A stretch of 64,000 nucleotides of DNA. It comes from Stenotrophomonas sp. 57 (GTDB taxonomy: Bacteria > Pseudomonadota > Gammaproteobacteria > Xanthomonadales > Xanthomonadaceae). The notes beneath the pieces were generated by a model that worked only from the letters and a program-made list of their open reading frames with translations, was not told where the DNA came from and did not search any database. The stretch covers positions 186,001 through 250,000 of the forward strand of contig NZ_CP127407.1 of assembly GCF_030291075.1 (NCBI RefSeq), written 5' to 3'. Of this stretch, positions 1 through 64,000 are shown piece by piece. Both the position numbers and the translations under genes were made by a program. Numbering within the stretch: position 1 is the first letter of the stretch; the number at the start of each line of letters is the position of its first letter.

Positions 1-476
1 CGGAAGGGCTGTCGTTGCCGGAAGCCACCATCGTGGGCGATGAGGACCCGGACCACGCCGGCGGCAGCTACGTGGTGGTGCAGAAGTACCTGCACAATCT
101 TGGTGCGTGGCGCGCACAGAAGACCGAGGCGCAGGAAGCCATCATCGGCCGCACCAAGCACGACAACATCGAACTGGACGATGCGCCGGCCGATGCGCAG
201 AAGTCGCACAAGACGCTGTGCACCATCGAGGATGCCGACGGCGAGCACGAGATCCTGCGTGACAACATGCCGTTCGCCAACCCGGGCCGCGGCGAGTACG
301 GCACCTACTTCATCGGCTACACGCGCCGGCTGTGGGTGATCGAGAAGATGCTCGAGCGCATGTTCATCGGCAATCCCGCGCCGCTGCACGACCGCATCCT
401 CGATTTCTCCACCGCCACCACCGGCGTGACCTTCTTCGCGCCCTCGCGCAAAGTGCTGGCCGACCTCGGCGATTGA
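1..476 (+). CDS. Dyp-type heme peroxidase, C-terminal part
   Basis: The gene enters from the left edge; the open frame begins at base 3 and ends at TGA 474-476. The visible 157 residues match the C-terminal half of Dyp-type peroxidases of the YfeX/DypB class, which use H2O2 with a heme cofactor. The fold-typical stretch GGSYVVVQKYLHN is followed by SHKT, whose His aligns with the proximal heme ligand. Next come LRDNMPF, GTYFIGYTRRL and a C-terminal FFAPS, as in YfeX. No signal peptide can be judged because the N-terminus is missing. The family call is confident; the substrate is unknown. Confidence 0.88.
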   Translation, partial: EGLSLPEATIVGDEDPDHAGGSYVVVQKYLHNLGAWRAQKTEAQEAIIGRTKHDNIELDDAPADAQKSHKTLCTIEDADGEHEILRDNMPFANPGRGEYGTYFIGYTRRLWVIEKMLERMFIGNPAPLHDRILDFSTATTGVTFFAPSRKVLADLGD

Positions 477-568
477 TCGCGCCGGGCCATCACGGCCCGC
501 CATCTGCCTGTCATCTATGGCGCCGACCATGGCGCGCTGGATGGGAGTGCAGGAGGCAGGCGACGGCC

Positions 569-979
569 ATGACTGGGAACGGGACCAACGTGCGGCGCTG
601 GTGGCGGCCGTTGGCCGCGTTGTTCGGCGCATTGGCACTGGGGAGTGCCTCGGTGTCCGCACAGGAAGCGCCTGCGCACTGGATGGCCTATGCCGCTGCG
701 GTAGGGGGCCAGCTGCAGCAGCGCCTGCAGCAGGAGCAGGACCCGCAGGCGCAGCGCGTGGTGGAGTGGCTGCGGGCACACCCGGATACACCTGCGCCGC
801 TACCGGTGAGCCTGTGGATTGCGGCGGACGGTCGCATTTCGAAGCTGGAGTTCGACAGCCTGGGTGACCGCCAGGTGGATGCGGACCTGCGCGCGACCCT
901 GCAGGCGGCGCCGTTGCAGGCCGCACCGCCGGCGGACATGCGCCAGCCGCTGCGGTTGGGCCTTGTGCTAACCCAGTAG
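569..979 (+). CDS. Small exported protein with TonB C-terminal-like domain
   Basis: This 136-residue protein has an N-terminal basic and hydrophobic signal sequence ending near SVSAQEA, so it is predicted periplasmic or signal-anchored. Residues about 85-136 (VSLWIAADGRISKLEFDSLG and the closing RLGLVLTQ) resemble the C-terminal domain of TonB-family energy transducers. The Pro-rich spacer of a true TonB is absent. The ATG at 569 follows an AGGAGG at 551-556, a slightly long spacing. The stop codon TAG (977-979) is part of a GTAG palindrome. The exact role is unknown; a link to TonB-type function is inferred from the fold only. Confidence 0.6.
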   Translation: MTGNGTNVRRWWRPLAALFGALALGSASVSAQEAPAHWMAYAAAVGGQLQQRLQQEQDPQAQRVVEWLRAHPDTPAPLPVSLWIAADGRISKLEFDSLGDRQVDADLRATLQAAPLQAAPPADMRQPLRLGLVLTQ

Positions 980-1060
980 ATCCACGCCATGCGTGGATAT
1001 GCCTGGTAGATGCCGACCTTGGTCAGCAGGCGCGCGCCAACCCAGGTTGGCGACTGCCGG
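976..1060. repeat. GTAG-headed REP-like palindromes
   Basis: Two short palindromes lie between convergent genes. The first is GTAG followed by ATCCACGCCATGCGTGGAT (976-998). The second is GTAGATGCCGACC/TTGGTCAGCA (about 1007-1029), followed by a weaker GCCAACCCAGGTTGGC. The GTAG head and stem-loop format match SMAG-type repeats. The first element supplies the TAG stop of the upstream gene. Confidence 0.6.
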
Positions 1061-1081
1061 CGCCCAGCCCGGCCATCCGCA

Positions 1082-1666
1082 TCAACGCACCGGCGCCACC
1101 TGCGGTTCGCGTGCGGCCGCGCTCCATGCGCGCAGGCCGAACACGGCCAGCCCGAGGAAGAACACGTACAGCGCGGCGGTCACATGCAGCGACTTGAACA
1201 GATACGCGCCCACGTAGACCACGTCCACCCCGATCCACACCCACCAGCAGGCCACGTGGCGGCGCGCCTGCCACCACTGGCCAACCAGGCTCAGTGCGGT
1301 CAGCATCGCGTCCAGCCACGGCAGCGCGGCGTCGGTGAAGGTGTGCATGCCGGCTCCCAGCGCCACGCCACCGCACAGGCCGATGGCCAGGTCGCGCAGC
1401 AGCGTGCCGCGTGCCAACGGCACGATGCGGATGCTGCCTTCATCGGCGGCGTGCTGGCGCCAGTTGAGCCAGCCGTAGACCAGGAACCCACCGAAGGCGA
1501 CCTGCAGCAGGGTGTCCGAGTACAGCTTGGCCTCGGCGAATACCAACCCGTACAGCGTGACCGACAGCAGGCCCACCGGCCATGCCGACAGCCGGCGCCT
1601 GGCCATCAGCCAGACGCCGAGCACACTGAACAGCGCGGCGGTCCACTCGAGCATCACGCCGCTCAC
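1082..1666 (-). CDS. pnuT: PnuC-family transporter, predicted thiamine permease (PnuT)
   Basis: This 194-residue, very hydrophobic protein has six to seven predicted membrane segments and the PnuC-family features WPVGLLSVTLYG, KLYSDTLLQ and WWVWIGVDVVYVGAYL. PnuC proteins are facilitators for vitamin-like substrates. It starts at GTG 1666, which overlaps the receptor's stop codon (GTGA), so the two are translationally coupled. Because the pair lies downstream of a TPP riboswitch, the substrate is inferred to be thiamine (the PnuT subgroup) rather than nicotinamide riboside. The family is clear; the substrate rests on context. Confidence 0.8.
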   Translation of the reverse strand: MSGVMLEWTAALFSVLGVWLMARRRLSAWPVGLLSVTLYGLVFAEAKLYSDTLLQVAFGGFLVYGWLNWRQHAADEGSIRIVPLARGTLLRDLAIGLCGGVALGAGMHTFTDAALPWLDAMLTALSLVGQWWQARRHVACWWVWIGVDVVYVGAYLFKSLHVTAALYVFFLGLAVFGLRAWSAAAREPQVAPVR

Positions 1667-3852
1667 AGCGCGAACGTCACCGACAGGCGCGCCTGTCGCG
1701 GTGCGCCGGGGAACAGGTAGTAGTCACCGCCGCTGCTGCCGGTATCGCGCCAGTAGAAGCGGTTGAACACGTTGTCCACCGACAGGTTCCAGGTCACCGC
1801 ACGCTCGTGCAGGCGATGCTGGAAACGCAGGCCGGCGTCGAACACCGAGTAGTCCGGTGCACGCACGCCGCCGTCGGCGCGGGCCACGTTGGCACCGGCA
1901 TAGCGCCAGCCACCGGTCACGTCCAGGCCCTGCACGAACGGCAGCGCATAGGCCACGTGCACACTGGCCCGCACCTTCGGCACGTTCACCAGCTGATGGC
2001 CTTCATAGGTGGGCGTGCCGGTATCGCGAGCGCGCGCCTGCAGCACGCTGGCACTGGCCACGATCTGCAATGCGTCCGTCAGCTGGCCGTTGGCGGTCAG
2101 CTCCAGGCCGGTGTGGGTCTGCGTGCCTTCTTCGACGAAGGTGTAGCCGACGTCGCTGTTGTCCGGCTTTGCGTACTGGTACGGCTGCGAAATGCGGAAC
2201 ACCGCCGCGCCCAGGGTCAGCGCTTCGACCGGCACGTACTTCACGCCCACTTCCAGCTGCCGCGACTGCACCGACGGCAGGAAGGTGTCGGCATTGCTGG
2301 TCCAGAACGGTGCTTCCTGGCCCAGCGAAATGCCGCGCACGTAGCTGGCGTAGGCATTGAGCTGGTCGGTGGCCTTCCACACCACCGCAGTCTGCGGCAG
2401 GAAGCGCGAAAGGCGGCTGTGCCGCTGCGGGACGCCACGCTTGTCGTAGGCGCGCTCGTCGAGGCGCACGAAGCGGCCACCGGCCAGCCACTGCCAGTCA
2501 TCGCCGAAGCTCATCCGGTCCAGCGCGAAGAACGCGGTCTGGCGGCTGTCCAGACGCCGTGCGGACGGGCCGGGCATCTTCGGCGACGGTTCGAACACCG
2601 GCACCGGTGCTTCGTGGATGTTGCTGGTGCCGACGTACTCGTTGACGCTGGGGCGCTTGTCCACGGTGCGGCGGAAGTAGTCGGCACCGATGGTCAGCTG
2701 ATGGCCGACGCTGCCGGTCTCGAAGCGGCCGCGCAGTTCGGCGCGCGCCTGCTGGTTGCGGCGGGTGTCATCCGGGCTGCGGTAGTCGTAGATGTCGTAG
2801 TCGCCGTTGGGCGCGAAGTAGTTGCCCGGCACGCTGCCATCGGCGCATTGCGTGGCGTAGTAGCAGCCGTAGGCGAACGCGACGTTGTCATCGATCACCG
2901 AGCGGCTGTGGCCGACCGAGACACGCGACTGCCAGGCGTCGCTGAAATCGTAGGTGTGCAGGGCGGTGATGTTGGTGCTGGCGATATCCACCGGGCGCTG
3001 CCACGGCTGGTAGCCCAGCAGGTGCTCGCGGTCGACGCCACGCGGCAGTTCGCGCGCGCCCAGCAGCTGGTAGCCCGACACCGAGCGCTGCGAGCTGGTC
3101 TGGTAGTTGGCATCCACTTCCAGCTTGCCGTGCTCGCCGATCAGCCAGTCGGCCGCCAGCGAGTAGACGTTGCGGCGGCCATCGGCGTGCTCGACATAGG
3201 CGTTGCTGGAATCCCACGCGGCGTTCAGGCGCAGGCCGAAGCGCGGGGTGATCCAGTGGCCGACATCGACGGCGACATAGCGCGAGCCTTCCGAATCGGT
3301 GCCGAGCGTGGCGGTGCGCACTTCGGCCGGGCGCTTGCCGATGTAGTTGATGATGCCGCCAGGCGCCATCACGCCTGCGGCCAGGCCGGCTTCACCCTTG
3401 AGGATTTCCACCGACTGCACGTTCTCCAGCGCCAGGCGCTGTTCGCCGGCGATGGACAGCCCGTTGAAGCGGTAGCCGGTGGCGGGGTCCAGTGCGAAGC
3501 CGCGGATGGCGATGTTCTGGTAGTAGCCCACCGGCGCATACGCATCACCCAGCGAGGCATCGTTGCTGGCCAGTTCGGACAGCGAACGTACCTGGCGACG
3601 GTCGAGGTAATCGCGCTCGAGCACGTTCACCGACGCCGGCGTGTCCTTCCAGCTGCCGCCACCGAAGGCGTTCACGCGCGAGGTGTCGGCCTTCGGTTTG
3701 CCGGCCTGCACGCGCACTGCTGCCAGCTCGGTCGGCGAGCGTTCGGCGCCGGTGGCAGCCGCATCGGGGGACGCCTCGGCCTCGCTGGCGTGCAGCGGCA
3801 GCGCGGCGCAGAGGGCGAGGGAGAGCAGGGTGGGGCGCAGGCAGCGGTTCAT
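1663..3852 (-). CDS. TonB-dependent receptor, predicted thiamine uptake
   Basis: This 729-residue outer-membrane receptor has a signal peptide (MNRCLRPTLLSLALC..LHA), a plug domain (about 60-190; SVEILKGEAGLAAG and APGGIINYIGKRP) and a 22-strand barrel. It ends ARLSVTFAL, with the terminal hydrophobic residue typical of outer-membrane barrels. The plug resembles FhuA/ferric-siderophore receptors. The TPP riboswitch 84 nt upstream argues for thiamine or a thiamine precursor as ligand. ATG 3852 was chosen because the signal peptide begins there; the upstream extension of the frame has no signal-like character and runs back into the riboswitch. It is followed by the overlapping pnuC-like gene. 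Confidence 0.85.
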   Translation of the reverse strand: MNRCLRPTLLSLALCAALPLHASEAEASPDAAATGAERSPTELAAVRVQAGKPKADTSRVNAFGGGSWKDTPASVNVLERDYLDRRQVRSLSELASNDASLGDAYAPVGYYQNIAIRGFALDPATGYRFNGLSIAGEQRLALENVQSVEILKGEAGLAAGVMAPGGIINYIGKRPAEVRTATLGTDSEGSRYVAVDVGHWITPRFGLRLNAAWDSSNAYVEHADGRRNVYSLAADWLIGEHGKLEVDANYQTSSQRSVSGYQLLGARELPRGVDREHLLGYQPWQRPVDIASTNITALHTYDFSDAWQSRVSVGHSRSVIDDNVAFAYGCYYATQCADGSVPGNYFAPNGDYDIYDYRSPDDTRRNQQARAELRGRFETGSVGHQLTIGADYFRRTVDKRPSVNEYVGTSNIHEAPVPVFEPSPKMPGPSARRLDSRQTAFFALDRMSFGDDWQWLAGGRFVRLDERAYDKRGVPQRHSRLSRFLPQTAVVWKATDQLNAYASYVRGISLGQEAPFWTSNADTFLPSVQSRQLEVGVKYVPVEALTLGAAVFRISQPYQYAKPDNSDVGYTFVEEGTQTHTGLELTANGQLTDALQIVASASVLQARARDTGTPTYEGHQLVNVPKVRASVHVAYALPFVQGLDVTGGWRYAGANVARADGGVRAPDYSVFDAGLRFQHRLHERAVTWNLSVDNVFNRFYWRDTGSSGGDYYLFPGAPRQARLSVTFAL

Positions 3853-3935
3853 TCGGTTCGTCTTCGGACAACAAGGGAGACGAAGCGACGGCGCGCAGGT
3901 GCACCGGCCCATGACGGGGGTGTGGCTGCGGCTCA

Positions 3936-4012
3936 AAGCTCCCTACGCCGGTGCAAACCGGATCAGGTTCCAAGGGACTCTCTCAGCCTGGCAGATCCAG
4001 GCACCCCCGCTT
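3936..4012 (-). promoter_or_regulatory. TPP (thiamine pyrophosphate) riboswitch
   Basis: Read on the minus strand, this stretch shows the classic THI-box order. GGGGGTGCCTGG leads to CTGAGA, then CCCTTGGAACCTGATC, and finally CGGTTTGCACCGGCGTAGGGA, with P1 closed by AAGC/GCTT. These are the conserved TPP-binding helices. It lies in the 5' leader of the TonB receptor, whose ATG is 84 nt further on. No strong terminator follows it, so translational control of the receptor-permease mRNA is more likely; that mechanism is inferred. Confidence 0.93.
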
Positions 4013-4070
4013 CAGGTGACCATTTCACTACAAATGGTACGGATTTGCGAGCCGGTGCCCTTCAGGCTGC

Positions 4071-4109
4071 GGGGTCAGAGCCCTTTCCGAAGGAAAGGGC
4101 TCTGACCCC
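4071..4109. terminator. GGGGTCAGA-headed 18-bp hairpin
   Basis: This is a perfect inverted repeat with arms 4071-4088 and 4092-4109 and a GAA loop, lying between the kinase stop (4128) and the riboswitch. Two relatives with the same outer arm sit at 41327-41365 and 56781-56821. It lacks a U-tract, so it is a repeat-family hairpin that may also end transcription. Confidence 0.7.
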
Positions 4110-4127
4110 GACGGTGCGTCAACCGGG

Positions 4128-5252
4128 TCACGCTGCAGCGTGCAGGGCCTGCAGCAGGGCCTGCCCCGGCGCGCTGTGGAACCATGCGGGATGCCCCAGC
4201 ATGAACGGCTGCCAGGCCACGTCCGCATTCGCGGTGGAGCCAGTGATGCCTTCGAAGTACTCCACTTCGGACAGTGCGAAGTCGAAATGGACCATCGGCA
4301 GCAGGTCGGCCAGCAGATGCACGCGCGTACCCGACAGCGGCAGCACTTCGCGGTAGCCATCAAGCAACGCCAGCGCGATGTCGATGCGCACTGCATCCCT
4401 GCCGCGCTCCAGTTCCAGCCACGCCACCGCGTTGCGCTCGATCGCGGTGGCGAGGTCGAACAGCGCGCTGGTGGGCGAGGCCAGGCCGAAATCCAGCACG
4501 GTACTGACCTGCCCGTCGCGCCACAGCAGGTTGGACACATGCCAGTCGTTGTGCGCCCACAACTGGGGTTCGTCGCGCAGGCGCGCGGCCAGGCCGGCGT
4601 GCCATGGCAGCACGTCGCGCTGCAGCTGCGCTTCCCAGGGGATGCGTGCGAGGTAACGGGCCAGCCCCGGCCGTGCGGGCAGGTCGGCCTTGATTGCTTC
4701 GATCGGATCGTCGGCACGGATCAGATCATCGCGCGCGACCAGCAGGTGGGTACTGCGCTGTGGCGCGTGGTAGCTGGCGGAGGCACGGTGCAGCCGCGCT
4801 AGCATGCGCCCGGCTTCGCGGGCCTGCGCGACATCGGTCAGCAACGACCACGACACCGCGTCGCGGTACAGGTCGTCGCCCACGCCGACATCGTGCAGTT
4901 CAAACGTCCATTCGCCGTGTTCGACCGCAGTGTGGCCATCAACCGCCGCCAGCACCTGCACCACCGGCACGCCCGCTGCGGCGAGACGGGCGATGAAGCG
5001 ATGCTCTTCTTCCAGGCAGGCCGCGCTGCGCACACTGTGGTGATGGCGCTTGACGAACACCGCGCCGTCCACGCCGTCGACGATGGCGGCGGCCGACAGC
5101 GGCCGCGGGCTGTGCCAGCGGGGTTGGCTGTGCTCGCCCAGCTGCGGGTATCGCGCGCTCAGCCACGCGATGTCCGCGGCGCTGATGGGTGGCCAGTCGG
5201 CAGCGACCTCGTCATTGTTGAGGCCCTGCACGCGGTGAGAGGAAGACGTCAT
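4128..5252 (-). CDS. APH-fold small-molecule kinase
   Basis: This 374-residue aminoglycoside-phosphotransferase/choline-kinase-fold protein has an intact active site. It carries the Brenner motif HNDWHVSN (H234, D236, N241), the metal-binding DFG at D254 and a candidate ATP-binding Lys in FVKRHHH (K68). ATG 5252 is preferred over the longer frame start because the upstream residues look non-coding. It sits just upstream of the TPP-riboswitch transcript but is separated from it by a hairpin. A role in thiamine salvage, like the ThiK branch of this fold, is possible but speculative. The substrate is not determined from sequence. Confidence 0.7.
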   Translation of the reverse strand: MTSSSHRVQGLNNDEVAADWPPISAADIAWLSARYPQLGEHSQPRWHSPRPLSAAAIVDGVDGAVFVKRHHHSVRSAACLEEEHRFIARLAAAGVPVVQVLAAVDGHTAVEHGEWTFELHDVGVGDDLYRDAVSWSLLTDVAQAREAGRMLARLHRASASYHAPQRSTHLLVARDDLIRADDPIEAIKADLPARPGLARYLARIPWEAQLQRDVLPWHAGLAARLRDEPQLWAHNDWHVSNLLWRDGQVSTVLDFGLASPTSALFDLATAIERNAVAWLELERGRDAVRIDIALALLDGYREVLPLSGTRVHLLADLLPMVHFDFALSEVEYFEGITGSTANADVAWQPFMLGHPAWFHSAPGQALLQALHAAA

Positions 5253-5380
5253 GCCGCAGCCCGAGTGGGAAAAGTCACATCCAAGGCTGCGCATTCAACG
5301 CCATGGCCGCGGCCAACGCAAACGGGCGGGCCATCGACCCGCCCGTCCGTGCATCCGCATCGGCGAAGGCGCCGCGCCGC

Positions 5381-5788
5381 TTACCAGCCGCGATGGCGGC
5401 CGCGGTCGTTGTAGTAGCGGTTGTCGTAGTAGCGCTCGCGCTGCCAGCGACGGTTGTCACCACGGTCGTAATAGCCGCTGCGGTAGTAGCGGCGATCGTA
5501 GCGGCGATCGTAACGGTTGTCGTAGTAGCGGTTGTCGTAATAACGACGGTCGCGGCGGTCGGAGGTGGTCAGGTTGCCGATCGCACCACCGGCCACGGCA
5601 CCACCGACGGTGGCTGCAGGGTCGCCGTTGGAGAGCAGGTTGCCGGCCACGCCGCCGACGACGGCGCCGACCAGGGTGCGCTTGTCCTTCCTCGACATCG
5701 CGCTGGCATCGCTGACCACGGCAACACCGGCCACCAGTGCCAGGGCCATCGCCAGACCACGGAAGCTGAGTGTGGAAGTACTGAGCAT
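5381..5788 (-). CDS. Glycine-zipper exported protein with Tyr/Arg-rich tail
   Basis: This 135-residue protein has an N-terminal signal sequence, then a glycine-zipper segment (about 38-72; GAVVGGVAGN and GGAVAGGAIGN) typical of 2TM glycine-zipper envelope proteins. The C-terminal 60 residues are low complexity, made of Arg, Tyr, Asp and Asn in repeats such as YYDNRYYDNRYDRR. ATG 5788 follows AGGAGA at good distance. The tail's DNA is a degenerate tandem repeat (gtagtagcgg units). The role is unknown; cell-envelope association is inferred. Confidence 0.75.
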   Translation of the reverse strand: MLSTSTLSFRGLAMALALVAGVAVVSDASAMSRKDKRTLVGAVVGGVAGNLLSNGDPAATVGGAVAGGAIGNLTTSDRRDRRYYDNRYYDNRYDRRYDRRYYRSGYYDRGDNRRWQRERYYDNRYYNDRGRHRGW

Positions 5789-6034
5789 GTTCGTTCTCCT
5801 GTGAGGTGCATGCCACGCTGGGCAGGGAGGGCGCGGGCGCCCCGGCTGCCGTGGAGACCACGCTGACGTTCCAACATTGCCGGAACATTGCCTTGCCCAC
5901 CGGGCGGCTTGCGCATTCATCTAGCGGCAGGCGGCATGAAGCGAGGCTGAAAGCGGGCGCGGCCGCTCAGCTGGCAGATAGGGAAAAGGCCACGCGGACG
6001 TGGCCCTCCCTTGTCTCCCAAGGCATTGGCGAGG
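5789..6034. other. Intergenic region, no gene seen
   Basis: This 246-bp gap holds the leader of the glycine-zipper gene near 5790-5815 and the 3' side of the peptidoglycan hydrolase gene. A GGCCACGCGGACGTGGCC hairpin (about 5987-6004) could act as terminator for the hydrolase gene. No convincing ORF or RNA gene is visible. Confidence 0.4.
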
Positions 6035-8017
6035 TCAGACCCCCATGGCCTTCTGCGCCTGCCGGGCCTGCTCCTGCTGGGCATCCTGCGGCTGGTGCAG
6101 CACGTTCGGGGCGCCCTGCACCGCGCCACTGCTGACGGCCAGGCTCTGCTCGCTGGCGGCGCGCGTTTCCACCGCCACGCGGCTGGCTGCGGGATCGCCT
6201 ATCGTGCCCTGCACGGCGAACAGGCGCTCGCCGTTCGGGCTGGGCACCACCGAGTCGATGCGCTGCAGGCCGGCGGCATGCGCCTCCTTGGTCAGGGCCG
6301 CTGCGGCGCTTTCCAGCGCGTGGCGATCCCTGAAGGTACCGGCCGGCAGCCGCTCCAGCCCTTCGGTGGCCTGCAGGTACATCGGATTGCGCGGGTGCCG
6401 TTCGTCGTTCAGCAGTGGGCGCTCGCGGGCTTCGCGGATCGCCTCCAGGGTCTTCGCGCCGACGATGCCGTCGGCGACCAGCCCGTTGTCCTTCTGCAGC
6501 TGGCGCACCGCCGCGTCGGTGTTGCGGCCGAAGCGGCCATCCTCGACCAGCGGCTTGCCGTCGGCACCGACGTAGCCGAGGTGGCCCAGCTGCTCCTGGA
6601 CCGTGCGCACGCCCTCGCTGTGCGCGCCCTGCTTGTACGGTTCGGCGTGCGGCGTGGCAGCGGCCTTGTGCTCGGCCGCAGGCGTGCCCTGGGTCTGCTC
6701 GTGCGACTGGGTGCGGTTTTCCAGCAGGTCGCGCGCCTTGGACAGCGGATCGGAGGCGTACAGCTTCCAGTTCGGGTGCTCCTTCACCTGCTTGAGGTAG
6801 TCCTCCACCGGCATCGTGTGCACGCCCTTGCTGCCGGTGGACTGGCTGATCAGCAGCTTGTCGGTGTTGGGGTCGCGCACCACCATCACGATGTGGTCGA
6901 TGCCGTTCCAGTGCTCGTGGCGGGTCCTGGCCGTATCCAGGCCGATGATCATGCCTTCCTTCAGCGCATCGGGCTTCAGGATCGCGTCGCGGTCAAGCAG
7001 CACGCCGGACTGGTCGAACGCCTTGCGTACGATGCCACCGGAACCCAGGTTGCCCAGGTCGATGCGGTCGGCCTTGCTGAACACTGCATGCCCGGCCTTC
7101 TGGTTGATCTCGTCCATGGTGCGGTTCTGCAGGGTGCCGACCCAACCGGAACAGTCGATGTAGCCCTGCTCCACGTTCTTGCCGGTCTTGCCCGGTACGT
7201 ACAGCGCGTGGCCCGGAATATTGATGGCGTACTTGACGTGGTCATACTTCACGCCGGCCTCGTAGGCCGCCTGCAGTTCGATGCCCGGCTTCGGCGCGGC
7301 TGCAGCGGTTGCGGTCGCCGCCAGCGTGGCAGCACCGGCCGCCACGGCGGCGCTGGCCGCTGCCGGAGTCTGGGCCTGGCCCGACGTCACCGTCTGTGGC
7401 GCGATGTTCTTCTCCGGAATGCTGATCGCCGCGTACTTGTGGATGTAGTAGCTGGAGAAGGTGCGCGCCAGGTCGCCATCATTCATGCCGCGCATCTCGG
7501 CCAGGGTGTGGCCGGTCAGCGCCCTGGCATCGGAACCGATCTGGTTGAGCACGTTGCGGCGCATGTTGATCTCTTCGCCATGGCCGTTGCGCACCACGCC
7601 AAAGGTGCCAGTGGCGATCGCGGTCTGCACCGAGCCATAGCCGGCGCTGCCCTGCTGGTGGGCCAGGTACAGGTCCAGACCGGTCGGCGCCGCCCCGCCG
7701 GACAGGTACGGGTTGCCGGTGCGCTCGTTGCGGCGTGCCATCGAGTCCAGGTTGTCCTGGTACATCTGCGCGGCCGCTTCGGTATTGCGGGTCGGGTCGA
7801 ACTCGTGGCCGGTCAGGTGATACTGGCGCGCGGAACCGGGCACGAACTGGAACAGGCCCTTGGCGCCGGACGAGATGTTGTGGGCGCGCTCATTGAAAGT
7901 GCCGCCGGTCTCGATGTGCGCGAAGCGCATGAAATCATCGACGGGAATGCCCTTGTGCCGGGCGACCTGCTCGACGATGTCCAGGACTTCCTTTCTGCTG
8001 TAGTCATGCTGTGCCAT
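6035..8017 (-). CDS. Peptidoglycan hydrolase with XVIPCD-like C-terminus (predicted X-T4SS effector)
   Basis: This 660-residue modular protein has no signal peptide. Residues 15-165 form a lysozyme-like/GH23 transglycosylase domain (catalytic Glu in AHIETGG, E36; then SGAKGLFQFVPGSA). Residues 210-245 are an Ala-rich linker. Residues 246-420 are NlpC/P60-like (Cys in YIDCSGWVG, C289; His in GIDHIVMVV, H375). Residues 465-530 are a peptidoglycan-binding type 1 domain (GRFGRNTDAAVRQLQ). Residues 538-645 match the XVIPCD module (NPMYLQATEGLERLP, AAGLQRIDSVV), with a Gln-rich tail. XVIPCD is the secretion signal of antibacterial effectors of the Xanthomonadales type IV secretion system. ATG 8017 has GAGGAAGA upstream. 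The secretion system itself is not in this window. Confidence 0.85.
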   Translation of the reverse strand: MAQHDYSRKEVLDIVEQVARHKGIPVDDFMRFAHIETGGTFNERAHNISSGAKGLFQFVPGSARQYHLTGHEFDPTRNTEAAAQMYQDNLDSMARRNERTGNPYLSGGAAPTGLDLYLAHQQGSAGYGSVQTAIATGTFGVVRNGHGEEINMRRNVLNQIGSDARALTGHTLAEMRGMNDGDLARTFSSYYIHKYAAISIPEKNIAPQTVTSGQAQTPAAASAAVAAGAATLAATATAAAAPKPGIELQAAYEAGVKYDHVKYAINIPGHALYVPGKTGKNVEQGYIDCSGWVGTLQNRTMDEINQKAGHAVFSKADRIDLGNLGSGGIVRKAFDQSGVLLDRDAILKPDALKEGMIIGLDTARTRHEHWNGIDHIVMVVRDPNTDKLLISQSTGSKGVHTMPVEDYLKQVKEHPNWKLYASDPLSKARDLLENRTQSHEQTQGTPAAEHKAAATPHAEPYKQGAHSEGVRTVQEQLGHLGYVGADGKPLVEDGRFGRNTDAAVRQLQKDNGLVADGIVGAKTLEAIREARERPLLNDERHPRNPMYLQATEGLERLPAGTFRDRHALESAAAALTKEAHAAGLQRIDSVVPSPNGERLFAVQGTIGDPAASRVAVETRAASEQSLAVSSGAVQGAPNVLHQPQDAQQEQARQAQKAMGV

Positions 8018-8128
8018 GACGTCTTCCTCGGGGTTGATGGAGCGGCCGATGCCGCGATTCGCCAACCGGACTCATCCATGAGTCAAGAACATGTCGGTCA
8101 ACAGGTAACCCGCGTGTGCGGGTGGCAA

Positions 8129-9088
8129 TCAGGGCGCGACGTACTGCTGGGTCGCGCTGTTGAAGGTGTAGTGCACGGCGTCACCGGTACCCAGCGCACG
8201 GGTCTTGCCGGGTGCGTCGATGGTGGTTCCCTTGAAGGTGACGGTCAGCCGCGGCAGGCCGTTGCCATCGGCGACGAAGGCCAGCTCGCCATCGCTGTCG
8301 GTGCAGGGCATCACGTTGCCTCCATCGCAGGCGGCGCTGTTGTCTTCGCCGGTGCGCACCGAGCCGACATAGCGCCAGACCTTGCTGTCCACGTCGTCTT
8401 CGCTGCGCTTGGGGTTGAACAGCAGCAGCGCGTAGCCGCTGCTGCTGATGCCACGGTCGAAGCTGATGGTAGGGACGGCCAGCAGCAGGCGGCCATCGGC
8501 GGTGCGATGTTCAAGCGGCGTGCGCCGGGTATCGACGTCGTCGGCTTTGTCGTAGGCACCGAGGGCGCCGATGGTCCATTCCTGGCCGCGGAACTTCCAC
8601 GGTTTCCTGGCGTCGCTGCCGGCCAGTACGAAGGTGGCCTCGGCGAGGTTGGCGCGGTCATCCGGGCCGGCCGGCTGCTGTTCGCCCGGCGTGCCGTAAT
8701 GCTCGCGGGTATCCCACGAGAAACCGGTGTAGTACGTGGTGCCATCGAGGGTGAAGGTATGGCCGAACCAGAAGGTCGCCACGCTGCCGTTCTGGACCTC
8801 GTAGGAGGTCGCGCCATCACCGTCCACCTGGTAGGTGAAGTACATCACGGTCGGCGCGTCGGGCGGGGTGACGGCGGCATCGGGAGAGGGGTTCTGCATC
8901 GGGGCAACATCCTGTCGGGGCGCTTTGGCAGCCTGCGCAGGCGCAGGCTGGGAGGACGAGGGGGCCGGATCGGCGGCGCTGCAGGCCGCAGCGGAAAGAG
9001 AGACGAGCAGGCACGCCGCGAATGCGCGCAGGGGCCGCAACGGCAGGGTCCAACGTAGCTCGGGGGGATGATGCATGCGCCTCTCCAT
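8129..9088 (-). CDS. Lipoprotein, candidate immunity protein (X-Tfi) for the adjacent effector
   Basis: This predicted lipoprotein of 319 residues has a signal sequence ending LSAAAC, followed by a Pro/Ala-rich tether and a globular domain of about 240 residues. The domain contains FTYQVDGDGATSYEVQNGS and a Cys pair (AACDG..MPC). I do not recognise the globular family. It lies 111 nt upstream of, and in the same orientation as, the effector-like gene. That is the usual immunity-then-effector order of X-T4SS pairs, whose immunity proteins are periplasmic lipoproteins. The start is either ATG 9088 or ATG 9076; neither has an ideal ribosome site. The immunity role is inferred from context. Confidence 0.55.
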   Translation of the reverse strand: MERRMHHPPELRWTLPLRPLRAFAACLLVSLSAAACSAADPAPSSSQPAPAQAAKAPRQDVAPMQNPSPDAAVTPPDAPTVMYFTYQVDGDGATSYEVQNGSVATFWFGHTFTLDGTTYYTGFSWDTREHYGTPGEQQPAGPDDRANLAEATFVLAGSDARKPWKFRGQEWTIGALGAYDKADDVDTRRTPLEHRTADGRLLLAVPTISFDRGISSSGYALLLFNPKRSEDDVDSKVWRYVGSVRTGEDNSAACDGGNVMPCTDSDGELAFVADGNGLPRLTVTFKGTTIDAPGKTRALGTGDAVHYTFNSATQQYVAP

Positions 9089-9274
9089 GGTCAGCGTTGC
9101 CGGGCCAGACGGCCGGCAGGAAGCCGCACCCCATCCACCACGGACGGGAGCGAGGACATGAGCCGGTCGATTCCTTCGACCTCGCATTGAGAACCCATGC
9201 CCCACCATCTTTGCACAGAACCGTGGCCGGTCAAAGCAGGCGTCTGAGACCGGTCAAATTATGTGAACCAGTTC

Positions 9275-9913
9275 TCAGATATTGCCATCGCGCAGGTAGT
9301 CAAACAGCTCGGCATCGCCCTTCAGGCCCAGCTTCAGCATGGCGTCGCCCTTCTGCCGGCTGATGGTGCTGACGCTCTTGTGCAGCTGCAGCGAGATCTC
9401 CTTCACCGTCATGCCGGTGCCGAGCAGCCGCAGCACCTCCACCTCGCGCGGCGACAACGGCTTGCCGTCGCCCTCGCGCATGCGCCAGCTGCCGGCGGCC
9501 TCCACCCGCTCACGCAGGCTGCGGCTGATGTAGGGCTGGCCCCGGTAGACCGCCTGGATGGCCTGCGGCAGTTCGTCCATCGACGAGCTCTTGTCGACCA
9601 GGCCGAGCACACCGCTGTCGAGCACCATGCGCAGGATCGCCAGGTTGTTGGAGACGCTGAGCATCAGCACCGGCAGGTCGGGGTAGCGGCGACGGATCAT
9701 GCCGATCATGGCGAAGCCGTCGGCCTGAGGGCTGCCTGGCATGGAGTAGTCGGTCACCAGCAGGTCGCAGGGTTGGCTGCCGAGCAGGGCCATCAGCGCC
9801 TGTGCGCTGTCGGCCTCGCCCACCACGCGACCGACCCCGCTCGACTCGATGACGGCGCGGGTACCAATACGGACCACCGGGTGGTCGTCTGCGATGATGA
9901 TGCGCAAGCTCAT
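9275..9913 (-). CDS. NarL/RcsB-type response regulator
   Basis: This 212-residue protein has a receiver domain (1-125) with acidic residues IADDH, phospho-acceptor D55 in LLVTDYSMPG, and Lys in VDKSS. A LuxR-type helix-turn-helix follows (about 148-205; [20 protein letters not shown] and SVSTISRQK). It is divergent from the hybrid kinase gene starting at 9990, with only 76 bp between them, so it is probably the cognate output protein. An RcsB/BvgA/EvgA-like pairing is inferred; target genes are unknown. Confidence 0.9.
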   Translation of the reverse strand: MSLRIIIADDHPVVRIGTRAVIESSGVGRVVGEADSAQALMALLGSQPCDLLVTDYSMPGSPQADGFAMIGMIRRRYPDLPVLMLSVSNNLAILRMVLDSGVLGLVDKSSSMDELPQAIQAVYRGQPYISRSLRERVEAAGSWRMREGDGKPLSPREVEVLRLLGTGMTVKEISLQLHKSVSTISRQKGDAMLKLGLKGDAELFDYLRDGNI

Positions 9914-9989
9914 GCTCTAGTATGGCCACCGGGCAGGCCGGACCGCGACCACCGCGGACCTTGGCAAGGATTCTAGGAGATCGACGCCG

Positions 9990-12900
9990 ATGCGTAGCTG
10001 GGCTGTTCGCGGGCTGGTCCTGCTGCTGGCCTCACTGGTGCTGCCGGCAGCCCTGGCGCAGGCCGTTCCTGGGCCGCTGTCACTCAGCCCCCGGCAACGC
10101 GAGTACCTCGCCGCCCATCCGAGCATCGTCGTGGGCCAGTATGACAGTGGCTGGCCGCCGTTTGAGTCCCTGCGTGATGGCCAGCAGGTGGGGCTGGGCC
10201 CGGATTACCTGTCGCTTCTTGCTCGCCGGCTGGGTGTGAAGGTTGAGGCCCGCCGCTACCCTGATTGGACTTCCGTGCTGGATGCGGCATGTCATGGCGA
10301 GATCGACGTAGTGATGAACGTCGCTCTGAGTGCCGACCGCACCGGCTGCATGGTCTACACCGCTGCCTATGGCGAGTCGCCACTGGCCCTGGTGGGCCGC
10401 CCGGATGACCTGCGTGCCTCCGACAACCCCGATCTGGACGGCCTGCGGGTGGTGATCGAGCAGGATTTCCTCACGGGCCCGCAGGTGCGCGCGCGTTTCC
10501 CGCGCGCCCGACAGCTTGTCGCAAACAGCTCGCTTGCGGCCCTGCAGATGGTCAGAGACGACAAAGCTGACGTCTATATCGGCAACGCCTATGTCGCCAA
10601 CGAACTGATTGCGCGCGAACGCCTGCAGGGCGTGGTGCTGTTGAGACCCAGCGATCTGCCGCCCGAGCGCCTCCATTTCGGCGTGCCCAATGGCAAGCAG
10701 CCGCTGGCCGAAGCGCTGGACGTGGCCCTGGCCGCGACCAGCCAGGCCGAGCGCGATGCCTTGGCGCGGCGCTGGCTGCCGCCGCCGCAGTGGTCGGCCT
10801 CGGCACAGCTGGCCCTGAGCCAGGCCGAGCAGCGGGTGCTGGAGCAGCCGCTGACGATCGGTTTCGCACCGAATGCGGCGCCGCTGTCGTTCGCCGACGA
10901 AGAAGGCAAGCCCAGTGGCCTGGCCAGCGAGTACCTGCAGCGGTTGATGCAGGCCGGTGCCAACCTGCACCCGCAGAACAGCCATGACTGGTTCGATGTG
11001 CGCGAGAAGGCGCGCCGCGGTGATCTGCAGGCGGTGATGGGCATTCCGGCGGATTCGGCCTACCTGGGCCCGGAGTGGGTGTTCAGCCAGCCCTTCATCA
11101 GCGTGCCCAACGTGATCGTCAGCCGCCAGGATGCCCCGGCGCTGCTGGGCCTGTCGGACCTGCAGGGCAAGCGCGTGCTGCTTTCCGATCCCGAGCGCGT
11201 GCGTGGCTATGTGCTGCAGCAGGCACCGCAGGCCAGGATCATTGCCGCGCGCAGCGCCGAGCAGGCGCTGCAACGCCTGATCGATGGCGAGGCCGACGCG
11301 TACGTGGGCAATCTGGCCGTGGTCGATCATCTGCTGCGCGACCGTTTTCCCGGCCGCCTGCAGGTGGCGGCGCCGGCGGGCTTCAACGACCAGCTGGTGC
11401 TGGCGGTCGAACGCCGCCATGCCGCGCTGGCCACCACCTTCGACCGGCTGCTGCTGCAGATGACCCCGCGCACGCGCGAGGCGCTGCGCAGCGACTGGCT
11501 GGCGGTGGAGTACCACAATGGTGTCGACTGGAGCCGAGCGCTGCGCTGGGGTGTGCCGCTGCTGCTTGTGCTGCTGACCGCGCTGCTGGTGCATGCCATC
11601 GGCTACTGGCGCCTGCGCCGTGAGGTGGCCGGGCGACGCCAGCTGGAGCAGCGCCTGGCCGAAGTGACCGACAACCTGCCTGCCGTGGTCTACCAGGCCC
11701 GTCGCGACGTGGATGGAACGCTCAGCTTCCCGTTCATTGCCGGTGACCTGCAGGCCCTGTTCGGGATCACCCGGCAGCAGGCCGAGCAGGACGCCAGGAT
11801 GCTGCTGGACCGCGTTGAAGAGGACGATCGCGCGCGGATCCTGCAGGCCGTCGAACAGGCTGCGCACCAGTTCGCACCGCTCGTGCTGGAATTCCGCCTG
11901 CGTGGCGACGGCGCAGGCCCGCGCTGGGTGCGTACCCAGGCGCAGCCCTATGCTGCCGAGGCCGGGGTGGTGACCTGGAGTGGCTACTGGGTGGATGCGA
12001 GCGAGGCCCGCGCGCAGGCCGATGCCCTGACCCTGGCAAAGGCCGAGGCCGAACAGGCTGCAGAGGCGAAATCGCACTTCCTGGCCACCATGAGCCATGA
12101 GATCCGCACGCCGATGAGCGGCGTGCTGGGCATGCTGGAAGTGCTGGCGCATTCGCCGCTGGATGCCGAGCAGCAGCGCATCCTGCGGGTGATCGAGGAC
12201 TCGGCGCAGATGTTGCGGCAGATCCTCGATGACATCCTCGATTACTCGCGGCTGGAGGCCGGCGCAATGCGCCTGGAGCCAGTACCCCAGCCGCTGCGGC
12301 CCCTGCTGGAAAGCGTGTGCCGCTTGCTGTCGGCGCAGGCCAGCGCACGTGGCCTGGACCTGCATGTGCAGATCGACCCGGCGCTGGCGCCTGCGCACGA
12401 AGTGGACGGCGTACGCCTGCGCCAGATCGTCTTCAACCTGCTCAGCAACGCCATCAAGTTCACCGCGCAGGGTGAAGTACGCCTGCAGCTGGAGGTGACG
12501 GGGCCGACCGGCGAGGACGGTGCGCAGCCCCTGTGCCTGAGCGTCACCGACACCGGCATCGGTATCGCGCCGGAACAGCTGCAGCACCTGTTCGCGCCGT
12601 TCACCCAGGCCGGTGTCTACATCCAGCGCGACCACGGTGGTACCGGCCTGGGCCTGAGCATCAGCCAGCGCCTGGTACAGATGATGGATGGCGAACTGGT
12701 ATTGCACAGCACGCTGGGCGAGGGCACCCGCGCCGAGGCGAGGCTGTCGCTGGTGGAAGCCGGCAGCGGTGACGTGGAAGCGCTGGCCGCCGAACAGGAG
12801 CAGGCCGCCCTGCTGCCTGCGTCGCTGCGCCAGGCGCGCGTGCTGGTGATCGAGGACCATCCGACCAACCAGGCGATGATGGCCTGGCGCCTGCAGCAGC

Positions 12901-13589
12901 TGGGAGTGCCGCATGTGCTGGTCGGCGATGGCCAGCAGGGGCTGGATCGGCTGGCATCGGAGCACTTCGATCTGGTCATTACCGATTGCCGCATGCCGGT
13001 GCTCGATGGCTTCGCCTTCGCCCGCCTGCTGCGCGAGCGCGAGGGGCGCACCGGCCAGCCGCGGCTGACCGTGCTGGCGCTGACCGCCAGCGTGCTGGAT
13101 GACGATGCGCGTCGTTGCCGCGAAGCGGGGATGGACGAAGTGCTGGCCAAGCCGCTGTCACTGGCCACGCTGCGCGCGGCACTGCTGCGCTGGTTGCCGC
13201 AGGCGCAGGGACAGGCGTTCGAGGCGCCACTGCCGGACAGCGTGGCCGACGATGCCGATGCCGTGCCCGATCTGGCGGCGCTGCAGCAGCGCTTCGGCTC
13301 GCGTGCCGTGGCCGAGCAGCTGCGTGACAGCCTGCTGCAGGCCAGTGAAGGTGACCTGGCCGCCGTGCAACGCGCGCTGCAGGCCGGCGACCGCGCCGCA
13401 GCCGCGCTGCACCTGCATCGTCAGGCCGGTGGACTGGGCGCGGTAGGGGCCACGGCCCTGGCCGGGCAGGCCAATGCACTGGTCGAGCGCCTGCAGGACG
13501 CCGCCGAGACCGACCTGGTGCCGTTGTTCGCGGCGGTGGCAGCGTTCGTGGCGCGCCTGCAGCAGCAGCTGCAGCGCCTGGCTCACTGA
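9990..13589 (+). CDS. BvgS/EvgS-type hybrid sensor histidine kinase
   Basis: This 1199-residue protein has a signal peptide and two tandem periplasmic solute-binding (SBP_3/Venus flytrap) domains at about 40-255 and 285-505. A membrane helix at about 513-533 leads to a PAS-like domain (550-680). The dimerisation/phospho-acceptor domain has H703 in MSHEIRTPM and is followed by the ATPase domain (NLLSNAIKFT, DTGIGI, GTGLGLSI). The receiver domain has D999 in VITDCRMPV, and the Hpt domain ends with H1143 in LHRQAGGLGAVG. The full His-Asp-His relay should pass phosphate to the divergent NarL-type regulator. Its stop overlaps the convergent cytochrome gene. The sensed ligand is unknown. Confidence 0.92.
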   Translation: MRSWAVRGLVLLLASLVLPAALAQAVPGPLSLSPRQREYLAAHPSIVVGQYDSGWPPFESLRDGQQVGLGPDYLSLLARRLGVKVEARRYPDWTSVLDAACHGEIDVVMNVALSADRTGCMVYTAAYGESPLALVGRPDDLRASDNPDLDGLRVVIEQDFLTGPQVRARFPRARQLVANSSLAALQMVRDDKADVYIGNAYVANELIARERLQGVVLLRPSDLPPERLHFGVPNGKQPLAEALDVALAATSQAERDALARRWLPPPQWSASAQLALSQAEQRVLEQPLTIGFAPNAAPLSFADEEGKPSGLASEYLQRLMQAGANLHPQNSHDWFDVREKARRGDLQAVMGIPADSAYLGPEWVFSQPFISVPNVIVSRQDAPALLGLSDLQGKRVLLSDPERVRGYVLQQAPQARIIAARSAEQALQRLIDGEADAYVGNLAVVDHLLRDRFPGRLQVAAPAGFNDQLVLAVERRHAALATTFDRLLLQMTPRTREALRSDWLAVEYHNGVDWSRALRWGVPLLLVLLTALLVHAIGYWRLRREVAGRRQLEQRLAEVTDNLPAVVYQARRDVDGTLSFPFIAGDLQALFGITRQQAEQDARMLLDRVEEDDRARILQAVEQAAHQFAPLVLEFRLRGDGAGPRWVRTQAQPYAAEAGVVTWSGYWVDASEARAQADALTLAKAEAEQAAEAKSHFLATMSHEIRTPMSGVLGMLEVLAHSPLDAEQQRILRVIEDSAQMLRQILDDILDYSRLEAGAMRLEPVPQPLRPLLESVCRLLSAQASARGLDLHVQIDPALAPAHEVDGVRLRQIVFNLLSNAIKFTAQGEVRLQLEVTGPTGEDGAQPLCLSVTDTGIGIAPEQLQHLFAPFTQAGVYIQRDHGGTGLGLSISQRLVQMMDGELVLHSTLGEGTRAEARLSLVEAGSGDVEALAAEQEQAALLPASLRQARVLVIEDHPTNQAMMAWRLQQLGVPHVLVGDGQQGLDRLASEHFDLVITDCRMPVLDGFAFARLLREREGRTGQPRLTVLALTASVLDDDARRCREAGMDEVLAKPLSLATLRAALLRWLPQAQGQAFEAPLPDSVADDADAVPDLAALQQRFGSRAVAEQLRDSLLQASEGDLAAVQRALQAGDRAAAALHLHRQAGGLGAVGATALAGQANALVERLQDAAETDLVPLFAAVAAFVARLQQQLQRLAH

Positions 13590-13984
13590 GCCGACTGCTG
13601 CTGCAGGTAGGCGATCACCAAGGCGCGGCGTTCGGCGCTGGGGAAGGCGTTGTACATGCGCGTGCCCGGCACCAGGTGGGTAGGCGACTGCAGGAAGGTA
13701 TCCAGCGTCTGCGCGGTCCAGGTGATGTCGGCGCGGCGCATGCCGTCGGAATAGCCGTAATCGGGCAGGCTGCCGGCACGACGGCCGATCACGCCGTGCA
13801 GGTTGGGCCCGAAGCGGTGGATGCCACCGGGCTGCACGGTGTGGCAGCCGGCACACAGCTCGAACGCACGCTGCATGGCCCGCTGGCGCGCCTGTTCCGG
13901 CGTGGCGGGTGCTGCAGGCGGGCGCTGGCAGGCCGTGGCGACCAGCGCCACGGCAACGGCGATGAGCAGGCGGGAAGCACGCAT
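13583..13984 (-). CDS. Small cytochrome c lipoprotein
   Basis: This 133-residue protein has a lipoprotein signal (LVATAC), so it is predicted to be anchored in the periplasm-facing membrane. One c-type heme site, CAGCH (about 43-47), is followed by GGIHRFGPNLHGVIGR and a probable axial Met in GTRMYNAFP. This is the layout of small class I (cytochrome c2-like) proteins. Its last 7 bp overlap the 3' end of the convergent kinase gene. It lies 65 bp from the ETF-QO gene's 3' end on the same strand, so a respiratory role is plausible. The partner is unknown. Confidence 0.85.
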   Translation of the reverse strand: MRASRLLIAVAVALVATACQRPPAAPATPEQARQRAMQRAFELCAGCHTVQPGGIHRFGPNLHGVIGRRAGSLPDYGYSDGMRRADITWTAQTLDTFLQSPTHLVPGTRMYNAFPSAERRALVIAYLQQQSAQ

Positions 13985-14049
13985 GGGCGGGCAGGATAGC
14001 GCTGCGCGGCAACCGGCGGGCTGCGACGCGCGGTCGCAGCCCGTGGCGA

Positions 14050-15735
14050 TCACATGCCCGAGTAGTTCGGGCCGCCGCCACCCTGCGGGGTCACCCAGAC
14101 GATGTTCTGGGTCGGGTCCTTGATGTCGCAGGTCTTGCAGTGCACGCAGTTCTGCGCGTTGATCTGCAGCCGCGCGTTGTCGGCTTCGCCAACGAACTCG
14201 TACACGCCGGCCGGGCAGTAGCGCGCTTCCGGGCCGGCGTACTCGGCCAGGTTCACCTTCACCGGAATGCTCGGATCCTTCAGCGTCAGGTGGCTGGGCT
14301 GGTTCTCGTCGTGGTTGGTGCTGCTCAGGAACACCGAGCTGAGACGATCGAAGGTCAGCACGCCATCGGGCTTGGGGTAGGCGATGCGGGTGTGCTTGGA
14401 CGCCGGTTCCAGGCAGGCGTAGTCCGGCTGGGTGCGATGCAGGGTCCACGGCGGGTTGCGCACGCCCAGCTTGGGCAGCAGCCACTGCTCCACGCCGGTC
14501 ATCAGCGTGGCCACGGTCTGGCCCTTCTTGAACCACTGCTTGAAGTTCTTGGCCTGCTGCAGTTCGGTGAACAGCCAGCTGGCTTCGAACGCCTTCGGAT
14601 AGGCGCTCAGTTCATCGTGCTGGCGGTCAGCAGCCAGCGCATCGAACGCGGCGTCGGCGCACAGCATGCCGGTCTTGATCGCCGCGTGGCTGCCCTTGAT
14701 GCGGCTGGCGTTGAGGTAGCCGGCCTCGCAGCCGACCAGTGCGCCACCCGGGAACACCGTCTTCGGCAGCGACAGCAGGCCACCGGCGGTGATCGCGCGT
14801 GCGCCGTAGCCGATGCGGGTGCCGCCTTCCAGGTGCTTGCGGATGTCCGGGTGGGTCTTGAAGCGCTGGAATTCCTCGAACGGGCTCAGCCACGGATTCT
14901 TGTAGTCCAGGCCGACCACGTAGCCGATGGCGACCTTGCCGCCGTCGGCGTGGTACAGGAACGCACCGCCGTAGGTATCGCTGTCCAGCGGCCAGCCGGC
15001 GGCATGCACCACCAGGCCCGGCTCATGCTTGGCCGGGTCGATCTGCCACAGTTCCTTGATGCCGATGCCGTAGGCCTGCGGGTCCTTGCCCTCGTCCAGC
15101 GTGTAGCGGGCGATCAGCTGGCGGCCCAGGTGGCCGCGCGCGCCCTCGGCGAAGATCGTGTACTTCGCCTGCAGGGCCATGCCGCGCTCGAACGCCGGGC
15201 CGATGCTGCCGTCCTTCTCGATGCCCATGTCGCCGGTGGCCACGCCGATCACTTCACCGTTGCCGCCATACAGCACTTCGGCGGCGGCGAAGCCCGGGAA
15301 GATCGCCACTTCCAGTGCCTCGGCCTGCTGCGCCAGCCAGCGGGTCACTTCACCCAGGCTGATGATGTAGTTGCCTTCGTTGTGGAAGCACTCCGGCAGC
15401 AGCGCGTTGGGGGTGCTGCGCGAACCGGTCTCGCTGAGGAACAGGAATTCGTCGCGGGTGACCTTCTGCTTCAGCGGTGCGCCGCGCTCGGCCCAGTCCG
15501 GGAACAGTTCGGTCAGCGCGCGCGGGTCCATCACCGCACCGGACAGCACGTGCGCGCCCGGCTCGGAACCCTTCTCCAGCACGCACACCGACAGTTCGCG
15601 GCCGGCTTCGATCGCGCGCTGGCGCAGGCGGATCGCGGTGGCCAGGCCGGCGGGGCCGGCGCCGACGATCACCACGTCGAATTCCATTACTTCACGCGGG
15701 GGCAGGGCGTTGGCTTCAGCGCTCATCGATTGCAT
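14050..15735 (-). CDS. etfD: Electron-transfer flavoprotein-ubiquinone oxidoreductase
   Basis: This 561-residue ETF-QO has an N-terminal FAD-binding fold (DVVIVGAGPAGLATAIRLRQ, about 22-41). Family blocks include GAHVLSGAVMDPRAL, FAEGARGHLG and GGALVGCEAGYLN. A C-terminal 4Fe-4S cluster site is formed by the Cys in RYCPAG and CVHCKTCDIKDP. The enzyme moves electrons from ETF, reduced by acyl-CoA dehydrogenases, to ubiquinone at the inner membrane. The start is ATG 15735 or ATG 15726; the longer frame is unlikely to be used. Its divergent neighbour is a glutaryl-CoA dehydrogenase, an ETF-dependent enzyme, which fits the function. Confidence 0.95.
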   Translation of the reverse strand: MQSMSAEANALPPREVMEFDVVIVGAGPAGLATAIRLRQRAIEAGRELSVCVLEKGSEPGAHVLSGAVMDPRALTELFPDWAERGAPLKQKVTRDEFLFLSETGSRSTPNALLPECFHNEGNYIISLGEVTRWLAQQAEALEVAIFPGFAAAEVLYGGNGEVIGVATGDMGIEKDGSIGPAFERGMALQAKYTIFAEGARGHLGRQLIARYTLDEGKDPQAYGIGIKELWQIDPAKHEPGLVVHAAGWPLDSDTYGGAFLYHADGGKVAIGYVVGLDYKNPWLSPFEEFQRFKTHPDIRKHLEGGTRIGYGARAITAGGLLSLPKTVFPGGALVGCEAGYLNASRIKGSHAAIKTGMLCADAAFDALAADRQHDELSAYPKAFEASWLFTELQQAKNFKQWFKKGQTVATLMTGVEQWLLPKLGVRNPPWTLHRTQPDYACLEPASKHTRIAYPKPDGVLTFDRLSSVFLSSTNHDENQPSHLTLKDPSIPVKVNLAEYAGPEARYCPAGVYEFVGEADNARLQINAQNCVHCKTCDIKDPTQNIVWVTPQGGGGPNYSGM

Positions 15736-15982
15736 GACTCGTGGGTAGGGCCGGCATCGGGGCCACCGGCGGTGCCTGGGAATCGCGCGTGCGGCCACGG
15801 GCGAAACGGTTGTTTGAATGTGTCAGGGTACCGGGCCGCGCGTGATCGAGCTAGATCGGCGATGTTCACGCCATGATTGCTGCGGTGCAGCGTAGCGGTG
15901 CATCTCTGGTGGTGCCGATCCTGGTCGGCACGTGCTGCCCGGATGACCGACAATGGCCGGGTCCTGACTGCGTGTGAGTGCC
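15736..15982. promoter_or_regulatory. Divergent promoter region etfD / gcdH
   Basis: This 247-bp gap between divergent genes must hold both promoters. It contains a palindrome GTGCCGATCC/TGGTCGGCAC (15912-15931), related to the dispersed REP-like repeats but without a GTAG head. GACAATGG at about 15949 could be a -10 element for the plus-strand gene. No ORF is supported. Confidence 0.4.
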
Positions 15983-17146
15983 ATGGCTTTGCATCCGTAC
16001 GATCTGTTCGATGTCCGTTCCCTGCTCAATGAGGAAGAGCGCGCCGTACAGGAGAGCGTCGCCCGCTTCACCAACGAACGCGTGCTGCCGATCATCGGCG
16101 ATGCCTTTGACCAGGCCCGTTTCCCCGACGAACTGGTGCCGGAAATCGCTTCGCTGGGCCTGCTCGGTGCAACCCTTCCGACCGAGTACGGCGGCGGTGG
16201 CCTCGGTGCGGTCAGCTACGGCCTGATCTGCCAGGAGCTGGAGCGCGGCGATTCAGGCCTGCGCAGCTTCGTGTCGGTGCAGAGCTCGCTGTGCATGTAC
16301 CCGATCTACGCCTATGGCAGCGAGGAACAGCGCCAGCAGTGGCTGCCGGCGATGGCGCGTGGCGAGCTGATCGGCTGCTTCGGCCTGACCGAGGCGCACG
16401 GCGGTTCCGACCCGGCCAGCATGAAGACCCGCGCGGTGCGCGATGGCAGTGACTGGCGCATCAGTGGCAGCAAGATGTGGATCACCAGCGGCCCAGTGGC
16501 CGATCTGGCCATCGTCTGGGCGCAGACCGAGGACGGCATCCAGGGCTTCGTGCTGGAAAAGGGCATGGCTGGCTTCACCACCCAGGAAATCAAGCACAAG
16601 ATGAGCCTGCGCGCGTCGCTGACCGGTGCGCTGTTCTTCGACGACGTGCGCGTGCCCGACAGCCACCGCCTGCCGAATGTGAAGGGACTGAAGGGGCCGC
16701 TGGGCTGCCTGACCCAGGCCCGTTACGGCATCAGCTGGGGCCCGATCGGCGCGGCGATTGCCTGCCTGGATGAAGCGCTGGGCTATGCCAAGGAACGCGT
16801 GTTGTTCGGTCGTCCGCTGGCGGCCACGCAGAGCGCGCAGATCAAGCTGGCCGAGATGGCCCGCCGCATCACCACCGCGCAGCTGCTGGCACTGCAGCTG
16901 GGCCGCCTGAAGGAAGCCGGCCAGCTGCAGCCGCAGCAGGTCAGCCTGGCCAAGTGGAACAACTGCCGCATGGCCATCGACATCGCCCGCGAGTGTCGCG
17001 ACCTGCTGGGTGGGGCCGGCATCACCACCGAGCACGTGGCGATCCGCCATGCGCTGAACCTGGAATCGGTGATTACCTATGAAGGCACCGAGACCGTGCA
17101 CCAGCTGGTGATCGGGCGTGAACTGACCGGCATCAACGCGTTTTGA
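15983..17146 (+). CDS. gcdH: Glutaryl-CoA dehydrogenase
   Basis: This 387-residue acyl-CoA dehydrogenase has the GCDH-type signatures VQSSLCMYPIYAYGSEEQ, CFGLTEAHGGSDP, MWITSGPVADL and the closing YEGTETVHQLVIGRELTG. The last of these contains the catalytic Glu region. It oxidatively decarboxylates glutaryl-CoA to crotonyl-CoA in lysine and tryptophan catabolism and passes electrons to ETF. ATG 15983 is taken as the start; an in-frame GTG at 15974 is an alternative. It is divergent from ETF-QO, the electron acceptor further along the same chain. The call is confident. Confidence 0.95.
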   Translation: MALHPYDLFDVRSLLNEEERAVQESVARFTNERVLPIIGDAFDQARFPDELVPEIASLGLLGATLPTEYGGGGLGAVSYGLICQELERGDSGLRSFVSVQSSLCMYPIYAYGSEEQRQQWLPAMARGELIGCFGLTEAHGGSDPASMKTRAVRDGSDWRISGSKMWITSGPVADLAIVWAQTEDGIQGFVLEKGMAGFTTQEIKHKMSLRASLTGALFFDDVRVPDSHRLPNVKGLKGPLGCLTQARYGISWGPIGAAIACLDEALGYAKERVLFGRPLAATQSAQIKLAEMARRITTAQLLALQLGRLKEAGQLQPQQVSLAKWNNCRMAIDIARECRDLLGGAGITTEHVAIRHALNLESVITYEGTETVHQLVIGRELTGINAF

Positions 17147-17177
17147 CGCTATCCGGTTTCCGGACGCGATACGGGGA

Positions 17178-17237
17178 AGCCGAGCGCGGGCTCGGCTCTA
17201 CAGGAGCGTACGTGTAGAGCCGAGCCCATGCTCGGCT
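17178..17237. repeat. SMAG-type GTAG repeat pair (inverted dimer)
   Basis: Two about 24-bp palindromes face each other. The minus-oriented copy ends CTAC (17178-17201) and the plus-oriented copy starts GTAGAGCCGAGC (17214-17237), 12 bp apart. The stems read GAGCCGAGC/GCTCGGCT. They lie between convergent gcdH and trmL and may fold into one long hairpin acting as a terminator. Confidence 0.85.
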
Positions 17238-17245
17238 GCTTTCTT

Positions 17246-17725
17246 TCACGCGCCGCCGGCGAAGCCGTGCTGGCGCCAGGCCTCGTACATCACCACGGCC
17301 ACGGTGTTGGAAAGATTGAGGCTGCGGTTGTCCGGCCGCATCGGCAGGCGCAGGCGGCGGCCATCGGGCAGGGCATCGAGTACGTCCTGCGGCAGGCCAC
17401 GGCTTTCCGGGCCGAACAGGAAAGCGTCACCGTCTTCGAACGCCACGCTGTCGTAGCGGACGCTGGCCCGCGTGCTCAGGGCGAATACCCGCTTGGGCGC
17501 GATCCGCGCCAGCGCGGTGTCCAGGTCGGTGTGCACCTGCAGGCGCGAGTACTCGTGGTAGTCCAGCCCGGCGCGCTTGAGTTGCTTGTCTTCCAGTGCG
17601 AAGCCGAGTGGCTCGACCAGGTGCAGTTGCGCGCCGGTGTTGGCGCAGAGCCGGATCACATTGCCCGTGTTGGGCGGGATTTCCGGTTGGAACAGGATCA
17701 CGTGGAACTGGGGCGCGGCATTCAT
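17246..17725 (-). CDS. trmL: tRNA (cytidine/uridine-34 2'-O)-methyltransferase TrmL
   Basis: This 159-residue SPOUT-fold methyltransferase has the TrmL/YibK signatures ILFQPEIPPNTGNVIRLCAN near the start, FLFGPESRGLP in the middle, and RSLNLSNTVAVVMYEAWR at the C-terminal trefoil knot. It methylates the wobble ribose of certain leucine tRNAs. The length equals the family norm. ATG 17725 begins right before the conserved block. The gene stands alone between a SMAG pair and the VRP-repeat gene. Confidence 0.95.
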   Translation of the reverse strand: MNAAPQFHVILFQPEIPPNTGNVIRLCANTGAQLHLVEPLGFALEDKQLKRAGLDYHEYSRLQVHTDLDTALARIAPKRVFALSTRASVRYDSVAFEDGDAFLFGPESRGLPQDVLDALPDGRRLRLPMRPDNRSLNLSNTVAVVMYEAWRQHGFAGGA

Positions 17726-17794
17726 CGGCGCAGTGTACCTGCGGCGGCGGCCGCCTTTACGGCGCACGCCCTGCGCGGGGCAGGGCGGCACCGC

Positions 17795-18271
17795 TTACGG
17801 GCGCAGCAGGACCTGGGCGGTTTCGGTGGCCAGGGCCTGCAGGTCGGCAGCGCTCGGACGCACCTGCAGGGCCGGCAGGTTGACGATCACCTGGTTGGCG
17901 ACGCTGGTGGCGGCGGCGGCCAGGGTGGCCGCGTAGCGCTGGGCTTCCAGTTCGGCGGCCAGGGCGACGCGCTGTTCCAGGCTCGGGCGCACTTCCACCG
18001 AGGCCAGGGTAGTGATCGGCATCGCGGCCGCAACCGGGGCAGCAACGTAGCCGCTGCGTTCGGCCAGCTGGTCGGCGCTCGGGCGCACTTCCACGGTGGC
18101 CAGGGTCGGGATGCCGCTGGCCTGTTCCCAGGCCTGCTGGGCCAGCTGGTCGGCGGCCGGGCGGACCTGCACGGTGGACAGGGTCTTGATGGATTCGGAG
18201 GCCTGCACCGACGAAACAACCGCGGTGCCGGCAATCAGGGCGATGGCGATGGCAATGGTCTTGGCGTTCAT
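17795..18271 (-). CDS. Exported protein with four VRP repeats, function unknown
   Basis: This 158-residue protein has a clear signal peptide (MNAKTIAIAIALIAGTAVVS). I do not recognise the family. The mature part has four repeats of the form TLxxVxVRPxxxQL: TLSTVQVRPAADQL (30-43), TLATVEVRPSADQL (56-69), TLASVEVRPSLEQR (88-101) and NLPALQVRPSAADL (131-144). Ala-rich, probably helical stretches separate them, and the chain ends LLRP. Cys is absent. The spacing (26, 32 and 43 residues) is not constant. It could be a small periplasmic repeat protein. It is monocistronic, next to trmL. Confidence 0.75.
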   Translation of the reverse strand: MNAKTIAIAIALIAGTAVVSSVQASESIKTLSTVQVRPAADQLAQQAWEQASGIPTLATVEVRPSADQLAERSGYVAAPVAAAMPITTLASVEVRPSLEQRVALAAELEAQRYAATLAAAATSVANQVIVNLPALQVRPSAADLQALATETAQVLLRP

Positions 18272-18685
18272 GACGGGGCCTGTTTAGTGTTGGTGATCAG
18301 TGGTGTGGTAGTAAGGTAGTACACCAATTCTGGGCATGCAAGGAAAATTTTCGATTTGCTGCCCTTGTTCAGTCTTCAGTCAGCTTTTGTCTGAAGCCCT
18401 TCCTGGTGCAGGAATTACCAAGCAATCCCCGTGCCAACTTTTAGTTGTTGATCTGAAAAGGTTTTTTAACCAAGAGAAAGTGTCCGGTGGGCGGACACCT
18501 GTCCATTCGAAGGGTCGCGGACACTGTCCGGACGGGATCTGCCGTCGCATGTGACGTGTCAGAACGGGCGGAGGAGCGCCCGGATCGCGAATCGGGGCAA
18601 ACACCCCCAGTGACTGGCGACCGATTCCTGCCATTGCGTGTGCACGCTAGGATCGGGGTTCACCTATGTGACCAAGGATCCGGAT
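18272..18685. other. Gene-free AT-rich gap with GTGTCC inverted repeats
   Basis: This 414-bp gap has two parts. From 18330 to 18480 the DNA is markedly A/T-richer than its surroundings and contains small palindromes (CTTCAG..CTGAAG, GGTTTTTTAACC). From 18480 to 18530 there is a GTGTCCG/CGGACAC inverted repeat (18480-18486 with 18492-18498), an extra TGTCC, and a near-palindrome CGGACACTGTCCG (18518-18530). It is upstream of the M16 protease gene on the plus strand. The part near 18272-18320 should hold the VRP gene's promoter. No credible ORF was found. Confidence 0.55.
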
Positions 18686-21535
18686 ATGTCTCTCGCCCTT
18701 CGCCCGCGCGCTGCGCTGCTGGCTGTCGCCCTCAGCACCGCCCTGGGCACGCTCGCACCCACCGCCGCGCTTGCCGCCAAGCCGGCCACACCGGCCAAGG
18801 TCGATATCCCGTATGAGCAGTTCACCCTGCCCAACGGCCTGCGCGTGATCGTGCACACCGATCGCAAGGCGCCGATCGTGGCGGTCAACGTCTGGTACCA
18901 CGTGGGCAGCAAGGACGAACCGGCCGGCCGCACCGGCTTCGCCCACCTGTTCGAACACCTGATGTTCCAGAGCAGCGAGAACCACGACGGCGAGTACTTC
19001 GAGCCGTTCAAGCAGGTCGGTGCCACCAACCAGAACGGCACCACCAATACCGATCGCACCAACTATTTCGAGAACGTGCCGACCACCGCACTGGACATGG
19101 CGCTGTGGATGGAATCGGACCGCATGGGCCATCTGGTGGGTGCGATCGACCAGGCGGCGCTGGACGAGCAGCGTGGGGTGGTGCAGAACGAGAAGCGCCA
19201 GGGCGAGAACCAGCCTTATGGCCAGGCCTGGGACCAGCTCAACAAGGCGATGTATCCGGCCGGACACCCGTACCACCACGGCGTGATCGGCTCGATGAAC
19301 GATCTCAATGCGGCTTCGCTGGATGACGTGAAGACCTGGTTCCGCACCTGGTACGGCCCGAACAATGCGGTGCTGGTGCTGGCCGGCGACATCGACCTGG
19401 CCACCGCCAAGGAAAAGGTCGGCAAGTACTTCGGCAGCATCCCGGCTGGCCCGACCATGGCGCAGCCGGCCGTGAACGTGGCCAAGCGCAGCGCCGACAC
19501 CCGCGAGACGATGACCGACAAGGTGCCGCAGGCGCGCATCTACCGTGCCTGGAACGTGCCGCAGGTCGGCACCACCGAGGTTGATCAGCTGCAGCTGTTC
19601 GCGCAGGTGCTCGGCGGTGCCAAGTCCTCGCGCCTGAGCCAGCGCCTGCAGCACCAGGACAAGCTGGTGGACAGCATTGCTGCGGGTGTGTCCACGTCGC
19701 AGCTGGGCTCCAACTTCTTGATCATGGCCACGGTCAAGCAGGGCCAGGACCCGGCCAAGGTCGAGAAGATCATCGACGAGGAACTGGACCGCCTGATCAA
19801 GCAGGGCCCGACCGCGGCTGAGCTGGAGCGCGCCAAGACCGGTGCCCGCGCCGGCTTCATCCGTGGCATCGAGCGCATCGGCGGCTTCGGCGGCAAGGCC
19901 GATGCGCTGGCCGAGTGCGCGGTGTTCACCGGCGACCCGGGCTGCTTCCGCACCTCGCTGGCCAACATCGAGAAGGCCAGTGCCGCCGACCTGCGCCGGT
20001 TGGGCGCACAGTGGCTGGACAAGGGCAGCCATACCCTGGTGATCGCACCGGGTGAGCGGGTGGCGCTGAAGGAAGACCCGAGCCAGGCGCCGAAGCCGTT
20101 CAACGTGCCGGCAGTGGACCCGAAGTACAGCACCCTGCCGGAGCAGGTCGACCGCAAGGCCGGCGTGCCGCAGACCCGCGAGTTCCCGCAGCTGAAGTTC
20201 CCGGCCCTGCAGCGCGCCACGCTGAAGAACGGTACCCAGGTGATCCTGGCCGAGCGCCATGAGATTCCGGTGGTGCAGTTCAGCTACCAGTTCCCGGGCG
20301 GCTTCAGCGCCGACCAGGGCCGCAAGCCGGGCACCGCCAACTTCACCATGAGCCTGATGACCGAAGGCGCCGGCAAGCTGGGCTCGCTGGCCTTCGCCGA
20401 TGCCGCCGACGCGCTGGGCGCCAGCCTGGACGCCTCGGCTGGCCTGGATTCGATGAGCGTGGACCTGTCGGCGCTGAAGGAGAACCTGGCACCGTCGCTG
20501 GCGCTGTACCGCGACCTGCTGCGCGAACCGCGCTTCGAGCAGGGCGAGATCGACCGGGTCAAGGCGAGCTGGATCGCCGGCATCCAGCAGGAGAAGGTCA
20601 ACCCGGGTGCGGTGGCGATGCGCGTGCTGCCGCCGCTGCTGTATGGCAAGGGCCACCCGTATGCCATCCCGTTCACCGGCAGTGGTGACGAGGCGGCCAT
20701 CAACGGCCTGACCCGCGAAGATCTGGTCGACTTCCATCACGACTGGCTGCGCCCGCAGAACGGCACCCTGATCGTGGTCGGCGACACCACCCTGGCCGAG
20801 ATCGTGCCGCTGCTGGACAAGCAGCTGGGCGACTGGAAGGCCAGCGGCGACGCCCCGCAGGTGAAGGCGGCGACCGACGTGGCGCTGCCGAAGGGCCCGC
20901 GCGTGTTCCTGATCGACCAGCCGGGCGCAGTGCAGGCGAACCTGTTCGCCGGCCAGGTGGTGGCGCCGTCCAGTGCCGCCAGTTCGACCCGCTTCGATAT
21001 CGCCAACGGCGTGATCGGTGGTGACTTCACCTCGCGCCTGAACATGAACCTGCGCGAGGACAAGCACTGGTCGTACGGTGCGCGCAGCAGCGCGATCAAC
21101 TCGGTGGGCCAGCGCCCGTGGATGGCCAGCGCACCGGTGCAGATCGACAAGACCGGCCCGGCGATGGCGGAAATGCGCAAGGAGATCGCCGCGTTTGCCG
21201 ATGGCAGCAAGCCGGCCACCGCCGCCGAGGTCAGCCGCATCCGCAACATCCAGACCCTGAGCCTGCCCGGTGCCTACGAGACCGCCAGCGCGGTGGCCTC
21301 GACCATCGGCTCGATCGTGCAGTTCAAGCGCCCGGACGATTACGTACTGCGTCGCAAGGCCGAGATCGAAGCGATGACCCCGGCGCAGGTGCAGCAGGCC
21401 GCCGCCGAGATCAAGCCGCAGGCCCTGACCTGGGTGGTGGTGGGTGACCTCAAGCAGACCGAAGCGGCCGTGCGCGCGCTGAACCTGGGCGAGGTGACGG
21501 TGATCGACGCCGAAGGCAACCCGGTGAAGAAATAA
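18686..21535 (+). CDS. Secreted M16 family zinc metalloprotease
   Basis: This 949-residue protein has an Ala-rich signal peptide (to about residue 31) and two M16 halves. The N-terminal half carries the inverted zinc motif HLFEH (H87, E90, H91), with a downstream Glu in the QNEKRQGENQ region as third ligand. The second half (from about residue 495; ATLKNGTQVILAERHEIPVV) has no HxxEH and is the non-catalytic partner domain. This matches periplasmic pitrilysin/insulinase-type proteins. ATG 18686 follows AAGGATCC. The upstream frame extension from 18638 adds no signal-like sequence. The substrate is unknown. Confidence 0.92.
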   Translation: MSLALRPRAALLAVALSTALGTLAPTAALAAKPATPAKVDIPYEQFTLPNGLRVIVHTDRKAPIVAVNVWYHVGSKDEPAGRTGFAHLFEHLMFQSSENHDGEYFEPFKQVGATNQNGTTNTDRTNYFENVPTTALDMALWMESDRMGHLVGAIDQAALDEQRGVVQNEKRQGENQPYGQAWDQLNKAMYPAGHPYHHGVIGSMNDLNAASLDDVKTWFRTWYGPNNAVLVLAGDIDLATAKEKVGKYFGSIPAGPTMAQPAVNVAKRSADTRETMTDKVPQARIYRAWNVPQVGTTEVDQLQLFAQVLGGAKSSRLSQRLQHQDKLVDSIAAGVSTSQLGSNFLIMATVKQGQDPAKVEKIIDEELDRLIKQGPTAAELERAKTGARAGFIRGIERIGGFGGKADALAECAVFTGDPGCFRTSLANIEKASAADLRRLGAQWLDKGSHTLVIAPGERVALKEDPSQAPKPFNVPAVDPKYSTLPEQVDRKAGVPQTREFPQLKFPALQRATLKNGTQVILAERHEIPVVQFSYQFPGGFSADQGRKPGTANFTMSLMTEGAGKLGSLAFADAADALGASLDASAGLDSMSVDLSALKENLAPSLALYRDLLREPRFEQGEIDRVKASWIAGIQQEKVNPGAVAMRVLPPLLYGKGHPYAIPFTGSGDEAAINGLTREDLVDFHHDWLRPQNGTLIVVGDTTLAEIVPLLDKQLGDWKASGDAPQVKAATDVALPKGPRVFLIDQPGAVQANLFAGQVVAPSSAASSTRFDIANGVIGGDFTSRLNMNLREDKHWSYGARSSAINSVGQRPWMASAPVQIDKTGPAMAEMRKEIAAFADGSKPATAAEVSRIRNIQTLSLPGAYETASAVASTIGSIVQFKRPDDYVLRRKAEIEAMTPAQVQQAAAEIKPQALTWVVVGDLKQTEAAVRALNLGEVTVIDAEGNPVKK

Positions 21536-21543
21536 GGTATGTG

Positions 21544-21600
21544 CCTGCCCGCCAAGGCGGGCAGGCCTCCCCCCGGTCGTACCGGCCGCTGGCCGGCAAC
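21544..21600. terminator. Hairpin terminator plus REP-like palindrome
   Basis: A perfect inverted repeat CCTGCCCGCC/GGCGGGCAGG (21544-21565) begins 8 bp after the protease stop. A GTACCGGCC/GGCCGGCAAC palindrome (21579-21600) follows. The first hairpin has no U-tract, so termination is probable but not certain. Confidence 0.6.
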
Positions 21601-21714
21601 CCCGCGTTCGGAAAGTGGGGGCGGATCCCCCGCAGGGGCTCTGGCCCCGGCCCCGGCTACCCTCGATTCAGGCTGTTCAGGCAGAATCCCCCCATACCCT
21701 TCCAGGATCTGCCC

Positions 21715-22032
21715 ATGCGCGTTCTGCTGCTTTCCTCCCTGCTGCTCACCGTCACCGCCTGCACCTGGGTGCCGATCGAACCGGCCGGCAAGGCGACCCG
21801 CGTGCTGCCGGCAGGCCCGGTTCCGTCCGGCTGCATCGCCAAGGGCGAAGTGGTGGTGACCGTTAAGAGCAAGGTCGGCTTCTACAACCGCAACCCGCTG
21901 CGGGTGCAGGAAGAGCTGGAAACCCTGGCCCGCAACGAGGCCCCGAGCGCCGGTGCCAACGCCGTGCAGGCCGCTGCTGCCCCCGCCGATGGCAGCCAGC
22001 GCTTTGCCGCGTTCCAGTGTCCGCCGCGCTGA
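21715..22032 (+). CDS. DUF4156-family small lipoprotein
   Basis: This 105-residue protein has a lipoprotein signal (LLLTVTAC, lipid-attached Cys at about residue 16). The block SGCIAKGEVVVTVKSKVGFYNR is followed by LETLARNEAPSAGANAV. This pattern belongs to small gammaproteobacterial lipoproteins of the DUF4156 type, which share a fold with RcsF-like domains. ATG 21715 was chosen for the signal; the longer upstream frame is not credible. The function is unknown. Confidence 0.75.
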   Translation: MRVLLLSSLLLTVTACTWVPIEPAGKATRVLPAGPVPSGCIAKGEVVVTVKSKVGFYNRNPLRVQEELETLARNEAPSAGANAVQAAAAPADGSQRFAAFQCPPR

Positions 22033-22135
22033 ACGCTTCACCATACGGCCAAGGCTGAATTCGTAAAGATGCGGTGAAGGCCCCGGGGGTTATAGAATAG
22101 CGCCCCCTTTTGCCTGAGCCTTGGCGCTAACCTCG

Positions 22136-23152
22136 ATGCTCTTCAAGAATGTCTCGATCGCCGGCCTGGCACACGTCGACGCGCCGCATACGCTGACGAC
22201 CAAGGAAATCAACGAGCGGCTGCAGCCGACGTTGGACCGTCTCGGCATCCGCACCGACGTGCTCGGCGACATCGCCGGCATCCACGCCCGCCGCCTGTGG
22301 GACAACGGCGTGCTCGCATCCGATGCCGCGACCATGGCGGGCCGCAAGGCACTGGAAGACGCAGGCATCAATGCGACGCAGGTCGGCCTGCTGGTCAACA
22401 CCTCGGTCAGCCGCGACTACCTGGAGCCCTCCACGGCCTCCATCGTCTCGGGCAACCTTGGCGTCAGCGACGAGTGCATGACCTTCGACGTCGCCAATGC
22501 CTGCCTGGCCTTCATCAACGGCATGGATATCGCTGCGCGCATGATCGAGCGCGGTGACATCGACTACGCGCTGGTGGTGGACGGCGAAACCGCCAACCTG
22601 GTGTACGAGAAGACCCTGGAGCGCATGACTGCCCCGGACGTCACCGCCGACGACTTCCGCAACGAGCTGGCCGCGCTGACCACCGGTTCGGGCGCCGCCG
22701 CGATGGTGATGGCGCGCTCGGAGCTGGTGCCGGACGCCCCGCGCTACAAGGGCGGCGTGACCCGCTCGGCCACCGAGTGGAACCAGCTCTGCCTGGGCAA
22801 CCTGGATCGCATGGTCACCGACACCCGCCTGTTGCTGATCGAAGGCATCAAGCTGGCGCAGAAGACCTTCACCGCCGCCAAGATCGCCCTGGGCTGGGCC
22901 GTCGAAGAGCTGGACCAGTTCGTGATCCACCAGGTCAGCCAGCCTCACACCGCCGCGTTCATCAAGAACTTCGGCATCGACCCGAAGAAGGTCATGACCA
23001 TCTTCGGCGAGCACGGCAACATCGGCCCGGCCTCGGTGCCGATCGTGCTGAGCAAGCTCAAGCAGCTGGGCAAGCTGAAGAAGGGCGATCGCATCGCGCT
23101 TCTGGGCATTGGTTCCGGCCTGAACTGTTCGATGGCTGAAGTGGTCTGGTAA
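22136..23152 (+). CDS. oleA: OleA, fatty acyl-CoA head-to-head condensing enzyme
   Basis: This 338-residue thiolase-fold enzyme joins two long-chain acyl-CoAs into a beta-keto acid, the first step of long-chain olefin synthesis. Active-site residues are all present: nucleophile C123 in VANACLAF, H265 in FVIHQVSQPH, N295 in EHGNIGPAS, and E97 in SRDYLEPS (the residue reached from the partner subunit in OleA). It differs from FabH by these flanking motifs and by the adjacent oleB, oleC and oleD. A -10-like TATAGAAT (22091-22098) lies 37 bp upstream of ATG 22136. The call is confident. Confidence 0.95.
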   Translation: MLFKNVSIAGLAHVDAPHTLTTKEINERLQPTLDRLGIRTDVLGDIAGIHARRLWDNGVLASDAATMAGRKALEDAGINATQVGLLVNTSVSRDYLEPSTASIVSGNLGVSDECMTFDVANACLAFINGMDIAARMIERGDIDYALVVDGETANLVYEKTLERMTAPDVTADDFRNELAALTTGSGAAAMVMARSELVPDAPRYKGGVTRSATEWNQLCLGNLDRMVTDTRLLLIEGIKLAQKTFTAAKIALGWAVEELDQFVIHQVSQPHTAAFIKNFGIDPKKVMTIFGEHGNIGPASVPIVLSKLKQLGKLKKGDRIALLGIGSGLNCSMAEVVW

Positions 23153-23174
23153 GCCGCCCGCTGCCCGACCTCCT

Positions 23175-23262
23175 GTAGAGCCGAGCCCATGCTCGGCTCA
23201 CGCGCACAGCGCGGTTCTTCCGCGGCCTGACCGGAGAGCCGCCGAGCATGGCTCGGCGCTAC
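23175..23262. repeat. SMAG-type GTAG repeat pair inside the ole cluster
   Basis: The plus copy GTAGAGCCGAGCCCATGCTC (23175-23198) and a minus copy ending CGGCGCTAC (about 23238-23262) form an inverted dimer in the oleA-oleB gap. If transcribed they could form an mRNA hairpin between the two messages. Confidence 0.8.
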
Positions 23263-23293
23263 GCCGCGCCGCGATTCTTCCAAGGTGCTCCGC

Positions 23294-24184
23294 ATGCGCG
23301 ATCTTCCCGGTTACCCCGCCCACCCGCAGCGCTTCGAAGTGCGCCCGGGCCTGTCGATGAACTATCTCGACGAAGGCCCGCGCGACGGCGAAGTGGTGGT
23401 GATGGTGCACGGCAACCCGTCGTGGAGCTATTACTGGCGCACGCTGGTGGCCGGCCTGTCGGACAGATACCGCTGCATCGTGCCGGACCACATCGGCATG
23501 GGCCTGTCGGACAAGCCGGACGACAGCCGCTATGAGTACACGCTGCAGTCGCGCGTGGACGATCTTGATGCGCTGCTCAAGCACCTGGGCATCACCGGCC
23601 CGGTGACCCTGGCCGTGCACGACTGGGGCGGCATGATCGGCTTCGGCTGGGCGCTGTCGCACCACGACCAGGTCAAGCGCCTGGTGGTGCTCAACACCGC
23701 CGCCTTCCCGATGCCGGCGGCCAAGAAGATGCCGTGGCAGATCGCGCTGGGTCGCCACTGGAAGATCGGCGAGTGGATCATCCGCACCTTCAATGCGTTC
23801 TCGTCCGGCGCGTCGTGGCTGGGCGTGGAGCGGAAGATGCCGGCCGACGTGCGCCGCGCCTATGTGTCGCCGTACAACAGCTACGCCAACCGCATCAGCA
23901 CCATCCGCTTCATGCAGGACATCCCGCTGTCGCCGGCCGACAAGGCGTGGTCGCTGCTGGAACGTGCCGGCAAGGCGCTGCCGTCGTTCGCCGACCGCCC
24001 GGCCTTCCTCGGCTGGGGCCTGCGCGACTTCGTGTTCGACCATCACTTCCTGAAGGGCTTCCAGGCCGCGCTGCCGCGGGCCCAGGTGCATGCCTTCGAG
24101 GATGCCGGCCATTACGTGCTGGAAGACAAGCACGAGGTGCTGGTGCCGGAGATCCGCGCGTTCCTGGACGCCAACCCTCTCTGA
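23294..24184 (+). CDS. oleB: OleB, beta-lactone decarboxylase
   Basis: This 296-residue alpha/beta hydrolase is close to haloalkane dehalogenases. It has the oxyanion motif HGNPSWSYYWRT, nucleophile D110 in VHDWGGMIG and catalytic H273 in DAGHYVLED. OleB converts the cis-beta-lactone made by OleC into the cis-olefin and CO2, the last step of the pathway. ATG 23294 is preferred over GTG 23285. It follows oleA and precedes oleC with an opposed small gene in between. The order and motifs make the assignment firm. Confidence 0.93.
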   Translation: MRDLPGYPAHPQRFEVRPGLSMNYLDEGPRDGEVVVMVHGNPSWSYYWRTLVAGLSDRYRCIVPDHIGMGLSDKPDDSRYEYTLQSRVDDLDALLKHLGITGPVTLAVHDWGGMIGFGWALSHHDQVKRLVVLNTAAFPMPAAKKMPWQIALGRHWKIGEWIIRTFNAFSSGASWLGVERKMPADVRRAYVSPYNSYANRISTIRFMQDIPLSPADKAWSLLERAGKALPSFADRPAFLGWGLRDFVFDHHFLKGFQAALPRAQVHAFEDAGHYVLEDKHEVLVPEIRAFLDANPL

Positions 24185-24186
24185 AA

Positions 24187-24213
24187 GGTGTGCCGACCGT
24201 TGGCCGGCACACC
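24187..24213. terminator. Palindrome between convergent genes
   Basis: GGTGTGCCGACC/GGCCGGCACACC forms a near-perfect hairpin. It lies between the stop of oleB (24184) and the stop of the opposed YkgJ-like gene (24217), well placed as a two-way terminator. It resembles the TGCCGACC subtype of the REP-like repeats. Confidence 0.6.
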
Positions 24214-24216
24214 GGA

Positions 24217-24648
24217 CTACGCGGCGATCGGCGCCTGCGGCGGTGAGGACGGGCTGTTGCCGTTGTCGTCCGGATGGTCGTCGTCATTGTCGGCGTCATC
24301 GCGCCAGCGCCAGTCGGCCAGCGTCAGCGGATCCAAGCCGTAGGCAATGCGCGCCTTGTCGCATTGCGGGCTGGCCTTGCCGTACTCCCACGATGCATCC
24401 ACCTCGCGGCACACGCTGGGCCGGTTGGGGTGGATGGTGCAGCGTGAATACACGCCGATCTGCGCATCCAGCGCCACGCAGCGCACCGGCTTGGAGTGGG
24501 TGCCGCGCATGCACAGGCGATGCGGGTCGAGCACCTCGGTGAGCTGGTGCGGTACGCCGCCGGGAGTGACCTCGTCCGATTCCATCCAGTGGAAGGCCAC
24601 GCGGTATTGGGTGCAGCAGGCGCCGCAGGTCATGCAGGGATGTTGCAT
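24217..24648 (-). CDS. YkgJ-family cysteine-cluster protein
   Basis: This 143-residue protein has the N-terminal motif CMTCGACC (residues 5-12) and further Cys at about 46, 57, 70, 80 and 96 (RCVAL, RCTIHPNRPSVCREV). These are typical of the YkgJ zinc- or iron-binding Cys-cluster family (UPF0153). The C-terminus is an acidic and Pro/Ser tail (DDADNDDDHPDD). It lies antisense inside the oleB-oleC interval and begins only 105 bp from oleC. The function is unknown, and whether it has any part in olefin synthesis is open. Confidence 0.85.
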   Translation of the reverse strand: MQHPCMTCGACCTQYRVAFHWMESDEVTPGGVPHQLTEVLDPHRLCMRGTHSKPVRCVALDAQIGVYSRCTIHPNRPSVCREVDASWEYGKASPQCDKARIAYGLDPLTLADWRWRDDADNDDDHPDDNGNSPSSPPQAPIAA

Positions 24649-24752
24649 GGGCAAGCCGCCCCGGGCGGCAGTCGGAATCAGGAACGAGGGTGCGGATTTT
24701 CCACGAAGTGGGCCGCCGCGCAAGAAATTCCGTAAGCGGCGACAATGAACGG

Positions 24753-26411
24753 ATGAACCGACCCTGCAACATTGCCACGCGCCTGCCTGAACTGGCGCGT
24801 GAACGCCCCGACCAGATCGCCATCCGTTGCCCCGGCCGCCGTGGCGCCGGCAACGGCATGGCCGCCTACGACGTCACCCTGGATTACCGCCAGCTGGACG
24901 CCCGCAGCGACGCCATGGCCGCCGGCCTGGCCGGCTACGGGATCGGCCGTGGGGTGCGGACGGTGGTGATGGTGCGGCCGTCCCCGGAGTTTTTCCTGCT
25001 GATGTTCGCCCTGTTCAAGCTGGGCGCGGTGCCGGTGCTGGTCGATCCGGGCATCGACAAGCGCGCGCTGAAGCAGTGCCTGGACGAGGCGCAGCCAGAG
25101 GCCTTCATCGGCATTCCGCTGGCGCATGTGGCGCGGCTGGCGCTGCGCTGGGCACCGTCGGCGACCCGCCTGGTGACCGTCGGCCGCCGCCTCGGCTGGG
25201 GCGGGACCACGCTGGCCGCGCTGGAGCGCGCCGGTGCCAACGGTGGGCCGATGCTGGCCGCCACTGACGGCGAGGACATGGCCGCGATCCTGTTCACGAG
25301 TGGCTCCACCGGCGTGCCCAAGGGCGTGGTCTACCGCCATCGCCACTTCGTCGGCCAGATCCAGCTGCTGGGCAGTGCCTTCGGCATGGAAGCGGGCGGG
25401 GTGGACCTGCCCACCTTCCCGCCGTTCGCGCTGTTCGATCCTGCGCTGGGCCTGACCTCGGTCATCCCGGACATGGACCCGACGCGGCCGGCACAGGCCG
25501 ACCCGGCGCGCCTGCACGACGCCATCCAGCGTTTCGGCGTCACCCAGCTGTTCGGCTCGCCGGCACTGATGCGGGTGCTGGCGAAGCATGGCCGGCCGCT
25601 GCCGACGGTCACCCGGGTGACCTCGGCGGGTGCGCCGGTGCCGCCGGACGTGGTCGCCACCATCCGCAGCCTGCTGCCGGCCGACGCGCAGTTCTGGACG
25701 CCGTATGGCGCCACCGAGTGCCTGCCGGTGGCCGTGGTCGAGGGCCGCGAGCTGGAGCGTACGCGCGCCGCCACCGAGGCTGGCGCAGGGACCTGCGTGG
25801 GCAGCGTGGTGGCGCCGAACGAAGTGCGCATCATCGCCATCGATGACGCACCGTTGCCGGACTGGTCGCAGGCGCGCGTGCTGGCCACCGGCGAGGTCGG
25901 CGAGATCACCGTGGCGGGGCCGACCGCCACCGACACCTACTTCAACCGCCCGCAGGCGACGGCGGCAGCGAAGATCCGCGAGACGCTGGCCGATGGCAGC
26001 ACGCGCGTGGTCCATCGCATGGGCGACGTCGGCTATTTCGACGCCCAGGGTCGCCTGTGGTTCTGTGGACGCAAGACCCAGCGCGTGGAAACCGCGCGCG
26101 GACCGCTGTACACCGAACAGGTCGAGCCGGTGTTCAACACCGTGGCGGGCGTGGCGCGCACGGCGCTGGTGGGCGTCGGCGTCGCCGGTGCGCAGGTGCC
26201 GGTGCTGTGCGTGGAGCTGCAGCGTGGCCAGTCCGACAGCCCGGCGCTTCAGGAGGCGCTGCGCGCACAGGCCGCTGCACGGGTGCCCGAGGCCGGCCTG
26301 CAGCACTTCCTGGTGCATCCATCATTCCCCGTCGATATCCGTCACAACGCCAAGATCGGCCGCGAAAAGCTCGCCGTCTGGGCCAGCGCCGAACTGGAGA
26401 AGCGCGCATGA
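24753..26411 (+). CDS. oleC: OleC, beta-lactone synthetase (AMP-ligase family)
   Basis: This 552-residue ANL-superfamily enzyme has the P-loop [11 protein letters not shown] (181-191), [11 protein letters not shown], and the hinge/C-terminal region around [18 protein letters not shown]. OleC uses ATP to close the beta-hydroxy acid from OleD into a beta-lactone. The C-terminal Lys region [10 protein letters not shown] is present. ATG 24753 is preferred over the longer frame because the upstream residues are not family-like. Its stop overlaps oleD by ATGA, so oleC and oleD are coupled. Confidence 0.94.
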
Positions 26412-27400
26412 AGATCCTGGTCACCGGTGGTGGTGGTTTCCTCGGCCAGGCGCTGTGCCGCGGGCTGGTCGAGCGTGGCCACCAGGTGCTGGCGTTCAAC
26501 CGCAGCCATTATCCGGAACTGCAGGCGATGGGCGTGGGCCAGATCCGTGGCGACCTGGCCGATGCGCAGGCAGTGCTGCACGCGGTGGCCGGCGTCGACG
26601 CGGTGTTCCACAACGGTGCCAAGGCCGGTGCGTGGGGCAGCTATGACAGCTACCACCAGGCCAATGTGGTCGGCACCGACAACGTCATCGCGGCCTGCCG
26701 CGCGCACGGCATCAGCCGGCTGGTCTACACCTCCACGCCCAGCGTGACCCACCGTGCCACCCATCCAGTGGAAGGCCTGGGCGCGGATGAAGTGCCCTAC
26801 GGTGAGGACTTCCAGGCCCCGTATGCGGCGACCAAGGCGATTGCCGAACAGCGGGTGCTGGCCGCCAATGACGCCTCGCTGGCCACGGTGGCGCTGCGCC
26901 CGCGCCTGATCTGGGGCCCGGGTGACCAGCAGCTGGTGCCGCGCCTGGCCGAACGCGCGCGCCAAGGCCGCCTGCGCCTGGTGGGCGATGGCAACAACAG
27001 GGTGGATACCACTTACATCGACAACGCCGCGCTCGCGCACTTCCTCGCCTTCGAGGCACTGGCACCGGGTGCCGCGTGTGCGGGCAGGGCCTACTTCATC
27101 TCCAACGGCGAACCGCTGCCGATGCGCGAACTGGTCAACAGGCTGCTGGCCGCCGTGGGTGCGCCGACGGTGGACAAGGCAATCAGCTTCAAGACCGCTT
27201 ATCGAATCGGTGCGGTCTGCGAACGCCTGTGGCCGCTGCTGCGCCTGCGCGGCGAACCGCCATTGACCCGCTTCCTGGCCGAGCAGCTGTGCACGCCGCA
27301 CTGGTACAGCATGGAACCGGCGCGCCGTGACTTCGGCTACGTGCCGCAGGTCAGCATCGAAGAGGGACTGCGCAGGCTGAAGGCTTCATCTGCTGCATAG
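26408..27400 (+). CDS. oleD: OleD, NADPH-dependent beta-keto acid reductase
   Basis: This 330-residue extended SDR/3-beta-HSD-like protein has the nucleotide-binding motif TGGGGFLG (6-13) and the catalytic YxxxK at Y139/K143 (YAATK), with TSTPSV before it. OleD reduces the 2-alkyl-3-keto acid from OleA to the beta-hydroxy acid used by OleC. ATG 26408 overlaps the end of oleC. This closes the oleABCD set of xanthomonads. The call is confident. Confidence 0.94.
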
Positions 27401-27481
27401 ATCGCCGTCACTGGTTGCACACCGCAGGATCGGGAGGATGGAACCACGCCATCCAAGGCTCGACCACCCGCGAGGAGCGCC

Positions 27482-27637
27482 ATGCTGCATTACGCCATCA
27501 TCTTCTTTGTCATCGCCATCATCGCCGCCGTTCTGGGTTTCTCCGGTATCGCCGGCGCCGCAACGAACATCGCCTGGATCCTGTTCGTGGTGTTCCTGAT
27601 CCTTGCGGTGATCTCGATGTTCCGCAAGCGCGGATAG
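27482..27637 (+). CDS. DUF1328 small membrane protein
   Basis: This 51-residue protein begins [20 protein letters not shown], followed by [20 protein letters not shown] and a basic end FRKRG. Two membrane helices and the GIAGAA turn match the YtjA/DUF1328 family of tiny inner-membrane proteins. A strong GAGGAG (27473-27478) precedes ATG 27482; the stop is TAG 27635-27637. The family has no defined biochemical role. Confidence 0.9.
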
Positions 27638-27649
27638 AACCTGCAGGAC

Positions 27650-27769
27650 GTGCCGGTCACCGGCCGGCACGTAGCTTCCCGGTGGGTGCCGACCGTTGGT
27701 CGGCACGCCTCCTGTAGAGCCGAGCCATGCTCGGCTGCATCTGCAGGGTCGAGCATGGCTCGTCTCTAC
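27650..27769. repeat. Cluster of four GTAG/REP-like palindromes
   Basis: The elements in order are GTGCCGGTC/GGCCGGCACGTAG (27650-27674), GGGTGCCGACC/GGTCGGCACGCC (about 27683-27708), GTAGAGCCGAGCCATGCTCGGC (27714-27736), and a minus copy ending GTCTCTAC (27748-27769). The last element overlaps the 3' end of the convergent ddl gene and provides its TAG stop. Confidence 0.8.
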
Positions 27770-28902
27770 AGAAGTGCCCGATCCGCCGCATGGCTTTCCA
27801 ACGCCAGTTCGATCAGGCGCGTGATCAGCGTGGTGTAGTCGACACCGCTGGCGCCCCACAACTTCGGGTACATGCTGATGCGGGTGAAGCCCGGAAGCGT
27901 GTTGACCTCGTTGATGACGATCTCGCCGTCTGCGGTCAGGAATACGTCCACGCGTGCCATGCCCGCACACTCCAACGCCTGGTAGGCCTGCAGCGCGACC
28001 TGCTGGATGCGCGCCTGGGTAGCGGCGTCGATGTCGGCCGGTACCACCACGTCAGCGCCATTGGCATTGATGTACTTGGTGTCGTAGGCGTAGAACTCGT
28101 CGTGCACCACCACCTCGCCGCAGACGCTGGCCTGCGGGTGCGCGTTGCCCAGCACCGCGCATTCGATCTCGCGGCCGATGATGGCCGATTCCACCAGCAG
28201 CTTGTGGTCATACCGTAGTGCGAGTTCCAGTGCAGCAGCGAACCCGGCCGTGTCCTTGACCTTGCTCACGCCCACCGACGAGCCTTGGTTGGCCGGCTTC
28301 ACGAACAACGGCAGGCCCAGCTGCGCGATGACCGCGTCGACATCCACGTCCGCCGCCTGGTGGCGCCGGATGCACAACCACGGTGCCACCTGCAGACCGG
28401 CGTCGCGCAGCAGTCGCTTGGTCACGTCCTTGTCCATCGCCACCGCCGAACCCAGCACCGACGAACCGACGAAGGGCAGGTTGGCCATGCGCAGCAGGCC
28501 CTGCAGCGCACCGTCTTCGCCGAGTGGTCCGTGCACGATCGGCAGCACGACATCGATCTGGCCGAGCGCAGCCGCCGCGTCGGAAGGGCGCAGCTGCGCC
28601 TGCTCGGCACCGGGATGCACTGCCAGCGATGTCCCGGACCGATGCAGCGCGATGCGCGACGGATCATCGGCATTGATGAGGAAGGTAGCGGGCTGGCTCA
28701 GGTGCCACTGGCCCTGCTTGTCGATGCCGACCAGCACCGGCTCGAAGCGCTCGCGATCAAGCGCATCGAGGATGTTCTTCGCCGACTGCAGTGAAACTTC
28801 GTGCTCGGAAGACGTGCCCCCGAAGATGATGCCGACCCGGGTCCGTGCCATGGGGAATGCGATGTCCTGTGCGTTGCGTGGCCTCATAGCATGAACCTTC
28901 AT
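27766..28902 (-). CDS. ddlA: D-alanine--D-alanine ligase
   Basis: This 378-residue ATP-grasp enzyme has the Ddl signatures [43 protein letters not shown], and the C-terminal [12 protein letters not shown] with metal-binding Glu/Asn. It makes D-Ala-D-Ala for peptidoglycan precursors in the cytoplasm. ATG 28902 was chosen because GGAGG lies 4 nt upstream; later Mets (28887, 28851) have no such site. The stop codon TAG lies inside a GTAG palindrome. It is a stand-alone ddl, not part of the division/cell-wall cluster, so it is probably the DdlA-type copy. Confidence 0.93.
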
Positions 28903-29252
28903 CGGTCCTCCGCGTGAGGCACAGATGAACCCGAAATCCGTCCACGCACGGCACGGAACTACGGTGTCGACCAAGGTCGACACCCACCAACAGCAGCGCA
29001 GAACGCCGTCCCGACAGATCGTGGGAACCTGCCGAAGGCGGGGTGGGTCCGGTGGCGGGGGTGTCCGCGGCATGGATGCCGCGGCCAAGCCCCAGGGACG
29101 GGTTTACGGCGTCCCCCGCCACTGGACCCGCCCCGCCCCCCACGGAATGCCCGCTCTTGCTGTTGCTTCGGCTACTGCGGTTGCCGTTGCCTCTGCGGGT
29201 GCCGGGCGGCAACCCGGCCCAAGCCCCCCACCCACGCAGGTAGAATGCGCAC
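28903..29252. repeat. Dispersed intergenic repeat with long imperfect stem
   Basis: This 350-bp gap between divergent genes contains GTGTCGACC/GGTCGACACC (about 28970-28988). A large hairpin follows, with an outer arm GGTGGGTCCGGTGGCGGGGG near 29042-29061 pairing with CCCCCGCCACTGGACCCG near 29112-29130. An inner palindrome CCGCGGCA/TGCCGCGG lies at 29065-29084. CTCTTGCTGTTGCTTCGGC (29153-29171) shares GCTGTTGCTT with the repeat at 59105. The plus-strand promoter TAGAAT (29241-29246) lies at the right end. No gene is supported here. Confidence 0.6.
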
Positions 29253-29253
29253 A
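29241..29253 (+). promoter_or_regulatory. -10 element placing transcription start at the ubiJ ATG
   Basis: TAGAAT (29241-29246) is followed by exactly 6 nt and then the ubiJ ATG at 29253. A start site 6-8 nt after the -10 would coincide with the ATG, predicting a leaderless mRNA. No Shine-Dalgarno sequence is present. Confidence 0.5.
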
Positions 29254-29888
29254 TGGCTCTTTCCCTACTCAAGTCCCTCAAGCCGGTCGCCGGCCGCGCC
29301 CTGCAGATCGCCCTGAACCGCGCACTGGCGCTGGATCCGGATACCCGCCATGCCCTGGCCAGCCTCGACGGCCGCCACATCGACCTGACCCTGGAAGCAC
29401 CGTCGTTGGCCATGCGCATCAGCGTCGACGGCGACCAGCTGCGGGTCGGCCCGGTGGACGCGCAGGAAGCCGACCTGGCCGTACGCAGCAGCTTGGCAGG
29501 CGTTCTGGCCCAGCTGCCGCTGCTGGCCAATGCCCGCCGCGGTAACGACAACGGCAAGGGCCGCGTGCGCGTGGCCGGCGATGCCGAGCTGGCGCGCCGC
29601 CTGCAGCAGCTGGCCAAGGGCTTCGACCCGGACTGGCAGCAGCCCTTCGTCAGCGTGTTCGGCGAAGTACTGGGCGTGCAGGTTGCCAACACCCTGCGCA
29701 GCGCGCTGCAGCATGCGCGCCAGGGGGCGATCGACCTGGCTCACAGCGCTGCCGAGTTCATCACCGAAGAGTCGCGCGACGTGGTACCGCGTGCCGAGCT
29801 GGATGCCTTCCACGATGACGTCGACGTGCTGCGCGACGACGTCGAGCGTCTCGGCGCACGCGTGCAGCGCCTGCGGGGTGCCGCATGA
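29253..29888 (+). CDS. ubiJ: UbiJ, ubiquinone biosynthesis accessory factor (SCP2-like)
   Basis: This 211-residue protein has an N-terminal SCP2-type lipid-binding domain (about 18-115) and a C-terminal helical tail ([27 protein letters not shown]) that looks coiled-coil. This layout is UbiJ, the lipid-binding partner of UbiK in the soluble Ubi complex. The ATG at 29253 is 6 nt from a -10 box, with no ribosome site. The stop overlaps ubiB by ATGA, the common ubiJ-ubiB arrangement. The ubiE gene usually found upstream is absent here. Confidence 0.88.
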
Positions 29889-31540
29889 AGGCCGTGCTGC
29901 GGGCAAGCCGCATTGGCCGGGTGATCCTGCGTTACCGCCTCGACGACCTGCTGCAGGGCACGCCCGCTGAGCGCTGGCTGCGCCTGGCCAAGCCATTCGT
30001 TCCGCGCGCCTCCGCAGCCATCGCCTCGCAGTCGCGCGGGGCCCGCCTGCGCCTGGCGCTGCAGGACCTCGGCCCGATCTTCGTCAAGTTCGGCCAGATC
30101 CTGTCCACCCGTCGCGACCTGGTGCCGCCGGACGTGGCCAACGAACTGACCCTGCTGCAGGACAGGGTCAAGCCGTTCGATGGCGAGACCGCGCGCCGCA
30201 TCGTCGAGGACGCGCTCGGCCTGCCGGTCAGCGAAGCGTTCGCCAGCTTTGATACCGAACCACTGGCCTCGGCCTCGATCGCGCAGGTCCACGCGGCCAC
30301 GCTGGCCGACGGCCGCCAGGTGGTGGTCAAGGTGCTGCGTCCGGGCATCGAGAAACAGATCGACGCCGACATCACCCTGCTCAATTCGCTGGCCGCGCTG
30401 GTCGAGCGCACCCACCCGCGCGCCGACAAGATCCGCCCGCGCGAGGTGGTGGCCGAGGTCGAGAACACCTTGGCGGCCGAACTGGACCTGCAGCGCGAGG
30501 GCGCCAATGCCAGCGTGCTGCGTCGTTTCTGGGAGAACAGCGACGACCTGTACGTGCCGGAAGTGATCTGGAGCCACACCGCCGAGCGTGCACTGACGCT
30601 GGAGCGCGTCTGGGGCATTCCGTCTGACGACATCGCCGCGCTGGACAAGGCCGGCATCGACCGCAAGGCGCTGGCCGCCAAGGGCGTGCGGGTGTTCTAC
30701 ACCCAGGTGTTCCGCGACAACTTCTTCCATGCCGATGCACACGCCGGCAACATCTGGGTCGATACCGATCCGGCGCGCCGCGCCAACCCGCGCTTCATCG
30801 CGCTGGACTTCGGCATCATGGGACAGCTCTCGCAGGAAGATCAGTACTACCTGGCCGAGAACTTCATGGCCATCTTCAACCGCGATTACCGCCGCATCGC
30901 CGAACTGCACGTGCAGGCACGCTGGATGCCGGACCACGTGCGCATCGATGATCTGGAAGCGGCGGTGCGTTCGGTATGCGAGCCGTACTTCACCCGGCCG
31001 CTGTCGCAGATCTCGCTGGCCGAAGTGCTGATGAAGCTGTTCCGCGTGGCGCAGCGTTACCAGCTGACGTTGCAGCCGCAGCTGATCCTGCTGCAGAAGA
31101 CCCTGCTGAACATCGAGGGCGTCGGCCGCCAGCTGGACCCCCAGATCGACATCTGGGCGGTGGCCAAGCCGGTGCTGGCGAAGATCCTGCGCGAGCGTTA
31201 CAGCCCGCGCCGGGTGGTGCGCGAGCTCGGCAAGCGCCTGCCGGAAATCATGACCCATGCGCCGGACATGCCACGCCTGGTACACGCCTGGCTGACCCAG
31301 CAGGTGGAAGGCCGCCACGAACTGGCGATGCGTTCGCGTGATCTGGTTGCGCTCGATGCCAGCCTGCAGCGCCTGCAGAAGCGCGCGGTGGGTGCGATCA
31401 CCGGTGTCGGCCTGCTCGCCATTGCCGCGCTGATGTATGTGCTGCAGCCGCCGGGCTGGTACTGGGGCGACCTGCCGATGTGGAGCTGGTTGTCCGGCGC
31501 GGCAGGTGTCGTTGCGCTGGCACGCGCGTGGTGGAAGTAA
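29885..31540 (+). CDS. ubiB: UbiB, ubiquinone biosynthesis atypical kinase/ATPase
   Basis: This 551-residue ABC1/ADCK-family protein has the signature helix [16 protein letters not shown]. The Ala-containing nucleotide loop is [15 protein letters not shown], the catalytic region is [10 protein letters not shown], and the metal-binding motif is LDFGIMG. Two C-terminal membrane helices (about 490-550; [17 protein letters not shown]) anchor it. UbiB is needed for ubiquinone synthesis, probably helping extract lipid intermediates from the membrane. It is coupled to ubiJ. The call is confident. Confidence 0.95.
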
Positions 31541-31545
31541 CCGCC

Positions 31546-32124
31546 ATGCTGCAGGCGCTCAAGGACGAACTGGCCCGCTTCGGCGCCGACAACGACGCCC
31601 GCGAAAGCGAGCGCGGCCGGCGCATGCTCAACATCACGCCGGATACCGGTGAGTTCCTCTCGGTGCTGGTGCGCTTCGGCAACGCGCGGCGGGTGCTGGA
31701 AATCGGCACCTCCAACGGCTACTCGACGCTGTGGCTGGCCGAGGCCGCCGCTGCCATCGACGGCCATGTGACCACGCTGGAGTTCGCCGAAGACAAGGCG
31801 ACGATGGCGCGTGCGAACTTCGCGCGCAGCGGTCTGGGCGAGCACATCACACTGGTGCATGGTGATGCCGGGTCGTGGCTGGCGCAGGCCGCGGAGGCCT
31901 GCATCGATCTGCTCTTCCTCGATTCGGATCGCGAACAGTACGCCGGCTGGTGGCCGCAGCTGCGCCGCGTGCTGCGCCCCGGTGGCCTGCTGGTGGTGGA
32001 CAACGCCACGTCGCATGCAGAACAGATGGAACCGCTGCGGGTGCTGCTGGAGGCTGATCCGGACTTCAGCACCAGCCTGGTGCCGGTGGGCAATGGCGAA
32101 CTGCTGGCCCTGCGCAACGCCTGA
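31546..32124 (+). CDS. SAM-dependent O-methyltransferase-like protein
   Basis: This 192-residue class I methyltransferase resembles the catechol/caffeoyl-CoA O-methyltransferase group. The SAM motif is VLEIGTSNGYSTLWLAEA (about 46-63), followed by TTLEFAEDKA, HGDAGSW, LLFLDSDREQY and LLVVDNATSH. It begins 5 bp after ubiB, so it may be cotranscribed with ubiJ-ubiB. It is unlike UbiG or UbiE, and a role in quinone synthesis is not shown. The substrate is unknown. Confidence 0.8.
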   Translation: MLQALKDELARFGADNDARESERGRRMLNITPDTGEFLSVLVRFGNARRVLEIGTSNGYSTLWLAEAAAAIDGHVTTLEFAEDKATMARANFARSGLGEHITLVHGDAGSWLAQAAEACIDLLFLDSDREQYAGWWPQLRRVLRPGGLLVVDNATSHAEQMEPLRVLLEADPDFSTSLVPVGNGELLALRNA

Positions 32125-32135
32125 CTGCTTTGCAG

Positions 32136-32205
32136 GTAGGTGCCAACCTTGGTTGGCACGCCGTTGCCGGTCGCACAGCGCAGCCGAGCGCGGGCTCGGC
32201 TCCAC
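32136..32205. repeat. REP-like palindrome pair
   Basis: GTAGGTGCCAACC/GGTTGGCAC (32136-32159) and a minus SMAG copy AGCCGAGCGCG..GGCTCCAC (32182-32205) form an inverted dimer. The second element ends 15 bp from the truC -10 box. Confidence 0.75.
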
Positions 32206-32219
32206 AGAAGGCAGGCCTT

Positions 32220-32232
32220 TATAATCCCGTGG
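32220..32232 (+). promoter_or_regulatory. Consensus -10 (TATAAT) at the truC start codon
   Basis: A perfect TATAAT (32220-32225) is followed by 6 nt and then GTG 32232. The predicted transcription start falls on the GTG, implying a leaderless message and favouring GTG 32232 over GTG 32229. Confidence 0.55.
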
Positions 32233-32975
32233 TGAGCACCGAACCCGATACCCTCGCCGCGGTCGAGACCGACACCGCGCCCCTGCAGCTGCTGCACCTG
32301 GATGAACGCCTGGCGGTGGTCAACAAGCCGGCCGGGCTGATGGTCCACGACAGCAAGCTGGCCCGTGGCGAAGACGATTTCCTGGCCGACCGCCTGCGCG
32401 AGCAGCTGGGCCGCCCGATCTTCCTGGTCCACCGGCTGGACCGCGCCACCAGTGGCTGCCTGTTGCTGGCCTTCGACCGCGATACCGCCAGTGCACTGGG
32501 CAAGGCCCTGATGGGCGGCGAGGTGCTGAAGGACTACCTGACCGTCTGCCGAGGCTGGCCGGCCGAGCTCGTCTGGCAGGTCGATCATGACCTGGATGGT
32601 GGCCCCGGCAAGCCGGTGAAGAAGCCGGCGGTCACCGACTTCCAGCGCCTGGCCACCGGCGAGCTGTCGGTGCCGGTCGGCGAGTTCACCAGCTCGCGTT
32701 ATGCGTTGCTGCGCTGCCAGCCACAGACCGGGCGCTTCCGGCAGATCCGCCGGCATCTCAAGCACCTGTCGCATCACATGATCGGTGACACCAGCCACGG
32801 TGATGGCCGCCACAACCGCATCTTCCGCATGCAGGGCGTGCACCGCATGCTGCTGCACGCCGAGCGCCTGCGTTTCCCGCATCCCGATGGCGGCGTGGTC
32901 GATGTACGTGCGCCGCTGGACCGCGAGTTCCAGAAGGCGCTGGACCTGTTTGGCTGGCAGGTGGACGACGCCTGA
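32232..32975 (+). CDS. truC: tRNA pseudouridine synthase TruC
   Basis: This 247-residue RluA/RsuA-fold pseudouridine synthase has LDERLAVVNKPAGLMVHDS, the catalytic Asp motif FLVHRLDRATSG, and TGRFRQIRRHLKHL typical of the family. The RNA-binding S4 domain is absent and the C-terminal block FPHPDG matches TruC, which modifies U65 in tRNA. It starts at GTG 32232 immediately after a consensus -10 box. Assignment to TruC rather than another small RluA-type enzyme is probable. Confidence 0.85.
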   Translation: MSTEPDTLAAVETDTAPLQLLHLDERLAVVNKPAGLMVHDSKLARGEDDFLADRLREQLGRPIFLVHRLDRATSGCLLLAFDRDTASALGKALMGGEVLKDYLTVCRGWPAELVWQVDHDLDGGPGKPVKKPAVTDFQRLATGELSVPVGEFTSSRYALLRCQPQTGRFRQIRRHLKHLSHHMIGDTSHGDGRHNRIFRMQGVHRMLLHAERLRFPHPDGGVVDVRAPLDREFQKALDLFGWQVDDA

Positions 32976-32985
32976 TGCTGCTGCG

Positions 32986-33042
32986 GTAGCCGAGCGTGGG
33001 CTCGGCTCTACAGCCAGCGGCCGGGCGTGGCCCGGCGCACCC
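32986..33042. repeat. SMAG element plus CCGGGCG palindrome
   Basis: GTAGCCGAGCGTGGGCTCGGCTCTAC (32986-33011) has both GTAG and CTAC ends. GCGGCCGGGCG/TGGCCCGGCGCACC (about 33017-33042) follows. They separate the convergent truC and DUF2059 genes. Confidence 0.8.
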
Positions 33043-33044
33043 CG

Positions 33045-33572
33045 TTATTTCTTTTCCGGCTCGTTGACGATTGCTTCCAGATCCTTCTGCAGATCCGCGA
33101 ACAGCGGCTGCATGCGCGCCTGGATGGCCACCATCACGTTCTGCATCAGCGCCGGGGTCTTGTCCAGCAGGCTCTGGCCGGCCGCGCTCTCGTAGAACTC
33201 GGCCATCGCCAGCACGTCTTCCTTGCTGAAGGTCTTCTTGTACAGGTCCACGTACATCGGCCGCAGCTGCTGCCACGACAGCGCCTGGCGCAGGGTCTGG
33301 CTGGTCCGGGCCTGGATCCGCTTCAGCTGTTCCTGCTGCTGGGCGTTGAGCTGGCGCTGGGCGGCCACCTGCTGGAACTGCTGCTGCTGCATCGCCTCGA
33401 TCTGCGGCAGCATGGTGTCGATCATGCTCTGCGCGCGCGAGGCCGAGAGCAGGCGGTTGATGTCGCCGTCGGTCGGTGGGGCGGCCAGGGCCGGGACACT
33501 GGCCACGGCCAGCGCCAGCAGCAGGGCGGCGCGGCGCAGCAGGGACGGCAGGGCGGGTGCGAAGCGGGTCAT
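33045..33572 (-). CDS. Exported DUF2059-family protein
   Basis: This 175-residue protein has a signal peptide (to ALAAPP, about residue 31). The mature part is helical and Gln-rich (MQQQQFQQVAAQRQLNAQQQ) and ends with the DUF2059 block KTFSKEDVLAMAEFYESAAG and a charged tail. ATG 33572 has AGGAA 7 nt upstream; an in-frame ATG slightly further upstream is less likely. It is predicted periplasmic; the function is unknown. Confidence 0.85.
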   Translation of the reverse strand: MTRFAPALPSLLRRAALLLALAVASVPALAAPPTDGDINRLLSASRAQSMIDTMLPQIEAMQQQQFQQVAAQRQLNAQQQEQLKRIQARTSQTLRQALSWQQLRPMYVDLYKKTFSKEDVLAMAEFYESAAGQSLLDKTPALMQNVMVAIQARMQPLFADLQKDLEAIVNEPEKK

Positions 33573-33693
33573 GCGAAGCTTCCTGCGGTACATGGGACGG
33601 CCAGCATACCCGCAGCCGAGGCGAAGGCGGCGTGTTCGGCACCTGATCGGCGGCATACGGTGCGCGATGCCCACTCCGGCGCGTGGCTGCCGC

Positions 33694-33706
33694 TACAATG
33701 CGCGGA
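33694..33706 (+). promoter_or_regulatory. -10 element at the arfB start codon
   Basis: TACAAT (33694-33699) is followed by 6 nt and then ATG 33706, the same geometry as at ubiJ, truC, the TetR gene and the COG2945 gene. No ribosome-binding site is present, so the mRNA is predicted to be leaderless. Confidence 0.5.
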
Positions 33707-34137
33707 TGGGCAGTGGACCGGTCATCATCAGCGCGCAGCTTGAAATCCCCGACGGCGAGATCGTCGAGCGGTTCGTGCGTGCCAGTGGCGCCGGTGGCCA
33801 GAACGTCAACAAGGTCTCCACCGCGGTGGAACTGCGGTTCGACGTGGCCAACTCGCCCTCGTTGCCCGACCCGTTGCGCGAGCGCCTGCTGGCGCGGCGT
33901 GACCGGCGCATGACCAGCGAAGGCGTGCTGGTCATCGACGCGCAACGTTTCCGGACCCAGGATCGCAATCGCGAGGATGCGCGCGAGCGGCTGGCGGCCT
34001 TCATCCAGGCCGGGCTGAGCGTGCCCAAACCACGCAAGGCGACCAAGCCGAGCCTCGGGTCGAAACTGCGTCGTCTGGACGCCAAACGCGGGCGCGCGCA
34101 GATCAAGCGCGGGCGCTCATCACGTGACTGGGAGTGA
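33706..34137 (+). CDS. arfB: ArfB, alternative ribosome-rescue peptidyl-tRNA hydrolase
   Basis: This 143-residue release-factor-like protein has the catalytic GGQ in ASGAGGQNVNKVSTAVELRF (about 27-46). A basic C-terminal tail (KATKPSLGSKLRRLDAKRGR to the end) enters the empty mRNA channel of stalled ribosomes. It lacks codon-recognition domains, as ArfB/YaeJ does. ATG 33706 fits the -10 spacing. It abuts the acyltransferase gene. Confidence 0.94.
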   Translation: MGSGPVIISAQLEIPDGEIVERFVRASGAGGQNVNKVSTAVELRFDVANSPSLPDPLRERLLARRDRRMTSEGVLVIDAQRFRTQDRNREDARERLAAFIQAGLSVPKPRKATKPSLGSKLRRLDAKRGRAQIKRGRSSRDWE

Positions 34138-34141
34138 TTGC

Positions 34142-34744
34142 TTGAACAAGCCGACTTCGTTGCTGCCGGCCGTGCCGCCGCAGATGCCGCAGGTCAAACC
34201 CAACGCCTTCCTGCGCTGGCTGGCGCGCTGCACCCTGCGCATGGGCGGCTGGAAGGTGACCGGCACCCTGCCTGACATTCCCCGCCTGGTGTTCATCATC
34301 GCGCCGCATTCGTCCAACTGGGACGGCTTGTGGGGGATGGCGGCCAAGATCGCGCTGGGCATGAAGGTGAAGGTGCTGGGCAAGGCCTCGCTGTTCTGGT
34401 GGCCGCTGGGCCCGCTGCTGCACAAGCTGGGCGTGATCCCGCTGGACCGCAGCTCGCCGCAGGGCACGGTCGGCCAGGCGGTGGATCTGCTGCGCAACAA
34501 CGAGAAGATGTGGTTCGCCATCACCCCCGAGGGCACCCGCAAGGCAGTGAAGGACTGGAAGGCCGGCTTCCTGAAGATCGCCCGGATGGCCGACGTGCCG
34601 GTCCTGGCCGCGTATTTCCACTATCCGGACAAGACCATCGGCATCGGCCCGCTGTTCACGCCCAGCGGCGATGACGCCGCCGACATGGCGGCCATCCGTG
34701 AGTTCTACCGGCCGTGGATGGGCAAGACCCGCGGCACGGTCTGA
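34142..34744 (+). CDS. PlsC-like acyltransferase
   Basis: This protein of about 200 residues has the acyltransferase motif HSSNWD (H followed 5 residues later by D) in IIAPHSSNWDGLWG, then GVIPLDRSS and ITPEGTRK, the four blocks of the lysophosphatidate acyltransferase family. No long membrane segment is evident beyond a hydrophobic stretch. TTG 34142 is preferred as start because GGAG (34130-34133) lies 8 nt upstream; GTG 34124 is an alternative that overlaps arfB. The acyl acceptor is unknown. Confidence 0.82.
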   Translation: MNKPTSLLPAVPPQMPQVKPNAFLRWLARCTLRMGGWKVTGTLPDIPRLVFIIAPHSSNWDGLWGMAAKIALGMKVKVLGKASLFWWPLGPLLHKLGVIPLDRSSPQGTVGQAVDLLRNNEKMWFAITPEGTRKAVKDWKAGFLKIARMADVPVLAAYFHYPDKTIGIGPLFTPSGDDAADMAAIREFYRPWMGKTRGTV

Positions 34745-34855
34745 GCCGGCCACAGGTCGCCGCATAGACGCCACGTCCGGCACATGCCGGGCGAGCGCGA
34801 CAGGAGTAGGGTGGAGGGCTGGTATTCCGTACCGTCTGCCCAAGGAGCGTTTTAC

Positions 34856-37012
34856 ATGTCGCGTACCGTAGTCCTGGCCGCCGCCATCAGCCTGGCGCTG
34901 GCGGCCTGTTCCGGCAAGGAGTCCACCCCCGTGTCCGATGCCCAGAAAGCCCCGGCCCAGCAGCCGGCCGAAGCCTCCACCAATCCGCTGCTGAGCGCCA
35001 GCACGCTGCCGTTCCAGGCGCCGCAGTTCGACAAGATCAAGGACAGCGACTACCTGCCGGCCTTCGAAGAAGGCATGCGCCAGCACCTGGCCGACGTGCG
35101 CAAGATCGCCGACAGCAGCGAGCCGGCCACGTTCGACAACACCATCGTGGCGATGGAGCGCAGCGGCGAGACGCTGAACCGCGTGTCGCGCATCTTCTTC
35201 GGCCTGGTCCAGGCCGACACCAACGATGCGCGCCAGAAGATCCAGGAAGAGGTGGCGCCGAAGCTGGCTGCGCACCAGGACGAGATCAACCTCGACCCGA
35301 AGCTGTTCGCGCGCGTGAAGTCGATCTATGACCAGCGCGATACGCTGGAACTGGATCCGGTGCAGAAGCGCCTGGTCGAGCATTACTACGACGGCTTGGT
35401 GCGCGCCGGTGCACAGCTGTCCGACGCCGACAAGGCCTCGCTGCGCAAGCTCAACGTGGAAGAGACCACCCTCTCCACCCAGTTCCACACTCGCCTGGTG
35501 GCAGCCACCGCCGCGGCCGCCGTGGTCGTCGACGACAAGGCCAAGCTGGCCGGCCTGGACGAGGATGCGATCAACAACGCGGCGGCCGCCGCCAAGGACC
35601 GCAAGCTGGATGGCAAGTTCCTGCTGCCGCTGCAGAACACCACCCAGCAGCCGGTGCTCGGTTCGCTGAGCGATCGCGACCAGCGCGCCGCCGTGCTGAA
35701 GGCTTCGGAAACCCGCGCCGAGCGCGGCGATGCCAACGACACCCGGCAGACCGTGCAACGCCTGGCCCAGCTGCGTGCGCAGAAGGCCAAGCTGCTGGGC
35801 TTTGACACCTTCGCCGACTACCAGCTGGGCGACCAGATGGCCAAGACCCCGGCCGCCGCGCTGAAGCTGCTGACCGACACCGTGCCGGCGGCCACCGCCA
35901 AGGCCCGCGCCGAAGCCGGCGAGATCCAGAAGGTGATCGACGCGCAGAAGGGTGGCTTCCAGGTTGCCGCCTCGGACTGGGACTTCTACGCCGAGCAGGT
36001 GCGCAAGGCCAAGTACGATCTGGACGAATCGCAGATCAAGCCGTACTTCGAACTGGACAACGTGCTGCAGAACGGCGTCTTCTACGCCGCCACCCAGCTG
36101 TACGGCATCACCTTCAAGCCGCGTACCGACATTCCGACCTACAACCCGGACATGAAGGTGTACGAAGTGTTCGACAAGGACGGCACCTCGCTGGCCCTGT
36201 TCTACACCGACTACTTCAAGCGTGACAACAAGTCCGGTGGCGCCTGGATGGACGTGTTCGTCGAACAGGACGGCCTGACCGGTGCCAAGCCGGTGGTCTA
36301 CAACGTCTGCAACTTCACCAAGCCGGCCGCCGGCCAGCCTGCGCTGATCAGCTTCGACGACGTCACCACGATGTTCCATGAGTTCGGCCACGCACTGCAT
36401 GGCATGTTCTCGAACGTGAAGTACCCGTCGATCGCCGGCACCGCCACCTCGCGCGATTTCGTCGAGTTCCCCTCGCAGTTCAACGAGCACTGGGCGCTGG
36501 ATCCGAAGGTGTTCGCCAACTACGCCAAGCACTACAAGACCGGCGAGGCGATGCCGCAGGAACTGGTCGACAAGATCCTCAAGGCACGCAGCTTCAACCA
36601 GGGCTATGCGACCACCGAGTACCTGTCGGCCGCACTGCTCGACCTTGCCTGGCACACGCAGAAGGCCGATGCGCCGCTGCAGGATGTCGGCGCCTTTGAA
36701 GCCAGCGCGCTGAAGAAGTTCAAGGTCGACCTGCCGCAGGTACCGCCGCGTTACCGCACCACCTACTTCGACCACATCTGGGGTGGCGGTTACTCGGCCG
36801 GCTACTACGCCTACTTCTGGGCCGAGGTGCTGGACCATGACGCCTACCAGTGGTTCACCGAACACGGTGGCCTGACGGCGGCCAACGGGCAGGAATTCCG
36901 CGACAAGATCCTCTCGCGCGGCAACAGCGTGGAGCTGTCGACCCTGTACCGCGATTTCCGCGGCAAGGACCCGTCGGTGGAACCGCTGCTGAAGTTCCGC
37001 GGGCTGAAATAA
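34856..37012 (+). CDS. dcp: M3-family peptidase lipoprotein (Dcp-like)
   Basis: This 718-residue protein has a lipoprotein signal (SLALAAC), a mostly helical body and the zinc motif HEFGH (H508, E509, H512) in FHEFGHALHG. The helical block FDHIWGGGYSAGYYAY follows. This matches peptidyl-dipeptidase Dcp-type M3 enzymes, which cut C-terminal dipeptides. The lipid anchor makes a periplasmic location likely. ATG 34856 follows AAGGAG. A rho-independent terminator starts 9 bp after the stop. Confidence 0.92.
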   Translation: MSRTVVLAAAISLALAACSGKESTPVSDAQKAPAQQPAEASTNPLLSASTLPFQAPQFDKIKDSDYLPAFEEGMRQHLADVRKIADSSEPATFDNTIVAMERSGETLNRVSRIFFGLVQADTNDARQKIQEEVAPKLAAHQDEINLDPKLFARVKSIYDQRDTLELDPVQKRLVEHYYDGLVRAGAQLSDADKASLRKLNVEETTLSTQFHTRLVAATAAAAVVVDDKAKLAGLDEDAINNAAAAAKDRKLDGKFLLPLQNTTQQPVLGSLSDRDQRAAVLKASETRAERGDANDTRQTVQRLAQLRAQKAKLLGFDTFADYQLGDQMAKTPAAALKLLTDTVPAATAKARAEAGEIQKVIDAQKGGFQVAASDWDFYAEQVRKAKYDLDESQIKPYFELDNVLQNGVFYAATQLYGITFKPRTDIPTYNPDMKVYEVFDKDGTSLALFYTDYFKRDNKSGGAWMDVFVEQDGLTGAKPVVYNVCNFTKPAAGQPALISFDDVTTMFHEFGHALHGMFSNVKYPSIAGTATSRDFVEFPSQFNEHWALDPKVFANYAKHYKTGEAMPQELVDKILKARSFNQGYATTEYLSAALLDLAWHTQKADAPLQDVGAFEASALKKFKVDLPQVPPRYRTTYFDHIWGGGYSAGYYAYFWAEVLDHDAYQWFTEHGGLTAANGQEFRDKILSRGNSVELSTLYRDFRGKDPSVEPLLKFRGLK

Positions 37013-37020
37013 GAAACAGA

Positions 37021-37050
37021 AAACGGCGGGGGAAACCCCGCCGTTTTTCT
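37021..37050 (+). terminator. Rho-independent terminator
   Basis: ACGGCGGGG AAA-loop CCCCGCCG is followed by TTTTTCTTT, a GC-rich stem plus a U-tract, 9 bp after the M3 peptidase stop. Confidence 0.9.
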
Positions 37051-37054
37051 TTGT

Positions 37055-37157
37055 GTAGAGCCGAGCCCAAGCTCGGCTGGTTTTCCCGCCCCTGTAGAGC
37101 CGAGCCCATGCTCGGCTGGTTTTTCCTGGAAATGCAGCCGAGCATGGGCTCGGCTCT
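37055..37157. repeat. SMAG triplet
   Basis: Two direct plus copies start with GTAGAGCCGAGCCC (37055-37078 and 37094-37117). One minus copy, AGCCGAGCATGGGCTCGGCT (from 37136), ends CTCTATAC rather than CTCTAC. The three lie between the terminator and the dehydroquinase-like gene. Confidence 0.85.
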
Positions 37158-37168
37158 ATACAAGCAGA

Positions 37169-37615
37169 TCACGTCCCCACGTGCACCCGGTTGGCCTGCT
37201 CGGCCAGCCCCAGGTGGTCCAGCGCGATATCCAGCGCCAGCACATAGCTCTGTGCACCGTAACCGGCCGCAATGCCCAGGCGCTGGCCGACACCGGCCGG
37301 CAGGCACGGCTCGGCCACTGCGCCGTCGTCATGCACTTCCACGTACGCGTTGTGCAGATAGGGCAGCAACCGCTGCAGGCGCAGGCTGTTGGCACATGAC
37401 CCCGGATCGAGCAGCGTCACCTCGCCGCGACTGTGGTCCGCCACGCGCAGTGCATCCAGCAGTTCCTGTTCCGAGCCACAGGCACGGATCGCCACGCTGG
37501 TGCCGGCGTCGATCGCCCGATGCACCAGCGTCTTCAGTACCGGCGCCGGTAGCGGCATCGCGGTGCGGATCAGCGCGCCGGCGGCTTCCGGGCCACGAAT
37601 GATGAAGATCGACAT
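37169..37615 (-). CDS. Type II dehydroquinase-fold protein lacking active-site residues (copy A)
   Basis: This 148-residue protein aligns by eye with type II 3-dehydroquinase (AroQ). FIIRGP stands for the usual LLLNGPNLNLLG, LLDPGSCANS for INPAAFTHTS, and YVEVHDDGAVAEP for VEIHLSNPHTREP. AGYGAQSYVLALDIAL stands for CGFGADSYRLALEAAL. The loop Tyr region is shortened, the substrate Asn becomes Asp/Cys, and the catalytic His and Arg of the SNxHxRE block are replaced. The fold is probably kept while catalysis is lost. It starts 3 bp after copy B ends, so the two are cotranscribed. Confidence 0.6.
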   Translation of the reverse strand: MSIFIIRGPEAAGALIRTAMPLPAPVLKTLVHRAIDAGTSVAIRACGSEQELLDALRVADHSRGEVTLLDPGSCANSLRLQRLLPYLHNAYVEVHDDGAVAEPCLPAGVGQRLGIAAGYGAQSYVLALDIALDHLGLAEQANRVHVGT

Positions 37616-37618
37616 GGC

Positions 37619-38020
37619 TCAGCCCTCCTGCGCCAGGCGACGGCCGACGATGGCCAGCGACAGCGGATAGCCGGCCTGCTGGCTGCGTTGGTCGACCACC
37701 ACTGCGGCCGGGCCGTGCTGCAGGCGCAGGCGCGCATCCAGGTCGGGCTCGCTGGGTGACTGCAGCTCGATGTACTGCGCCGGCAGCCGTTCCAGCGCCG
37801 CCTGCAGTGCGCCACCCTCGGCCTGCCATTGCGCCTCGTCGGCCACGCCGACATCCAGCAGCACCCAGTCGGCCGAACGCGCCTGCGGCTGGCACAGGCA
37901 CTGGCGCACTTCGGACAGGCTGGCGCAGTCGCTGCACAGCACGCGATGGCCGGCCAGCTGCGCCGGCAGCTGCGGGCGCGGCGCCGACGAAGACGCGTGG
38001 CGGATCACCAGGAGGGTCAT
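37619..38020 (-). CDS. Type II dehydroquinase-fold-like protein (copy B, more diverged)
   Basis: This 133-residue protein lies directly upstream of copy A and shares the same layout. It begins MTLLVIRHASS. The middle strand WVLLDVGVAD sits where AroQ has ILINPAAFTH. QYIELQSPSEPDLDARL sits where it has VEIHLSNPHTREP, and the end GYPLSLAIVGRRL parallels SYRLALEAAL. None of the catalytic AroQ residues is visible. ATG 38020 has AAGG upstream. It could be a duplicated, repurposed dehydroquinase relative forming a hetero-oligomer with copy A. The homology call is moderate and based on pattern only. Confidence 0.5.
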   Translation of the reverse strand: MTLLVIRHASSSAPRPQLPAQLAGHRVLCSDCASLSEVRQCLCQPQARSADWVLLDVGVADEAQWQAEGGALQAALERLPAQYIELQSPSEPDLDARLRLQHGPAAVVVDQRSQQAGYPLSLAIVGRRLAQEG

Positions 38021-38134
38021 ACAACACCTTGCGGAATGCGCCCTGCGGCGCGGTGGGCACACGATGCGCGTGCTGGCCGTAAAGGTGCGATGCCTGTGGC
38101 CGGGTGCGCGCATAAAACCTGCGTAACCCTTCCT

Positions 38135-38206
38135 GTAGAGCCGAGCCTACGCTCGGCTGGCGTGCACCGACGCGCGAAGAGCCGCCGAGCGCGGGCTCGG
38201 CTCTAC
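38135..38206. repeat. SMAG inverted dimer
   Basis: The plus copy GTAGAGCCGAGCCTACGCTC (38135-38158) and a minus copy ending GGCTCGGCTCTAC (about 38181-38206) lie between the divergent dehydroquinase-like operon and the signal peptidase gene. Confidence 0.85.
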
Positions 38207-38277
38207 AACACGCCGGCGCGGGAACCTCTTCGGCCCGGATGTGGTCTGATGCAGCTACCACCCACCCGGAGCCTGCC

Positions 38278-38904
38278 ATGGATGCTGTTGCCCGCCGTCC
38301 CTTTTCCGAACGCGCGCTGGCCTGGCTGAAGAAGGAGGCGTTGCCGCTGCTGGTGATGCTCGGCCTGCTCGCCGCCGCCCGCGATACCCTGGCCAACCAT
38401 TACGTGGTGCCCAGCGGCTCGATGCAGCCGACCCTGCAGCCCGGCGACCGGGTGGTGGTGGACATGCGTGCCTATGGCCTGCGCCTGCCGTTCACCGCCA
38501 AGGAACTGATGGCCACCGGCACCCCGCAGCGCGGCGAGGTGGCGGTGTTCGATTCGCCGGCCGATGGCACCCGCCTGATCAAGCGCGTGGCGGCGGTGGC
38601 CGGCGACCATGTGCAGATGCGCGAGGGCCACCTGAGCATCAATGGGCAGCCACTGCAGATCGCCGACCTGCAGGACGTGGAAGCCTTCGGTGAGCGCCGT
38701 GCCCGGCTCGACCTGGACATGGGCGGTGGCCCGGACATTGCGGATCTGGTGGTGCCGGCTGGCAAGCTGCTGGTGCTGGGCGACCACCGTGGCAACAGCT
38801 TCGATGGCCGCTTCTTCGGCTTCGTCGATGCGGACAAGGTCTATGGCCGGGCGGTGGCGGTGTATTACCGCCGGGGCGACGGCTTCGAGTGGCAGCGCCT
38901 GTAA
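38278..38904 (+). CDS. lepB: Signal peptidase I
   Basis: This 208-residue type I signal peptidase has one N-terminal membrane helix (LPLLVMLGLLAAARDTLA). The catalytic Ser is in VPSGSMQPTLQPGD and the catalytic Lys in RLIKRVAAVAGD. Box E (VLGDHRGNSFDGRFFGFV) follows. It cleaves signal peptides on the periplasmic face. It is shorter than the canonical two-TM LepB and not next to lepA/rnc, so it is probably a second copy. ATG 38278 follows GGAG. Confidence 0.92.
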   Translation: MDAVARRPFSERALAWLKKEALPLLVMLGLLAAARDTLANHYVVPSGSMQPTLQPGDRVVVDMRAYGLRLPFTAKELMATGTPQRGEVAVFDSPADGTRLIKRVAAVAGDHVQMREGHLSINGQPLQIADLQDVEAFGERRARLDLDMGGGPDIADLVVPAGKLLVLGDHRGNSFDGRFFGFVDADKVYGRAVAVYYRRGDGFEWQRL

Positions 38905-39026
38905 GCTGAATCAATACGTCAGGCATATCAATCCTGACTTATCGGGTTATGGATCGACTGGATGAACGGGCCTAGTCTGGGCCCGTTCCCTCCCACACCC
39001 GGCCGCCCCACCGGCCCACCGATCCC

Positions 39027-40283
39027 ATGACAGGCGAAACCGCCGCGGCCGTCGAACGGCGCCCCCCCGCTGTTGACCCCGCTTCCGACACCCGCATCCA
39101 GCAGGGCACACCGGCCTTCCGCCGCACTGCGCTGGCGCTGTTCCTGGCCGGCTTCTCCACCTTCGGCCTGCTGTATACGGTGCAGCCGCTGCTGCCCGAG
39201 TTCAGCCGCCACTTCGGCGTGTCCGCCGCCGGCAGTGCGATGTCGCTGTCACTGACCACCGGCACGCTGGCGGTGGCGATGCTGCTGGCGGGACTGCTCT
39301 CCGATGCGGTCGGCCGCCGCCCGTTGATGATCGCCGCGCTGCTGGCCTCGGCCATCCTGTCGCTGAGCACCGCGCTGGTGGATGACTGGACCACGCTGCT
39401 GGTGCTGCGCACCCTGCTCGGCCTGGCGCTGAGCGGCGTGCCGGCGGTAGCGATGACCTACCTGGTCGAGGAAATGGACAGCCGCGCGCTGGGCCTGGCG
39501 ATGGGCCTGTACATCGGCGGCAACGCCATCGGTGGCATGAGCGGACGCCTGCTGGCCGGCATCATCGCCGACCACTGGGGCTGGCGCTGGGGCATCGGCG
39601 TGGTCTCGATCATCGCCATCGCCAGCACCGTGCTGCTGTGGCTGCAGCTGCCGCCGTCGCGGCACTTCCAGGCCCGCCGCGGCGGCTTGCGCCAGCTGCC
39701 CTCGCGCTGGCGCATGCTGTTCGCAGACCCGGGCCTGCCGTGGCTGTTCGCCACCTCGTTCGTGCTGATGGGCGTGTTCGTCACCCTGTACAACTACCTC
39801 GGCTATCACCTGCTGGCGCCGCCGTACCACCTCAGCCAGACCGTGGTCGGGCTGATCTTCAGCGTGTATCTGGTGGGCACCTTCAGTTCGGCGTGGATGG
39901 GCCAGCAGGCCACGCGCTATGGCCGCGGCCGCATCCTTTCGATCTCGTTCGCGCTGATCGGCGCGGGCATCGCGCTGCTGGCGATGCCGTGGCTGAGCAC
40001 GATGGCCCTGGGCATCGCCCTGGTGACGTTCGGCTTCTTCGGCGGCCATTCGGTGGCCAGCAGCTGGGTTGGCAGCCGTGCCGGTGCGATGCGCGCGGAA
40101 GCCTCGGCGCTGTACCTGTTCGCCTACTACCTCGGCTCCAGCGTACTGGGCGGCGTGGGTGGGCTGGCCTATGCCGCCTGGGACTGGCCTGGCGTGTGTG
40201 CGTTCGCCGCCGTGCTGACCCTGATCGGTGGCGGCATCGTCTGGGCGCTGCAGCAGCGCGCGCCGCAGCCGGTGACGGCGTGA
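39027..40283 (+). CDS. MFS transporter (YnfM/Bcr-like)
   Basis: This 418-residue protein has twelve predicted membrane helices. The MFS loop motif LSDAVGRRP lies between helices 2 and 3, and the N-terminal TFGLLYTVQPLLPEFSRHFG is typical of the YnfM group of drug/arabinose-type exporters. A convergent LysR gene lies directly downstream. In enterobacteria ynfM is adjacent to a LysR gene (ynfL), so a functional link is plausible. A GTCAGG/CCTGAC inverted repeat (38918-38938) lies upstream. The substrate is unknown. Confidence 0.88.
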   Translation: MTGETAAAVERRPPAVDPASDTRIQQGTPAFRRTALALFLAGFSTFGLLYTVQPLLPEFSRHFGVSAAGSAMSLSLTTGTLAVAMLLAGLLSDAVGRRPLMIAALLASAILSLSTALVDDWTTLLVLRTLLGLALSGVPAVAMTYLVEEMDSRALGLAMGLYIGGNAIGGMSGRLLAGIIADHWGWRWGIGVVSIIAIASTVLLWLQLPPSRHFQARRGGLRQLPSRWRMLFADPGLPWLFATSFVLMGVFVTLYNYLGYHLLAPPYHLSQTVVGLIFSVYLVGTFSSAWMGQQATRYGRGRILSISFALIGAGIALLAMPWLSTMALGIALVTFGFFGGHSVASSWVGSRAGAMRAEASALYLFAYYLGSSVLGGVGGLAYAAWDWPGVCAFAAVLTLIGGGIVWALQQRAPQPVTA

Positions 40284-40298
40284 TCCAGCGCGTACGGT

Positions 40299-40379
40299 AG
40301 CGTCGACTGTCAGTCGACTGCTCTTCGATCAGATCGCGATAACCCCGCGCTGCGCGCGATAGTCGACTAACCGTCGACT
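40299..40379. repeat. GTCGACT-type palindromes between convergent genes
   Basis: GTAGCGTCGACTGTCAGTCGAC (about 40299-40320) and GATAGTCGACTAACCGTCGACTCTATC (40358-40384) are REP-like hairpins. The second one contains the TAG stop of the convergent LysR gene. Confidence 0.65.
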
Positions 40380-41284
40380 CTATCGGCGAACGCCCCGCGC
40401 AGCAGCGTGGCGAAATTGCGGATCAGAGGCGTTACCCGTTCGCGGTGCCACGCCAGCTGCACTTCCGAATGCGCGCCAGCATCGGCCAGTGCCACGAAGC
40501 GCGATCCTTCCACCCGGATGTGATCGCACGACGACGGCAGGATGGCTGCGCCCAGGCCCGCGGCGGCCAGACTGATCAGCGTCGAGGCTTCACCCGCCTC
40601 CTGCACGATGCGTGGCGTGAATCCGGCAGCCGCGCACAACGCGATCATGTGGTCATGGATGCCCGCGCCGGCACTGCGCCGGAACGCCACGAACGGCTCC
40701 TGCGCGAAGTCGCGCAGCGACAGCGTGCCCTGTTTCGAGAGCCGATGCAGGGCAGGGTGGTCGGCATGCACGATCAACGCCAGCGGATCGACGAACAGGC
40801 TGTGTGCTACCAGTTCCGGGGGCAGCGCGCGCTTGCGGATGATGCCCACGTCCAGCGAGCCGTCGAGCAGCGCGTCGATCTGCTGCAGGGTGTTCATCTC
40901 GCTCAGCTGCAGCCGTACCTGCGGATACTGCTGGCGGTAATGCAGGATCGAACGCGGAATCTGCGGCGACAGCGGCGTGGCCCGGGTCAGGCCGATGTGC
41001 AGCTCACCCTGCTCGCCGCGCTGCGCGCGCTGCACCTCGTCCACCGCCGTTTCCACCTGCTGCACGATGGCGCGCGCCCGTTCCTGCAGCAGCTCGCCGG
41101 CGGGTGTCAGCTGCACGCGACGATGGCTGCGCACGAACAGGCGCGCACCGATCAGCTCTTCCAGCTGGCGGATCTGCTGGCTGAGCGGTGGCTGCGACAT
41201 CCCCAGCCGCTCGGCCGCCTGGCCGAAGTGCAGCGTATCGGCAACGGCAAGAAAGTAACGTAGGTGGCGGAGTTCGATGGACAT
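40367..41284 (-). CDS. LysR-family regulator (YnfL/BenM-like)
   Basis: This 305-residue LysR protein has an N-terminal winged helix-turn-helix (about 5-63; FGQAAERLGMSQPPLSQQIR). The effector-binding domain starts near GELHIGLTRATPLSP. It belongs by look to the BenM/CatM-like branch (LRYFLAVADTLHFG). It is convergent with the MFS gene and may regulate it. The stop codon lies in a GTCGAC palindrome. The effector is unknown. Confidence 0.9.
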   Translation of the reverse strand: MSIELRHLRYFLAVADTLHFGQAAERLGMSQPPLSQQIRQLEELIGARLFVRSHRRVQLTPAGELLQERARAIVQQVETAVDEVQRAQRGEQGELHIGLTRATPLSPQIPRSILHYRQQYPQVRLQLSEMNTLQQIDALLDGSLDVGIIRKRALPPELVAHSLFVDPLALIVHADHPALHRLSKQGTLSLRDFAQEPFVAFRRSAGAGIHDHMIALCAAAGFTPRIVQEAGEASTLISLAAAGLGAAILPSSCDHIRVEGSRFVALADAGAHSEVQLAWHRERVTPLIRNFATLLRGAFADRVDG

Positions 41285-41326
41285 GCGCCCAGTCTATGCA
41301 TCGCCAGCCGGAAATGAATCAGAGAT

Positions 41327-41365
41327 GGGGTCGGATCCCGTTGCGTAGCAACGGGATCCGACCCC
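41327..41365. repeat. GGGGTCGGATCC hairpin (second member of a family)
   Basis: This is a perfect inverted repeat with arms 41327-41344 and 41348-41365 and loop GTA. The outer GGGGTCGGA is shared with the hairpins at 4071 and 56781, while the inner stem differs. A GTGTCGACC/GGTCGACACC palindrome follows immediately (41366-41386). Confidence 0.75.
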
Positions 41366-41451
41366 GTGTCGACCAAGGTCGACACCTGCCAAAATCAGAC
41401 GATGCCACCCCGCCATCCCAGGTGCAGGGCGGCAGCCCTACCCAACAGCGC

Positions 41452-42420
41452 CTACCGCTCGGAATGCCCGCTCTGGTCGTAATCGCGCGGGCTGAACAGT
41501 TCCGGCTGGATCAGCTCGATGAACGCCCTTGCCTGCGCCGACAACGCCTTGCCGCGTCGCACGATCACCCCGTAACTGCGTTCCGGAAACCAGCGCTTCA
41601 TCGACCGCGCCGCCAGCCGCTCGTGGTCGGCCTCGTTCAGGCACAGCGCCGGCACGATGGAGATACCCATGCCCATCGCCACGTACTGCTTGATCACCTC
41701 CCAGCCGCCCACCTCCAGCGCCACGGTGTAGGCGATGCGGTGGCGCTGGAACACCTGGTCGACCAGCCGATAGGTGATCTGCCGTTTCGGTGGCAGCACC
41801 AAGGGATAGCGCGCGATGTCGGCCAGTTCCAGCTCGCCGCCATTGGCCAGCGGATGATCGTGCGGGGCGATCAGCACCTGCTCGAAGCGGTAGGCCGGGG
41901 CATAGGTCAGGTCGGCCGGCACATCGGTCATCGAACCAATGGCCAGGTCCGCGGCGTCCTCGCGCAGGAGATCGGTACCGTCGGCGCTGATCGCGTTGTG
42001 CAGGGTCAGCCGCACGTCCGGATGGTGCGTCCGGAAGCGCTCCACGATCTTCGGCAACAGGTACAGGATGGTGGAACTGTTGGCAGCGATGTTCAGCTCG
42101 CCCGCGTCCAAGCCGCGCACCTTGTCGCGGAAGCGCGCCTCCAGCCCGTCCAGGTTTTCCACCAGTGGCTGCGCCATTTCATACAGCAGCTGGCCCTCGC
42201 GGCTGGGCACCAGGCGCCGCCCGCTGCGCTCGAACAAGGGTACCCCCAGCTCACGCTCCAGCGCCTGCAGCTGCAGGCTGATGGCCGGCTGGCTGACGAA
42301 CAGTGCCTCAGCAGCCCGTGAGACCGAGCCCAGGCGCACGGTTTGGCAGAACGCGCGCAGTGGTTTCAACCGGTCGGATTTGTAGGAAAAACGCGGGCTT
42401 GGCAAGGGGCGCGTGGTCAT
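41452..42420 (-). CDS. CysB-like LysR regulator, likely controlling aceBA
   Basis: This 322-residue LysR protein has a helix-turn-helix at about 18-78 (SVSRAAEALFVSQPAISLQLQALE) and an effector domain from about 105 (ELNIAANSSTILYLLPKIV). It is divergent from the malate synthase gene. The 109-bp gap contains an inverted repeat TTGCAAAAACTGTTTTGCCAA. Divergence and the shared operator region suggest that it regulates aceB and aceA; the signal is unknown. Confidence 0.9.
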   Translation of the reverse strand: MTTRPLPSPRFSYKSDRLKPLRAFCQTVRLGSVSRAAEALFVSQPAISLQLQALERELGVPLFERSGRRLVPSREGQLLYEMAQPLVENLDGLEARFRDKVRGLDAGELNIAANSSTILYLLPKIVERFRTHHPDVRLTLHNAISADGTDLLREDAADLAIGSMTDVPADLTYAPAYRFEQVLIAPHDHPLANGGELELADIARYPLVLPPKRQITYRLVDQVFQRHRIAYTVALEVGGWEVIKQYVAMGMGISIVPALCLNEADHERLAARSMKRWFPERSYGVIVRRGKALSAQARAFIELIQPELFSPRDYDQSGHSER

Positions 42421-42455
42421 GGTGTCACAAGTATTAGCACGATTTATGTAAAGCA

Positions 42456-42476
42456 TTGCAAAAACTGTTTTGCCAA
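42456..42476. promoter_or_regulatory. Candidate LysR operator between lysR and aceB
   Basis: TTGCAAAAAC-T-GTTTTGCCAA is an almost perfect 21-bp inverted repeat in an A/T-rich patch (42431-42480) between the divergent LysR and aceB genes. It fits the T-N11-A form of LysR boxes. Assignment to this regulator is inferred. Confidence 0.5.
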
Positions 42477-42529
42477 ATAATCGGCCCGGGCGGCACCGTG
42501 GAGGCGTTCCCCACCGCTGGAGTCGCCCC

Positions 42530-44152
<1,623 letters not shown>

Positions 44153-44218
44153 CCGCCCGCTCGCGTAACGCCGTCGCTTCCTTCCCCGCTGCACGCACGA
44201 ACCGAACTGGAGAAAGAC

Positions 44219-45520
44219 ATGAGCAAGCTGCCCACTGCCGAACAGATCCAGCACGACTGGGATACCAACCCGCGCTGGGAAGGCATCCAGCGCAACTACA
44301 GCGCCGCCGACGTGGTGCGCCTGCGCGGCACCGTGCACATCGAGCATTCGCTGGCCCGCCTGGGTGCGGAGAAGCTGTGGGCGTCGCTGCACGAGCGCGA
44401 GTTCGTCAACGCGCTGGGTGCGCTGACCGGCAATCAGGCCATGCAGCAGGTCAAGGCCGGGCTGAAGGCGATCTACCTGTCCGGTTGGCAGGTGGCGGCC
44501 GATGCCAACCTGGCCGGCCAGATGTATCCGGACCAGTCGCTGTACCCGGCCGATTCGGTGCCGGCGGTGGTCAAGCGCATCAACAACACGCTGCTGCGCG
44601 CCGACCAGCTGCATCACGCTGAAGGCAAGGATGACATCGACTTCCTGCAGCCGATCGTGGCCGATGCCGAGGCCGGTTTCGGCGGCGTGCTCAACGCGTT
44701 CGAGCTGATGAAGGCGATGATCGAGGCCGGGGCCGCCGGCGTGCACTTCGAGGATCAGCTGGCCTCGGTGAAGAAGTGCGGCCACATGGGCGGCAAGGTG
44801 CTGGTGCCGACCCGCGAGGCGATCGAGAAGCTCAATGCCGCGCGCCTGGCCGCCGACGTGCTGGGCGTGCCGACCCTGCTGGTGGCGCGCACCGATGCCG
44901 AGGCGGCCGACCTGCTGACCAGCGACATCGACGGCAACGACAAGCCGTTCGCCACCGGCGAGCGCACCGTGGAAGGCTTCTACAAGACCCGCAATGGCCT
45001 GGACCAGGCGATCAGCCGCGGCCTGGCCTACGCGCCCTACGCCGACCTGGTGTGGTGCGAGACCGGCAAGCCGGACCTGGAATTCGCGCGCAAGTTCGCC
45101 GAGGCGATCCATGCGAAGTTCCCGGGCAAGCTGCTGGCCTATAACTGTTCGCCCAGCTTCAACTGGAAGAAGAACCTGGACGACGCCACCATCGCCAGGT
45201 TCCAGCGCGAGCTGGGCAGCTACGGCTACAAGTTCCAGTTCATCACCCTGGCCGGCTTCCATGCGCTGAACTACGGCATGTTCAACCTGGCCCACGGCTA
45301 TGCACGCCGCCAGATGAGCGCGTTCGTGGAACTGCAGGAAGCCGAGTTCGAAGCGGCCGAGCGTGGCTTCACTGCGGTCAAGCACCAGCGCGAGGTCGGC
45401 ACCGGCTACTTCGATGCGGTCACCCAGGCGATCCAGCAGGGCCAGTCCTCGACCACCGCACTGACCGGCTCCACCGAGGAAGAGCAGTTCCACGGCGGCC
45501 GCAGCGAACGCGCTGCGTGA
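44219..45520 (+). CDS. aceA: Isocitrate lyase
   Basis: This 433-residue enzyme has the catalytic motif KKCGHMGGK (about 184-192), preceded by metal-site residues in [11 protein letters not shown], and later [12 protein letters not shown]. It cleaves isocitrate to succinate and glyoxylate. ATG 44219 has GGAGAAA upstream. The length equals the enterobacterial-type enzyme. It forms the glyoxylate shunt with aceB. Confidence 0.96.
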
Positions 45521-45927
45521 CGCGGTAGCGCCGGCCTCTGGCCGGCAACCCGTCGATGTTCCCGAGGTCCAGGTGGTTCCCGGCCAGCGGCCGGCACTAC
45601 CGGGCCTCGGAGCGATCAGGGTGGCCAGGGAAGGGCCAGACAACGCCGGCCGGTCGGGGGACCTGCCGGCGTTGTTGTATCGATGGAAACGCGATGAACG
45701 CAGGCAGCGTCAATCCGGCGCACCCCATTGCCCGACAACTTGGCCGAAACCCTGTGAAGGCGGCCATGAGATTGATCCGGAACGATTTTCCCCCGGGCGG
45801 TGGCGGGCAGAACGGCCACCGCGGGCCCTCATATCGGGAAAGCGGGCCACAGGGCTCAAAATGAGATAGGGCGCACATTTTAAAGCGGTGCTATGCTCCG
45901 CGGCTCACCAGGGGACGCTGGCGGCGG
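45521..45927. other. Intergenic gap with REP dimer and terminator-like hairpin
   Basis: This 407-bp region has no supported gene. It contains GTAGCGCCGGCC/GGCCGGCAAC (45525-45549) and a minus partner ending GGCACTAC (45575-45600). A CAACGCCGGC/GCCGGCGTTG stem (45641-45674) followed by TTGTAT ends aceA transcription. Near the right end, TGCTATGCT (about 45889-45897) is a candidate extended -10 for the GGDEF gene. Confidence 0.6.
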
Positions 45928-45936
45928 GTGCAGGGA

Positions 45937-46977
45937 ATGACCGGCAGGGGTGCGGCCGAGAACAGTGATGTGACGTCAGGTATCGCCCGGGTGGCGATGG
46001 CCGAGATCGTGCACGCGCTGCTGTCCGATGCCGAGGTCGCATTGTTCGCCAGATTCGCCCGCCCATGCAAGCTTCATGCCGGACAGTGGTTGTTCCAGCG
46101 CGGACATCGTGGCGAGCGCATGTACGTGATCCTGGAAGGCCAGATCGAACTGGACTTCGGCGAGGACCTGGTGATCAAGACGCTTGGCCAGCACGAGTTC
46201 TTCGGTGAGCTGGGGCTGCTGGTGGGCGATCACCCACGCAGCGCCAGCGCCCGTGCCCTGGTCGACTGCCAGGTGCTTGAGCTGGGGCCTGCCGACTTCC
46301 ATCGCCTGGTCGAATCCGATCCGGGCCTGGTCGCCTACTTCCTGCGCCGCACGATCATGCGCGTGCTGACCAACGAACAGGCCCTGATCAGCCAGCTGCG
46401 CCGGCGCAACCATGACCTGGAAACCGCGCTGGACAACCTGTACATCACCACCCACCAGCTGACCCACACCCGCGAGCTGGTGCGTACCGATGAACTGACC
46501 GGACTGCACAACCGCCGCGGCCTCACCCTGTACCTGCAGGAATGCCGTGCCGATGGCAGCGGGCTGCCGCAGGCGCTGCTGCTGATCGACTGCGACCGCT
46601 TCAAGCAGATCAATGACCGCCATGGCCACCAGGCGGGCGATCGCGTACTGCAGAGCATGGGCAACATCCTGCGCTCGATGGCCGGCGAGCAGGACCTGGC
46701 CTGCCGCCTCGGCGGTGACGAGTTCTGCCTGATCCTGCGCCGTGGCAACCACGAGATCGTGCAGCATGCGGCCGAGTTCATCCTCAGCGCGGTACACGGC
46801 CTGCTGGAACGCAGCCACGGTACGCCGCACGTCAGCCTGGTCAGCATCGGCGCCAGCCTGCTGGACCCGGATGCAGGCTGGAGCGAGTGGTATGCCAATG
46901 CGGACCGCGCGCTGTACCAGGCCAAGCGCGATGGCGGCAACTGCCTGCGTTGGGTGGATGCAGTGGACTCACCTTAG
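45937..46977 (+). CDS. Cyclic-nucleotide-binding GGDEF protein (diguanylate cyclase)
   Basis: This 346-residue protein has an N-terminal cNMP-binding domain (about 20-140; FQRGHRGERMYVILEGQIEL and FFGELGLLVGDHPRSASARA). A short coiled-coil linker leads to a GGDEF domain (about 180-345). The active-site GGDEF (259-263) is intact. The RxxD inhibitory site 5 residues before it is not, because GEQD stands there. It should make c-di-GMP under control of a bound cyclic nucleotide. The adjacent class III cyclase and gene order match the X. campestris XC_0249/XC_0250 cGMP pair known to me. The start is ATG 45937 or GTG 45928. Confidence 0.88.
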   Translation: MTGRGAAENSDVTSGIARVAMAEIVHALLSDAEVALFARFARPCKLHAGQWLFQRGHRGERMYVILEGQIELDFGEDLVIKTLGQHEFFGELGLLVGDHPRSASARALVDCQVLELGPADFHRLVESDPGLVAYFLRRTIMRVLTNEQALISQLRRRNHDLETALDNLYITTHQLTHTRELVRTDELTGLHNRRGLTLYLQECRADGSGLPQALLLIDCDRFKQINDRHGHQAGDRVLQSMGNILRSMAGEQDLACRLGGDEFCLILRRGNHEIVQHAAEFILSAVHGLLERSHGTPHVSLVSIGASLLDPDAGWSEWYANADRALYQAKRDGGNCLRWVDAVDSP

Positions 46978-46994
46978 ATCCGGAGACAGAGGCG

Positions 46995-49520
46995 ATGAAT
47001 GGCGACAACGGAACGTCGGCGCCGCACAACCAGCAACTGCGCGCCCTGCTGTTCACCGATCTGTGTGACTCACTGCTGCTGGTCGAACGCATCGGCGATG
47101 TCGCCGCCGCCGAACTGTTCCAGGAACACGACCGGCTGGTGCTGGCGCTGCAGCAGCGCTGGAACGGCCAGCTGATCGATCGCTCCGACGGGCTGTTCAT
47201 GCTGTTCGAGCGTCCGATCGATGCGCTCGGCTTCGCCCTGGACTACCAGCGTGGCCTGCAGCCGCTCGGGCAGGCGCGCGACATCCGCCTGCAGGCGCGG
47301 GCGGGGCTGCATGTGGGCGATGTGCTCACCTGGGAGAACAGTGCCGAGGCAGTGCGTGCCGGTGCCAAGGCGATCGAGGTCGAAGGGCTGGCCAAACCGA
47401 TGGCGGCGCGGTTGATGCAGCTGGCACGGCCGGGGCAGATCCTGCTTTCGGCGGTGGCCGAATCCATCGTGCGTCGTTCCAGCGCGTCGCTGGGTGCTAC
47501 AGCCGACGGCCTGCAGTGGCGGTCGTTCGGGCGCTGGCGATTCAAGGGCATCAGCCAACCTGCCGAGGTCTTCGGCGTACAGGCAGCGGGGATGCCCACG
47601 CCTGGACGGTTGCGGCACACGGCCAAGGCACGGCGTGATCTGCCGACGTGGCGCCGTCCGCTGGCCATGGCGGCACAGGCGGCTGTGCTGCTCGCTGCCG
47701 TACTTGGCGTTTGGTTGCTGACCCGGCCACAGCCGGCCATCGCCTTCGCCGAACGTGACTGGGTCGTGCTCGGTGGCCTGCACAACCTCACCGGCAATCC
47801 CCTGCTGGATGACGCACTGGACCAGGCGTTCCGGATCAGCCTCGAGCAGTCCCGCTACGTCAACGTCGTCAGTGACGACCGCGTCGGCCGCACCCTCGAA
47901 ATGATGCGCAAACCCCTGGATGGCGGCATCCGCGAACGTGGTGATGCCGCCGCCGTGGCGGTGCGCACGGGTGCACGCCTGCTGTTCGTGCCTTCGGCCA
48001 CCGATGTGGGAGGCCGTACCCGCTTCAGCGTGGAAGTGGTCGAGCCGTCGACGCTGCGCACGCTGGCCGTGGTATCGGCCGATGCGAAGGCCGGAGCGGT
48101 GCTGGCTGCGGTGGACGATGTTTCCCACCAGTTGCGCGATCGCCTGGGTGAAGAACAAGCGCTCATCCAGCGTGACAGCCAGACCCTGCCGGAGGTGACC
48201 ACGGGCAGCATGGATGCGCTGCGTGCGTTCGCGCTGGGCCAGAAGCGCTATGTGCGCGGCGACTACAAGGGGGCCTTGGCGTTCTACCAGCAGGCCACGG
48301 AGATCGATCCCGAGTTCGCATTGGCATGGTTGGGACAGACCCGCAGCCACTTTGCCGGAACGGATTTTGCCGCCGCCGCGACCTCATTGGCCAAGGCGCG
48401 AGAGTGGGCAGCGCATCTACCAACACGCGAGGCGCTGTACGTGCGTGCCTGGTCCCTGCAGATCGACGATCCGGACCAGGCGACCGACAGCTGGTTGCGC
48501 ATGGCCGAGATGTATCCGGATTATCTGGCTGCGACCAACAACGCTGCGATGAATCTCTACAACGAGAATCGATTTGCCGAAGCACTGCCCTTGGCGCAGC
48601 GGGTGGCAAGCAGCCGCGTTGATCTGCTTGCCATTGGCCAGGACCAGTATGGCCGCATCCTGCTTGCCCTTGGGCGATACGATGATGCGGACCGCGCTTT
48701 GGCACTGGCGGCCTCCACGGGCTGGGAAGGTGCATTGATGCGCCAGGCCACGGTCGCCGCTGCGCGCGCGGACTACCGCAAAGCCGAACAGTTGCTGCAG
48801 CGTATTGATCCAGGCAACTACCACGCCGATATCTTCCGCACGGCCATCGCCCTGGACAGCGGCAGGATCGACGTGGCACTGGCCAGTGCCGAGCGTGGCA
48901 TGCAGCGTAGCCTTGGCAAGTCAGGCATCGATCGCTATGTCTACTACCTGCCGCTTGCCGTTGCACATCTCCAATCGGGCCAGGGCCAGTCAGCGATCGC
49001 GCTGGTGGAGGAGGTCGGTCGCGTGGCCTTCGTGGATATCGAGGGCAGACCCGCAGTGGATATCGTCGACCGCGTGGTGACGGCGCAGGCAGCAGCGCTG
49101 GTCGGGCTGCGGCTGGGAAACACGAAGGTGGCCGCGCAGGTTCAGGCGCGCATCGCAGCGATCAGGTCGCTTCCTGACAGCGTGATGATCAAGGAATTCG
49201 ACGCGGTGATCCGCGCCGAGCGCCTGCGTGGCGAAAACAGGCCCGCAGAGGCGCTGGAGATCCTGCAGCCGTTCCTGGGGGAGCGCTCGCGCGTCCAGAC
49301 CCGGGTGGCAGCGCTGCAGGCGGCGCGCGCAGCGGGAGACGAATCGCTCGCCGGCCAGCAGTTGCGCTGGCTGCAATCCAGGCAAGGGCTGGCCTACGCC
49401 GAACTTGAGTGTGCGTTCTGCCTGCAGGGATTGAACATCCTCGATATCCGCAGCGTGGAAGGCGCTACGGATACCCGCGGACCGGTGAAGGCTCCGGTCA
49501 TGCCCGGCACCGCGGGCTGA
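46995..49520 (+). CDS. Class III nucleotidyl cyclase with membrane helix and TPR region
   Basis: This 841-residue protein has a class III cyclase domain (about 15-195) with metal-binding Asp in LLFTDLCDS and DRSDGLFMLF, and the turn RAGLHVGDV. A single membrane helix lies near 222-244 (MAAQAAVLLAAVLGVWLL). Next is a domain (about 255-400) resembling TolB/FlgO-like modules, and then several TPR repeats (about 410-760; RYVRGDYKGALAFYQQATEI). It starts 17 bp after the cNMP-GGDEF gene, so the two form an operon. By homology it is the guanylate cyclase feeding the GGDEF partner. Whether it makes cGMP or cAMP is not decided from sequence. Confidence 0.85.
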   Translation: MNGDNGTSAPHNQQLRALLFTDLCDSLLLVERIGDVAAAELFQEHDRLVLALQQRWNGQLIDRSDGLFMLFERPIDALGFALDYQRGLQPLGQARDIRLQARAGLHVGDVLTWENSAEAVRAGAKAIEVEGLAKPMAARLMQLARPGQILLSAVAESIVRRSSASLGATADGLQWRSFGRWRFKGISQPAEVFGVQAAGMPTPGRLRHTAKARRDLPTWRRPLAMAAQAAVLLAAVLGVWLLTRPQPAIAFAERDWVVLGGLHNLTGNPLLDDALDQAFRISLEQSRYVNVVSDDRVGRTLEMMRKPLDGGIRERGDAAAVAVRTGARLLFVPSATDVGGRTRFSVEVVEPSTLRTLAVVSADAKAGAVLAAVDDVSHQLRDRLGEEQALIQRDSQTLPEVTTGSMDALRAFALGQKRYVRGDYKGALAFYQQATEIDPEFALAWLGQTRSHFAGTDFAAAATSLAKAREWAAHLPTREALYVRAWSLQIDDPDQATDSWLRMAEMYPDYLAATNNAAMNLYNENRFAEALPLAQRVASSRVDLLAIGQDQYGRILLALGRYDDADRALALAASTGWEGALMRQATVAAARADYRKAEQLLQRIDPGNYHADIFRTAIALDSGRIDVALASAERGMQRSLGKSGIDRYVYYLPLAVAHLQSGQGQSAIALVEEVGRVAFVDIEGRPAVDIVDRVVTAQAAALVGLRLGNTKVAAQVQARIAAIRSLPDSVMIKEFDAVIRAERLRGENRPAEALEILQPFLGERSRVQTRVAALQAARAAGDESLAGQQLRWLQSRQGLAYAELECAFCLQGLNILDIRSVEGATDTRGPVKAPVMPGTAG

Positions 49521-49526
49521 AACGGG

Positions 49527-49838
49527 TCAGCGCAGCGTACGCGGTGCGTCGCCGGTGTGGCCGTTCTCCAGCATCGGTACGTTGAAGGCCGCGCCGGATG
49601 TAAGCATGGCGACGATCTGCGGCAGTGCCTGCGCGATGACGGCCTTGTCGGCCAGCTCGATGGAAGCACAGCACATGGCGACGAACTGGCTCAGTTCGGC
49701 CGGGTCTTCCGGAACGTGACCCGCTTCCAGCAGCGCTGCTTCCGGCGACTGGGTGAAGCGGCCACGGAAGGCATCGTCGGTGGCGAGCAGGTTGACAAGA
49801 TTCTGCGCGACGGCAGGTTCCAGCTGCAGGGTGGGCAT
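49527..49838 (-). CDS. RiPP precursor-like peptide with NHLP/Nif11-type leader
   Basis: This 103-residue protein has no signal peptide. Residues 1-80 resemble the nitrile-hydratase-like/Nif11-like leaders of modified peptides: an amphipathic start (LVNLLATDDAFRGRF), SPEAALLEAG, CCAS (Cys56, Cys57) and a hydrophobic helix AVIAQALPQIVAMLTSG. The short C-terminal 20 residues (NVPMLENGHTGDAPRTLR) would be the core. It contains no Cys or Ser and two Thr. It is divergent from a SagB-like dehydrogenase, the only maturation enzyme here. ATG 49838 has a weak ribosome site. The family call is by pattern; the product is unknown. Confidence 0.6.
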   Translation of the reverse strand: MPTLQLEPAVAQNLVNLLATDDAFRGRFTQSPEAALLEAGHVPEDPAELSQFVAMCCASIELADKAVIAQALPQIVAMLTSGAAFNVPMLENGHTGDAPRTLR

Positions 49839-49971
49839 GGTGGAGTCCGGAAGAGTCGGTGTGGAACCTTGATGTCGGCACCGGGGGACGCTTCTTGAGT
49901 AGTCATCGCGTTGCCATCAAGGAATCGCCTCATCGCTCGATAACGTGGCAGGAATGTTGAAAGGAACGAGC
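49839..49971. promoter_or_regulatory. Divergent promoter region of the peptide/dehydrogenase pair
   Basis: This 133-bp gap separates the precursor-like gene and the SagB-like gene. AAAGGA (49959-49964) is the ribosome site for the plus-strand gene. No consensus promoter is obvious. The small size implies shared control of the pair. Confidence 0.4.
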
Positions 49972-51147
49972 ATGCAGGTCAGGCGCTGTGCGGTACTGAT
50001 GATGGAGCCGCGGGAGACAACGACGTTCGATCTTCAGGACCTGGTGCAGGGAGGAAATGGCCTCCGTCGCAGCCAGGTCTGGCTGGCGCTGGCACCGCAC
50101 CTGCCTGAGCCGATCGAGCTCAGCGCCGCGCACCAGGCCTGGCTGGGCAGGCTCAGCCCCAGCGTATGGCAGGACATCGCCGTGGACAGTGAGGAGGCGG
50201 GAATGATCCCGGCGTTGCAGCAGGCAGGACTGGTGTTTGTCCGGGGCAGCGCGACGGACGCAGCGTCGATTGCCGACGAGGCGTTGCGCTCTACCTACTG
50301 GCACCCGCTTGCTGCCGTGCTGCACGCATTCTCGCGCTGGGATGGGGTGGATGCCGTCGGCAACATGCGCGCGTCCAGGACCGAGACGGCCGTGCAGATG
50401 CGCGAAACGCTGGGAGCGCCGCCTGCGACTACGGTGTCACGTTGCAGCGAGGGTGCCATTGCATTGCCCAGGGCCGAGCCTGCGGCCTTCGACGCATTGC
50501 TGGCCCGTCGCGCAACCTGCCGCAATTTCGACTGGCAGCGACCGCTGTCGCTGCCGCTGCTGGCGCGGATGCTGCAACGAACCTTCGGCAGCACCGGCGA
50601 GCACCGTGTCGGCGAGGACCTGGTGTTCCTGAAGAAGAACGTGCCTTCCGGCGGTGGTCTGCATCCCATCGAGGCCTATCTGGTCGTGCAGAACGTCGAA
50701 GGCCTGCCGGCAGGTCTCTATCACTATCGCGGCGATACCCATGTGCTGGAGCCGGTGCCCTCGGAAAGCACGGTGGACCGCGACTTCGTGATGGATGCTG
50801 TCGGCCAGCAGCACTGGTTCGCCGACGCCCATGTGCTGGTGATCCTGGCGCCGCGCTTCGACCGCACGTTCTGGAAGTATCGCCAGCACGCGAAAAGCTA
50901 CCGCGTCATTGCCCTCGAGGCCGGGCATCTGTCGCAGACCCTGTATCTGGCCGCGACCGACGATGGCCTGGGGGCGTTCATCACCGCGGCGATCAACGAG
51001 AAAGCGATCGAGCGCGCCCTTTCGCTGGATCCGGTCACCGAGGGCGTCCTTGCCGTATGCGGTTTCGGCTGGCGCGCCCCGACCATGACCACGACCGAGC
51101 TGGACCCGGCAGGCGTGATCTGGAATCCCGAAGACCGCGCGGTCTGA
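49972..51147 (+). CDS. SagB-type dehydrogenase, putative peptide maturation enzyme
   Basis: This 391-residue protein has a C-terminal nitroreductase/SagB-type FMN domain (about 165-385) with RRATCRNFDWQRPLSLPLL, PSGGGLHPIEAYLVVQNV, LYLAATDDGLGAFI and VLAVCGFG. The N-terminal 160 residues are an uncharacterised extension resembling those of peptide-maturation SagB relatives. SagB enzymes oxidise azolines to azoles in modified peptides. ATG 49972 has AAAGGA 7 nt upstream. Its partner is the divergent precursor-like gene. No cyclodehydratase/YcaO, protease or exporter gene is in the window, so its reaction here is open. Confidence 0.75.
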   Translation: MQVRRCAVLMMEPRETTTFDLQDLVQGGNGLRRSQVWLALAPHLPEPIELSAAHQAWLGRLSPSVWQDIAVDSEEAGMIPALQQAGLVFVRGSATDAASIADEALRSTYWHPLAAVLHAFSRWDGVDAVGNMRASRTETAVQMRETLGAPPATTVSRCSEGAIALPRAEPAAFDALLARRATCRNFDWQRPLSLPLLARMLQRTFGSTGEHRVGEDLVFLKKNVPSGGGLHPIEAYLVVQNVEGLPAGLYHYRGDTHVLEPVPSESTVDRDFVMDAVGQQHWFADAHVLVILAPRFDRTFWKYRQHAKSYRVIALEAGHLSQTLYLAATDDGLGAFITAAINEKAIERALSLDPVTEGVLAVCGFGWRAPTMTTTELDPAGVIWNPEDRAV

Positions 51148-51167
51148 ATCGCGCGGCCCGTGCTGCA

Positions 51168-53183
51168 TCACGCCGCTTCGAAGTCCACCAGCACCGCGCC
51201 ATCACCCACCTGGTCGCCGGCCTTGGCACGGTAGCCCTTCACCGTACCGTCGACCGGCGCCTGCAGGGTGTGCTCCATCTTCATCGCTTCCAGCACCACC
51301 AGCGGCGTGCCGCGCTTGACCTCGGTGCCGGCCGCGACCAGCGTGGCGACGATCCTGCCGGGCATCGGCGCCAGCAGGCTGCCGGCATCGGCCACGGCGT
51401 GGTCCGATTCGCCCACCGGATCATGCAGGGTGAAGCGGTGCTGGCCATCGGCGCCGAACAGATACAGCTGGTCGCCCCCGCGCAGCAGTTGCAGTGACCA
51501 ACGGCGCTCGCCCAGCTGCACGGTCAGATGCTGTGCATCGGCCGTACCGATCACCTGCACCGGTGCTGCGTCGTCGCACTGCACGCGCCAGCTATCGGCC
51601 TGCGGCCACACCTTCAGCGTGTGCCGGCGCTCTCCCTGCTGCAGCGGCAGCACGCGCGGCGCGGATGCGCCGAGGCGCCAGCCGTCCTGGGACTGCCATG
51701 GCGAATGCGGGTCACGGGCATCGGTGGTGGCTGCTGCAGTGCTGGTGACGGCGGCCACCGCCGCCAGCAGCCACAGTGCATCGTCGCTGTCGCCGACTAC
51801 GCTCAACGCCGCCTGTTCGCGTTCGATCAGCGCGGTGTCCAGCTTGGCGTGGGCGAACGAATCGGTGTTGACCAGCCGGCGCAGGAAGCCGGCATTGGTG
51901 GTCACGCCCACCACCTGGCAGTCGGCCAGGGCCTGGCTCATGCGGCGCAGCGCGGCGTCGCGGTCCACGTCCCAGACGATCAGCTTGGCGATCATCGGGT
52001 CGTAGAACGGGGTGATGCTGTCGCCTTCCTCCACGCCGGCATCCACCCGCACATGGGCCGACGGCGTGGGCAGGCGCAGACGGCGCAGGGTGCCGGTGGA
52101 GGGCAGGAAGCCGCGGTCGGCATCTTCGGCGTACAGACGCGCCTCGATGGCATGACCGTGAATCGCCAACTGCTCCTGGCGCAGCGGCAGCGGCTGGCCC
52201 GAAGCCACGCGCAGCTGCCACTCCACCAGGTCGGTGCCGGTGATGTACTCGGTCACCGGGTGTTCGACCTGCAGGCGGGTGTTCATTTCCATGAAGTAGA
52301 AATCGCCGTCCGGGCCGGCGATGAACTCCACGGTGCCCGCACCCTCATAGCCCACCGCGCGCGCGGCATCGACCGCGGCCTTGCCCATCGCCGCACGACG
52401 CTCGGCACTCATGCCCGGCGCAGGTGCTTCTTCCAGCACCTTCTGGTGGCGGCGCTGCACCGAGCAGTCGCGCTCGAACAGGTACACCGCCTCGCCGTGG
52501 CTGTCGCCGAACACCTGGATCTCGATATGGCGCGGGCGCTCGACGTATTTCTCGACCAGCACGTGATCGTTGCCGAACGCCGAGGCCGCCTCGCGCTGGC
52601 AGCTGGCCAGCGCATCGACGAAGTCCTCGCTGCGCTCGACCTTGCGCATGCCCTTGCCACCGCCACCGGCGCTGGCCTTGATCAGCATTGGGTAGCCGAT
52701 GGCATCGGCCTGCGCGCGCAGGAAGTCCGGTGCCTGCTGGTCGCCGTGGTAGCCCGGGGTCAGCGGCACGCCGGCCTTGGCCATCAATGCCTTGGCCGCG
52801 CTCTTGTCACCCATCGCGCGGATGGCGCTGGCCGGCGGCCCGATGAAGGTGATGCCTGCGGCGGCGCAGGCGTCGGCGAAGTCGGCATTCTCGGACAGGA
52901 AGCCGTAGCCGGGGTGGATGGCCTGCGCGCCGGTGGCGCGTGCGGCGTCGAGCAGGGCATCGCCGCGCAGGTAGCTTTCCCGCGCGGCGGCCGGGCCGAT
53001 GTGGATGGCTTCGTCGGCAAGGCGTACGTGGCGCGCGTTGCGGTCGGCATCGGAATACACCGCCACGGTGGCGATGCCGAGGCGACGGCAGGTGGCGATG
53101 ACGCGGCAGGCGATCTCGCCGCGGTTGGCGATCAGGACTTTGGTGAACATGGCAACGGGCTTCATGGGAGCGTGCTCGGTCAT
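51168..53183 (-). CDS. liuD: Methylcrotonyl-CoA carboxylase, biotin-containing alpha subunit
   Basis: This protein of about 671 residues has a biotin-carboxylase part (FTKVLIANRGEIACRVIATC at the start, KASAGGGGKGMRKV, MEMNTRLQVEHPVTE) and a C-terminal biotinyl domain with EAMKMEH (modified Lys). With the beta subunit it carboxylates 3-methylcrotonyl-CoA in leucine breakdown. The start is uncertain among ATG 53183, 53165 and 53150; homology begins at the last, but 53183 lies just 8 nt after liuB. It is the last gene of the liu operon and convergent with the SagB-like gene. Confidence 0.93.
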   Translation of the reverse strand: MTEHAPMKPVAMFTKVLIANRGEIACRVIATCRRLGIATVAVYSDADRNARHVRLADEAIHIGPAAARESYLRGDALLDAARATGAQAIHPGYGFLSENADFADACAAAGITFIGPPASAIRAMGDKSAAKALMAKAGVPLTPGYHGDQQAPDFLRAQADAIGYPMLIKASAGGGGKGMRKVERSEDFVDALASCQREAASAFGNDHVLVEKYVERPRHIEIQVFGDSHGEAVYLFERDCSVQRRHQKVLEEAPAPGMSAERRAAMGKAAVDAARAVGYEGAGTVEFIAGPDGDFYFMEMNTRLQVEHPVTEYITGTDLVEWQLRVASGQPLPLRQEQLAIHGHAIEARLYAEDADRGFLPSTGTLRRLRLPTPSAHVRVDAGVEEGDSITPFYDPMIAKLIVWDVDRDAALRRMSQALADCQVVGVTTNAGFLRRLVNTDSFAHAKLDTALIEREQAALSVVGDSDDALWLLAAVAAVTSTAAATTDARDPHSPWQSQDGWRLGASAPRVLPLQQGERRHTLKVWPQADSWRVQCDDAAPVQVIGTADAQHLTVQLGERRWSLQLLRGGDQLYLFGADGQHRFTLHDPVGESDHAVADAGSLLAPMPGRIVATLVAAGTEVKRGTPLVVLEAMKMEHTLQAPVDGTVKGYRAKAGDQVGDGAVLVDFEAA

Positions 53184-53191
53184 GGCACGGG

Positions 53192-54802
<1,611 letters not shown>

Positions 54803-54812
54803 CGCAGTGGCC

Positions 54813-55976
54813 TTACAGGGTGCGCTGGAACAGTTCGCGGCCGATCAGCATGCGGCGGATCTCCGAGGTGCCGGCGCCGATTTCATACAGCTTGGCGTCG
54901 CGCCACAGGCGGCCGGTCGGGTACTCGTTGATGTAGCCGTTGCCGCCTAGGATCTGGATCGCCTGGCCGGTCAGCCAGGTGGCTTTCTCGGCAGCGTAGA
55001 GGATGGCGCCGGCGGCATCCTGACGGGTGGTGCGGCCCTGGTCGCAGGCGCGCGCCACGGCGTAGACATAAGCGCGGCAGGCACCCAGGCCCACGTACAT
55101 GTCGGCGATCTTGGCCTGGATCAGCTGGAAGCTGCCGATCGCCTCGCCGAACTGGTGGCGCTCATGCACGTACGGCATCACCACGTCCATGGCCGCGGCC
55201 ATCAGGCCCAGCGGGCCACCGGACAGCACCACGCGCTCGTAGTCCAGGCCGGACATCAGCACGCGCACGCCGCCGCCGACCTGGCCCAGCACGTTCTCTT
55301 CGGGCACTTCGCAGTCCTGGAACACCAGCTCGCAGGTGGGCGAGGAGCGCATGCCCAGCTTGTCCAGCTTCTGCGCGGTCGTGAAGCCCTTCATGCCCTT
55401 CTCGACCAGGAAGGCGGTGATGCCCTTGGCACCGGCGTCCATGTCGGTCTTTGCATAGACCACCAGCACGTCGGCATCGGGGCCGTTGGTGATCCACATC
55501 TTGTTGCCGTTGAGCACGTAGCGGTCGCCGCGCTTGTCCGCGCGCAGCTTCATCGACACCACGTCCGAACCGGCGCCCGGTTCGCTCATCGCCAGCGCGC
55601 CCACCTTGGCACCGCTGCACAGGTCGGGCAGGAAGCGCTGCTTCTGTTCCTCGTTGCCGTTCTTGCGCAGCTGGTTCACGCACAGGTTGGAATGCGCGCC
55701 ATAGGACAGGCCGATGCCACCGGAGGCGCGCGAGATTTCTTCCATCGCCACCACGTGGGCCAGGTAGCCCATGCCGGTACCGCCGTATGCTTCCTCCACG
55801 GTGAGGCCGAGCAGGCCCTGTTCGCCCAGCTTGGGCCACAGGGTCAGCGGGAACTGGTTGGTGGCATCGGCCTCGGCGGCCAGCGGTGCGACCTCGGCGG
55901 CGGCAAAATGGGCCACGCTCTGGCGCAGCAGGTCGATCTCCTCACCGAGATCGAAGTTCAGGGATGGCACGTGCAT
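54813..55976 (-). CDS. liuA: Isovaleryl-CoA dehydrogenase
   Basis: This 387-residue acyl-CoA dehydrogenase has [30 protein letters not shown] and [19 protein letters not shown]. The catalytic Glu sits at E247 in [16 protein letters not shown], the helix position characteristic of isovaleryl-CoA dehydrogenase rather than the usual later position. It oxidises isovaleryl-CoA to methylcrotonyl-CoA and donates electrons to ETF. It is the first gene of liuA-liuB-liuD and divergent from a TetR regulator. Confidence 0.95.
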
Positions 55977-56098
55977 TGCGGTGGCTCCACGGCGGGACTG
56001 CAGGGAATGGACGCACCCGGCGGGGGAGTGGGCGACGGTTTCCAGGACCGCCACCCACACGGGCGATGGCCCCAGCGTAGCGGGGTTCGGGAAAGAAG

Positions 56099-56135
56099 TG
56101 AATACAAATTCAAAAATTGAAAATAGAATCAAAAC
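56099..56135. promoter_or_regulatory. Operator/promoter region between liuA and tetR
   Basis: An A/T-rich patch holds the palindrome TTCAAAAATTGAA (56109-56121) and a TAGAAT -10 box (56124-56129) located 6 nt before the TetR ATG. The palindrome adjoins the -10, fitting autorepression and control of the divergent liu operon by the TetR protein. The site assignment is inferred. Confidence 0.5.
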
Positions 56136-56744
56136 ATGGCCTACAAACGCTCTGCACTGATGGAAGAACGACTGGCCGGGGCCCGGGAACGGATCCTGCT
56201 GGCCACCCGTGAGCTGGTCGCCGCCGGCGGCTGGCGCAACGCCCCGGTGACCGCGGTGGCGACCCAGGCGGGGGTGTCCACCGGCCTGATCTACCGCCAC
56301 TTCCCGTCCAAGGCCGAGCTGTTCGTGGAAGTGCTCAACGCCGCCGTGGCCCACGAAGTGGCGATCATGGAGCGCATCGCCAGCGGCCCGGAGGTCGCCA
56401 GCGAGCGGTTGCGGCTGGCGATCACCGCCTTCGTCCGCCGCGCGCTGGCCGGGCCGGGGCTGGCCCATGCCTTCATCGTTGAACCGGTCGACCCGGACGT
56501 GGAGGCCGAGCGCATGCGCGGTCGTCGCGCGTTCGGCGATGTGTTCCTGCGCCTGGTGGAAGAGGGCGTGGCGGCTGGTGAGCTGCCGGCGCAGGACGCG
56601 CACGTCGCCGCCGCCTGCCTGGTCGGTGCCTTTACCGAGGCGATGGTCGGCCCCACCGCACCCAGCCGTGAAGCGCACCGCGACGAGGACGCGCTGGTCG
56701 ACGCGATCTGCAGCTTCTGCCTGCGCGCGATCGGCGCCCGGTAA
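56136..56744 (+). CDS. TetR-family regulator, likely of the liu operon
   Basis: This 202-residue TetR protein has a helix-turn-helix at about 15-62 ([20 protein letters not shown] and [17 protein letters not shown]) and a helical ligand domain. It is divergent from liuA with an A/T-rich operator-like gap of 159 bp, so it probably represses branched-chain acyl-CoA catabolism, as LiuQ-type TetR proteins do in other proteobacteria. MerR-type LiuR is absent. The mRNA is predicted to be leaderless. Confidence 0.88.
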
Positions 56745-56751
56745 TCCGGTC

Positions 56752-56821
56752 GAGCCGGCCGCTGGCCGGCTACTGTTGCCGGGGTCGGATCCCTTTTGCA
56801 CGGCAAAAGGAATCTGACCCC
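56752..56821. repeat. REP palindrome and GGGGTCGGATCC hairpin (third member)
   Basis: GAGCCGGCC/GGCCGGCTAC (56752-56772) is followed by the hairpin with arms 56781-56799 and 56803-56821. Its outer GGGGTCGGA arm is near-identical to that of the hairpins at 4071 and 41327. The arms contain mismatches (GGAT against AATC), unlike the perfect copies. Confidence 0.7.
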
Positions 56822-56860
56822 CAGCCCCGGCATGCTGCGCCGCACCAGCATCGACGCCTG

Positions 56861-56888
56861 TTGTCGCACGCGAAGCGCGTTCTATACT
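56861..56888 (+). promoter_or_regulatory. Sigma-70-like promoter for the cytochrome c5 gene
   Basis: TTGTCG (56861-56866), a 16-nt spacer and TATACT (56883-56888) lie 61 bp upstream of the GTG start. This is a good vegetative promoter match for a GC-rich genome. Confidence 0.6.
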
Positions 56889-56948
56889 CGGCCCATCACG
56901 CAGTCGCTCAGCCGTGGTCCAACGACTATCAGCCAGGGGTAACGAAGA

Positions 56949-57467
56949 GTGCGGAATTACGATCTGGAGTTCCTGAAACGCTTCTCCATGGTGATCGCGC
57001 TGCTGGCGACCATCACCCTCGGCCTGATCCTCCTTGCCGCCTACATCCACACCCGGATTCCGCCCGAGGTATCGCCGACCGCGGTCAAACGCACCGAACA
57101 GCGCATTTCGCCCACCGGCGCGGTGTACGCCGGCAGCACGGGCGCCGCCGCGCAGGCTGCGGCCAAGGCCGCCGCACTGGCCAAGGCCGCTTCCCAGGTC
57201 GCCTACGGCGGCACCAAGGACGGCAAGGTCATCTTCGACAACCTGTGTACTGCCTGCCACACCACGGGTGTGGGCATGGCACCAACGCTGGACCACGCGC
57301 ACTGGGACAAGCGCATCGCGCAGGGCAAGGACACCCTCTACAAGCACGCCATCGAGGGCTATACCGGCCCTGACGGCGGCATCATGCCGCCCAAGGGCGG
57401 CAACCCGGCGCTGACCGAAGAGCAGATCCACGCCACCGTGGACTGGATGCTGGGCAACCTGAAGTAG
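56949..57467 (+). CDS. Membrane-anchored cytochrome c5-family protein
   Basis: This 172-residue protein has an N-terminal membrane anchor (about 13-33; [20 protein letters not shown]), an Ala/Lys-rich linker and a C-terminal c5-type domain. That domain has the heme site CTACH (about 101-105) and axial Met in GGIMPPKGG. It is a periplasmic electron carrier of the inner membrane. It starts at GTG 56949 behind AGGGG. The partner oxidase is not in the window. The stop TAG is 3 bp from a GTAG palindrome. Confidence 0.9.
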
Positions 57468-57469
57468 AG

Positions 57470-57496
57470 GTAGTGCCGGCCAGCGGCCGGCACTAC
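57470..57496. repeat. Perfect GTAG palindrome (27 bp)
   Basis: GTAGTGCCGGC-CAGCG-GCCGGCACTAC has 11-bp arms with a GTAG end on each strand. It follows the cytochrome c5 stop by 2 bp and could serve as terminator. Confidence 0.85.
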
Positions 57497-57602
57497 CCGG
57501 CTTTGCCCACCAAGGCCTGATCGCTCATATGCCCCCGCCAGCAAGCGGGATTTCGCATTTCAGGGTTAGTCTGTGCGGCCTCTTCCCTGGAATTGCCTGT
57601 CG

Positions 57603-59048
57603 ATGCGCCGCCGTTCCCTTGCCCTTGCCTTGTCCCTGCTGCTGCCGGCCAGCGCCTTCGCCCAGGCCCAGCCGCAGGCCGCACCGGCCCCGGCAGCGCC
57701 TGCCGCGCGCACCGGCGCCACCGTGGTGCTGACCGCCGCACCGGCCGACTGGCGCGCATTGGACGGCCAGCGCGTGCGTATCGCCGCACCGCTTACCCTC
57801 GCCGGTACCGATGGCCTGGAGCGTTTCGGCCAGCTCACCGTGGCCTTCGATGGCCGCCTCTGGCAGCCCACCGAAGTGGCCGCGCCGGGCACTGCCGGCT
57901 ACGAGCAGGTGATGGCCGACAACCAGCGTCGCCGCCTGGTGCTGGACGACGGCAGCGATGCCCGTGACCCGGCCAGCGTGCCGTACCTGCCGGGCACCCC
58001 GGTGCTGCGCACCGGCATGCAGCTGCGCAACGTGGAGGGTGTGGTGCACGTGGACGCGCAGGGGCGCCCGCGCCTGCAGGTCGAAGGTGTGCTGAAGCTG
58101 CCGGAGCTGAAGCGCCCGGCGGTGCCGACGGTGCCGGGCAGCCTGCACGTGGCCGCCTTCAACCTGGAGAACTTCTTCAACGGCGACGGCCAGGGCGGTG
58201 GCTTCCCGACCCTGCGTGGTGCGCGCACCCTGGACGAGCACAAGGCCCAGGTGGCCAAGCTGGTCACCACGATCAACGCGCTGGGCGCCGACGTCGCCGC
58301 GCTGATGGAGCTGGAAAACGATGGCTACGGCCCGCAGTCGGCCATCGCCGAGCTGGTCGATGCGCTCAATCGCGACCGTGGTGCGCAGGGCGACTGGCGC
58401 TTCGTCGATGCCGGCAACGGCCCCGGCGAGAATCCGATCCGGGTCGGCATCATCTACCGCAGCAGCCGCCTGCAGCCGCTGGGCACGCCAGCAACGCTGA
58501 CCGGCGGCCCGTTCGTCGAGCACAGCCGCGTGCCGCTGGCGCAGGCCTTCCAGGGCAAGCAGGGCGCGCCGTTCGTGGTGGTGGCCAACCACTTCAAGTC
58601 GAAGGGCTGCCGCGACGCGGCCGGTGCCGACGCCGACCACAACGACAACCAGGGCTGCTGGAATGCCACCCGCGTGACCTCGGCGCAGCAGCTGCATGCC
58701 TGGCTGCAGACCGACCCCACCGACACCGGTGCAAAGGACGCGGTGCTGCTGGGTGATTTCAACGCCTACGCGATGGAAGACCCGATCCGCGCCCTGCATG
58801 ACCTGGGCTGGCAGGACGCGTTCAAGGTCGCCAAGGTCGAGCATCCCTACAGCTACGTCTACAACGGCTACACCGGCCGCCTTGACCACGCGCTGCTGAG
58901 CCCGGGCATGGCCAAGCGCCTGCGCGGTGCCGCCGAGTGGCACAGCAACGCCGACGAGCAGGACGCCAGCGGCTACCAGGGCCGCAACGTGCAGGGCCCG
59001 TGGCGCAGTTCCGACCACGACCCGCTGCTGCTGGGCTTCGACAAATAA
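57603..59048 (+). CDS. Secreted endonuclease/exonuclease/phosphatase-family nuclease
   Basis: This 481-residue protein has a signal peptide (MRRRSLALALSLLLPASAFA), an N-terminal OB-like region (about 45-180) and a C-terminal EEP nuclease domain. The domain carries AAFNLENFF, LMELENDGYG, VVANHFKSKGC, LLGDFNAY and SSDHDPLLLGF, which include the metal-binding Glu, Asp/Asn and the catalytic His. This matches extracellular nucleases of the NucH/ExeM type. A putative disulfide pair flanks NHFKSKGC..NQGCW. ATG 57603 was chosen for the signal peptide. Confidence 0.9.
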   Translation: MRRRSLALALSLLLPASAFAQAQPQAAPAPAAPAARTGATVVLTAAPADWRALDGQRVRIAAPLTLAGTDGLERFGQLTVAFDGRLWQPTEVAAPGTAGYEQVMADNQRRRLVLDDGSDARDPASVPYLPGTPVLRTGMQLRNVEGVVHVDAQGRPRLQVEGVLKLPELKRPAVPTVPGSLHVAAFNLENFFNGDGQGGGFPTLRGARTLDEHKAQVAKLVTTINALGADVAALMELENDGYGPQSAIAELVDALNRDRGAQGDWRFVDAGNGPGENPIRVGIIYRSSRLQPLGTPATLTGGPFVEHSRVPLAQAFQGKQGAPFVVVANHFKSKGCRDAAGADADHNDNQGCWNATRVTSAQQLHAWLQTDPTDTGAKDAVLLGDFNAYAMEDPIRALHDLGWQDAFKVAKVEHPYSYVYNGYTGRLDHALLSPGMAKRLRGAAEWHSNADEQDASGYQGRNVQGPWRSSDHDPLLLGFDK

Positions 59049-59366
59049 CCCACCGGCTGGGCATCCGCTTGGGTGTGGCGCACACATGGGGCGCCACTGA
59101 TCCTGCTGTTGCTTTTGATCTTCCAGTCCGCCTTCAAGCGAGCCGAGCATCGCAGGTGAATCAGGGGCGAAGAGGCGCCGATGTCTGAGCGTAGCGAGTT
59201 CGGCGCCGCCCCCTGATTCACCGAGAAGCGCAGGGTACCGGTGCACAGCACCGGCTCGCGATTGGCGGAGCGTTTCTTTGGTTACTTTCTTTGCGCGCAA
59301 AGAAAGTGACACCTCTCCGGAGTTGCGGAAACAATTTGCCAGGGATGGCCCGGCACCACCGATACC
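59049..59366. repeat. Dispersed intergenic repeat with nested palindromes
   Basis: This 318-bp region has no gene. It contains GCTGTTGCTTTTGATCTTCC (59105-59124) and a perfect 13-bp inverted repeat GGTGAATCAGGGG/CCCCTGATTCACC (59155-59167 and 59210-59222) enclosing GGCGCCGA/TCGGCGCC. A 24-bp perfect palindrome ACTTTCTTTGCG/CGCAAAGAAAGT lies at 59284-59307. Such blocks recur in xanthomonad and pseudomonad intergenic DNA as I know it. They may also end transcription from the convergent flanks. Confidence 0.65.
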
Positions 59367-60224
59367 TCACCCCCAGGCGATCAACCCGATCGCCAGCACC
59401 GCCAGCGCCAGGCCGGCGCGGTTCCACTTCGTGGTCGCCTCGCCGAAGGCGAACACGCCCACCAGCGCACCCAGCACCACCACGCCGATGTTCATGCCGG
59501 CAAACACGGTCGCTGGGCTGTCCGGCATCGACTGGTGCGCATGCACGTAGAAGAGAATGTTGCCGCCGTTGAGCAGGCCCAGCAGCGCACCGGCGCCGAG
59601 ATTGCGCCAGGCCAGCCGGGTGCGGCCGCTGGCGTGCCGCCACAGCTGCAGCGCCAGCATCAGCACGAACGCCACGCTGAAGCTGGCCAGCACCGCCGCC
59701 ATCGACGGGGTGCCGGACAGCGCCACCTGCTTGAGCAGCACGTCCACCACCGCGAACCCGCCCCACACGCCCAGCAGCCAGCCCCAGCCAGCGGGTGAGG
59801 ACGCCAACGCCGGGCCTCGAGGGCGCAGGCTGATGGCCACCATTGCCAGCAGGCCCAGGCCGAGACCGGCCAGCTTCCACGGCGTGGCGGTCTGGCCGAA
59901 GAACAGGAAGGCCGCGGTCAGTGACAACAGCAGCGACAGGCGCTGTGCCACATCGCTGCGGACGATGCCGGCCACCGCCACTGCGCGGCCCAGCACCAGG
60001 AAGATCGAGGGCAGCATCACCGCCAGCGCCAGCAATGACAGCCACGGCGCATGCGGCGCGCGCAGTGCATCCAGCGGTGGCTGCAGCACCACCGCCGTCA
60101 TTGTCGCGGCCACCAGGTAGTTCCAGGTGACCATCTGCGCGACATCCAACCGGCGGCGGTTGACCACCTTCAACAACACCGAAACCAGCACACTGCAGAT
60201 CACGGCCAAGGACAGGTAGAGCAT
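59367..60224 (-). CDS. DMT-superfamily (EamA-like) transporter
   Basis: This 285-residue protein has ten predicted membrane helices in two related halves (first half from MLYLSLAVICSVLVSVLLK, second from SPAGWGWLLGVWGGFAVVDV). This is the layout of EamA/DMT exporters. It is divergent from the alpha/beta-hydrolase gene, 43 bp away. No ribosome-binding site is obvious before ATG 60224. The substrate is unknown. Confidence 0.82.
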   Translation of the reverse strand: MLYLSLAVICSVLVSVLLKVVNRRRLDVAQMVTWNYLVAATMTAVVLQPPLDALRAPHAPWLSLLALAVMLPSIFLVLGRAVAVAGIVRSDVAQRLSLLLSLTAAFLFFGQTATPWKLAGLGLGLLAMVAISLRPRGPALASSPAGWGWLLGVWGGFAVVDVLLKQVALSGTPSMAAVLASFSVAFVLMLALQLWRHASGRTRLAWRNLGAGALLGLLNGGNILFYVHAHQSMPDSPATVFAGMNIGVVVLGALVGVFAFGEATTKWNRAGLALAVLAIGLIAWG

Positions 60225-60255
60225 CGGGCGGGCACAGGGCAGGGGCGGGGGACGG

Positions 60256-60268
60256 TATCATGGTGCCA
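60256..60268 (+). promoter_or_regulatory. -10 element at the alpha/beta-hydrolase start codon
   Basis: TATCAT (60256-60261), then exactly 6 nt, then ATG 60268 repeats the geometry seen at ubiJ, truC, arfB and the TetR gene. A leaderless mRNA is predicted. Confidence 0.45.
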
Positions 60269-60939
60269 TGCACAAGCCCTCGTTCCCCGTCGCCCCCGGC
60301 GAAACCGCCTGCCTCGAACTGGATGGCCCGGCCGGCCCGCTGGAAGTGGTCGTCGACCTGCCCAAGGCCGATGTGCCGGTGCAGCCGATCGTGGCCATCA
60401 TCTGCCACCCGTTGTCCACCGAAGGCGGCACCCTGCACAACAAGGTGGTCACCATGACCGCCACCACCCTGCGCGAACTGGGCATCGCCACGGTGCGCTT
60501 CAACTTCCGCAGCGTCGGTGGTTCGGCCGGTCAGTTCGACCATGGCGTGGGCGAGCAGGATGATCTGAAGGCCGTCGCCGCCTGGGTGCAGAGCCAGCGC
60601 CCCGACGACCGCCTGTGGCTGGCCGGTTTCAGTTTTGGTTCGTTCGTTTCGTTGAAGGCCGCTGCCGCGCTGCAGCCCGAAGCGCTGATCTCGATCGCGC
60701 CGCCGGCCGGCCGCTGGGATTTCGATGGCATCGCACCGCCGGCGCGCTGGCTGGTGATCCAGGGCGAGCAGGACGAGATCGTCGACCCGCAGGCGGTCTA
60801 TCAGTGGCTGGACACGCTGGATGTCCCGCATGAGCTGGTGCGCATGCCCGAGACCAGCCATTTCTTCCACCGCAAGCTGATCGACCTGCGCGGCGCGCTG
60901 ACCCACGGCGTCAAGCACTGGCTGGGTGCGGCGGCATGA
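60268..60939 (+). CDS. COG2945-type alpha/beta hydrolase
   Basis: This 223-residue protein has the opening block PIVAIICHPLSTEGGTLHNK, the nucleophile elbow GFSFGSF (Ser about 121) and the C-terminal acid and His regions QGEQDEIVD and MPETSHFFH. This small hydrolase family has no settled substrate. Its stop overlaps zapE by ATGA, so the two are translationally coupled. Confidence 0.85.
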   Translation: MHKPSFPVAPGETACLELDGPAGPLEVVVDLPKADVPVQPIVAIICHPLSTEGGTLHNKVVTMTATTLRELGIATVRFNFRSVGGSAGQFDHGVGEQDDLKAVAAWVQSQRPDDRLWLAGFSFGSFVSLKAAAALQPEALISIAPPAGRWDFDGIAPPARWLVIQGEQDEIVDPQAVYQWLDTLDVPHELVRMPETSHFFHRKLIDLRGALTHGVKHWLGAAA

Positions 60940-62036
60940 GCGAGCAGGCGTTGACCCCGTCGCAGCGGTACGCGGAAGGGGTCGCCCGCGGCGACTGGCA
61001 GAACGACCCGGCCCAGCATGCGGCGCTGGCCGAGCTGGACCGCATCCACCTGGGCCTGCTGGACAGCGCCGAGGACGGTTGGCTGGACCGCCTGTCCTCG
61101 TTCTGGAAGAAGCCCGAGCCGGTGAAGGGCCTGTACTTCTGGGGCGGCGTCGGCCGCGGCAAGACCTTCCTGGTCGACCTGTTCTATGACGGCCTGCCGA
61201 TCAAGCAGAAGTACCGCACGCACTTCCACCGCTTCATGCGCAGCGTGCACGAGCGCCTGCGCGAGCACCAGGGACAGAGCGACCCACTGGCGAAGATCGC
61301 CCAGGAATGGCGCAGCAACCTGCGCGTGCTGGTGCTGGATGAGTTCTTCGTCACCGACATTGGTGATGCGATGCTGCTGGCGCGGTTGCTGGAGCGCCTG
61401 TTCGCCGAGGGCGTGACCCTGGTCACCACCTCCAACACGGCGGTGGAGAACCTGTACCTCAACGGGCTGCAGCGCGAGAGCTTCCTGCCGGCCATCGGCC
61501 TGCTGCAGCGCTTCTGCGTCGAGCTGTATGCCGAAGGCACCGAGGATTACCGCATGCGCGCACTGACCCGCTCGCCGGTATACCGCGCGCCGTTGGCCGC
61601 CGACAGCGACGACTGGCTGGCCACGCGCTGGAACGAACTGAGTGGCGGCCAACCGGCCAAGGCCGGCAACATCGAGATCGAGGGCCGCAAGATCCCGGTC
61701 CGCGGCCGCGGCAAGAGCATCGCCTGGTTCGATTTCGCCGCCCTGTGCGAAGGCCCGCGCGGCCCGTCGGATTACATCGAGATCGCGCACGAGTTCAACA
61801 CGGTGCTGCTGGGCGGCATTCCCGCCTTCGACCGCGTGAACGAAGATGCCGCGCGCCGCTTCGTCAACCTGATCGACGAGCTGTACGACCGCCACGTCAA
61901 CCTGGTGTGCACCGCCAGCACCTCGCCGATCGAGCTGTATACCGGCCAGCGCCTGCAGGGTGCGTTCGAGCGCACCGCCTCGCGCCTGATTGAAATGCAG
62001 AGCGCCGAATACCTGGGCACCCCGCACCGGGCGTAA
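60936..62036 (+). CDS. zapE: ZapE (AFG1-like) cell-division ATPase
   Basis: This 366-residue P-loop ATPase has Walker A GGVGRGKT (about 70-77), Walker B VLVLDEFFVTD, and the AFG1 features FHRFMRSVHERL and TTSNTAVENLY. ZapE is linked to Z-ring function under stress. ATG 60936 overlaps the upstream hydrolase gene. It is followed by a SMAG inverted dimer and a convergent gene. Confidence 0.93.
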   Translation: MSEQALTPSQRYAEGVARGDWQNDPAQHAALAELDRIHLGLLDSAEDGWLDRLSSFWKKPEPVKGLYFWGGVGRGKTFLVDLFYDGLPIKQKYRTHFHRFMRSVHERLREHQGQSDPLAKIAQEWRSNLRVLVLDEFFVTDIGDAMLLARLLERLFAEGVTLVTTSNTAVENLYLNGLQRESFLPAIGLLQRFCVELYAEGTEDYRMRALTRSPVYRAPLAADSDDWLATRWNELSGGQPAKAGNIEIEGRKIPVRGRGKSIAWFDFAALCEGPRGPSDYIEIAHEFNTVLLGGIPAFDRVNEDAARRFVNLIDELYDRHVNLVCTASTSPIELYTGQRLQGAFERTASRLIEMQSAEYLGTPHRA

Positions 62037-62051
62037 GGGATTCCGCCGTTT

Positions 62052-62124
62052 GTAGAGCCGAGCCCACGCTCGGCTGCTTTTGCATGATGTGCCGAAAAGC
62101 AGCCAAGCATGGGCTCGGCTCTAC
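62052..62124. repeat. SMAG inverted dimer
   Basis: The plus copy GTAGAGCCGAGCCCACGCTC (62052-62075) and a minus copy ending GGGCTCGGCTCTAC (62101-62124) lie between convergent zapE and the DUF2884 gene. Confidence 0.85.
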
Positions 62125-62139
62125 AACAGCGCCGCGTGG

Positions 62140-62976
62140 TTATCGGGAGGGCGCCAAGGCGTCGTCACGCGGCCGCTCATCCGGCCCGGCCGACACATGC
62201 AGGCCCGAGCCGGTGCCGTGCTCCACCCGCACGCTCTCACCGCGCTCCAGCAGCCGCAGCGGCTGGCCCTGGTGCCGCACTTCCAGCGCATCGTGTGCCT
62301 CTGCCAGTGACCGCACCAGCGGGCATAGCGCCATCGCCTTGGCCTCCAGCTGCTGGCTGCGCGCTTCCATGCGGCGATCAACCTCGGCATCGAGGCGGTC
62401 GGCGCGGCGCTCCATGGCCCCGGCGCGGCCGGTGAACACCTGCCACAGCACGCTGCGGGTCATCGACGTGGCCATCGTCTCGGCCATCTGCTCGATATGC
62501 GCGTCGAAGCCATCGCCGAAGCTGTCCTGTTCCCAGTAGCCACGGCCGAGGCTGGCGTCGATCCAGTCCTGCATCTCGCCGCGCATCGCCCGCATCTGGC
62601 GGTTGCGGGACTTGCCAGTGATGGCTTCGAAGGCGGCGTCCAGCGCATCGAAGGTGACCCCGGAGACCTCATGGGCCAGCGCGGTGGCGGCGGGCATCAG
62701 CTGGCGGGCGCCCGCCTCCATCTGCCGAAGGCGGGCGGCGTCGGCGGCGCTGACCGGCACCATGGTGCCGTCCAGGCTCAGCTCGCCATCGTGGAACACC
62801 ACTTCATGCGGCGCCTGCGGGCCATGCCGCAGCCAGATGCCGCCGCTGTCCACCAGCACGTCGTAGTCGGTATGGATGCCGCACTGGTCCGAACGCAGGT
62901 CCGGCCCCTCGGCGGCCAGCGACGGGGGGATGAACAGGGCAGGCAGCAGGGCCAGGGCGGGCAGGCGCAGGCGCAT
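62140..62976 (-). CDS. Exported DUF2884 (YggN-like) protein
   Basis: This 278-residue protein has a signal peptide (LPALALLPALFIPPSLA), a beta-rich N-terminal region (CGIHTDYDVLVDSGGIWL) and a long helical middle. That is the DUF2884/YggN pattern. One Cys pair (C32 and that in LCPLVRSLAE) may form a disulfide. GGAGAAGGA precedes ATG 62976. It is predicted periplasmic; the function is unknown. Confidence 0.82.
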   Translation of the reverse strand: MRLRLPALALLPALFIPPSLAAEGPDLRSDQCGIHTDYDVLVDSGGIWLRHGPQAPHEVVFHDGELSLDGTMVPVSAADAARLRQMEAGARQLMPAATALAHEVSGVTFDALDAAFEAITGKSRNRQMRAMRGEMQDWIDASLGRGYWEQDSFGDGFDAHIEQMAETMATSMTRSVLWQVFTGRAGAMERRADRLDAEVDRRMEARSQQLEAKAMALCPLVRSLAEAHDALEVRHQGQPLRLLERGESVRVEHGTGSGLHVSAGPDERPRDDALAPSR

Positions 62977-63505
62977 CGGAACATCCTTCTCCGGAACCGG
63001 ACGACCAGCATCGGCTGCCCGCGCGCGGGCGTCACCGGCCGGAAGTCACCCGTCCACCGGATTCCCACCGGCTGCCCACCACCTATCCACAGGGTTGTCC
63101 CTAGCCAGCTTCATCACTGTCATGTGAAGCTGTCATTGTTCCGTTTCCGCGGTGCGTTGTGCCACCGCAATGACGCCTTTCGGGCTTGACTGCGCAGCCC
63201 GTTCCGGCAGGTCTGAAGCGTCTGATCAGGGCGCCGATGGCACGATCCTTGCGGCGCAAGGGATTGCCGAATTTCACTACATTTGGCGTTGACGGACCCC
63301 ATTACCCCCACTATCTTGTGGCCGTCGGTCGCAGCAACCCCAAGTCTGGGGGTGGCAGCAGCATCGATCCGCGATCGTCAACGGCAGTGGCAGGCGCAGG
63401 GTCTCATTCCCTGCGACGCCGTCCTGCCATCCTGGGCCGTCATGTCCCGGGCCGCGTCACCCCGATGCATCGAGCACCCCCAATCACGCCAAGAGGACAT
63501 ACGCC
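62977..63505. promoter_or_regulatory. nrdA upstream region with promoter and long leader
   Basis: This 529-bp region has no supported gene. CTATCCACA (63083-63091) is a one-mismatch DnaA box. TTGACG (63289-63294), a 17-nt spacer and TATCTT (63312-63317) form a likely sigma-70 promoter. Two imperfect NrdR-box-like sequences, CACTACATTTGGCG (63275-63288) and CACTATCTTGTGGC (63309-63322), overlap it. The leader of about 180 nt has hairpins such as CGCAGGG/CCCTGCG (63395-63415). Confidence 0.5.
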
Positions 63506-64000
63506 GTGAGCACCGAATCCAGCGCCACCATCGAGAAGGAAAGCGAGTTCCTGTTGACGTCGCCGCCGACGGCCAACGCGATGAGTGTGACCAAGCGCAA
63601 CGGGACCACCGAGCTGGTGGACCTGAACAAGATCGTGCGCGCGGTGCAGCGTTCCTCCGAAGGCCTGCACGCCGTTGATCCGATGCGCGTGGCCACCCGC
63701 ACCATTTCCGGCCTGTACAACGGCGCCACCACCCGCGAGCTGGACGAACTGTCCATCCGCACCGCCGCCCTGCTGATCGGTGAAGAGCCGGAGTACGGTC
63801 GCCTTGCTGCGCGCCTGCTGGCCAACTACATCGCCAAGGAAGTGTCCGGCCAGGAAATCTACGCCTTCTCGCAGTCGGTCAGCCGTGGCCATGAAGTCGG
63901 CCTGATCAACGACCGCCTGCTGAACTTCGTGCAGACCAATGCACGCAAGCTCAACGACGCCATCGACGGCGCGCTGGACCTGAACTTCGATTACTTCGGC
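63506..64000 (+). CDS. nrdA: Ribonucleoside-diphosphate reductase large subunit, N-terminal part
   Basis: The gene runs off the right edge; 165 codons are visible. GTG 63506 follows AGAGGA by 9 nt. An ATP-cone-like start (SVTKRNGTTELVDLNKI, VQRSSEGLHAVDPMRVA) leads into the region DELSIRTAALLIGEEPEYGR and LLANYIAKEVSG, as in class Ia NrdA. The catalytic barrel lies outside the window. The promoter region upstream carries DnaA- and NrdR-like sites expected for an nrd operon. Confidence 0.92.
   Translation, partial: MSTESSATIEKESEFLLTSPPTANAMSVTKRNGTTELVDLNKIVRAVQRSSEGLHAVDPMRVATRTISGLYNGATTRELDELSIRTAALLIGEEPEYGRLAARLLANYIAKEVSGQEIYAFSQSVSRGHEVGLINDRLLNFVQTNARKLNDAIDGALDLNFDYFG

Follow-up and report, generated by a model that had tools for sequence, protein, structure and literature searches.

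Four adjacent genes occupy the locus analyzed here, which lies within the window, a stretch of 64,000 nucleotides from the genome of Stenotrophomonas sp. 57 (Table 1). They encode a protein with a cNMP-binding and a GGDEF domain (CNB-GGDEF), a class III cyclase with a long TPR-repeat domain, a small peptide and a SagB-like dehydrogenase. The same order, in which the CNB-GGDEF gene is followed by the cyclase gene, the convergent peptide gene and the divergent dehydrogenase gene, was the commonest one in the neighborhoods of order-wide carriers, and several loci hold extra peptide copies downstream, some with an additional dehydrogenase. In the window, the cyclase gene ends six bases from the peptide stop codon, and its start was set at the ATG at 46995 in preference to the mechanical GTG at 46887. 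An earlier note on this DNA had described the peptide and the dehydrogenase as a divergent two-gene system, and its coordinates for the pair and for the 133-bp gap between them were confirmed.

Table 1. Features of the locus, numbered from the first letter of the window.
Feature	Positions	Strand	Basis
cNMP-binding + GGDEF protein, XC_0249 counterpart, predicted cGMP-stimulated diguanylate cyclase	45928..46977	+	Pfam matches, cGMP-contact positions
Putative transmembrane guanylate cyclase receptor, TIGR04510, XC_0250 counterpart	46995..49520	+	Profile match, one strong hydropathy peak
Class III cyclase domain, N-terminal, residues 11-190	47025..47564	+	Six XC_0250 catalytic positions match at a constant offset of 30
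Predicted transmembrane helix, N-terminus inside	47664..47720	+	Hydropathy peak 2.17; K+R excess on N side
Predicted periplasmic sensor domain, first part	47739..48206	+	Mean identity 59% in 249 close pairs
Hypervariable TPR sensor domain, proposed peptide receptor	48207..49517	+	Pfam TPR_19 at start; mean identity 40% in 249 close pairs with flanks at least 94% identical
Precursor peptide, NHLP-type, TIGR04509, 103 aa	49527..49838	-	Profile match and structure model m73c112b31352
Predicted folded helical leader, peptide residues 1-83	49590..49838	-	Six helices within residues 8-81, block pLDDT 74-88
Predicted core, peptide residues 84-103, probably disordered	49530..49589	-	pLDDT <50
Divergent region, peptide start to dehydrogenase start, 133 bp	49839..49971	.	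ORF coordinates
Dehydrogenase, SagB-like FMN, TIGR04511, 391 aa, N-terminal part possibly RRE-like, Lys-Tyr motif K302-Y303	49972..51147	+	ATG at 49972

Profile searches placed the peptide in the NCBIfam family TIGR04509 (103.9 bits, cut-off 34) and the dehydrogenase in TIGR04511 (553.6 bits, cut-off 240), both far beyond chance and in agreement with the curated families that the earlier note had mentioned. A match of the peptide profile to nitrile hydratase alpha (E 8e-4) also supports an NHLP-type leader, and the peptide scored below the cut-off of the Os1348 model (27.4 versus 40 bits). In the structure model, residues 8-81 are predicted to fold and the tail at 84-103 is of low confidence, the leader and core arrangement of a RiPP precursor; the best fold matches of the model were NHLP/RiPP precursors, all of them weak.

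The predicted core contains no Cys, no Ser and two Thr, as had been noticed before, and a Cys56-Cys57 pair lies upstream of it. This pair, which the earlier note had considered as a modification target, was rejected since Cys is not universal among the peptides: 6 of 49 distinct order-wide peptides (repeated identical peptides and the over-extended frame G014_7 having been dropped) contain no Cys at all, and Cys57 is replaced by Thr or Ala in two Xanthomonas peptides. The tails of seven of the 49, four of which are near-identical copies from genome G091, lack Cys, Ser and Thr altogether, and 26 of the 64 distinct cores from the window's genus lack Cys. No modifiable residue was invariant among the compared sequences, a GG-type (double-glycine) site was not conserved among the 49 peptides, and inspection of the peptide N-terminus by eye revealed no signal-peptide-like start.

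The dehydrogenase matched the SagB domain model with 127 bits (cut-off 78.4), and the Lys-Tyr motif was kept in 41 of 41 dehydrogenases, the broken L010 being left out of both this count and the cyclase counts. Its structure model gave a whole-length fold match to residues 115-473 of the peptide oxidase ThcOx that began at model residue 1, so that the N-terminal extension previously regarded as novel belongs to this match. The N-terminal part of ThcOx consists of leader-binding domains, and the corresponding part of the dehydrogenase is possibly RRE-like; the fold table, for which the whole model was searched, was filled by the nitroreductase domain. The earlier remark that no YcaO gene is nearby can be extended to the whole Stenotrophomonas sp. 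57 genome, where the YcaO model found no match. Among 32 genomes that carry the locus, YcaO was present in one and absent from 31, and azole chemistry was therefore rejected as unlikely. The likeliest chemistry would instead be dehydrogenation of a core residue, with the loss of two hydrogens (-2 Da). Orthologues of the dehydrogenase from Streptomyces, Kitasatospora and Kribbella appeared among the best 120 of 1,399 matches, and a search of plasmids for the dehydrogenase returned distant SagB proteins only.

The cyclase belongs to TIGR04510 (1111.5 bits, cut-off 400). Read from the preferred ATG, it is a protein of 841 residues with a class III cyclase domain, a strongly hydrophobic helix and a long TPR-repeat domain. 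Among TIGR04510-type proteins of at least 700 aa, the strongest hydrophobic helix comes immediately after the cyclase domain (after the kinase-like domain in the kinase fusion G073b), and seven of these proteins show a second, weaker hydropathy peak. Lys and Arg were commoner on the N side of the helix in 42 of 42 ORFs of at least 700 aa, with a mean of 5.6 versus 2.1 in 20 residues. A cyclase that consumes GTP should face the cytosol, which predicts a periplasmic location for the TPR domain.

This architecture resembles that of XC_0250 of X. campestris, a class III cyclase with an 'uncharacterised' TPR domain that synthesizes cGMP, and the gene next to it encodes XC_0249, a cNMP-binding and GGDEF protein in which cGMP binding speeds c-di-GMP synthesis; both proteins influence biofilm and virulence (An et al. 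2013, PMC3770947, in the text available). The catalytic positions D41, D71, L73, A150, L157 and A161 of XC_0250 correspond to D71, D101, L103, A180, L187 and A191 of the window ORF; these positions and the cGMP contacts below were taken from PMC3770947 and matched at constant offsets. The CNB-GGDEF protein of the window matched Pfam cNMP_binding (72 bits) and GGDEF (131 bits). Four of the five cGMP contacts of XC_0249 (F73, E90, H98 and E146) correspond to F77, E94, H102 and E150, which were identical in 36 of 36 sequences including that of the window. The counterpart of the remaining contact, N145, is N149, a position occupied by N in 23 of the 36, among them the window, by S in 10 and by G in 3. 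Conservation was counted without L006, whose cyclase and CNB-GGDEF frames are split, and for the cyclase also without G073b. To judge from sequence, the window thus holds counterparts of both partners, with adjoining genes and all six catalytic and five contact positions. Both cGMP synthesis and cGMP-stimulated diguanylate cyclase activity have been shown in print for the Xanthomonas counterparts, and by analogy they may be expected here.

The published account differs from what we describe in that the words transmembrane, membrane, periplasm, peptide, XC_0251 and XC_0252 are all absent from the main text of PMC3770947. A 2019 review, in its available text, still calls the TPR domain of XC_0250 uncharacterised, another paper naming XC_0250 appears from its available text only to list the gene, and the accessible portions of open-licence papers that name XC_0250 give no input signal for the Xanthomonas cGMP pathway.

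TIGR04509, TIGR04510 and TIGR04511 were each found over cut-off in 32 of 151 genomes of the order, and the three sets of genomes were identical. The pairing of peptide and dehydrogenase proposed by the earlier note is thus conserved, but the system is larger than the two genes that it had envisaged: the three genes adjoin in 31 of the 32 carriers (in G025 they are spread over two contig ends), and the CNB-GGDEF gene adjoins the cyclase gene in 28. The predicted membrane-receptor topology, the link to XC_0250/XC_0249 and the hypervariability described below had been missed. No CNB-GGDEF gene was found beside the cyclase gene in G014, G024, G073 and G091, all of which have kilobases of adjoining sequence, so that contig ends do not account for its absence. 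The G091 cyclase, moreover, lacks part of its cyclase domain and departs from XC_0250 at four of the six positions, yet this genome retains five near-identical peptides and the dehydrogenase. The c-di-GMP output is thus not universal.

In a survey of the phylum, the peptide family was over cut-off in 5 of 299 genomes, all five from this order. Within the window's genus, the cyclase was over cut-off in 80 of 81 genomes, and all four genes were present in 80 of 80 analyzed loci, which had been chosen for having an unbroken cyclase (G456 and G491, with broken cyclases, were dropped and G096 and G131 were added from the order survey). None of 197 clusters of flanking open frames reached at least three of five taxonomic families, which argues against an additional conserved partner gene. 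No exporter or protease gene was found within the cassette, in keeping with the earlier note. A C39 peptidase match was present in 17 of the 32 carriers and absent from 15, and C39 export was accordingly rejected as an obligatory component. The Stenotrophomonas sp. 57 genome itself encodes one such match, which lies roughly 58 kb away from the peptide gene in a frame of 702 aa.

The locus proved to be a sharp-edged hypervariable island. We compared 249 close pairs, i.e., same-genus pairs drawn from 53 genomes and selected by at least 94% identity of all three flank proteins. Mean identity was 99% in the left flank, 96% in the CNB and 95% in the GGDEF domain, fell to 81% in the cyclase domain, 64% in the linker, 59% in the first sensor part and 40% in the TPR domain, was 38% in the tail part and 48% in the leader part of the peptide and 51 and 63% in the dehydrogenase, and returned to 96% in the next gene and 99% in the one after. 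TPR identity had low and high modes, with 158 pairs at 20-30%, 23 at 60-70% and 22 at 90-100%, and GGDEF identity was 90-100% in 233 of the 249. Adjoining parts correlated at 0.91 or more inside the cassette, at 0.21 (GGDEF to cyclase) and -0.02 (dehydrogenase to next gene) at its edges, and at 0.42, 0.84 and 0.50 outside.

Individual pairs showed the same edges. Between G506 and G453, identity in DNA windows was 88-98% as far as the start of the cyclase gene, 38-75% through the dehydrogenase end and 92-100% from 150 bp past the stop. In the pairs G494/G450 and G475/G023, differences were confined to the TPR domain (66-67% identity) and the peptide (69-80%), every other part of the locus being 94-100% identical in protein sequence. 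Outside the window's genus, X. euroxanthea L007 and G061 shared 100% of the cyclase domain and 97% of GGDEF, with 31% in the TPR domain and 33% in the peptide tail part; the corresponding values for G101 and G141 were 98, 100, 31 and 40%. Single linkage at 60% resolved 31 TPR clusters among 73 genomes of the window's genus. Nine TPR types occurred within a single flank cluster of 31 genomes, and 11 of the 15 multi-member types were spread over more than one flank cluster.

The variable parts co-segregated. TPR identity correlated with that of the peptide tail part at 0.98, versus 0.11 with GGDEF and 0.02 with MCCa. A total of 73 genus loci with all parts (7 of the 80 loci lacked some flank genes and were dropped) gave 2,628 pairs. 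None of the 80 pairs with TPR identity of at least 75% had a tail part below 60%, and none of the 2,350 pairs with TPR identity below 45% had a tail part of at least 60%; the 198 pairs at 45-75% belong to neither mismatch class. The dehydrogenase is tied less strictly to type than are the peptide and the TPR domain: against six listed genomes, G493 had 76-77% identity in the TPR domain, 71-75% in the peptide tail part and 42-44% in the N-terminal part of the dehydrogenase. Cores were alike inside one TPR type, examples being VVFCFEAGKV-, VPFLFEDGLPGL- and VPMLE-PRTLR-like sequences, but VVFCFEAG-like cores recurred in several TPR types, so that a type cannot be told from its core alone.

The pairwise survey is the main basis for co-segregation. 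Distance-matrix tests, from which G091, G025 and G025b were excluded, agreed in direction and were weaker under strict controls. The partial Mantel values of the initial test, 0.77 and 0.52, looked very strong but in part reflect a rate effect; when cubic controls, log distances or ranks were applied, the tail-sensor value over the order was 0.25 (p 0.004), 0.11 (p 0.10) or 0.12 (p 0.08), six near-duplicates being left out as well. Tail-sensor coupling was 0.52 within family, and leader-sensor coupling was still 0.30-0.41 under strict controls. A median of about 7 bp over 80 loci separates the stop codon of the cyclase gene from that of the peptide gene, so one recombination tract would take both, and linkage alone would yield most of the co-segregation. 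Adjacency alone does not explain why diversity is centered on the cyclase-peptide junction, why its edges are sharp or why types persist.

Within types, pN/pS was 0.10 for the TPR domain and 0.08 for GGDEF in 18 close pairs, 0.22 and 0.14 in 61 looser pairs, and higher (0.22-0.35) for the peptide. The low TPR values rule out relaxed constraint as the source of the diversity and indicate purifying selection inside types. An external enemy could also give rise to TPR polymorphism.

An enzyme, a peptide and a receptor sensor that vary as a unit over a conserved output are the signature of pherotype loci, and here peptide, enzyme and sensor were jointly polymorphic over a conserved output. We therefore read the four genes as signal, modifying enzyme, receptor cyclase and c-di-GMP relay. 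On balance we favor, with a little more belief than doubt, a self-specific peptide signaling cassette in which the peptide, once matured, serves as ligand for a transmembrane guanylate cyclase that raises c-di-GMP. The fuller version, in which a flavin-oxidized ribosomal peptide, occurring as many types that exclude one another, controls transmembrane cGMP synthesis and then c-di-GMP in a type-specific manner, as a private Xanthomonadaceae channel beside DSF, is put forward tentatively, with somewhat more doubt than belief. We infer modification, export, binding, activation and intercellular action along the following lines. The folded NHLP leader would be bound by the N-terminal, possibly RRE-like, domain of the dehydrogenase, which would oxidize the core of about 20 residues with no cyclodehydratase involved. 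The core would then reach the periplasm and be recognized by the TPR domain of the cyclase, recognition would alter cytosolic cGMP synthesis, and cGMP would act through the adjoining CNB-GGDEF protein to raise c-di-GMP and thereby affect biofilm and related traits. Peptide and sensor alleles, with or without the dehydrogenase, would be swapped by recombination, as in pherotype loci.

The same polymorphism might instead mark a conflict or kin-discrimination cassette, in which the peptide hits competitors, the polymorphic periplasmic TPR domain provides immunity or senses danger and cGMP is an alarm output. Discrete, horizontally exchanged types under purifying selection inside would suit such a cassette, as would the additional downstream peptide copies, some with a dehydrogenase, since the orphan modules of conflict systems look like this. 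Nevertheless, the cyclase gene adjoins that of a cGMP-binding diguanylate cyclase in most carriers and no further conserved partner emerged from the flanking clusters, and we regard this explanation as rather unlikely.

We also think it unlikely that the locus is an intracellular redox or cofactor module without export, in which the peptide is made redox-active in the manner of mycofactocin (for which the comparison is the available part of PMC3023750) or the cyclase is controlled from the cytosolic side by a complex of peptide and dehydrogenase. The lack of an exporter at the locus, the carriers without a C39 match and the peptide start would all be compatible with it, but it is the cyclase region beyond the membrane helix, not the cytosolic half, whose variation follows that of the peptide, and cores vary by type where a cofactor should be uniform.

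That the NHLP-type protein acts unmodified as ligand or regulator, with the dehydrogenase sensing redox or acting on another substrate, seems improbable. Tails devoid of Cys, Ser and Thr, and the G493 dehydrogenase, which differs while its TPR domain and peptide are alike, point in this direction; the presence of the dehydrogenase in the same 32 genomes, its invariant Lys-Tyr motif and its fold match to a peptide oxidase point away from it. Finally, an ordinary TOMM-like azole RiPP with a cyclodehydratase encoded elsewhere, which the SagB domain score would allow, is largely refuted by the YcaO survey and the cores without Cys, and is most improbable.

The signaling cassette that we favor has relatives among known systems. 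The ComQXPA system of Bacillus comprises a histidine kinase receptor with a conserved output half and a response regulator, and its modification is isoprenylation, whereas a guanylate cyclase and a proposed flavin oxidation would take these parts here. Its locus is likewise strongly divergent between near-clonal strains, with 65-70% nucleotide identity of comQ between clusters and more than 30% comQ divergence in strains with clonal gyrA (PMC4408185, in the text available). The flavin oxidases ThcOx, BmdC and McbC (PDB 5lq4, 7ly7 and 6grh) act on azoline substrates, whereas YcaO is lacking from 31 of the 32 carriers here. NHLP/proteusin precursors such as MprE7 (8tb1), DprE2 (9cjx) and Os1348 (6lk7) differ from the present peptides, which have no conserved double-glycine site, and their systems comprise large clusters rather than one enzyme.

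Part of this was already known, namely the families, which have been catalogued, and the downstream pathway. Indeed, with three window proteins over cut-off, the NCBIfam names for TIGR04509, TIGR04510 and TIGR04511 ('NHLP-related RiPP peptide', 'putative peptide modification system cyclase' and 'putative peptide maturation dehydrogenase') already hint at an association. They suggest a peptide modification system, whereas we find that the cyclase is a nucleotidyl cyclase with a sensor and likely the reader of the peptide; the CNB-GGDEF gene and the type polymorphism are added here. Our searches of open-licence papers found nothing that joins these peptide families with the cGMP pathway, reads the cyclase as a receptor or describes a polymorphic cassette.

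If the signaling reading is correct, it would supply an input for a bacterial cGMP pathway and give bacteria an equivalent of the receptor guanylate cyclases for peptide hormones. To judge from the gene content, the SagB-like dehydrogenase must work without a cyclodehydratase, and a new peptide modification is therefore likely. Receptor, peptide and enzyme would constitute matched natural alleles for a genetic test, through which type-specific communication could be examined directly in Stenotrophomonas and Xanthomonas.

In three of the loci compared, L126 (genome G014), L129 (G024) and L131 (G073), the peptide (TIGR04509), dehydrogenase (TIGR04511) and cyclase (TIGR04510) genes were all present, and the gene for CNB-GGDEF, the predicted cGMP-stimulated diguanylate cyclase, was not found adjoining the cyclase gene. 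Because no CNB-GGDEF gene is adjacent there, the cGMP effector of these loci, if any, must be a different one. The CNB-GGDEF gene was also not found near the cyclase gene of L120 (G091), which adjoins five near-identical peptide genes in tandem and one dehydrogenase gene. This cyclase has altered catalytic positions and a deletion within the cyclase domain, and retains the sensor half.

In L130 (G110), one CNB-GGDEF gene is adjoined by two tandem cyclase-peptide-dehydrogenase modules. In the cassettes of L215 (G444) and L212 (G454), two full cyclases that share ~69-70% identity accompany a single peptide and a single dehydrogenase.

Near the orphan cyclase of L108 (see table), we detected no peptide, dehydrogenase or CNB-GGDEF gene, and two conserved Asp residues of its cyclase domain (D58 and D101 in the window cyclase) are altered. 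The locus of Xanthomonas phaseoli ATCC 49119 (L010) is fragmented, with cyclase, peptide and dehydrogenase all broken.

In L113, a sensor domain of the cassette type follows an N-terminus judged by eye to be Ser/Thr protein kinase-like, which replaces the cyclase. Directly after the dehydrogenase, L119 (G096), L188 (G514) and L187 (G455) encode a further sensor domain, which is membrane-anchored, has no cyclase attached and is 32-34% identical to the full cyclase's sensor.

Positions of two variant genes on their contigs
Feature	Locus	Genome	Contig	Positions
Orphan TIGR04510 cyclase	L108	G059	C51	2821-5460
Kinase-like N-terminus ahead of cassette-type sensor domain	L113	G073	C175	2354-5239

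Among the best 120 of 1,399 matches to the dehydrogenase, the orthologues P0021, P0033, P0046, P0065 and P0120 (53-54% identity) are from Streptomyces, Kitasatospora and Kribbella, suggesting that the dehydrogenase was transferred to actinobacteria.

Finally, extra peptide genes lie past the dehydrogenase in L221 (G476), L219 (G507), L206 (G470), L166 (G495), L197 (G493) and L213 (G449), some accompanied by an additional dehydrogenase gene. These extra genes are possibly remnants, or reserves, of other types (alleles) of the cassette.
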